The notes under the pieces are model-generated. The model had not been told where the DNA came from. It did not search any database and worked only from the letters and a program-made list of their open reading frames with translations. DNA of 32,892 nt, taken from NCBI GenBank assembly GCA_903834465.1, contig CAILJB010000032.1:1-32892 (forward strand). Reading direction: 5' to 3'. This document shows, one piece after another, positions 1 to 32,892 of the stretch; within the stretch, counting starts at the first letter, position 1, and every line of letters begins with the position of its first letter. A program made the position numbers and the translations under genes. The stretch is from an uncultured Pseudomonadota bacterium (GTDB lineage: Bacteria > Pseudomonadota > Gammaproteobacteria > Methylococcales > Methylomonadaceae).

Positions 1-74
1 ACTAACATATTCAAGACTTCACTATTACCGCTTGGTTTTCGCTGATATAGATTTGAAGTCTCTACTAACTGGTA

Positions 75-105
75 GCGATATTAGCACAAATACGAAGAAT
101 ATCGC
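75..105. repeat. Perfect 8-bp inverted repeat (hairpin)
   Basis: GCGATATT at 75-82 is the exact reverse complement of AATATCGC at 98-105, with a 15-base spacer. No T-run follows, so it is not a terminator. It may be structure in the putative IS200/IS605-type end. Confidence 0.5.
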
Positions 106-139
106 CACTGTAAAGGCGGTCGAATTGAGCCGCTTACAT

Positions 140-164
140 CCCCGTCCTGAACGGCGGGGTTTTT
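140..164 (+). terminator. GC-rich hairpin with T-run
   Basis: CCCCG (140-144) pairs with CGGGG (155-159), with one extra inner C-G pair. TTTTT follows at 160-164. In the + direction it has the form of an intrinsic terminator. It is also the characteristic terminal hairpin of IS200/IS605 right ends. Confidence 0.55.
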
Positions 165-194
165 CGCTCGTTTTGATAAATTCGATAATACCTA

Positions 195-1415
195 TCACGA
201 AACAATTACCTTCGGAAACCTATCCATTTTGCGTAACACTGGAAACGCAAAAATACACATCACCGTCACGCCAATCGTCACACAGCCTCCAACTACCACC
301 GCTGGAACGATACCCCACAATGCAGCCGTAATGCCCGATTCAAATTCACCCAATTCATTCGATGCGCCAATAAACACCGAATTCACCGCACTCACCCGAC
401 CACGAATATCGTCCGGTGTTTCTAATTGCACCAGAATATGTCGAATATAAACACTCACCATATCGCCCATACCGACGAAAAACAAAGCCGCTAACGAAAT
501 ATAAAATTGTTCTGACACCCCAAACAACATCGTCGCGCCACCAAAAAGTAAAACCCCTACAAACATCCACGCGCCAACACGGCGAGTAATCGGGAAAAAA
601 CTCAACACAATTGCCGTAATCGTCGCGCCAAGAGCTGGTGCGCCGCGTAATAATCCCAAACCAACCGAATCAACGTGCAATACATCGCTCGCATAAGCCG
701 GTAATAATGCCGTCGCGCCACCGAATAATACGGCTAATAAATCCAGCGTCAATGCACCAAAAATAATCGGGCGTGAACGCACAAAACGTAGCCCTTCCAA
801 TACGCCATGCCACGAAATGGGGGTGCGTTTATTTGGCGTTAAATTCACGCGAATCGGCAACATCAACAATACGGCAAATGATAATAAAACGGTGACGACG
901 CTATAAACCGTCTCCGTTCCGAATAAATATAACGCGCCGCCCAACGGTGGCGCGGCGATGACCGCGATATGAAATAACGACGAATTTAACGCCACCGCGT
1001 TGGCTAAACTTTCACTCGGCACTAAATTTACCAAAATCGCCTGACTCGCGGGCATCATAAACGCCCGCGCCGTACCGAATAACGCCATTACGCCAAATAC
1101 TGGCAATGCCGATGATAAACCGTGGCGTGCAAAAAATAGCAGTAATAATCCACAAACCAATTCCACAAAAAAACAACTCAATACAATCCAACGTCGATTC
1201 CATTGGTCAGCAAAATGCCCCGCAATCAATATCAATAACGCAAACGGAAGAAATTGCGCCAAACCAATCAATCCTAAATCCAATGCGCTACCCGTTTGCT
1301 GATAAATTTGCCAGCCAACGGCAACGCCTTGAATCTGCACTGCAACTGTAGCCAAAAAACGCGCGGTCACGAAAAGAGTAAAATTTTTATGTCGTAGGGC
1401 GGATAACGAAGTCAT
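195..1415 (-). CDS. MFS transporter, EntS/MFS_3-like exporter
   Basis: A 406-residue polytopic inner-membrane protein with about twelve hydrophobic segments. The cytoplasmic loop between helices 2 and 3 carries a GHFADQWNRR stretch, the usual A-like motif of major facilitator exporters. The N-terminus (ALRHKNFTLFVTARF) is typical of the MFS_3/enterobactin-exporter EntS-like group, which exports small molecules such as siderophores or drugs by proton antiport. The substrate cannot be read from the sequence. The ATG at 1415 has no clear Shine-Dalgarno sequence. The gene lies 19 bases downstream of metF on the same strand and is probably cotranscribed with it. No siderophore biosynthesis gene is nearby, so a siderophore role is not supported. 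Confidence 0.85.
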   Translation of the reverse strand: MTSLSALRHKNFTLFVTARFLATVAVQIQGVAVGWQIYQQTGSALDLGLIGLAQFLPFALLILIAGHFADQWNRRWIVLSCFFVELVCGLLLLFFARHGLSSALPVFGVMALFGTARAFMMPASQAILVNLVPSESLANAVALNSSLFHIAVIAAPPLGGALYLFGTETVYSVVTVLLSFAVLLMLPIRVNLTPNKRTPISWHGVLEGLRFVRSRPIIFGALTLDLLAVLFGGATALLPAYASDVLHVDSVGLGLLRGAPALGATITAIVLSFFPITRRVGAWMFVGVLLFGGATMLFGVSEQFYISLAALFFVGMGDMVSVYIRHILVQLETPDDIRGRVSAVNSVFIGASNELGEFESGITAALWGIVPAVVVGGCVTIGVTVMCIFAFPVLRKMDRFPKVIVS

Positions 1416-1434
1416 TGTTTTTAAATTGGTTGTT

Positions 1435-2280
1435 TTAAGCGGTAACGTTTAAATTTTTTAAAATTGCCAAAGTCGGTGCAGCTTGATTCATGGTGTAAAA
1501 ATGCAAACTCGGTGCGCCACCGTCTAGTAATTGCTGACACAAACGACTAACCACTTCCAAACCAAACGCTTGCACTGCTTCGCGGTCATCACCAAAACTT
1601 TCAAATTGTTTGCGTAACCAGCGTGGAATATCTGCGCCACACATTTCAGAAAAACGAAATAATTGCGAATATTGCGTAATCGGCATAATACCTGGCACGA
1701 TGGGAACAGTAATGCCGTTTTTTTCGCAGCGGTCAACAAAATGAAAATACGCTTCGGCATTGTAAAAATATTGCGTGATGACAGAATTTGCCCCCGCATC
1801 GACTTTACGTTTGAAATTTTTAAAATCGTCGTTGCCATTGGCGGCTTGTGGATGCACTTCCGGATACGCGGCAACATGAATTTCAAAGTGTTCGCCTGTT
1901 TCTTGACGAATAAATTCGACCAATTCGTTCGCATGACGAAATTCGCCCGCCGACATTGTGCCTGATGGTAAATCACCGCGTAAGGCGACAATTTTAGAAA
2001 TGCCATGTTCTCGGTAATCGTTGAGAATTGACGAAATATTTTCTTTCGTCGATGCAACGCAAGATAAATGCGGGGCAGCCGCAATGCCACGATTTTGAAT
2101 ATCGATAACCGTTTCAAACGTTTTATCGCGCGTCGAACCGCCTGCGCCAAACGTGACAGAGAAAAATTCAGGATTTAATTGCGCCAATTGTTTTTCCACG
2201 TTCTGTAGACTAACAGCACCTTCGGGCGTTTTGGGCGGATAAAATTCAAAGCTAAATTGTAGATTGGGTTGTATTGACAT
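1435..2280 (-). CDS. metF: Methylenetetrahydrofolate reductase
   Basis: A cytoplasmic flavoprotein of 281 residues that reduces 5,10-methylene-tetrahydrofolate to 5-methyl-tetrahydrofolate, the methyl donor for methionine synthesis. The family signature SFEFYPPKT lies at residues 10-18, with the active-site Glu at 12. VTFGAGGSTRD follows near residue 43, HLSCV near 72 and ALRGD near 98. Length matches bacterial MetF (about 280-300). The start at 2280 gives the expected short N-terminus, although the Shine-Dalgarno sequence is weak. It is 51 bases downstream of radA and 19 bases upstream of the MFS gene, all on the minus strand, suggesting one transcript. No ahcY or metE/metH is adjacent. Confidence 0.95.
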   Translation of the reverse strand: MSIQPNLQFSFEFYPPKTPEGAVSLQNVEKQLAQLNPEFFSVTFGAGGSTRDKTFETVIDIQNRGIAAAPHLSCVASTKENISSILNDYREHGISKIVALRGDLPSGTMSAGEFRHANELVEFIRQETGEHFEIHVAAYPEVHPQAANGNDDFKNFKRKVDAGANSVITQYFYNAEAYFHFVDRCEKNGITVPIVPGIMPITQYSQLFRFSEMCGADIPRWLRKQFESFGDDREAVQAFGLEVVSRLCQQLLDGGAPSLHFYTMNQAAPTLAILKNLNVTA

Positions 2281-2331
2281 AAATTTTTATTGATTCAAGT
2301 AAAAGTGAAAGGCGCGACTTTAGCATTAAAA

Positions 2332-3705
2332 CTAAATTTCAAACAAAATATCCAAGGCTTCTGAAAGCGTTGACACAGCGTGAATTTCTAAACCGGCAAT
2401 AGCTTTTTTAGGTGCATTGGCTTTGGGAATAACCGCTTTTTTGAAACCATGTTTTGCCGCGTCATTTAAACGTGCATGACCATTCGCAACGGGACGAATC
2501 TCACCGTTCAAGCCCAATTCACCAAAGAAAAACGCTTCTTGCGAAACGACTTTATCACGCAAACTCGATACGATGCTGGCAACAATCGCTAAATCGGAAC
2601 TGGTTTCCGTGACTTTAATACCGCCAACGACATTCGCGTAAATTTCATCACTTGCCGTCGAAATGCCACCGTGACGCGATAAAACCGCTAATAACATCGC
2701 TAAACGATTTTGATCTAAACCAACCGCTAAACGGCGTGGATTTCCGTATTGACAATCGGTAACGAGAGCTTGAATTTCAACAAGTAACGGGCGTGTCCCT
2801 TCCCAAAGTACCGTCACTACACTGCCCGAAGAGGGTTTTTCGGCGCGATTTAAAAACATCGCCGATGGATTTTTTACTTCTTTTAAACCCGAATTATCCA
2901 TTGCAAAAAAACCAAGTTCGCCAACACTGCCAAAACGATTTTTATCGGCGCGTAAAACGCGATAACGCGCATCATCGGTTGACGCGAGCATCACTTGCGT
3001 ATCGACAATGTGACTGAGTGTCATCGGCCCTGCGAGAGAATGATCTTTTGTAACGTGACCCACCATAAAAATCGACACATTATGCTGCTTGGCATATTGC
3101 GTTAAATAACTCGCCGATTCACGCACTTGAGACACTGAACCCGCTGCCGAATCCGATGTTTGCGTATGCATCACTTGAATCGAATCAATCACCAGAATTT
3201 GCGGTTGAATTTTATCCAACACATCGCAAATGCGTTGCACCGATGTTTCGGCAAGCATCAAAATATTTTCAGCGGGCAATTTTAAACGGTTGGCGCGTTC
3301 GGCGATTTGTTGCAACGATTCTTCGCCTGAAACGTATAAAACAGAAATGGCTCGCGCCGCAATATTGGCAATGGCTTGAAGTAACAAAGTGCTTTTTCCT
3401 GCCCCCGGTGCGCCACCAATTAACACCACACTGCCGCGCACAATGCCGCCGCCCAGCACGCGATCAAATTCAGAAATGCCGCTGGAAATGCGTTCAGCTT
3501 CGGATAAATTTACGTCTGATAAACGTTTCACTTCCGAACGATTGCCGGCATAACCATTGGAACTGGGACGTTTTTCATTTGCAGGAGCTAAACGAATTTC
3601 TTTAATTGTGTTCCATTCGCCGCAACTGGCACATTGACCATTCCAACGCGGGTAATCTGCACCACATTGCTCACAGACAAAAGCGGTTTTGTTTTTTTTA
3701 CTCAT
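2332..3705 (-). CDS. radA: DNA repair protein RadA
   Basis: A 457-residue RecA-related ATPase/helicase that assists branch migration in recombinational repair. Domain order: N-terminal C4 zinc finger (Cys 11, 14, 25, 28), RecA core with Walker A GGAPGAGKST (97-106), the RadA-specific KNRFG motif (255-259), then a C-terminal Lon-like domain. The ATG at 3705 is preferred over an in-frame GTG at 3711 because a GAG lies five bases upstream of it, inside the sequence that includes the GTG. Length is typical (450-460). It is the first gene of a minus-strand group followed by metF, and divergent from adk. Confidence 0.97.
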   Translation of the reverse strand: MSKKNKTAFVCEQCGADYPRWNGQCASCGEWNTIKEIRLAPANEKRPSSNGYAGNRSEVKRLSDVNLSEAERISSGISEFDRVLGGGIVRGSVVLIGGAPGAGKSTLLLQAIANIAARAISVLYVSGEESLQQIAERANRLKLPAENILMLAETSVQRICDVLDKIQPQILVIDSIQVMHTQTSDSAAGSVSQVRESASYLTQYAKQHNVSIFMVGHVTKDHSLAGPMTLSHIVDTQVMLASTDDARYRVLRADKNRFGSVGELGFFAMDNSGLKEVKNPSAMFLNRAEKPSSGSVVTVLWEGTRPLLVEIQALVTDCQYGNPRRLAVGLDQNRLAMLLAVLSRHGGISTASDEIYANVVGGIKVTETSSDLAIVASIVSSLRDKVVSQEAFFFGELGLNGEIRPVANGHARLNDAAKHGFKKAVIPKANAPKKAIAGLEIHAVSTLSEALDILFEI

Positions 3706-3791
3706 TGACACTCGTTAATACGCTAATACACTCTATTTTTAACAAGAGTTTAGCTAAGATATGCGATAAAATACATTATCATTTTTATTAA

Positions 3792-4463
<672 letters not shown>

Positions 4464-4468
4464 AAGAC

Positions 4469-5881
4469 ATGGTAGGCAAAACGTTATACGACAAACTTTG
4501 GGAAGACCACGTTGTTCATACAGAAGACGATGGCTCGTGTTTAATTTATATCGACAGACATTTGGTTCACGAAGTTACTTCGCCACAAGCCTTTGATGGC
4601 TTGCGTTTGGCGGGAAGAAAACCGTGGAATGTGACGCGAAATTTAGCGGTTGCTGACCATAACGTGCCAACCAATCATCGTGACCGTGGCATTGCTGACC
4701 CTGTTTCGCGCTTGCAAGTGGAAACGCTCGATAAAAATTGCGCCGAATTTGGCATTACTGAATTTGGCATGAGCGATATTCGTCAAGGGATTGTGCATGT
4801 GATTGGCCCTGAACAAGGTGCAACGTTACCAGGTATGACAGTCGTTTGCGGTGATTCGCATACTTCGACACATGGCGCATCTGGTGCATTAGCGTTTGGT
4901 ATTGGCACATCCGAAGTTGAACACACCTTAGCCACACAATGTTTAGTTCAGAAAAAAGCCAAAAATTTATTGATTTCAGTGAATGGCGAAGTCCGTGCAG
5001 GCGTAACCGCAAAAGACATCGTTTTAGCTATCATCGGTGAAATCGGCACAGCAGGCGGCACAGGTTATACGATTGAATTCGGTGGCTCTGCGATTCGGGC
5101 GTTATCGATGGAAGGTCGCATGACGGTTTGCAACATGGCAATCGAAGCAGGCGCACGCGCAGGTTTAGTGGCTGTCGATGAGGTAACAATTGATTATTAC
5201 CGCAATTGTCCACTTTCACCCAAAGGCGACGATTGGTTTATGGCTGAACGTGTTTGGCAGAATCTGCATTCGGATAAAGATGCCGTTTTCGACAAAGTCA
5301 TTAACATCGATGCCACAAAAATCAAACCGCAAGTGACGTGGGGAACATCGCCCGAATTAGTCGTTGCTGTGGATGCGGTTGTACCAAATCCAGCCGATGA
5401 AACGGATGTAGTCAAAGCGCAAAGTATGCAACGCGCGTTAGATTACATGGGCTTGCAAGCGGGTCAAAAAATCACTGACATTCAAATTGATAAAGTGTTT
5501 ATTGGTTCTTGCACGAATTCGCGCATTGAAGATTTACGCGCGGCGGCGATTGTCGTCGAAGGCAAAAAAGTTGCCGCCAACGTCAAACAAGCGTTAATTG
5601 TTCCTGGTTCAGGTTTAATCAAACAACAAGCCGAAAGCGAAGGCTTAGACAAAATTTTCATCGAAGCGGGTTTTGAATGGCGCGACGCAGGTTGTTCAAT
5701 GTGTTTGGCGATGAATGCTGACCGTTTGGAAGAAGGTGAACGTTGTGCGTCAACGTCAAATCGTAATTTTGAAGGAAGACAAGGTTATGGCGGACGTACG
5801 CATTTAGTGAGTCCAGCAATGGCGGCGGCAGCTGGGATTGCGGGGCGGTTTGTTGATGTTAGCTCATGGACAGGAGAATAA
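4469..5881 (+). CDS. leuC: 3-isopropylmalate dehydratase large subunit
   Basis: Large subunit (470 residues) of the aconitase-family isopropylmalate isomerase, which interconverts 2- and 3-isopropylmalate in leucine synthesis. It begins with [13 protein letters not shown], a hallmark of LeuC. It contains [13 protein letters not shown] and the [4Fe-4S] cysteines in GSCTNSR and in the CSMCLAMN segment near residues 410-417. The C-terminus includes [11 protein letters not shown]. Length is typical. It partners with LeuD, whose gene starts four bases after its stop. Cluster order leuC-leuD-leuB is standard in gammaproteobacteria, but leuA is not in the window. Confidence 0.97.
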
Positions 5882-5885
5882 GAGA

Positions 5886-6530
5886 ATGAAAGCCTTTACA
5901 ACTTTAACTTCAATCGTCGCGCCCCTAGACCGTGCAAACGTCGATACTGACGCGATTATTCCTAAACAATTTTTAAAATCGATTCGCCGCACAGGTTTTG
6001 GCGTTTATTTATTCGATGAATGGCGATATTTAGACCAAGGGCAACCCGATATGGATTGCACCAATCGTCCGATTAACAAAGATTTCGTGCTAAACAAACC
6101 ACAATACAAAAACGCACAAATTCTATTGACCCGCGAAAACTTCGGTTGTGGTTCGTCACGCGAACACGCACCTTGGGCGTTAGAAGATTACGGTTTTCGG
6201 GCGATTATCGCGCCGAGTTTTGCCGATATTTTCTACAATAACTGTTTCAAAAATGGCTTATTGCCGATTGCCTTAGACGCTGAAATTGTTGACGGTTTGT
6301 TCAAAGAATTAACCGATGATTATGCGCTGACGATTGATTTAGCCGCACAAACCATCAGCACACCAAGCGGCAAAACTATTGCGTTCAATGTAGATGAAAA
6401 TTGTAAATTCCGTTTGCTTAATGGTTTGGATGATATTGGTTTGACTTTGCAACACGCCGATAAAATTCACGCTTATGAAACCGAACGCGCCAAACGTGCG
6501 CCGTGGTTGTTTAGAGAAATTTCAATTTAA
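5886..6530 (+). CDS. leuD: 3-isopropylmalate dehydratase small subunit
   Basis: Small swivelling subunit (214 residues) that completes the LeuCD isomerase. Signature stretches are [17 protein letters not shown] near the N-terminus and [15 protein letters not shown] in the middle. The ATG at 5886 is chosen because it gives the canonical MKAFTTLTS start. The open frame extends 16 codons upstream but overlaps leuC. A purine-rich AAGAGA lies just before the start. It is followed 26 bases later by leuB. Confidence 0.97.
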
Positions 6531-6556
6531 AAAATTAAGAAAAAGGTTTTAGTTAC

Positions 6557-7642
6557 ATGACAAAAAAAATTGCAGTTTTAGCGGGTGACGGAATCGGGAC
6601 AGAAATCGTTGCCGAAGCAATCAAAGTTTTAGAATTTTTAAATGCCGACATGGCATTGGGTTTTGAGTTTGAAAATGGCTTAATCGGTGGCGCGGCGTAT
6701 GACGTTCACGGCACACCGTTTCCACAACAAACTATCGATTTAGTGACACCAGCTGATGCGATTTTATTAGGTGCAGTCGGTGGTTATAAATGGGAATCGC
6801 TCGATATTTCTGTACGTCCTGAAAAAGGTTTGCTCGGTTTGCGTTCGACGTTAAATTTATTTTCAAATTTGCGTCCTGCGATTTTATACCCACAACTTGC
6901 GGCGGCTTCGACCTTAAAACCTGAAATCGTTTCAGGTTTAGATTTAATGATTGTGCGCGAACTCACAGGCGGCATTTATTTCGGTCAACCGCGCGGTGTT
7001 CGTGTTTTAGAAAACGGTGAACGTCAAGGCTTCAACACCGCAACCTACACTGAATCTGAAATCCGCCGCATTGCTCATTCTGCATTCAAAATCGCGCAAA
7101 AACGTAATAAAAAATTATGCTCCGTCGATAAAGCCAACGTGTTGGAATGCACCGAATTCTGGCGTGAAATCGTTACCGAAGTGGGTAAAGAATATCCTGA
7201 TGTCGCGCTTTCTCACATGTACGTTGATAACGCGGCAATGCAACTCGTTCGTGCTCCAAAACAATTTGATGTGATTTTAACCAGCAATTTGTTCGGCGAC
7301 GTGTTATCAGATTGTGCGTCAATGCTCACAGGTTCAATTGGTATGTTGCCATCAGCTTCATTAAATGAAACGGGGAAAGGCATGTATGAACCGATTCACG
7401 GCTCTGCGCCTGATATTGCAGGCAAAAACATTGCGAATCCATTAGCCACAATTTTGTCAGCGGCAATGATGTTGCGTTATACCTTCAATAATGAAGTGGC
7501 AGCGGCACGCATTGAACAAGCTGTGAATGACGCGCTCGATGCGAACGTTCGTACCGTAGATATTTATTCAGAAGGCATGACCAAAGTGAGTTGCTCAGAA
7601 ATGGGTGATGCGGTGGTGACTGCTTTGAAAAATCGGAGTTAA
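6557..7642 (+). CDS. leuB: 3-isopropylmalate dehydrogenase
   Basis: NAD-dependent oxidative decarboxylase (361 residues) forming 2-ketoisocaproate, the last committed step before transamination to leucine. The N-terminal [13 protein letters not shown] loop, LLGAVGG, the [10 protein letters not shown] substrate loop and the [18 protein letters not shown] metal/NAD region are all present. [18 protein letters not shown] near residues 275-292 is the nucleotide-binding segment. AAGG lies about 11 bases before the ATG. Length is standard. It lies two bases upstream of asd. Confidence 0.97.
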
Positions 7643-7644
7643 AA

Positions 7645-8667
7645 ATGACTAAAACGTATAACGTCGCCGTCGTTGGCGCAACGGGCGCAGTCGGCGAAAC
7701 CATGCTCGAAATTTTAGCTGAACGCAATTTTCCCGTCGGTGAAGTTTATGCCTTAGCGAGCGCAAATTCAGCGGGCAAACGTGTTGAATTCAAAGGCGGC
7801 ACGTTGGTTGTGCAAGATTTGGCAACGTTCGATTTTTCAAAAGTGCAAATTGGTTTGTTTTCACCAGGTGCATCGGTTTCAGAAATTTACGCGCCTATCG
7901 CGGCGGCAGCAGGTTGTGTGGTGATTGATAACACCTCGCAATTTCGCTATGTCGATGACATTCCGTTGGTTGTTCCTGAAGTGAATCCACAAGCGATTGC
8001 TGATTATAAAAATCACGGCATTATCGCGAATCCAAATTGCTCGACCATTCAAATGCTCGTGGCGTTAAAACCGATTCATGACGCAGTTGGTATTACGCGC
8101 ATCAACGTCGCGACGTATCAAGCGGTTTCAGGGACAGGCAAAGAAGCGATTGAAGAATTAGGGCAACAAACCGCAGGCATTTTTAATTCTAAAAAAGTCG
8201 AACCAAGCGTTTATCCACACCAAATTGCGTTCAACGTCTTGCCACAAATCGACGTGTTTATGGACAACGGCTACACCAAAGAAGAAATGAAAATGGTGTG
8301 GGAAACGCAAAAAATTATGGGTGATAAAAACATTTTAGTGAATGCCACGGCGGTTCGTGTGCCTGTTTTTTACGGACATTCCGAAGCTGTACACATTGAA
8401 ACGCGCGATAAAATTACCGCTGATGAAGTGCGTAAATTGTTAGCAAAAGCACCAGGTGTAACGGTTATTGATGAACGTGAAACTGGTGGGTATGCAACCG
8501 CTGTGACACATTCGGCGGGTCAAGATGCAACGTTTGTGAGCCGTATTCGTGAAGATATTTCGCATCCACGCGGCATTGATTTGTGGGTAGTTTCGGACAA
8601 CATTCGCAAAGGCGCAGCATTAAACAGTATTCAAATTGCCGAAGTGTTAATCCGCGATTTCCTCTAA
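7645..8667 (+). CDS. asd: Aspartate-semialdehyde dehydrogenase
   Basis: NADP-dependent enzyme (340 residues) reducing aspartyl phosphate to aspartate semialdehyde, the branch point to lysine/diaminopimelate, threonine and methionine. The N-terminal VVGATGAVGETM is the NADP loop. The catalytic cysteine is Cys132 in NPNCST. ATYQAVSGTGKEA and the C-terminal HPRGIDLWVVSDN are also typical. The start is two bases after the leuB stop, indicating translational coupling. The linkage leuB-asd is common in gammaproteobacteria. Another aspartate-family gene, dapA, lies 15 kb downstream. Confidence 0.97.
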   Translation: MTKTYNVAVVGATGAVGETMLEILAERNFPVGEVYALASANSAGKRVEFKGGTLVVQDLATFDFSKVQIGLFSPGASVSEIYAPIAAAAGCVVIDNTSQFRYVDDIPLVVPEVNPQAIADYKNHGIIANPNCSTIQMLVALKPIHDAVGITRINVATYQAVSGTGKEAIEELGQQTAGIFNSKKVEPSVYPHQIAFNVLPQIDVFMDNGYTKEEMKMVWETQKIMGDKNILVNATAVRVPVFYGHSEAVHIETRDKITADEVRKLLAKAPGVTVIDERETGGYATAVTHSAGQDATFVSRIREDISHPRGIDLWVVSDNIRKGAALNSIQIAEVLIRDFL

Positions 8668-8675
8668 TTTCATTC

Positions 8676-8701
8676 GGCGTACAAATCTCGGTTTGTGCGC
8701 C
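8676..8701. repeat. Intercistronic hairpin between asd and the BatD-like gene
   Basis: GGCGTACAAA (8676-8685) pairs with TTTGTGCGCC (8692-8701) through ten base pairs including one G-T, with a six-base loop. No T-run follows, so it is at best a weak terminator or a stabilising 3' structure for the leu-asd message. Confidence 0.45.
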
Positions 8702-8722
8702 ACTTCATTATTCGTTTAGAAA

Positions 8723-10429
8723 ATGCCTCTCCTCATTCTAATTTTCTCGCTTTGGTTAGCAGGTTTTTCGACCAACGTTTTTGCCACCGACATTACGGTT
8801 TCATTAGACCGTAGTCCTGTCAGCGTCGATGAATCGTTTCAAATTCTCTTTACTGTTTCGGAATCGCCCGACGGTGAACCTGATTTCAGCCCGCTTGAAC
8901 AAGATTTTACGATTCAAAGTCAAAGCCAAAACAGTCGAATGGAATGGGTTAATGGCAAATCAAATCGCATCATTCAATGGATTGTGACCGTGATGGCAAA
9001 TGATTCGGGGAATTTGATTATTCCTGTAATTAAGTTTGGTAGCGATTCCAGTCCTGCGTTAAAAATTGTGGTATCGCCGAGTTCTGCAAATAAATCGACG
9101 CAAAATGATGAAGATTTATTTTTAGAAGTTAGCGCGAATACGGAAAAACCGTTTATTCAATCGCAAGTTTTGTATACGGTAAAACTGTATCGGCGCGTTG
9201 ATTTTGCCAAAGCGAATTTGAGTGAACCAGAATTGCCCGATGCAGTAATTGAAAAATTGGCAGATGATACAAATTACACCACGCAAGTGAGTGGCGTAAC
9301 GTATGTGGTGATTGAACGAAAATATGCGATTTTTCCACAAAAAAGCGGCGTGACAACAATCAAACCGTTGGTTTTGACCGCCGACATTGTCGCGCGTGGT
9401 CGGCAAAATAATTCCTTTTTTAACTCTCAAATTACACAACGTCGCATCGTGAAATCGAATCCGATAACGTTAAATGTGCAACCGATTCCTGTAACATTCA
9501 CGGATTCGCATTGGCTTACGGCAGAAAGTCTCGAATTAACGCAAACTTGGTCGGGTGATACATCGCAAATGAAAGTCGGCGAACCGTTGACACGCACAGT
9601 GAAATTGGTGGCTCATGGTTCGACAGTTGGACAATTACCAGAATTAAATGGTTCAAAAATCGACCCGCAACTTAAAGCCTATAACGACCAACCTGTTTTG
9701 CACGAGGACAAAACGTCAGCCGGAATTGTGGCAAGTCATGAAGAAAAAATCGCTTTTATTCCAGCCAAAGCAGGCAACTATACACTTCCTGCGATTCAAA
9801 TTTCATGGTTTAACACGCAAACACAAAAAATTGAAATGGCAATGTTGCCTGAAATGAATTTAACGGTTATAGCTGCTGAAAATACACCACAAGTCCAAAC
9901 AACACCTACTGTCGTTGAAAATAAACAAATCCCTCCTGCTCCCCTTTTAGAAGAACGTAGACAAGACAGTCCCGTTATTGAAAATGAACAGACCTATTTA
10001 CTTTGGAAATTCATAGCTATTTTTTCAACGTTAGGTTGGTTTATCACATTAGGTTTTTTGTTTTTCAAACATAAAACAGCATCCAAAAAAATCAGTGAAC
10101 CTGTAGAAAGTCCTGCTGAAATTTCGTTAAAAGCCTGCGTAAGACAACTCAAAAAGGCTTGTATGACAGACGATGTACACGATGCAAAAACGGCGTTGCT
10201 AAAATGGGGAAAATTACAATTTAATGAAATCAGTTTAGGCGCAATTGCGTCACATTGTGAGGCACGTTTGCGTGATGAAATTTTACAACTCAACACAACG
10301 CTTTATGCGAAAGATGCACAACCTTGGCAAGGTAAAGAATTGTTTAAAGCCTTTAGTGAAAATAATGCCCGCGCAAAATTAACAACGCGAACAAAAACCG
10401 ACGCATTGCAACCGTTGTATCGCCTGTGA
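8723..10429 (+). CDS. BatD-like membrane protein (oxygen-tolerance family)
   Basis: 568 residues. It has a signal peptide (about 1-21, ending VFA), then a long beta-rich periplasmic region starting with TDITVSLDRSPVSVDESFQ. One transmembrane helix lies near residues 425-447, followed by a cytoplasmic alpha-helical tail of about 110 residues. This is the architecture of BatD. BatD is normally encoded with MoxR ATPase and BatA/BatB VWA-domain proteins, which are absent here. Its function is poorly defined and has been linked to stress and envelope tolerance. The start at 8723 lacks an obvious Shine-Dalgarno sequence. Its stop overlaps the start of the next gene (TGATG), so the two are translationally coupled. 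Confidence 0.8.
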   Translation: MPLLILIFSLWLAGFSTNVFATDITVSLDRSPVSVDESFQILFTVSESPDGEPDFSPLEQDFTIQSQSQNSRMEWVNGKSNRIIQWIVTVMANDSGNLIIPVIKFGSDSSPALKIVVSPSSANKSTQNDEDLFLEVSANTEKPFIQSQVLYTVKLYRRVDFAKANLSEPELPDAVIEKLADDTNYTTQVSGVTYVVIERKYAIFPQKSGVTTIKPLVLTADIVARGRQNNSFFNSQITQRRIVKSNPITLNVQPIPVTFTDSHWLTAESLELTQTWSGDTSQMKVGEPLTRTVKLVAHGSTVGQLPELNGSKIDPQLKAYNDQPVLHEDKTSAGIVASHEEKIAFIPAKAGNYTLPAIQISWFNTQTQKIEMAMLPEMNLTVIAAENTPQVQTTPTVVENKQIPPAPLLEERRQDSPVIENEQTYLLWKFIAIFSTLGWFITLGFLFFKHKTASKKISEPVESPAEISLKACVRQLKKACMTDDVHDAKTALLKWGKLQFNEISLGAIASHCEARLRDEILQLNTTLYAKDAQPWQGKELFKAFSENNARAKLTTRTKTDALQPLYRL

Positions 10430-11355
10430 TGTTTTTACCCAAAGATTTTATCGAAACCGCAGAAGGTTTGCTTTTTGCTGTGGTTGTCGCAGGTTTGGAA
10501 GCGGGGAAAATCCGTTGCTTTTTGCGTTATGTTCGCGGTGAAAATGGACGTTGGCGTAAAGTTCAAACCGATGAAGCGAATGCTTTACTCGCACAATATT
10601 ATCCTGATTATTGTTTTCATTCGCCTGAATTAGATGCGTTTTTACACGCCGTTTCAGTTGAAAAAATCATAAAACATCATCATCCACAACGTCGATTAAC
10701 TCAAATATTAGAACGTTCACCAAATGATGATATTGAAAACGATTGTGTAAATTTATGTCTGTTATTTAAGCAAAATGGCATTGATTTAAATCAGTTTGGC
10801 GTGACGGGTTCATTACTTATCGGGCAACAAAAAGCATCATCTGACATTGATTTAGTTTGCTACGACACAACTGTGTTTCATCAATGTCGTGCTGTGTTGC
10901 GTGATTTGATTGAGCAAAACAAATTGTCCAATTTGAAGCACGACGACTGGATTGAAAGTTATGAACGACGAGATTGTGATTTAAATTTGGAAAATTATAT
11001 TTGGCACGAACAGCGCAAAGCAAATAAAGCATTGATTAACGGTCGAAAATTCGATTTAAGTTTGATTGTACCGAGCCAGGCGGATGCCGTAATTTATCAA
11101 AAATGTGGTACGACAACATTATGCACAATGGTAACAGATGACACGCTCGCTTTTAGTTACCCAGCCGAATTCAAACTCTCACATTCAACAATTCAAAGTG
11201 TCGTTTGTTTTACCGCTACTTATACCGGACAAGCAATTGCTGGCGAAACAATCGAAATTTCGGGGCAACTCGAACAAGACGCTAAAGGTAATCAACGTCT
11301 TGTTGTCGGTTCAACACGCGAAGCTCGCGGCGAATATATTAAAGTCATTCGATGA
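10429..11355 (+). CDS. Predicted nucleotidyltransferase (Pol-beta superfamily, archaeal-type)
   Basis: 308 residues. A Pol-beta-type nucleotidyltransferase signature is visible: Gly127-Ser128 followed by Ser138-Asp139-Ile-Asp141-Leu, the GS...SDIDL metal-binding pattern. A third acidic residue is probably in the KFDLSLI stretch further on. The N-terminal part (FIETAEGLLFAVV, RCFLRYVRG) resembles predicted nucleotidyltransferases common in archaea (the COG1665 group, from memory). Substrate is unknown. The ATG at 10429 overlaps the TGA of the BatD-like gene (TGATG), which decides the start over the GTG at 10426. The C-terminal 80 residues look beta-rich and could be a substrate or RNA-binding part. 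Confidence 0.65.
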   Translation: MFLPKDFIETAEGLLFAVVVAGLEAGKIRCFLRYVRGENGRWRKVQTDEANALLAQYYPDYCFHSPELDAFLHAVSVEKIIKHHHPQRRLTQILERSPNDDIENDCVNLCLLFKQNGIDLNQFGVTGSLLIGQQKASSDIDLVCYDTTVFHQCRAVLRDLIEQNKLSNLKHDDWIESYERRDCDLNLENYIWHEQRKANKALINGRKFDLSLIVPSQADAVIYQKCGTTTLCTMVTDDTLAFSYPAEFKLSHSTIQSVVCFTATYTGQAIAGETIEISGQLEQDAKGNQRLVVGSTREARGEYIKVIR

Positions 11356-11359
11356 TATT

Positions 11360-11557
11360 TTAGGCGGTTGTGTCAATTGATTCGCCACACGATGTCCCTA
11401 CATTAGCGGAGCTTGAGATTGCGTCACCTACAACAGTGACTGCACTAGCCGCATTAGCCTCAAGATCTGCTGTACCTATATTAAGATTAGTCGGTTGAGG
11501 ATTATTCATTGTGAAAAGCATTTGAGAAATTGTTGGCATTGCCGCAGATACGTTCAT
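11360..11557 (-). CDS. Small protein of unknown function (65 aa)
   Basis: A 65-residue protein rich in Ala, Ser, Thr and Asn with one Cys. There is no signal peptide, no transmembrane helix and no domain that I recognise. The N-terminus MNVSAAMPTISQMLF is mildly hydrophobic. Support for reality is an AGAGGA ribosome-binding site seven bases before the ATG, and a position 11 bases after the stop of the lipoprotein gene on the same strand. It is convergent with the nucleotidyltransferase gene, only four bases apart. Faint similarity in composition to RebB/killing-trait proteins was considered but not supported. Confidence 0.55.
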   Translation of the reverse strand: MNVSAAMPTISQMLFTMNNPQPTNLNIGTADLEANAASAVTVVGDAISSSANVGTSCGESIDTTA

Positions 11558-11568
11558 TGCTATATCCT

Positions 11569-12021
11569 CTATTTAGATGGTGATAATTTTGGTATGTCAA
11601 ACACTACAGGTTTAGGTGATTCAATCTGTGAACTAAATTTATTGTGCATCCCTACGATTGCGGTCGGCGGATAAGTGTAAAACGCATTTGTTGTGGCATC
11701 AACAAACAACCCTACTCCACAACTTAACGTATCCACGATAAAATAATAACTGCTAAAACTTGGCTCGAGGTGTGTTACACCACGCTGTGAATCATTTTCA
11801 CAACTCACCGTCATAGTATTGCCATCACGATGAACAACCGTTGAGGTACTTCCGCCCGTCGTTTGCCACTCGCCTTCTTCATTAGTAATATTACACAACG
11901 TTTTTTCTGGTTTCGCATCATTCATTGTTGAGACGGTAAGATTTTGTGTCGAACCTTCCATCAGCGTTGCACAACCCGAAAGTAATGTGATTGTTGCCGC
12001 AATTGTCATTTTCCCTAACAT
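11569..12021 (-). CDS. Small outer-membrane-type lipoprotein, unknown function
   Basis: 150 residues with a type II signal peptide. The lipobox LLSGC places the lipidated cysteine at residue 17, and Ala at +2 favours outer-membrane sorting. The mature part has CNITNEEGEW, a VSCEND segment and, near residues 101-120, a glycine-containing hydrophobic stretch leading to VDATTNAFYTYPP. This pattern recalls a family of uncharacterised proteobacterial lipoproteins with C...W...C and DA-TGA-Y-YP motifs. It has a good AGAGG ribosome-binding site. The 65-residue gene follows by 11 bases, suggesting a two-gene operon. Confidence 0.75.
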   Translation of the reverse strand: MLGKMTIAATITLLSGCATLMEGSTQNLTVSTMNDAKPEKTLCNITNEEGEWQTTGGSTSTVVHRDGNTMTVSCENDSQRGVTHLEPSFSSYYFIVDTLSCGVGLFVDATTNAFYTYPPTAIVGMHNKFSSQIESPKPVVFDIPKLSPSK

Positions 12022-12071
12022 TCTAAACCTCTTTTTTATTTTTTAGATAGTTGTCAGTCTAGCCAAAATCA

Positions 12072-12086
12072 ATGCGATTTTCGCAT
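12072..12086. repeat. Short inverted repeat
   Basis: ATGCGA and TCGCAT separated by TTT form a six-pair hairpin just upstream of the lipoprotein gene and next to the stronger terminator hairpin. Confidence 0.35.
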
Positions 12087-12087
12087 G

Positions 12088-12122
12088 AAAAATCAGGACA
12101 GCTATTTAAACTGTCCTGATTT
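12088..12122 (-). terminator. Intrinsic terminator of the His-rich protein gene
   Basis: A perfect 12-bp stem: AAATCAGGACAG (12090-12101) with CTGTCCTGATTT (12111-12122) and a nine-base loop. Read on the minus strand the stem ends in TTTTT. It lies 10 bases past the stop of the His-rich gene and separates it from the lipoprotein gene. Confidence 0.85.
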
Positions 12123-12132
12123 AATCGCGTGA

Positions 12133-12477
12133 TTATTTGGCTGTTGCCGCTTTTTCATGCGTTGCCGCTGTTTTTGCATGTTCTTTACTGAGTGCTTCGT
12201 GATGACTTGCTAAGGCTTCATGATGCTTATGTAACTTATGATTGCCTGCTTTTTTATATTCTGCTGCAATCGATTTATGGTGCTTTGCCATAGCTTTGTG
12301 ATGTTCTGCATGTTGTTTATGCAGTTCTGCCGCTTGCTGGTGTTCAGGAGCAGATGTGGCGGGGGCTGAGATATTTGCGGGATGCTCTGGAGCAGGTGCA
12401 ACCTCCGCCAATAAAGGTGCAGAAACACCGGTTAATAAAGCAACTAAAGCCAAACTACGATAAATATTTTTGTTCAT
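12133..12477 (-). CDS. Histidine-rich periplasmic protein
   Basis: 114 residues with a cleavable signal peptide (MNKNIYRSLALVALLTG..., cleavage near LLA/EV). The mature chain of about 90 residues is predicted to be almost entirely alpha-helical, rich in Ala, Lys and Glu. It carries about 16 histidines, many as HH pairs spaced by seven or so residues (HAEHHKAMAKHH, HKHHEALASHH). There are no cysteines. This suggests a helical hairpin able to bind metal ions such as Cu, Ni, Zn or Co, but that is inference. The ATG at 12477 is preferred over one at 12483 because AAGAGAG is seven bases upstream of it. It has its own terminator. Confidence 0.75.
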   Translation of the reverse strand: MNKNIYRSLALVALLTGVSAPLLAEVAPAPEHPANISAPATSAPEHQQAAELHKQHAEHHKAMAKHHKSIAAEYKKAGNHKLHKHHEALASHHEALSKEHAKTAATHEKAATAK

Positions 12478-12508
12478 AATCATTCTCTCTTAGTGATAAT
12501 TACTGAAA

Positions 12509-12553
12509 GTGCGAATCCGATTTTGAAACGCAACACTAACGACGGATTAGCAC
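12509..12553. repeat. Imperfect inverted repeat upstream of the His-rich gene
   Basis: GTGCGAATCCG (12509-12519) pairs with CGGATTAGCAC (12543-12553) with one mismatch. It lies between the DUF535 gene stop and the His-rich gene start. It could be a weak terminator for the former or 5' structure for the latter. No clear T-run. Confidence 0.35.
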
Positions 12554-12591
12554 ACTCGCATCATACCGCCAGAAAACGCTTCGAATCAAGT

Positions 12592-13584
12592 CTAGCATCT
12601 TTCAATGTCACCGGTACTTTTATTCAAAACTTGCGAAGCAATCACACACTTAATCTGTTCTTTTATTTCGCTTAATAACAATTGCCGTTTTTTATGTTCA
12701 GAACGTTTTTTACTTTCTATCATTTCTACAGGTTTGTGATAAACAGGTTCTGTAAATTCAAAAAGTCGTTTGTCAATTTTACGCGCCCCTAATTCAAGCC
12801 AAAAGCTATCGTAATCCGCAAATATTTCTTCATTGTAACGCCAATGTTTAAAAATATGAGCCTCATTGCTGACGGCATGTATGACGTTAATTCCTAATGC
12901 GTCACCAAACGTCATCAATGCTTCAAATAAAATTTTTTTAGGAAATAGACCGTAACACGATTTCGTCGCCTCTTTGATTAAATTGTAGTCTTCATGTTTA
13001 GAGCCTTGTAAACCACCGATTAAAATAGCGACACCGTGAGCGGTTTCATAAAAACAAAAACTAATCGTGCATAAACTATTTTCACCCACGTTTAATTGCA
13101 AATAAAGTTCCCCTTCTTTCTCAAGAATTAGATTTTGCCTCAGAATAATTTTGTATTCGTTGTCGTTTTTTCCAATAAAACTGACTAATTCAAATGATTT
13201 TAGACTTAAAAGTAACTGCTGAAGTGCAGGCGAAAATACTTTTCTCTGAAATAAATAATGAGATGTCAGTATTTGCAACCGTTCTTTTAAGGAGCTGTAA
13301 CTAAAGATGTAAGGGCGGTGTAATTTTGTTGCAAGACGTGGAGTTTCATAAAGAAATTCTTTATATTCTAGCAAGTTATCTAAAAAATAAAGCCACTTTA
13401 AAGTATAAGGAAACGTTAATAAGCCTCTGAGAAAAAATTTAAACCGGTTTTTAGGTTTATCAAAATCGGGGCGTTTTGAAAATGTTCCTGTTGCTAATCG
13501 AATAAAAAGAAAAAATGCGTTTATCATTAAGCGATAATTGTTTGTCGTGTGAAGGATTGAGGAAAGTGAGGCATTATAAATCAT
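12592..13584 (-). CDS. DUF535 (VirK/YbjX-like) protein
   Basis: 330 residues. The region from about 150 to 280 carries the recognisable DUF535 features: ISFCFYETAHGVAILIGGLQG, a KKILFEAL segment and KHWRYNEEIFADYDSFWLELG. Members include Salmonella/Shigella VirK and E. coli YbjX, linked to envelope or antimicrobial-peptide resistance, but the biochemical role is unknown. The ATG overlaps the tilS stop (ATGA), so it is translationally coupled to tilS, which also supports the start. The gene seems richer in AT, Lys, Phe and Leu than its neighbours, which may indicate acquisition. Confidence 0.82.
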   Translation of the reverse strand: MIYNASLSSILHTTNNYRLMINAFFLFIRLATGTFSKRPDFDKPKNRFKFFLRGLLTFPYTLKWLYFLDNLLEYKEFLYETPRLATKLHRPYIFSYSSLKERLQILTSHYLFQRKVFSPALQQLLLSLKSFELVSFIGKNDNEYKIILRQNLILEKEGELYLQLNVGENSLCTISFCFYETAHGVAILIGGLQGSKHEDYNLIKEATKSCYGLFPKKILFEALMTFGDALGINVIHAVSNEAHIFKHWRYNEEIFADYDSFWLELGARKIDKRLFEFTEPVYHKPVEMIESKKRSEHKKRQLLLSEIKEQIKCVIASQVLNKSTGDIERC

Positions 13585-14906
13585 CTAGGTGATGAATTAC
13601 CGATGATTACGCCGTTTTGTGTGACATAAAATTCACTTGCCATCCATAAGTTGCCAACCGCAGCAAGTTTATCGTTTAAATAAATTAACGGTATTATTTC
13701 ACGTTGCCACGGCGGAATACCAACTTCTTGAAATAATTTTTTTAAATCATGATGCCCTGCTCGATTCGGTAAGGCTATTTTTTCGCCCCCTTGACGCATT
13801 CTCACGGTAATTTTTGCGTTATGCCAAAACTCGCGCGAGATGCCACAATCCGACAGAACAACGGTTAAAGTTTGCTGATTAGAAAGCGTCAACGTCGTGT
13901 TTTCTGGCATCCAATAACAGGTTTCAAAACCTGTTAATGCGTGCGTCATCGCATACAATTTAGTGCGATAACGACGAATAGTCACACTCTGCCCTGCTAA
14001 CATTGGCGAGCTGTCTGTTCTTGCCGCAATAACGTCATCTAAAATTCGTTGCACAAAATCTTGCGATGGCATTTTTAAATCTAAATTTTCAAACCATTGT
14101 CGCAAAATCAAGCGTTGTTCAATTAGTGAATAGGTTAATAATTTTGAAATATTTATCGTTTCATCGTCTGTATTAAAAACCGTTTCAAATTCAGTTTTCA
14201 CGATTTTGTGTTGCAATATTTGAGCTTCGGCACAATGTTTCGCCGCACGCGCCACGGTTTTATCCAACGATGACCAGCGTTGTTTTAAATGGGGAATAAT
14301 TTCTTGCCGCAAAAAATTTCGATCATAAACGCTACTTTGATTACTGGGGTCTTCAATCCATTGCAATCGATTTTGTATGGCGTAATCGTTAATCATTTCT
14401 TTACTGATATTGAGCAGTGGACGTAACAGCCAACCTTTTCCAAATTGCATTTTCTCTGGCATTCCCGCCAAACCTTTCAAACCACTGCCCCGAAAAAGTT
14501 GCAATAACACCGTTTCTAATTGGTCTTCACGATGTTGAGCAATCAGTAAAACATCATTTGCAGCAATTAACTGTTCAAAGGCGTTATAGCGTACATTACG
14601 CGCCGCCTCTTCAGGACTTTCACCTTGCGTTGCAACGGCATCAACGTGTTTTATTAAAAAATCAACGCCTAATATTTCTGAAATCTGCTGACAATGAATT
14701 GCCCAATCGTCGGCTTCTTTTTGTAAACCGTGATGAATATAAACCGCTGTTATTTTCTTTTTAAATTCAGGAATCGCCGCGCAAGCGTGCAATAAAACGT
14801 GTGAATCCACACCACCGCTATAACCGATATAAATACGATTACGTTCTGAAAAAGGGGCTAATGCTGCCGAGATTTCATCTTGAACCATAAACCTTGAAAC
14901 TTTCAC
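13581..14906 (-). CDS. tilS: tRNA(Ile)-lysidine synthetase
   Basis: Cytoplasmic enzyme (441 residues) that attaches lysine to C34 of the CAU-anticodon isoleucine tRNA, changing its decoding from AUG to AUA. The PP-loop SGGVDS lies at residues 30-35, followed by AVYIHHGLQKEADDW, the AARNVRYNAFE stretch and AQHREDQLETVLLQLFRGSGLKGL, all classical. TilS middle and C-terminal domains follow, including PNRAGHHDLKKLFQE. The GTG at 14906 has AAGGTAAG six bases upstream. An ATG six codons inside (14888) is an alternative. Length fits the E. coli-type long form. It is divergent from the protease gene. Confidence 0.95.
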   Translation of the reverse strand: MKVSRFMVQDEISAALAPFSERNRIYIGYSGGVDSHVLLHACAAIPEFKKKITAVYIHHGLQKEADDWAIHCQQISEILGVDFLIKHVDAVATQGESPEEAARNVRYNAFEQLIAANDVLLIAQHREDQLETVLLQLFRGSGLKGLAGMPEKMQFGKGWLLRPLLNISKEMINDYAIQNRLQWIEDPSNQSSVYDRNFLRQEIIPHLKQRWSSLDKTVARAAKHCAEAQILQHKIVKTEFETVFNTDDETINISKLLTYSLIEQRLILRQWFENLDLKMPSQDFVQRILDDVIAARTDSSPMLAGQSVTIRRYRTKLYAMTHALTGFETCYWMPENTTLTLSNQQTLTVVLSDCGISREFWHNAKITVRMRQGGEKIALPNRAGHHDLKKLFQEVGIPPWQREIIPLIYLNDKLAAVGNLWMASEFYVTQNGVIIGNSSPR

Positions 14907-14918
14907 TTATGACTTACC

Positions 14919-14947
14919 TTGAGATTTGTGGAATGCAAACCGATAAT
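14919..14947 (+). promoter_or_regulatory. Sigma-70-like promoter for the DegQ-type protease gene
   Basis: TTGAGA (14919-14924) and GATAAT (14942-14947) are separated by exactly 17 bases, close to the consensus. The start codon is at 14983, giving a leader of about 30 bases with GGAG before the ATG. The -35 box lies 13 bases from the divergent tilS start. Confidence 0.55.
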
Positions 14948-14982
14948 AGCGTTTTTCAACGCCTTAGAAAAATGGAGATGTT

Positions 14983-16401
14983 ATGCGTCGCAAAGTCCAT
15001 GTGTGGTTTTTTAGTCTATTTTTATTAAGTTTATTTAGTTCAGTGACATGGGCGCAATTGCCTGACTTTACCGAAATGGTAAAAGCAAATGGCGGCGCGG
15101 TGGTCAACATCAGTACCATGCAAAAAACACCTGTCGGAGCAGAAAATGGTGCGGAAATACCACAATTTCCAGAAGGTACATTGCCGCCCGAATTAGAAGA
15201 ATTATTTCGTCGCTTTAATGAGCAAGGGGGCGGTGGTGGTTACGCGCCCAAAGAAACACGCTCGTTAGGCTCCGGCTTTATTATCTCAGCCGACGGTTAT
15301 GTATTGACCAATCACCACGTTGTCAAAGACGCATCTGAGATTGTGGTAAAACTTTCTGACCGACGTGAATTAGTGGCTAAATTGATTGGTTCAGATGCAC
15401 GAACCGATGTCGCTGTTTTAAAAATTGAAGCCCGTGATTTACCTGTTGTGACAATCGGTTCACCGGAAAAATTACAAGTCGGCGAATGGGTGCTTGCCAT
15501 TGGTTCACCTTTTGGTTTTGACCAATCTGTGACCGCAGGGATTGTGAGTGCAAAAGGACGTAGTTTGCCAGGTGGAAATTATGTGCCATTTATTCAAACG
15601 GATGTCGCCATTAACCCAGGAAATTCTGGTGGTCCGTTATTTAGTATGGATGGCAAAGTGGTCGGTATTAACTCTCAAATTTACAGCCGCACGGGTGGAT
15701 TTATGGGTTTATCATTTGCGATTCCGATGGATGTAGTCATGAACATCGTCGAACAAATTAAAGCGAAAGGTAAAGCCTCTCACGGCTGGTTAGGCGTACA
15801 AATTCAAGATGTTACCCGTGAATTAGCCGAATCGTTTGGTATGAAAAAACCACAAGGTGCGTTAGTTGCAAAAGTAATTGCTGGTGGCCCCGCTGAACAA
15901 GCGGGCGTGCAAATTGGTGACATTATTACCGAATTTAATGGTCAGCTAATCGACCATTCGGCAGATTTGCCGCCAATGGTAGGTATTACGCCTATTAACA
16001 ATTCTGCGACGTTAAAAATTATTCGCCAAGGTGAATCGCGCACGTTGCATTTCAATGTTGGTTTATTGCCTGACGAAGAAGACAAATTAGCCGCTGCGAA
16101 AAACAGTCAAAATAAATCCCCTGAAAATCAGCTAGGTATTACGGTATCTGAACTCACGCAAGACCAACGGCAATTGTTACAAATTCCGCATAATGGCGTG
16201 TTAGTTCAAGACGTAAGCAAAGGTGCAGCGCGTGAAGCGGGTATTCAACGTGGTGATGTGATTTTACGCATTCAAAATAATATTGTGCGTGACTTGAATG
16301 ATTTTGATCGCATTGTCAAAAAATTACCGACTGGTGTTTCAATTGCGGTGTTAATTCAACGTCAAGGCAATCCAGTATTTTTGGCTTTGAAATTAAAATA
16401 A
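14983..16401 (+). CDS. Do/DegQ-family periplasmic serine endoprotease
   Basis: 472 residues: signal peptide (1-24, cleavage after WAQ or TWA), trypsin-like domain and two PDZ domains, the HtrA/DegP/MucD plan. The catalytic triad is visible: His112 in TNHHVV, Asp142 in RTDVAVLKI and Ser215 in NPGNSGGPL. A Gly-rich LA-loop insertion (QGGGGG, 81-86) precedes the protease core. PDZ1 starts near HGWLGVQIQDV and PDZ2 near QLGITVSELTQ. It degrades or refolds misfolded envelope proteins. GGAG lies six bases upstream of the ATG and a promoter is visible further up. No rseA/rseB or sigma-E gene is adjacent, so it stands alone. Confidence 0.93.
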   Translation: MRRKVHVWFFSLFLLSLFSSVTWAQLPDFTEMVKANGGAVVNISTMQKTPVGAENGAEIPQFPEGTLPPELEELFRRFNEQGGGGGYAPKETRSLGSGFIISADGYVLTNHHVVKDASEIVVKLSDRRELVAKLIGSDARTDVAVLKIEARDLPVVTIGSPEKLQVGEWVLAIGSPFGFDQSVTAGIVSAKGRSLPGGNYVPFIQTDVAINPGNSGGPLFSMDGKVVGINSQIYSRTGGFMGLSFAIPMDVVMNIVEQIKAKGKASHGWLGVQIQDVTRELAESFGMKKPQGALVAKVIAGGPAEQAGVQIGDIITEFNGQLIDHSADLPPMVGITPINNSATLKIIRQGESRTLHFNVGLLPDEEDKLAAAKNSQNKSPENQLGITVSELTQDQRQLLQIPHNGVLVQDVSKGAAREAGIQRGDVILRIQNNIVRDLNDFDRIVKKLPTGVSIAVLIQRQGNPVFLALKLK

Positions 16402-16424
16402 CATCGCATTTAATCCTTTAATTC

Positions 16425-16456
16425 TGTAAGAGCGGGTTTTAAAATCTGCTCTTACA
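16425..16456. repeat. 32-bp near-perfect palindrome
   Basis: TGTAAGAGC at 16425-16433 mirrors GCTCTTACA at 16448-16456. The interior also pairs (two G-T pairs, then TTTT/AAAA) with essentially no loop, 16 pairs in all. It lies between the protease gene and the substrate-binding protein gene. The + side is followed by AAAACC rather than a T-run, so it is not a standard terminator. It may be a dispersed palindromic repeat or cruciform-forming site. Confidence 0.6.
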
Positions 16457-16472
16457 AAACCTCACAAATCCC

Positions 16473-17678
16473 ATGAATAATTCTTCTCGTTATCTTCTTA
16501 CCTGTTTTATTACGTTGATAAGTTTGCCGCTATTTGCTGCAACAAAAGACAAACCAAAATTACCACCTGCCCCTGCCGTTCAAACCATTGATATTGCTTA
16601 TCTTAGCCAAGATAAAGTGCCGCCAACGGAAATGTTGTCAAATCTTGATCCTTTTATTGCCAATAAAGGCAGTGAAGGTGCAGAACTTGCCATCAGTGAC
16701 AACAACACAACCGGACAATTCACTCATCAAAATTTTATTCTGCACACATTTATTGTGCCATCAGATGGCAATGCCAGCGACGTTTTTAAACAAAATATCG
16801 CCTCGAAATTTCATTATGTCATTACTAATTTGAATGCAACGAACACGTTGGCAATTTCAGATTTAGCCGCAAATTTGGACACAATTTTATTGGATGCTGG
16901 CACGACCGATGATGCGTTACGCAACGCACAATGTCGCAAAAATACGCTGCATTTATTGCCCAGTCGCGCCATGAAAGCCGATGCGTTAGCACAATATTTG
17001 ATGAAAAAGCGTTGGACAAAATGGTTCTTAGTCAGTGGCAATACCCCTGAAGATATTTTATTTGTGAATGCGTTGAAACGTTCCGCTAAGCGTTTTGGTA
17101 TGAAAATCGTCACCGAAAAAACATGGGAACACACTTTCGATGCGCGTAAGAGCGCACAATCTGATGTGGCTGTTTTCACACAAGGTGATGACTACGACGT
17201 ATTAGTGGTGGCTGATGAACAAGGTTTGTTTGGTGAATATTTAGATTATCGAACTTGGTTGCCACGACCTGTTGTGGGTACACAAGGCTTAATTGCGACA
17301 GCGTGGCATTCCACTCATGATTTGTGGGGTGCAACACAAATTCAACACCGCTTTCAAGATTTAGCAAAACGTAATATGGAAGAGCAAGATTATGGCGCGT
17401 ATTTAGCCGTTCGAACCATTGGCGAAGCGGCGACACGCACAAAATCCAACGAACTTAAAACCATTCAGGCTTATTTACTCAGCCCACAATTTACGCTGCA
17501 AGGCTATAAAGGCAATCCGTTGTCATTTCGCGCATGGGATGGTCAATTGCGTCAACCTCTTTTACTGGCAGCTCCCCGTGCGTTAGTGACTGTCGCGCCC
17601 ATTGAAGGATTTCTGCACCCAAAAACAGAATTAGATACGTTAGGTTATGATCAAAACGAATCGGGTTGTCATTGGTAA
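16473..17678 (+). CDS. PQQ-associated ABC transporter substrate-binding protein
   Basis: 401 residues with signal peptide (1-22, cleavage after LFA). The mature protein starts with a Pro-rich linker, then TIDIAYLSQDKVPP. It resembles periplasmic type I binding proteins (Leu/Ile/Val-binding fold) of the subgroup encoded next to PQQ-dependent alcohol dehydrogenases (TIGR03863-type, from memory). Support comes from context: the YVTN beta-propeller and ABC ATPase of the same locus type follow at 19601-21306. Ligand is unknown. It ends with a CHW tail. It is separated from its partners by an unrelated RTX protein gene, which is unusual. Confidence 0.75.
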   Translation: MNNSSRYLLTCFITLISLPLFAATKDKPKLPPAPAVQTIDIAYLSQDKVPPTEMLSNLDPFIANKGSEGAELAISDNNTTGQFTHQNFILHTFIVPSDGNASDVFKQNIASKFHYVITNLNATNTLAISDLAANLDTILLDAGTTDDALRNAQCRKNTLHLLPSRAMKADALAQYLMKKRWTKWFLVSGNTPEDILFVNALKRSAKRFGMKIVTEKTWEHTFDARKSAQSDVAVFTQGDDYDVLVVADEQGLFGEYLDYRTWLPRPVVGTQGLIATAWHSTHDLWGATQIQHRFQDLAKRNMEEQDYGAYLAVRTIGEAATRTKSNELKTIQAYLLSPQFTLQGYKGNPLSFRAWDGQLRQPLLLAAPRALVTVAPIEGFLHPKTELDTLGYDQNESGCHW

Positions 17679-17783
17679 ATAGAAAACGTAAAACGTCCAC
17701 GCGCTGAAATGTGAGATTTAAGTTAAACTTCAACAATGCAAATCTTTCCAACGTAACCTTAATATTCAGGAAAACAAAATAAT

Positions 17784-19595
17784 ATGGCAACTTCTACAAC
17801 CCAAACTATCACGCCGACAACTTTTCAAACGCAAACGGTTTTTCCTTTAGGGATTCAGCCTTATTCGATAAGTGTTGGGGATTTTAACAACGATGGCAAT
17901 GCCGATTTAGTTGCTGTCAACATAGGTTACAATAACATTTCGGTGTTATTGGGTGATGGAAAAGGTGGTTTTGCTGCACAAACTGCATTTCCTGTCGGTG
18001 CATTACCTCACGCTGTTAGCATTGGTGATTTTAACCACGATGGCAACGCCGATTTAGTCGTTGCAAATATGGGCAATAACACCATATCGGTATTATTAGG
18101 AGATGGCAAAGGCAGTTTTGGTGCAGAAACCGCGTTTCTCGTAGGTGCATTACCTATCGCTACTTGCATTGGCGATTTCAACGGTGATGGCAATCCGGAT
18201 TTAGCTATCGCCAACTGGACAGGTAATAATGTCTCTGTATTATTGGGCGATGGCAAAGGCGGCTTTAGCTCGCAAACGTTATTCCCTGTTGGTACACAGC
18301 CGCATTCTATCGTTGTTGGCGATTTCAATGGCGATGGCAAAATGGATATAGCCACCGCGAATGCAGGTAGCAACAATGTTTCAATATTATTGGGTGATGG
18401 TAAAGGCAGTTTTGCAACGCAAACCACCTTTGCAGTCGGTACTAAACCAGCCTCTATCAGTATTGGCGATTTTAATGGCGATGGCAAAACGGATTTAGTC
18501 ACTGCAAATGTGGATAGCAACAACGTTTCGATATTGTTAGGTAATGGATTAGGCGGTTTTGCACCGCAAACTACCTTTGCCGTCGATCCTAATACTATAG
18601 GCTCTCTAGGTGATCAACCTGCTTCTGTTAACGTCGCAGATTTTAATGGTGATGGGAATGCCGATTTAATTACTGCAAACTGGAATACGAACAATGTTTC
18701 GGTATTACTGGGCGACGGACAGGGTAATTTTGGTACGCAAAGTGTCTATGCCGTTGGTGCGACATCTTATGCTGTTAGCAGTGGAGATTTCAATAATGAT
18801 GGTAAAATTGATCTAGTCGCGTCAAATTGGGCGGGTAGCAACGTTTCTGTTTTGCTAAATTCAACAGTTATTCCTAATATTACACCTACCGGCAATGTAA
18901 TCATTAGCGGAACGCCTCAACAAAACCAAACTCTCACCGCGAGTAATACCCTTGCAGATGCAAATGGATTGGGGGTAATAAGTTATCAATGGTTAGAGAA
19001 TGGAGCAATCATTAGCGGTGCAACTAAATCAACTTACACGTTAACCGCTGCGGATGTAGATAAAACAATCAGCGTTCAAGCCAACTATATCGATTTACAA
19101 AAATTCGCTGAAAGCGTCACGAGTGCATCAACATCCCCTGTCATCAGCACCGAACCTACCAATGGAAACGACCTCCTTATAGGAAGCAATGGAAACGACC
19201 ACATAAACGGTTTGGGTGGTAACGACACGTTAATTGGCGGTTTAGGGGCAGATACATTAACAGGTAGTTCAGGCGCGGATGTTTTTAAATTCAATAGTGC
19301 TGCTGATTCAGGCATTACGACAAAAACGCGCGATGTAATTACCGATTTCTCACACAGTCAAGGCGATAAAATTGACTTGTCCGCAATTGACGCAAATACG
19401 AAGCTCGCAGGCGACCAAGCCTTTACGTTTATCGGTAATAATAAACCGTTCAGTAGCAGCGATGCCAGCGCACAACTGCGTTTTGATAGCACCAATCATA
19501 TTCTTTATGCCAGCACTAATGCCGACAGTACCCCTGAGTTTTCAATCCAACTTAATGGCGTAACGAGCCTTACTCAAGCAGATTTTATTTTGTGA
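17784..19595 (+). CDS. Secreted FG-GAP/RTX protein (predicted type I secretion substrate)
   Basis: 603 residues without a signal peptide. Seven FG-GAP/VCBS-like repeats (residues about 30-358) start with GDFN-type motifs at 32, 81, 130, 179, 228, 285 and 334. The period is exactly 49 residues, except for an eight-residue insertion in repeat five. Each has a calcium loop D-x-N-x-D-G-x-x-D, so a seven-bladed integrin-like propeller is expected. An Ig-like module with YQWLENG follows (about 370-435). RTX nonapeptides (GNDLLIGSN type, 461-497) and a serralysin-like C-terminal domain ending ADFIL complete it. These indicate C-terminal export by a type I system, not encoded here. Probable adhesin or extracellular matrix protein; no catalytic domain seen. 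AGGA is somewhat far (12 bases) from the ATG. Confidence 0.85.
   Translation: MATSTTQTITPTTFQTQTVFPLGIQPYSISVGDFNNDGNADLVAVNIGYNNISVLLGDGKGGFAAQTAFPVGALPHAVSIGDFNHDGNADLVVANMGNNTISVLLGDGKGSFGAETAFLVGALPIATCIGDFNGDGNPDLAIANWTGNNVSVLLGDGKGGFSSQTLFPVGTQPHSIVVGDFNGDGKMDIATANAGSNNVSILLGDGKGSFATQTTFAVGTKPASISIGDFNGDGKTDLVTANVDSNNVSILLGNGLGGFAPQTTFAVDPNTIGSLGDQPASVNVADFNGDGNADLITANWNTNNVSVLLGDGQGNFGTQSVYAVGATSYAVSSGDFNNDGKIDLVASNWAGSNVSVLLNSTVIPNITPTGNVIISGTPQQNQTLTASNTLADANGLGVISYQWLENGAIISGATKSTYTLTAADVDKTISVQANYIDLQKFAESVTSASTSPVISTEPTNGNDLLIGSNGNDHINGLGGNDTLIGGLGADTLTGSSGADVFKFNSAADSGITTKTRDVITDFSHSQGDKIDLSAIDANTKLAGDQAFTFIGNNKPFSSSDASAQLRFDSTNHILYASTNADSTPEFSIQLNGVTSLTQADFIL
17877..18857 (+). 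repeat. Seven tandem 147-bp coding repeats
   Basis: DNA encoding the FG-GAP repeats. Unit length is 147 bases except one of 171. Conserved cores read GATTTTAAC-GATGGC and GTATTATTGGGTGATGG with scattered synonymous changes, pointing to old duplication under selection rather than recent copying. The regular complement strand also yields a long spurious antisense open frame. Confidence 0.8.
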
Positions 19596-19600
19596 TTACA

Positions 19601-20560
19601 ATGAACAAAAAAATTCTAATTCTCGCCTTACTTACTTCAATCGGCGCAACTCACGCTGAAACCGTGTTTGTAACCTTAGAAAAAGACAACGCGCTAGCTA
19701 TTATGAATCCGGTTGATGGTACGTTACTTAAAACCGTTCCCGTTGGTAAACGTCCGCGCGGCATTGCACTCAGTCCGGATAATAAATGGCTTTACATCGC
19801 TACTAGCGATGACAACACGATTAAAATTTTTGACGCACAAACATTGAAAGAAACGGGGCATTTGCCTTCTGGCGAAGATCCCGAAACGTTTGCCATTAGT
19901 TCAACTGGCGACAAAATGTACGTTTCTAATGAAGACGATAGTTTGGTTACAGTCATAGATTTGGCGAAAAAGAAAGTCATTAAACAAATCAAAGTGGGCG
20001 TTGAGCCAGAAGGTATTTGCGTCAGCCCTGATAATCAATGGCTTATCAGCGCATCTGAAACTACAAATATGGTGCATTGGATTGATACCAAAACGCAGAC
20101 CATTGTTGATAATACACTCGTCGATGCGCGTCCCCGTTTTGTCACGTTTACCGCTGACAGTTCACAATTATGGGTTACGTCTGAAATGGCAGGCTCACTC
20201 ATGGTTTTAGATTCAAAAACGAAACAACCCATTAAAACTATCACTTTCAATATTCAAGGTGTGACCGCTGACAAAATTCAACCTGTTGGTATTGCTATTG
20301 ATAAAACGCGGACTCATGCCTATGTTGCGTTAGGGACGGCAAATCGGGTCGCCGTGATTAACGCACAAACGTTTGAAGTAGAAAAATATTTGCTGGTTGG
20401 TTCACGGGTTTGGAATTTAGCGTTTTCGCCTGATGAAAAACATCTCTATACCGCCAATGGCGTGAGTAATGACGTGTCAATTATAGATTTAGAATCGCAA
20501 ACGGTAACGAAATCTGTCGGCGTGGGAACGTATCCGTGGGGCGTGGCGGTGAAACCATGA
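19601..20560 (+). CDS. YVTN-family beta-propeller protein of the PQQ-associated locus
   Basis: 319 residues with signal peptide (1-20, cleavage after THA). The rest is about seven repeats of roughly 42 residues with the pattern PVGKRPRGIALSPDNKWLYIA...IKIFDAQT, the YVTN/NHL-like propeller signature. Recognised as the PQQ-dependent-catabolism-associated propeller (TIGR03866-type, from memory). Periplasmic, role unknown. The ATG at 19601 gives a proper signal peptide. An in-frame GTG at 19592 overlaps the stop of the RTX gene, so the two messages are joined. The stop overlaps the ATG of the ATPase gene (ATGA). Confidence 0.85.
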   Translation: MNKKILILALLTSIGATHAETVFVTLEKDNALAIMNPVDGTLLKTVPVGKRPRGIALSPDNKWLYIATSDDNTIKIFDAQTLKETGHLPSGEDPETFAISSTGDKMYVSNEDDSLVTVIDLAKKKVIKQIKVGVEPEGICVSPDNQWLISASETTNMVHWIDTKTQTIVDNTLVDARPRFVTFTADSSQLWVTSEMAGSLMVLDSKTKQPIKTITFNIQGVTADKIQPVGIAIDKTRTHAYVALGTANRVAVINAQTFEVEKYLLVGSRVWNLAFSPDEKHLYTANGVSNDVSIIDLESQTVTKSVGVGTYPWGVAVKP

Positions 20561-21306
20561 GCGCGACGGCTTTAAGCGTTCAAGATTTGACCTTTTCTTA
20601 CGGACAAAAAAAAGCTCTCGATAACGTTAGTTTTCAAATTTCTGCCGGCGAATGTACCTTGCTGTTGGGTGAAAATGGCGCGGGAAAAAGCACTTTGTTT
20701 TCACTCATCACCCATTTATACGACACGCACAGCGGGCATATTGAGTTGTGCGGATTTGATATTCAAAAACAATCACAGCAAGCCTTGGCGCGTTTGGGTG
20801 TGGTGTTTCAACAAACTACGCTCGATATGGATTTGAGTGTGATACAAAATTTACGTTATCACACTGCGTTGCATGGCATGAGCGGAAAATTAGCCAATCA
20901 ACGTATTCAAGAAGAATTGGAACGTTTACAAATGTACGACCGGCGCAATGAAAAAGTGCGCCAACTCAACGGTGGACATAAACGGCGCGTGGAAATTGCT
21001 CGTGCGTTATTACATAAACCGTCGTTGTTATTGCTCGATGAACCGACGGTGGGTTTAGATATTCCAAGCCGTCAGGGCATTGTGGAATATGTGCATCAAT
21101 TGGTTACCGATAAAAAAATTGCCGTACTGTGGGCAAGTCATTTAATGGATGAGGTTTATGCAAGCGACCATTTGATTGTGTTGCATCGTGGGCAAATTAA
21201 AGCAAATGGTCGGGTGCAGGAGGTTTTACAATTGACGCAAACCGAAAACGTAGCGGCAGCATTTGCAAATTTAACTAAATCCGCGTTCGCACATATTCAT
21301 GGGTAA
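20557..21306 (+). CDS. ABC transporter ATP-binding protein of the PQQ-associated locus
   Basis: 249 residues. Walker A GENGAGKST (38-46), Q-loop VVFQQ, signature LNGGH (137-141; the usual LSGG is changed to LNGG), Walker B LLLLDE (157-162) and H-loop His195 are all visible. It matches the ATPase of the PQQ-dependent alcohol dehydrogenase locus (TIGR03864-type, from memory), which normally works with an ABC-2 type permease. The start at 20557 is fixed by the ATGA overlap with the propeller stop. No permease gene follows: the next gene is convergent and overlaps the last 32 bases. The partner permease must be elsewhere or lost. Confidence 0.9.
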   Translation: MSATALSVQDLTFSYGQKKALDNVSFQISAGECTLLLGENGAGKSTLFSLITHLYDTHSGHIELCGFDIQKQSQQALARLGVVFQQTTLDMDLSVIQNLRYHTALHGMSGKLANQRIQEELERLQMYDRRNEKVRQLNGGHKRRVEIARALLHKPSLLLLDEPTVGLDIPSRQGIVEYVHQLVTDKKIAVLWASHLMDEVYASDHLIVLHRGQIKANGRVQEVLQLTQTENVAAAFANLTKSAFAHIHG

Positions 21307-21481
21307 AATGGCGAATAGGCTTTTGCTCTTTTTGAAATTCTTCATACACATCATGTATTTCTAAAGGCGTGACGTAAGCAAAAGCACCAAAGCCTGTTTG
21401 TCTCATAAATTCATCGCTTAACGCATCGAAAAATTCAGATAACCCTGAGGAATCATTGTGATTTTCTTGTTTTGTTTGCAT
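21275..21481 (-). CDS. Small acidic protein of unknown function (68 aa)
   Basis: 68 residues, soluble, charged and rich in Phe/Tyr/Glu (SEFFDALSDEF, HDVYEEFQKEQ). No recognised family. Support: GGAG eight bases before the ATG at 21481. It overlaps the 3' end of the ABC ATPase gene convergently by 32 bases and could be a recent or inserted gene that displaced the missing permease. Confidence 0.5.
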   Translation of the reverse strand: MQTKQENHNDSSGLSEFFDALSDEFMRQTGFGAFAYVTPLEIHDVYEEFQKEQKPIRHFTHEYVRTRI

Positions 21482-21668
21482 GGGGTCACTCCAAATCTAA
21501 AATTTTCCAAAAGTAACGAATTCTCGTTTGTTGGCAGCGATGATAGGAAAAGTTTATAAACTTGAAAAACGTTATTTTTAGATGCGCTTATCGAAAAAAA
21601 GAATATTAAATACGCCATACTCAACTTCCAAGGCGATGATTTGGCACATATACGCCCAAACTCAAACA

Positions 21669-21709
21669 AAAAAAGCCCCGACCGCATCGCTGCAAATCGG
21701 GGCTTTTTT
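21669..21709. terminator. Bidirectional intrinsic terminator
   Basis: AAAAAAGCCCCGA (21669-21681) pairs with TCGGGGCTTTTTT (21697-21709), 13 pairs, with a 15-base loop. A-run and T-run flank it, so it works on both strands. It ends deaD on the minus strand 13 bases after its stop. Confidence 0.9.
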
Positions 21710-21721
21710 ATTTAAACCAAA

Positions 21722-23587
21722 TTAAAAATCTTTAGGTTCTTTGGCTCTGCGAGACGTTGAACTCAAACGTTTTTTGTTTTTATCGTTTTTGGCTTTAAAG
21801 CTGTCATCGAACTTTGCCGGTTTTTTACCTTCGCCCCGCGAAACGCTGCTGCCATCAAGGGGCGTGATATTTAACAACTGCCCTGCAACGCGTACTTTGC
21901 GTAACTCTTGTAACAATTCTTTTGGCATGCCAGCTGGTAATTCCACAGTGCTATAATTGTCTTCAATACGAATGCGAGCAATATGTTCGCCATCAATTCC
22001 CGTTTCATTTGCAATCGCACCAACAATATTTCCCGGTTTTACGCCGTGTGCATGACCGACATCAATACGGAACGTTTCCATTTCAATATTCGACGCGCCA
22101 AAGTCACGTCTTGGGCGACGTTCACTTGATTCGCCACGACTTGGACGCTCATTTCTATCACGCGAGCCACGTCCTTCTGAACGAGAATCTCTGCGAGCCG
22201 GTCTTTCATCGCGATCACGGTCGCGTTCTGACACTTTTTTAGGCGGTGACATGAGCAACGGTTCGTCGCCTTGTACTAATTTCGCCAACGCTGCGCCAAT
22301 TTCCAACGCCGTCACATTGTGTTCTTGCTGATATTGCTCAATCAATTGACTAAAGAAGCTCAATTCTGCAGCAGCCAACGTATCGGTAATATTTTGTTTG
22401 AAACGCGCAATACGTTTATTGTTGATGATTTCAGTTGAAGGCAATCCCATTTCTTCAACTTTTTGTTTGGTCGCACGTTCAATATTTGCAAGCAATTTAC
22501 GTTCACGCGGTGCGATAAATAAAATAGCATCGCCAGTACGTCCTGCACGACCGGTACGACCGATACGATGCACATACGATTCGGTGTCGTAAGGAATATC
22601 GTAATTCACAACATGCGTAATACGGTCTACGTCCAAACCACGCGCCGCGACATCTGTTGCAATTAAAATGTCCAATTTACCATTTTTCAAATGGCTAATA
22701 GCTCGTTCACGCAACGTTTGCGACATATCGCCGTTAATGGCTGCCGCAGAATAACCACGCGCTTCTAATTTTTCAGCAAGTTCAATCGTTGCGGTTTTTG
22801 TTCGCACGAAAATAATCATGCCGTCAAAGGTTTCGGCTTCTAAAATACGTGTCAACGCATCTAATTTATGCACACCGCTAACGAGCCAATAACGTTGACG
22901 AATATTTTCCGCTGACGCATTGGTAACTTTAATCGTAACGTGTTCAGGTTTGTGCAAATATTTTTCCGTCATTTTACGAATAACGCTCGGCATTGTTGCC
23001 GAGAACAACGCAATCTGACGATTATCTGGCGTTTGTTCTAAAATCCATTCGACATCATCAATAAAGCCCATACGCAACATTTCGTCGGCTTCATCGAGAA
23101 CCAAAAATTTCAAATTTTCAAGTGAGAGCGTGCCTTTACGCATGTGATCCATCACACGACCTGGTGTACCGACAACAACTTGTGCGCCGCGTTTGAGTTG
23201 ACGTAATTGCGTGCCGTAATCTTGACCGCCGTAAATAGGCAAGACATGAAAATCTTTTAAATGTGACGCATAACGTTGGAACGCTTCGGCAACTTGAATA
23301 GCTAATTCGCGCGTTGGAGCTAAGACTAAAACTTGTGGGTCTTTTTGTTTTAAATCAATGCGTGACAAAATTGGAAGCGCGAAGGCTGCGGTTTTACCGG
23401 TGCCGGTTTGCGCTTGACCTAAAACATCTTTGCCATCGAGGATGTAGGGGATTGTTTGTGCTTGAATAGGTGATGGGGTCTCGTAACCAACTTCTTTGAG
23501 GGCTTTAAGCACTGGCTCAATAAGACCTAAATCACGAAATGATAATAAAGGAGATGTATCGTTAGACGAGGATGTATCGTTAGACAT
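21722..23587 (-). CDS. deaD: DEAD-box ATP-dependent RNA helicase
   Basis: 621 residues. Q-motif region YETPSPIQAQTIP (35-47), Walker A AQTGTGKT (59-66), PTRELA (91-96), DEAD at 165-168, SAT (LFSATMP) and HRIGRTGRAG are in order. After the core comes an Arg/Asp/Glu-rich disordered linker (about 450-490), then a DbpA/CsdA-type RNA-binding domain (FRIDVGHAHGVKPGNIVGAI) and a basic tail. This fits DeaD/CsdA, a cold-shock helicase in ribosome assembly and RNA decay. The start ATG has AGG seven bases upstream. A likely leader of about 60 bases precedes it. The first residues contain a tandem duplication (SNDTSS-SNDTSP). Confidence 0.95.
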   Translation of the reverse strand: MSNDTSSSNDTSPLLSFRDLGLIEPVLKALKEVGYETPSPIQAQTIPYILDGKDVLGQAQTGTGKTAAFALPILSRIDLKQKDPQVLVLAPTRELAIQVAEAFQRYASHLKDFHVLPIYGGQDYGTQLRQLKRGAQVVVGTPGRVMDHMRKGTLSLENLKFLVLDEADEMLRMGFIDDVEWILEQTPDNRQIALFSATMPSVIRKMTEKYLHKPEHVTIKVTNASAENIRQRYWLVSGVHKLDALTRILEAETFDGMIIFVRTKTATIELAEKLEARGYSAAAINGDMSQTLRERAISHLKNGKLDILIATDVAARGLDVDRITHVVNYDIPYDTESYVHRIGRTGRAGRTGDAILFIAPRERKLLANIERATKQKVEEMGLPSTEIINNKRIARFKQNITDTLAAAELSFFSQLIEQYQQEHNVTALEIGAALAKLVQGDEPLLMSPPKKVSERDRDRDERPARRDSRSEGRGSRDRNERPSRGESSERRPRRDFGASNIEMETFRIDVGHAHGVKPGNIVGAIANETGIDGEHIARIRIEDNYSTVELPAGMPKELLQELRKVRVAGQLLNITPLDGSSVSRGEGKKPAKFDDSFKAKNDKNKKRLSSTSRRAKEPKDF

Positions 23588-23588
23588 G
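23553..23588 (-). repeat. 18-bp tandem repeat at the 5' end of deaD
   Basis: The 15-base word GATGTATCGTTAGAC occurs at 23553-23567 and again at 23571-23585, period 18. It encodes the doubled SNDTS segment without breaking frame. Likely a slippage duplication. Confidence 0.7.
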
Positions 23589-23653
23589 GTTTACCTGTTG
23601 TAAAATATGGGATGCGCGATTGCGCGGAGAGGGTATTCATTTTTGATGTTTGA

Positions 23654-23659
23654 ATTATA
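23654..23659 (-). promoter_or_regulatory. Candidate -10 box of deaD
   Basis: TATAAT on the minus strand (ATTATA on +), about 67 bases upstream of the deaD ATG. No good -35 at 16-18 bases, so support is limited. A leader of about 60 bases would suit a cold-regulated helicase. Confidence 0.35.
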
Positions 23660-23708
23660 ACGCATTTGTAAGCTATTCTGCTAATTTAGGCATTTTTAAG
23701 AATTTGCT

Positions 23709-23717
23709 TGTTATAAT
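23709..23717 (+). promoter_or_regulatory. Extended -10 promoter of dapA
   Basis: TGTTATAAT (23709-23717) is a perfect extended -10 element (TGN-TATAAT), which can act without a strong -35. The start codon is 43 bases downstream. It faces away from the candidate deaD promoter. Confidence 0.5.
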
Positions 23718-23759
23718 GCTTACCATAAAACTTTTATTTCTAACCCATCGAGAGCTTTC

Positions 23760-24635
23760 ATGATTCAAGGTAGTATTGTCGCATTAGTCACCCCAATGGA
23801 CAGTCAAGGTGCTGTAGACTTCAATAGTTTAGGTGCATTGTGCGAATTTCACATTGAGCAAGGTACAGATTCTTTAGTTGCAGTTGGTACGACGGGCGAA
23901 TCAGCAACATTAAGCGAAAACGAACATTGCCAAGTCATTAAATTTATTGTTGATAAAGTAGCTGGGCGTATTCCTGTCATCGCCGGCACAGGTTCAAATT
24001 CAACCGTCGAAGCCATTAACTTAACCCGTAAAGCAAAAGAATTAGGTGCCGATGCGTGTTTAATCGTTACGCCTTATTACAATAAACCGACACAAGAAGG
24101 GCTATATTTACACCACAAAGCCATTGCCGAAGCAGTAGACATTCCACAAATTTTATACAATGTTCCGGGTCGCACCGCGTGCGATATGTTGCCCGAAACG
24201 GTTGGACGTTTGTCAAAAATCCCTAATATTGTTGGCGTAAAAGAAGCCACTGGCGATTTATCTCGCGTCGCGAAATTGCGCGAATTAACGCGCCCCGATT
24301 TCGCTTTATATACTGGCGATGATGCGACAAGCCGCGAATTTTGTTTATTAGGTGGTAACGGCACAATTACCGTGACCGGTAACGTCGCACCACGTTTAGT
24401 CCATGAAATGATTACCGCTGCCATTAACGGTAATGCGGAACTGTCGGAAGAAATTGACCGTAAAATTACGGGCTTGCACAGCAGTTTGTTCATTCAAGCC
24501 AATCCGATTCCGGTGAAATGGGCAGTGGCTGAAATGGGTTTAATGGGCAACGGTATTCGTCTTCCATTAACGTGGTTGAGCGAAGAATGTTTTGAAACGG
24601 TTCGTGCTGCCATGCGTCAAGCTGGTGTAATTTAA
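23760..24635 (+). CDS. dapA: 4-hydroxy-tetrahydrodipicolinate synthase
   Basis: Cytoplasmic 291-residue aldolase condensing pyruvate with aspartate semialdehyde, first step of the lysine/meso-diaminopimelate branch. Catalytic residues: Lys161 (Schiff base, in [10 protein letters not shown]), Tyr133 (in LYNVPGRT), Thr44-Thr45 (GTTGES). [20 protein letters not shown] is also typical. It uses the product of Asd, encoded at 7645. The start has GAGAG before it and an extended -10 promoter 43 bases up. It is directly followed by bamC, the conserved gammaproteobacterial order. Confidence 0.97.
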
Positions 24636-25355
24636 ATGATGAATCTAAAACAAATCCACACGCTTCAAAAAAGCGGATTTTTATTAGTGGTTGCTTGTGG
24701 ACTAAACGGTTGCAGTACGCTTCAAAGCTGGTTTCCCGATAAAGAAAAAGATTATCAATTTACCACTGAATTGCCGCCGCTAGTTATTCCACCGGATTTA
24801 GTGCAAAAACCGTCTATCCCCTCACGTTCTGCGCCGCCAGTTATTGCAAAGACCGTTGAACCTGTAACACCTGCAAAATCGGTTACAAAAACAATTGCGC
24901 CTGCAAGTGAATCCACGCCGATAACTCGTCCCGTTCTCACAGACGCAGAAACAGAATTATCACGCAATGAAATTCAAGTCAGCGTCACACACGAAAATGT
25001 ACCAACGTTGAATTTAAACGTACCGTCAGTACGAGCATGGCGAATTGTTGGCAAAGCATTAAGTCGTAGCGGCATTGAAGTTGTCAATCGCAATCAAGAT
25101 AGCGGACAAATTCAAATCCAAGTGGTCGATGCAAAACCCAAATCAGAATCCGAAAAATCATTGTTAGGCGAAACGTTTTCCGTTTTTGATAGTTTTATCA
25201 GTAATGAAAAAAGCTACATTTTGCAATTTCACGAAGCAAACACTAAAACGGCAGTCACTGTTTTAAACACAGAATTACAACCGATTACCGATGGCACAGA
25301 TAACAAATTACTCATGATTTTATTTGAAGCCATTAAAGCCGATTTGAGTAAATAA
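24636..25355 (+). CDS. bamC: Outer membrane assembly lipoprotein BamC (NlpB)
   Basis: 239 residues. Type II signal peptide with lipobox GLNGC (Cys26), then DKEKDYQFTTELPPLVIPPDL, the start typical of BamC, followed by a Pro-rich linker. A helix-grip domain with LNLNVPSVRAWRIVGKALSRSGIEV follows (about 125-240). Part of the BAM complex that inserts beta-barrel proteins into the outer membrane. It seems to have one clear globular domain where E. coli BamC has two, being shorter (239 against about 344). The ATG follows the dapA stop with no gap. The retropepsin-like gene starts two bases after its stop. Confidence 0.88.
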   Translation: MMNLKQIHTLQKSGFLLVVACGLNGCSTLQSWFPDKEKDYQFTTELPPLVIPPDLVQKPSIPSRSAPPVIAKTVEPVTPAKSVTKTIAPASESTPITRPVLTDAETELSRNEIQVSVTHENVPTLNLNVPSVRAWRIVGKALSRSGIEVVNRNQDSGQIQIQVVDAKPKSESEKSLLGETFSVFDSFISNEKSYILQFHEANTKTAVTVLNTELQPITDGTDNKLLMILFEAIKADLSK

Positions 25356-25357
25356 AC

Positions 25358-25888
25358 ATGAAGGCAAAAGCGTGGTGGCTTATTTTTATAATTAGCATTT
25401 TTAGCCACGCTGCCGATGCTGAAATTTATAAATGTTTATCAAATGGTCGTGATGCGACCTATCAAAATTCGCCGTGTAGCGAAAGTAAACAAACGGAAAT
25501 AAAAGTTAATTTGCCCACCCTCGAACGCAAACAAATCACACTTAAACATGTTGATAATGGACATTATCTGATTAACGCCGAGATAAATGGTGTTAAATTT
25601 CCCTTTCTGATTGATACCGGAGCATCCTTTGTTGTATTGACGAAACAACTTGCCGAGAAAGCAAAAATTACTTGTACAGGCATATTCGTCACAATGAATA
25701 CAGCAAACGGAAAAGTTCAGGATTGCGTTGCTTATGTATCAAAACTAACCATCGCGCCCTTTGAATTAAAAAATGTTGAAGTTCATATTGCGTCCAATCT
25801 AGCTACCTTGCCATTACTTGGCATGAGCGTCTTGCAGAAATTCAACATCGAACAACGTAATGGTGAAATGCACCTTTCTGAGCATTAA
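25358..25888 (+). CDS. Periplasmic retropepsin-like aspartic protease with DUF4124-like N-terminus
   Basis: 176 residues: signal peptide (1-21, SHAADA), then a short Cys-containing module (IYKCLSNGRDATYQNSPC, 24-40) as in DUF4124 proteins. From about residue 60 a clan AA aspartic protease domain follows, with the catalytic motif DTGAS (Asp87) and the LLGMSVLQKF segment that closes the fold. This matches the TIGR02281-like bacterial family, which acts as a dimer in the envelope. Substrate unknown. It is coupled to bamC (two-base gap). The DUF4124-plus-protease combination is known in proteobacteria but little studied. Confidence 0.85.
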   Translation: MKAKAWWLIFIISIFSHAADAEIYKCLSNGRDATYQNSPCSESKQTEIKVNLPTLERKQITLKHVDNGHYLINAEINGVKFPFLIDTGASFVVLTKQLAEKAKITCTGIFVTMNTANGKVQDCVAYVSKLTIAPFELKNVEVHIASNLATLPLLGMSVLQKFNIEQRNGEMHLSEH

Positions 25889-25897
25889 GTCTAAATA

Positions 25898-26032
25898 ATG
25901 ACCACTCAAAATCTCTACACCAAACTCAAACAAGCCAAAAGCGAAGAAGACGTTAAAGATATTTATATTCAAGCGTTGGGACAAAACGAAAGCGAGTTGA
26001 TAGAAAAATTAAATTTAATGGAACAAAAATGA
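25898..26032 (+). CDS. 44-residue open frame, likely N-terminal remnant of a type IIG-like restriction enzyme
   Basis: The product begins MTTQNLYTKLKQAKSEEDV and continues KDIYIQALG. From memory, an LYxxLxxAKxEEDVKDxYIxALG pattern opens large type IIG (endonuclease-methyltransferase fusion) proteins, where it is followed by a nuclease domain. Here the frame goes on for only 16 residues and stops. Its TGA overlaps the ATG of the next gene (ATGA), so it would be coupled to the endonuclease. No strong ribosome-binding site. Alternatives are a short leader or coupling peptide of the restriction cassette. It has no helix-turn-helix, so it is not a C-protein regulator. Confidence 0.5.
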   Translation: MTTQNLYTKLKQAKSEEDVKDIYIQALGQNESELIEKLNLMEQK

Positions 26033-27075
26033 CAGCAGGATTATTCGGATTAACAAATTCCAATCGAGATTTTGGAAAAGCTGACGCTTGGGGTAAAAAT
26101 CAATTTAACTCAAGTTTTCCAGCAGCTCTGTCTTGTTATCTTCGCAGCAAAGGTTTGGGCGCAAATTACATTTCAATGTCTAGCAATCTGTTTGCGATAA
26201 AAAACATTATGTTAGACGATGTTTTTGCAATAAATCCTCTATCGTCAAACGCCTATTTTGCTTTCGAGGCTCAATATACGCCATTCCAAAAATACGTTGT
26301 CAACACGCTACCTCGAACTGATTTGGTTGTTCTTGATAATTTAACAGGTCAATGTTTGCGAGGCTTAGAAGTCAAATTAACTGCATTGCCCGATAATACA
26401 ACGTGTAATTTTGGTGATGCAAAATTTGGCTCTGAAATTGTCGTTAGACCCGACACTATTGTTTATTTGGCTGCAAGTATTGCCAGCACTAGCATTTCAA
26501 CAATTGAACAGCACATAAAAAATAGTGGGATTGTTATTACAGATTGGTCAGATGCAGATGAAGTTATTGCAAATGTTAAAAAAATTATTGATTGCATTAC
26601 GCTAATTAGCATCGCCGTTGAAAAACAGCAACTGCCATTTTTGTTACAACCCGTTTGGAAAACTGTTGGTAAGTCTCCAAAACTTGCAGATAACTGTTTA
26701 GATGTTTTTGTTTGGAGTGATGCGGCATTTGCTTGGTTTATTGCTCAAGTATCAAAAGCTGAATGCACTGAAAATAAAATAACCAGACAAACGAGAACAA
26801 GCATTTGGTTATACAAAATGCTGTCAGACATTGTTAGTTATGGGAGATTTGACCACGTTGATATTATCGACAAACTTTCTTACAACACAAAAAATGATAA
26901 AGCCTTTGCTTCTGCTGGAAATGTAACTAACGCTTACATGACCTGTGACAATTTAACAAAACCACGAATTTCAAAAGAAGAAATCAAAAATATCATTTTA
27001 GGCGGCGGACAAAATTTATTAAGTCCCGAACGTCGTTTTGATGCGATTATTTTCAACTCACCCGAGTTATTTTAA
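26029..27075 (+). CDS. Type II restriction endonuclease, HindVP-like
   Basis: 348 residues. The N-terminus (GLFGLTNSNRDFGKADAWGK then NQFNSSFPAAL) resembles the HindVP restriction endonuclease family, whose founding member cuts GRCGYC. A PD-(D/E)xK-like core is visible: Asp98 in PRTDLVVLD and Glu114-Val-Lys116 in LRGLEVKLTALPD. Assignment rests on recalled similarity, so site specificity is a prediction. The start is fixed by the ATGA overlap with the 44-residue frame. The stop shares one base with the methyltransferase start (TAATG). The region seems more AT-rich than flanking genes, consistent with horizontal gain. Confidence 0.7.
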   Translation: MTAGLFGLTNSNRDFGKADAWGKNQFNSSFPAALSCYLRSKGLGANYISMSSNLFAIKNIMLDDVFAINPLSSNAYFAFEAQYTPFQKYVVNTLPRTDLVVLDNLTGQCLRGLEVKLTALPDNTTCNFGDAKFGSEIVVRPDTIVYLAASIASTSISTIEQHIKNSGIVITDWSDADEVIANVKKIIDCITLISIAVEKQQLPFLLQPVWKTVGKSPKLADNCLDVFVWSDAAFAWFIAQVSKAECTENKITRQTRTSIWLYKMLSDIVSYGRFDHVDIIDKLSYNTKNDKAFASAGNVTNAYMTCDNLTKPRISKEEIKNIILGGGQNLLSPERRFDAIIFNSPELF

Positions 27076-27983
27076 TGAAAACGGTGGATTTATTTTGTGG
27101 TTGCGGCGGCTTATCTCTAGGGTTTGAGCAAGCAGGATTTGAAATTTTAGTTGGATTCGATAATTGGAAACCTGCAATTGAAGTCTATAACGCGAATTTT
27201 AATCATCCTGTTATAGAGCAGAATCTATGCAACGAACACGAAACGATAAAAATCATTCAGAAATTTTCCCCTGAAATCATAATCGGCGGAACACCCTGTC
27301 AAGATTTTTCAAGTGCAGGAAAACAGAACATAAATGGCGGCAAAGCCGTTCTGACTAGTCATTTTACAAATGTTGTTTGTAACATTAAACCCAAATGGTT
27401 TGTTATGGAAAATGTTGAGCGCATTGTCAAAAACGAAATGTATCACGACATAAGAAAGCAGTTTGTAAATAACGGTTATGGCTTAACAGCAATAACGTTA
27501 AACGCTTCACTTTGTGGTGTCCCACAAAAACGCTCACGATTTTTTCTAATTGGTGAGCTTGGTGGAAAACAGGATGCTTTACTCGATCTGATTCAAATCC
27601 GTTTAGCAAAAAAAATGATGACTATTCGTGATTATTTTGGTGAAAAATTAAACCTGCAATACTACTACCGACATCCTAGAAGTTATGCAAGGCGGGGTAT
27701 ATTTTCAATCGACGAACCCAGTCCAACTATTAGGGGTGTTAATAGACCAATGCCGCCTAATTACAAATTGCACAGCGGTGATCCACAGGATATTGACTTA
27801 AAAACCGTAAGACCACTAACCACATTGGAGCGAAGTTATTTACAAACTTTTCCAGAATCATTCAATTTTTTTGGTACAAAAACAAATCTTGAACAAATGA
27901 TTGGTAATGCCGTTCCTGTAAATATGGCTAAATTTGTTGCATTAACCATCATGGAATATGTGCGCGTGATGAATTTAAATTGA
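27075..27983 (+). CDS. C5-cytosine DNA methyltransferase of the restriction system
   Basis: 302 residues with the standard motif order: motif I DLFCGCGGLSLGF (5-17), motif IV PCQ with catalytic Cys75, motif VI ENV (112-114), motif VIII PQKRSRFF (150-157), a target-recognition region (about 180-245), motif IX RPLTTLERSYLQTFP (246-260) and motif X GNAVPVN (277-283). It would protect sites cut by the adjacent endonuclease. The start overlaps the endonuclease stop by one base. The last few codons run into sequence that in another frame encodes the following remnant, so the C-terminus may be non-native. Confidence 0.92.
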   Translation: MKTVDLFCGCGGLSLGFEQAGFEILVGFDNWKPAIEVYNANFNHPVIEQNLCNEHETIKIIQKFSPEIIIGGTPCQDFSSAGKQNINGGKAVLTSHFTNVVCNIKPKWFVMENVERIVKNEMYHDIRKQFVNNGYGLTAITLNASLCGVPQKRSRFFLIGELGGKQDALLDLIQIRLAKKMMTIRDYFGEKLNLQYYYRHPRSYARRGIFSIDEPSPTIRGVNRPMPPNYKLHSGDPQDIDLKTVRPLTTLERSYLQTFPESFNFFGTKTNLEQMIGNAVPVNMAKFVALTIMEYVRVMNLN

Positions 27984-28156
27984 ATCGCGCCGATGTGGGC
28001 TGGTATCAAATTCGTAATGCGCTGAAAAAACGTATTGAAACACCTGTTGATTTTGATGAGTTTGAAACTACTTATAAAAACCTGAGCGCGAAATTGCAGC
28101 CGTTGGTGTTTGAGCTGGGATTTTTTGCGGGCTTGATTAAATTTTTAGGAAAAACG
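27968..28156 (+). pseudogene. C-terminal remnant of a type IIG-like restriction enzyme
   Basis: In the frame that continues into the DUF167 gene, the codons from 27968 read DEFKLNRADVGWYQIRNALK and then a VDFDEFETTYKNLSAKL segment ending FELGFFAGL. This looks like conserved protein, not random sequence. I recall a similar ending (WYQIR-ALK...VDF..FE..Y..L..KL.P.V.ELGF) at the C-termini of large type IIG/N6-adenine restriction-methylation enzymes. A TTG at 27980 could start it, fusing about 59 residues to DUF167, but no ribosome-binding site supports that. No start or catalytic region remains. Confidence 0.5.
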
Positions 28157-28474
28157 ATGAGCAATAAACAATTAACCATGAATTCCTTTTGTGCGTGGGA
28201 CGGCGAAACCTTAGTGCTTAACATTTTAGGCAAACCGAGTGCAAAACAAGATGTGATTGGCAAAGCGAAAGGAAATCAACTAAAAATTAGTGTGACTGCA
28301 GCACCCGTGGGCGGAAAGGCAACCGACCACATGGTTCGATTTTTGGCGCGAGAATTTGGCGTGACAAATGCCGATATTGAAGTTGTTTTTGGGCGATTCA
28401 ATGTGAATAAACAACTCCGCATTAAATTACCTAAAACCTTACCGCCCGTGATTAGCAAACAATTAGCGAGCTAA
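28157..28474 (+). CDS. DUF167 (YggU-like) protein
   Basis: 105 residues, small soluble alpha/beta protein. The core VLNILGKPSAKQDVIG, then LKISVTAAPVGGKATDHMV and the closing FGRFNVNKQLRIKL are the DUF167 signature. Function unknown; E. coli YggU is the model. The start ATG at 28157 has AGGA eight bases upstream and gives the usual N-terminus. The open frame upstream (to 27980) belongs to the restriction enzyme remnant. It precedes purL by 54 bases. Confidence 0.88.
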   Translation: MSNKQLTMNSFCAWDGETLVLNILGKPSAKQDVIGKAKGNQLKISVTAAPVGGKATDHMVRFLAREFGVTNADIEVVFGRFNVNKQLRIKLPKTLPPVISKQLAS

Positions 28475-28528
28475 CCGAACGGAAAAATAATTTAAACTAC
28501 CCTTCTTTTTCATTTTTACAAAAAACTC

Positions 28529-31500
28529 ATGCAAAAACTCATCAGCACCGCTGCATTATCTGACTTTCGTTTAGAAAAATTACTTTCTGAATTACAAAGC
28601 ATTCAACCTGACATCCAAAAAGTTGCCGCCCGATTTGTGCATTTTGTTTCAGGCACATTGACCGCCGAGCAACAAACCGTTTTAGAACAACTTTTAACTT
28701 ACGGTTCACCAAATTCTGTTGCAGAAGAAGGCGAATGTTTATTAGTCGTGCCACGTTCGGGAACAATTTCACCGTGGTCAAGCAAAGCCACGGACATCGC
28801 GCACCGTTGTGGATTAACAGACGTTGAACGTATCGAACGTGGCATTGAATACTTCATTGTCAGCGCATCGCCATTAAATGAAAACGTTGCCAAAAAATTA
28901 CATGACCGCATGACGCAAACCGTTGTCTTTGACCAAACGAATTTAGAACTTTTCGCGCATCATGAACCACAACCGCTGCAACGTGTGAATGTGATTGAAC
29001 AAGGTCGTGACGCGCTAGTTGCTGCAAATACGAATTTAGGTTTAGCGTTGTCAGCAGACGAAATCGATTACTTAACCGACGCATTTGTGCAACTTGAACG
29101 TAATCCAACTGACGTTGAATTGATGATGTTCGCGCAGGCAAATTCGGAACATTGCCGTCACAAAATTTTTAACGCGAGTTGGACAATCGATGGCATTGAA
29201 CAAGCGCAATCGCTGTTCAAAATGATTCGCTACACGTCCGAAGTTAGCCCACACGGCATTTTGTCAGCGTATCACGATAATGCGTCAGTGGTTGAAAATG
29301 CTCAGACGCAAGTGTTTATCCGTAATCCTCACACGGGCGAATATAGCTACACCGAAGAAGCCGCGCATTTATTGATGAAAGTGGAAACGCATAATCATCC
29401 GACAGCAATTTCACCGTATTCGGGCGCGGCGACGGGTTCGGGTGGTGAAATTCGTGACGAAGGCGCAACAGGTCGCGGTTCAACACCGAAAGCAGGTTTA
29501 ACAGGTTTTTCAGTGTCGCATTTACAAATTCCCGATTTCGCGCAACCGTGGGAACAAGCCAACGGCAAACCTGAACGCATCGCTTCCGCGTTAGACATCA
29601 TGATTGAAGCCCCGCTCGGCGGCGCGGCGTTTAACAATGAATTCGGTCGTCCGAATTTGGCGGGTTATTTCAGAACGTTTGAGCAACCTGTTTTGGGGAG
29701 CGATAACGAATTACGCGGCTATCACAAACCAATTATGATTGCAGGCGGCTTAGGTTCAATTCGCCCAATGTTGATTAACAAACAACCCATTCCAGCAGGT
29801 TCGCTCATCATTATTTTGGGTGGCCCTGCGATGTTAATTGGGCTAGGTGGTGGTGCGGCATCGTCGCAAGCATCAGGTGAAAGCTCTGAAACGCTTGATT
29901 TCGCCAGCGTCCAACGTGAAAACCCTGAAATGGAACGCCGTTGCCAAGAAGTCATCAATCATTGCAACGCGCTCGGTGAAAATACGCCGATTGTGTCGAT
30001 TCACGACATTGGCGCAGGCGGTTTGTCGAATGCCGTGCCTGAAATCATCCACGATTGTGAACGCGGCGGATGTTTTGAATTACGCAACGTACAAAACGCC
30101 GATTTAGGCATGTCACCAATGCAAATTTGGTGCAACGAAGCGCAAGAACGTTACGTTGTCGCCATCAAACCTGAATCACTCGAATTATTTAAAGCCTTCT
30201 GCGAACGCGAACATTGTTTATATGCCGTCATCGGCGAAGCGACTGACGAAGAACATTTAAGCCTTTCTGACAATTTATTAGGCGACAAACCTGTTGATTT
30301 ACCGATGTCCGTATTATTCGGTAAACCGCCCAAAATGCACCGCACCGTTGAACACGTTGCGCCAAATGTGGCAGCATTTAACGCTGAAAATATCGAACTC
30401 GCCGAAGCCATTAACCGCGTGTTAGCGTTCCCAGCCGTTGCGGATAAAAGTTTTCTGTGTCATATCGGCGACCGTTCAGTCACGGGTTTAGTGGCGCGTG
30501 ACCAAATGGTTGGACGCTGGCAAATTCCTGTCGCTGATGTCGCGGTCACAACGTCTGGTTTTCAAGCGACAACAGGCGAAGCGATGGCGATGGGTGAACG
30601 CTCGCCGATTGCCGTCATTAACGCGCCTGCTTCGGGACGTATGGCAATTGGTGAGGCGTTGACGAATTTGGCTGCGTCGCGAATTGATGCCGTGCGAGAT
30701 ATTAAATTATCGGCAAATTGGATGGCAGCAACAGGCGTTGCAGGTGAAGATGCTGCGTTATTTGATACAGTGAAAGCCGTTGGTTTAGAACTTTGTCCCG
30801 AATTAGGGATTGCGATTCCTGTCGGCAAAGATTCGCTTTCGATGAAAACTGTGTGGCGTGACGAGGCGGGCGAAAAAACCATGACTGCGCCGTTGTCGTT
30901 AATTATCACAGCGTTTGCACCTGTTTTGGATGTGACGAAAACGCTCACCCCCGAATTACAAGCCCTTGAAAATAGTGTATTGCTGTTGATTGATTTAGGT
31001 GCAGGCAAAAATCGTTTAGGTGGTTCAGTTCTCGCGCAAGTTTATAACCAATTAGGTGACAACTGCCCTGATGTGGACGATGCGAAACGTTTGAAAGCGT
31101 TTTTTGAATCTATCCAAGCCTTGAATCATCAACAAAAATTGCTCGCTTATCACGACCGTTCAGACGGTGGTTTGCTTGCGGTTGCCGCTGAAATGCTTTT
31201 TGCTAGCCGTTTGGAAGTGAATTTAAATTTAAGCGGCGATGTTTTAAGCGAATTATTCAACGAAGAATTAGGCGCAGTGGTTCAAGTCAAAGCCGAAGAT
31301 TTAGCGGGCGTAAAAACGTTATTCACACACAATGGATTAGTCGATTGCGTATTTGAAATCGGCACAGTCGGCACGCATGAAAATCAACAATTGAACATTT
31401 CAAAGTCAGGCGAAGTGATTTACAGCGAAACTCGCGCAAATTTGCAAAAAACGTGGTCAGAACTCAGTTATCGGATGCAAGCATTACGCGATAATCCAGC

Positions 31501-32380
31501 ATGTGCGAAACAAGAGTTTGAACAAATCGCCGACGATTCAGATCGTGGTTTGCATGCACTTTTGACGTTTGATGTACGCGAAGATGTTGCTGCCCCATTT
31601 TTAAATTTGAGTCGTCCAAAAGTAGCGATTTTGCGTGAACAAGGTGTAAATGGTCACGTCGAAATGGCGGCAGCGTTTAATCGCACAGGTTTTACCAGCA
31701 TCGACGTTCACATGAGCGACATTATTCACGGTCGCGTTAGCTTGCAAGATTTCAAAGGTTTAGTGGCTTGCGGCGGATTTTCTTATGGCGATGTTTTAGG
31801 AGCAGGCGGCGGCTGGGCAAAATCGATTTTATTCAATCCGCGTGCGCGTGATGAATTCGCGGCATTTTTTGCGCGTGAAGATACCTTTAGTTTAGGCGTT
31901 TGTAATGGCTGTCAAATGTTGTCTGGCTTAAAAGAAATTATCCCGAACGCGCAACATTGGGCGCGTTTTGCACGAAATAATTCAGAACAATTTGAAGCGC
32001 GTGTGGCAATGGTAAAAGTTGAAGAATCGCCTTCGGTTTTATTCGCAGGAATGGCAGGTTCAAGGATGCCTGTTGTGGTGGCACATGGTGAAGGTCGTGC
32101 GGTATTTTCACAAAATCTGCAAGCGGCGGTTGAAGCAAAAATGATTGCGCTATCTTATGTCGATTCGCGCGGCGTACCGACAACCGATTTCCCTGCGAAT
32201 CCAAATGGTTCTCCGTTTGGGATTACAGGTTTAACAACAACGGACGGCAAAGTTACCATCATGATGCCCCATCCTGAACGTTGTTTTAGAACCTTGCAAA
32301 ACTCTTGGCATCCGCAAGATTGGGACAAGGATGGTGCGTGGTTGCGATTGTTTAGTAATGCGCGTGTTTGGGTCGGCTAA
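28529..32380 (+). CDS. purL: Phosphoribosylformylglycinamidine synthase
   Basis: 1283 residues, the large single-chain form of gammaproteobacteria. It converts FGAR to FGAM with glutamine and ATP in purine synthesis. Order: N-terminal and linker domain, tandem AIRS-like catalytic halves ([20 protein letters not shown] with [26 protein letters not shown]), and a C-terminal class I glutaminase. In the glutaminase, nucleophile Cys1125 lies in GVCNGCQM, with His/Glu of [10 protein letters not shown] near the end. The upstream 54 bases are AT-rich with no clear promoter. It is followed by a strong terminator. Confidence 0.97.
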
Positions 32381-32388
32381 ACTGCAAT

Positions 32389-32426
32389 AAAAAAGGGCGA
32401 TGTTTAACAGCATCGCCCTTTTTTTT
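32389..32426. terminator. Bidirectional intrinsic terminator of purL and the FUN14 gene
   Basis: AAAAAAGGGCGATG (32389-32402) pairs with CATCGCCCTTTTTT (32411-32424), with an eight-base loop and a T-run on the + side and an A-run on the other. It separates two convergent genes. Confidence 0.9.
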
Positions 32427-32446
32427 ATTTTGTATTTTCAATACCG

Positions 32447-32770
32447 TCAGCCCATTTTAAAACCTAGTGCAAACCCAGCCGTGGCACTCACACCCTTTAC
32501 GGTGAAACGCGACAATCGCTCTAATAAAAAATCACTCGAATTTTTTGCAGCTTCAGCCGCAACATCTGTAGCATGTAAAAGTTCAGTATCTGTAATATGA
32601 ACAACGCCATAATATTCGGAAATAAATAAAATTACAACGACACCACCACCTAAAAATAAGGCAGTGCGTAACATTTTTTTTGCGAAATAGCCAACTGCAA
32701 TCCCCAAAATAAACGGTGCGCCAACGTTACTAATCAAAGAAGGTGTAGAGAATATATCTTGATTATCCAT
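32447..32770 (-). CDS. FUN14-family membrane protein
   Basis: 107 residues, inner-membrane. Hydrophobic segments lie at about 13-30 (SNVGAPFILGIAVGYFAKK), 34-52 and 88-107, the last ending GVSATAGFALGFKMG. The glycine-rich first and last helices are characteristic of FUN14 proteins. Bacterial function unknown. The ATG at 32770 is chosen because a longer open frame would run through the 5S rRNA terminator and into the 5S gene. No clear ribosome-binding site. Lies directly behind the rRNA operon terminator on the same strand. Confidence 0.75.
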   Translation of the reverse strand: MDNQDIFSTPSLISNVGAPFILGIAVGYFAKKMLRTALFLGGGVVVILFISEYYGVVHITDTELLHATDVAAEAAKNSSDFLLERLSRFTVKGVSATAGFALGFKMG

Positions 32771-32798
32771 GCAGTAATTTTCATTTAGGTTGAAAACA

Positions 32799-32832
32799 AA
32801 AAAGCCCAAAATCATCAAGATTTTAGGCTTTT
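32799..32832 (-). terminator. Terminator of the 5S rRNA / rRNA operon
   Basis: On the minus strand AAAAGCCTAAAATC (32832-32819) pairs with GATTTTGGGCTTTT (32813-32800), using one G-U pair, then TT. The wobble pairs only in minus-strand RNA, which gives the direction. It lies just after the 5S 3' end. Confidence 0.85.
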
Positions 32833-32844
32833 CGTAAAAATAAG

Positions 32845-32892
32845 AGCTTGGCAATTCCCTACTTTCGCATGGCAAACTGCCACACTATCATC
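32845..32892 (-). rRNA. rrf: 5S ribosomal RNA, 3' part (truncated by the window)
   Basis: The reverse complement of the last 48 bases contains GATGATAGTGTGG, then CATGCGAAAGTAGGGAA and TGCCAAGC. This matches the 3' third of bacterial 5S rRNA (E. coli: GATGGTAGTGTGG, CATGCGAGAGTAGGGAA, TGCCAGGC). The 5' part lies beyond the window. The 3' end is placed by alignment and may be off by two bases. Confidence 0.93.

Follow-up and report, generated by a model that had tools for sequence, protein, structure and literature searches.

Overwriting of restriction genes is known in kind, and at the locus described here it is well documented. Furuta, Abe and Kobayashi are said to have described in 2010 the allelic substitution of restriction systems, in which one system stands in another's place at a site; these cases were reportedly swaps between flanking genes. 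Unlike those cases, the swap reported here lies within one reading frame. H. pylori offers a close published precedent. According to the available portions of the papers, hrgC replaced the PabI (HpyAXII) system (PMC4615327; PMC10273834), and the scars consist of 78 bp of the M.PabI 5' end and 88 bp of the R.PabI 3' end (PMC4615327). As in these descriptions, a resident restriction system seems at our locus to have been replaced inside its genes, with both ends left as scars. Unlike hrgC, which the same sources present as a small predicted membrane protein in reverse orientation, the insert is a complete pair in the same orientation, placed behind the old start codon. Restriction systems move without a known mobile element (PMC3874152), and restriction genes as mobile elements have been reviewed (PMC3874152; PMC10273834; accessible text in both cases). 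A literature search, which covered mainly titles and the starts of abstracts, with subscription literature sparsely represented, brought up no earlier account of a restriction pair enclosed by the two ends of another restriction gene.

Loci at which defence systems alternate are also known. In the parts of the sources available to us, defence systems replace one another at one locus of S. suis (PMC5398294), and the enteric immigration control region (ICR) is a variable defence locus (PMC12707154). The site studied here resembles both, as described there, in being one chromosomal interval with different defence systems per genome. Unlike these larger and well sampled loci, it consists of what lies between purL and an aspartyl protease gene, and is seen in four genomes of a single genus.

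The window, by which we mean the whole stretch of DNA analysed, corresponds to the entire contig C32, with 32,892 bases. The draft genome to which it belongs measures 2.82 Mb in 135 contigs and is 97% complete; the genus is represented by 18 genomes in our collection. The genome carries two PmoA/AmoA-family genes, so the organism is probably a methanotroph. The features of the locus are as follows.

24636..25355, + strand: BamC-like lipoprotein gene, left neighbour (Pfam Lipoprotein_18 (NlpB/DapX), 1e-07)
25358..25888, + strand: aspartyl protease gene, left anchor of the variable interval (Pfam PF13975, 3.6e-22)
25892..25981, + strand: N-terminal remnant of the type IIG-like gene (6 bp leader, start codon at 25898, first 28 codons)
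25898-26032, + strand: 44-aa frame, whose TGA overlaps the endonuclease ATG
25982..26028, + strand: short stretch for which no source was found (residues 29-44 of the 44-aa frame)
26029..27075, + strand: HindVP/BsaHI-type restriction endonuclease, 348 aa (Pfam PF09519, RE_HindVP, 1.2e-137)
27075..27983, + strand: C5-cytosine DNA methyltransferase, 302 aa (Pfam PF00145, DNA_methylase, 8.4e-66)
27964..28134, + strand: C-terminal remnant of the same type IIG-like gene, residues ~742-797 (by DNA and amino acid identity to congeners)
27980-28474, + strand: open frame continuous with DUF167 (start codon of DUF167 itself at 28157)
28157..28474, + strand: DUF167 (YggU) gene (Pfam PF02594, 2.2e-19)
28529..32380, + strand: purL, right anchor of the interval (named in the initial annotation and by reading of the frame)

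The initial annotation had proposed that a HindVP-like endonuclease and a C5 methyltransferase sit between two ends of a type IIG-like enzyme, among bamC, aspartic protease and DUF167 genes. All four frames it described (25898-26032, 26029-27075, 27075-27983, 27980-28474) were found with their overlaps, and the Pfam matches given above agree with its naming of the pair and of these three neighbours.

Both end pieces were compared with P0001, the product of an intact 805-aa gene of the congener G001. The N-terminal remnant is 85% identical to G001 in DNA over 89 bp, and 89% identical in amino acids to residues 1-28 of P0001 (tblastn against the window alone, E 9e-10). The 44-residue frame, annotated as a type IIG-like N-terminus, thus deserves this name for its first 28 residues, while its last 16 match nothing in the type IIG-like gene. 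The short segment on the right, annotated as the C-terminus of the same enzyme, proved to be just that: it matches residues 742-795 of P0001 with 93% identity over 54 residues (tblastn, window alone, E 9e-27), and its DNA is, over 162 bp, 87% identical to the congener G003 and 85% identical to G001. A search of the whole genome with P0001 recovered the same two pieces (83% over 30 residues, 91% over 55) and nothing else in this 97% complete genome; therefore the pieces were not borrowed from a visible intact paralogue. Both remnants can be aligned to a single intact gene, collinearly and in the same orientation, and the codons ~29-741 of P0001 are missing in the window, with the endonuclease and methyltransferase genes standing in their place. 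Chance similarity of short pieces was rejected in view of these searches, and origin of the pieces from different families was rejected as one gene accounts for both. Taken alone, the outer pieces gave no family match in profile searches.

The joints can be placed closely. DNA homology to the old gene begins 6 bp before the start codon and stops at codon 28. The following 47 bp (25982-26028) show no homology to the leaders of five other HindVP genes that were compared. Homology to the old gene picks up again at ~27964, within the last methyltransferase codons, so that the final residues and the stop codon of the methyltransferase are old-gene DNA read in another frame. The C-terminal remnant extends to the end of the intact homologues (ELGFLR), and a one-base shift near its end brings it in frame with DUF167, with no stop codon between. 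A search for long direct target repeats at the joints of the window found none, the best candidate being 19/25 at two A+T-rich start regions, and target duplication was rejected on this result. Changes found only in the window amount to five synonymous and four non-synonymous ones in the C-terminal piece (three of the four downstream of the frame shift, in its final two codons) and to two and one, respectively, in the N-terminal piece; the same count gave 4 and 0 on the branch of G001 and 1 and 2 on that of G003. These changes are too few to separate a young scar from a constrained one.

The intact older gene is an open frame of 806-829 codons when counted between stops, or of about 800-820 aa when counted from its first start, and the matches to the N- and C-terminal pieces are the two ends of one such frame in G001, G009, G010 and G025, and twice in G042. 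Searches of 101 genomes found the C-terminal piece in ten and the N-terminal piece in eight, counting the genome of the window. In the family as a whole, P0001 had matches in 25 of 237 genomes, and an order-wide search of 311 genomes yielded no further genomes with a match. In the five congeners with a readable gene end (G001, G003, G008, G009, G010) the type IIG-like gene abuts or overlaps the next gene within 9 bp. The copy of G003 has a deleted middle, in frame and with nothing inserted, which joins residue ~147 to ~682 and leaves 278 aa.

Neither Pfam nor NCBIfam gave a match over cut-off for this gene, searches of the PDB by sequence or profile gave no meaningful match, and the PADLOC MTase_II matches were weak (0.0027 for the G001 protein, 1.4e-6 for a homologue, L209). 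In alignments of 10 and 17 members, however weak these profile matches, the order D...EAK, FKGAFYTP, DMCxGxGNLE, NPPY and a C-terminal region is conserved. We take these motifs to be the nuclease (EAK), motif X (FKGAFYTP), motif I (DMCxGxGNLE) and motif IV (NPPY). D35, E44 and K46 (L209 numbering) are at least 90% conserved in the alignment of 17, and read as a putative N-terminal PD-(D/E)XK nuclease motif on the same chain as the methyltransferase. The core positions of the other three motifs, which follow it, are invariant or nearly so and are predicted to be those of an N6-adenine methyltransferase. For a viral homologue with 69% identity to P0001, the AlphaFold model (mean pLDDT 83, pTM 0.65) was compared with the PDB by Foldseek, which returned DrdV (9e-10, ranks 1-6), the methyltransferase CamA (1.4e-6), LlaBIII (1.5e-6) and MmeI (6.5e-6, rank 31). 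The Foldseek probability was 1.00 but the global TM only 0.2-0.3, and therefore it is the domains that match rather than their packing. In the order of nuclease, X, I, NPPY and C-terminal region, as in the fold match, the protein is like DrdV, MmeI and LlaBIII (type IIG/IIL/ISP); unlike the ISP enzymes it has no helicase part. We accept the older gene as type IIG-like by its predicted architecture, that is by motifs and modelled fold, and the annotated origin of both pieces agrees with this, since their common source gene carries these features. The gene family is mobile: small plasmids of Acinetobacter and Fluviibacter carry it, and 67 loci were counted in viral contigs; a collection of phage records contained no match. 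This family without a Pfam or NCBIfam name is common on viral contigs, and found on small plasmids too.

The inserted pair is complete. In the available text of PMC2413257, the BsaHI/HgiDI/HindVP family recognises GRCGYC, an ExK motif is present in the active members BsaHI, HgiDI and HgiGI, and HindVP itself lacks this motif and is inactive according to unpublished data cited there. The endonuclease of the window covers the PF09519 profile in full (positions 1-332 of 332). As seen in the alignment, it has a catalytic EVK (ExK motif), within RGLEVKLTALPD, with the motif assigned after the accessible part of PMC2413257, and it also contains the motifs WGKNQF, KNDKAFA and SPERRFD of this family. 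With these motifs, the EVK and an adjacent C5 methyltransferase, it resembles the family as described there. The methyltransferase, whose ATG overlaps the stop codon of the endonuclease gene, matches PF00145 over nearly its full length (positions 1-322 of 324). Five methyltransferase copies of the family have 323-327 aa compared to 302 aa in the window; copies of 299 and 301 aa exist as well, so the shortened tail was rejected as a sign of damage. The complete endonuclease most like that of the window is the copy in G042 (78% amino acid identity; 69% for the methyltransferase). None of eight pattern matches to HindVP in viral contigs was confirmed.

No GRCGYC site is present in the window, with 23.6 expected. 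This depletion was rejected as proof of the specificity of the pair, since congeners without HindVP are equally depleted: the pooled loci of ten congeners without a HindVP match contain 6 sites versus 185 expected in 236 kb. Several other palindromes are as low in count. Among the 18 genomes of the genus, 13 contain 0-13 GGCGCC sites each (the window's own genome has six), and the other five contain 52-376.

In two congeners, G002 and G015, the interval is an empty site, with purL almost directly after the aspartyl protease gene; homology of the window to this empty site ends at 25888 and resumes at 28505. In G010 this place is taken by a disrupted dnd locus, which begins with the initial ~320 residues of dndC (TIGR03183, 5e-101) and continues with an HNH nuclease resembling phosphorothioate-dependent enzymes (NF045808, 4e-30, below cut-off), only residues 455-650 of dndD (TIGR03185, 2e-37, below cut-off) and a DndE/HerA-like gene. 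Being empty in two congeners and occupied by a disrupted dnd locus in a third, the interval is a defence site, as the idea of a defence hotspot in the initial annotation had it. Of the 18 genomes of the genus, eight have a match to the aspartyl protease gene, that in G011 with only 38% identity. The gene shares the interval with purL in G000, G002, G010 and G015; the stretches read from G001, G003 and G011 show no purL in its vicinity, and in G009 the contig ends beside it.

The comparison that had been set beforehand, a search for an intact type IIG gene at the same place in relatives, did not turn out as expected. Six congeners (G001, G003, G007, G008, G009, G010) carry the gene or parts of it, none of them at this interval, and therefore former residence of the gene here is something we infer. 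The absence in these six is not decisive, because the gene family is mobile and the gene order around DUF167 is fluid. DUF167 was found in at least five different neighbourhoods among the nine congeners read, in all nine elsewhere in the genome. Since these neighbourhoods vary and the genome of the window has a single copy of DUF167, this gene probably entered the interval with the type IIG gene or later.

Comparable arrangements occur in relatives. In G276, an RE_Eco47II endonuclease and a C5 methyltransferase lie inside a type IIG gene of the same family as that in the window. G269, from another genus, retains in a degenerate copy the C-terminal side together with a weak relic on the left (22 residues, E 0.005). 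As the two are 77% identical over 2.3 kb and have the left relic in common, they apparently go back to one event. Their joints are at codons ~200 and ~675-690, compared to 28 and ~742 in the window. In G042, a HindVP and C5 pair is flanked on one side by the initial ~90 residues of a type III Mod, and on the other by residues 323-896 of a type III Res. The HNH nuclease of G010, between parts of dndC and dndD, likewise appears to be a restriction gene between the ends of another modification system. Pieces of type IIG genes lie beside 2 of the 23 Eco47II loci and 1 of the 15 HindVP loci examined in the family (24 genomes had Eco47II matches; G169 and second matches on two tiny contigs were left out), which leaves 21 and 14 loci, respectively, without such a piece. 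According to the ORF lists, in which some flanks are short, most of the other Eco47II and HindVP loci listed are situated between housekeeping or unknown genes. Overwriting is recurrent in the family, but it is not the rule.

We consider it very probable that a complete HindVP/BsaHI-type cassette with its C5 methyltransferase took the place of the interior of a resident type IIG-like gene and that both ends of this gene were kept, as the initial annotation had suggested from the two ends of one gene and the different pair filling the gap. The remnants, their common source, their order and the joints can be read directly from the DNA. The replacement is supported by the match of both pieces to one intact gene in order and on one strand, by the full domains and the EVK motif of the inserted pair, by the empty site in two congeners, by the Eco47II and C5 pair that replaces the inside of the same gene family in G276/G269, and by the HindVP and C5 pair inside the type III mod-res pair of G042. 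The order of events may have been different: the middle of the type IIG gene could have been lost by internal deletion, and the HindVP pair could have entered the harmless remnant later. This order, a possible but not a likely one in our view, is contained within the replacement reading and has the same end result, with no direct replacement. The 278-aa form of G003 demonstrates that middles are lost without insertion, and the 47 bp in front of the HindVP gene, for which no source was found, fit a history of several steps; the window, however, has no join like that of G003, and since it lacks residues 29-741, far beyond the loss in G003, descent from that deletion would need further loss.

In a draft of 135 contigs, a HindVP cassette and a type IIG gene from separate contigs might have been put together in error. 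We regard such a misassembly as very improbable, given that the 97% complete genome contains no other type IIG match, that both joints lie in open overlapping frames, and that the same kind of nesting occurs with a different cassette in other genomes. Hardly any more weight can be given to the view that the conserved ends are recombination ends, between which the type IIG gene and restriction pairs are exchanged as cassettes. That the window and G276 keep ends around different cassettes (HindVP or Eco47II) would fit it, as would the tight spacing to the next gene in five congeners. Yet the joints in the window and in G276/G269 are at different codons, those in the window have no clear shared repeat, and the great majority of Eco47II and HindVP loci are without any type IIG piece.

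For the replacement inside the type IIG-like gene, we infer illegitimate recombination, which may have occurred in one step or as insertion plus deletion in two, probably with no dedicated recombinase involved. Illegitimate recombination in a dispensable, expressed gene is suggested by the differing joints, the missing shared repeat, the lack of a recombinase recognised by reading among the frames listed in 22000-32892, and the absence of tRNA genes from the window (0). The first 28 codons of the old gene now precede the new endonuclease. Overlap of stop and start codons (TGA overlapping ATG) is common for translational coupling, and the new endonuclease may use the translation start of the old gene by such stop-start coupling. 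The type IIG enzyme would be dead, and the HindVP-type pair is predicted to be a working system with GRCGYC or a related sequence as target. The end pieces would be scars that probably help, in a passive way, to maintain translational coupling along the operon.

The window provides a legible record of the replacement of an immune system within a single reading frame, for which intact, empty-site and differently occupied relatives are available. Four seemingly independent cases can be listed: type IIG by HindVP, type IIG by Eco47II, type III by HindVP, and dnd by an HNH nuclease. It is tempting to speculate that incoming restriction-modification cassettes in this family tend to insert into resident restriction or DNA-modification genes in preference to others, and so inactivate them, although we hold this to be doubtful. 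If it were true, overwriting a competitor would be a favoured route of defence turnover, in which the target is dispensable and lies in an expressed operon and a rival is removed, and the window would be one clean example of the four. Because comparable overwriting is found in several relatives, with varied cassettes and victims, the family could be used to test random mutual replacement of restriction systems against favoured hits on a resident rival.

Two further HindVP loci of the family are less clear cases. In G101 the HindVP gene is fused behind another C5 methyltransferase, and in G220 it lies between inverted copies of a PDC-S06 gene.

The phosphorothioation (dnd) locus of G010, a congener of the window genome, has a nuclease gene in place of its middle. 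This locus and further places where restriction or nuclease genes, or parts of them, lie within or beside other genes are listed here, with coordinates that refer to the locus taken from each genome or viral contig.

L064:6098-10256, G010:C13, in the order N-terminal part of dndC, HNH nuclease, C-terminal part of dndD, DndE/HerA-like gene
L144:2826-7117, G042:C108, HindVP+C5 methyltransferase pair with a type III Mod (N-terminal part) on one side and a type III Res (C-terminal two thirds) on the other
L145:1-7560, G220:C48, HindVP+C5 with a PDC-S06 (AAA_13) gene on either side, the copies inverted
L141:3703-5790, G101:C42, HindVP fusion, a 695-aa frame with another C5 methyltransferase ahead of HindVP
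L132:2224-4842 and L135:2607-4970, two genera, Eco47II+C5 pair inside a gene of the window's type IIG family
L069:4724-5559, G009:C13, degenerate Eco47II and C5 methyltransferase fragments immediately upstream of DUF167
L199:3456-4819, viral contig, partial type IIG gene (C-terminal third only, residues 530-796) after a putative Fic-like gene

The dnd locus occupies the same aspartyl protease-purL interval as the window's cassette. L145 also holds part of a second C5 methyltransferase, in inverted orientation.

The two Eco47II+C5 insertions in the type IIG family apparently go back to a single event; of the two, L135 is the degenerate copy, with its left side preserved as a weak relic only. 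No type IIG piece was found beside the Eco47II/C5 fragments of G009, also a congener. DUF167, which adjoins these fragments, is likewise the gene downstream of the scar in the window.

The type IIG-like family, which has no name in Pfam and NCBIfam, was found at 67 loci in viral contigs (L209-L275), seven of them with 53-69% identity across nearly full length.

Within the window, the sequence around the start of the HindVP gene (26008-26032) and that around the start of DUF167 (28136-28160) form a direct repeat with 19 of 25 matching positions. This A+T-rich repeat was the best among 28 start pairs compared and may be due to chance.

GRCGYC, GCGCGC, AGCGCT, RGCGCY and other palindromes are strongly depleted in the window and in loci pooled across the genus, both with and without HindVP. 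This depletion suggests many restriction systems over a long history. GGCGCC occurs 0-13 times per genome in 13 of the 18 genomes of the genus, and 52-376 times in five.
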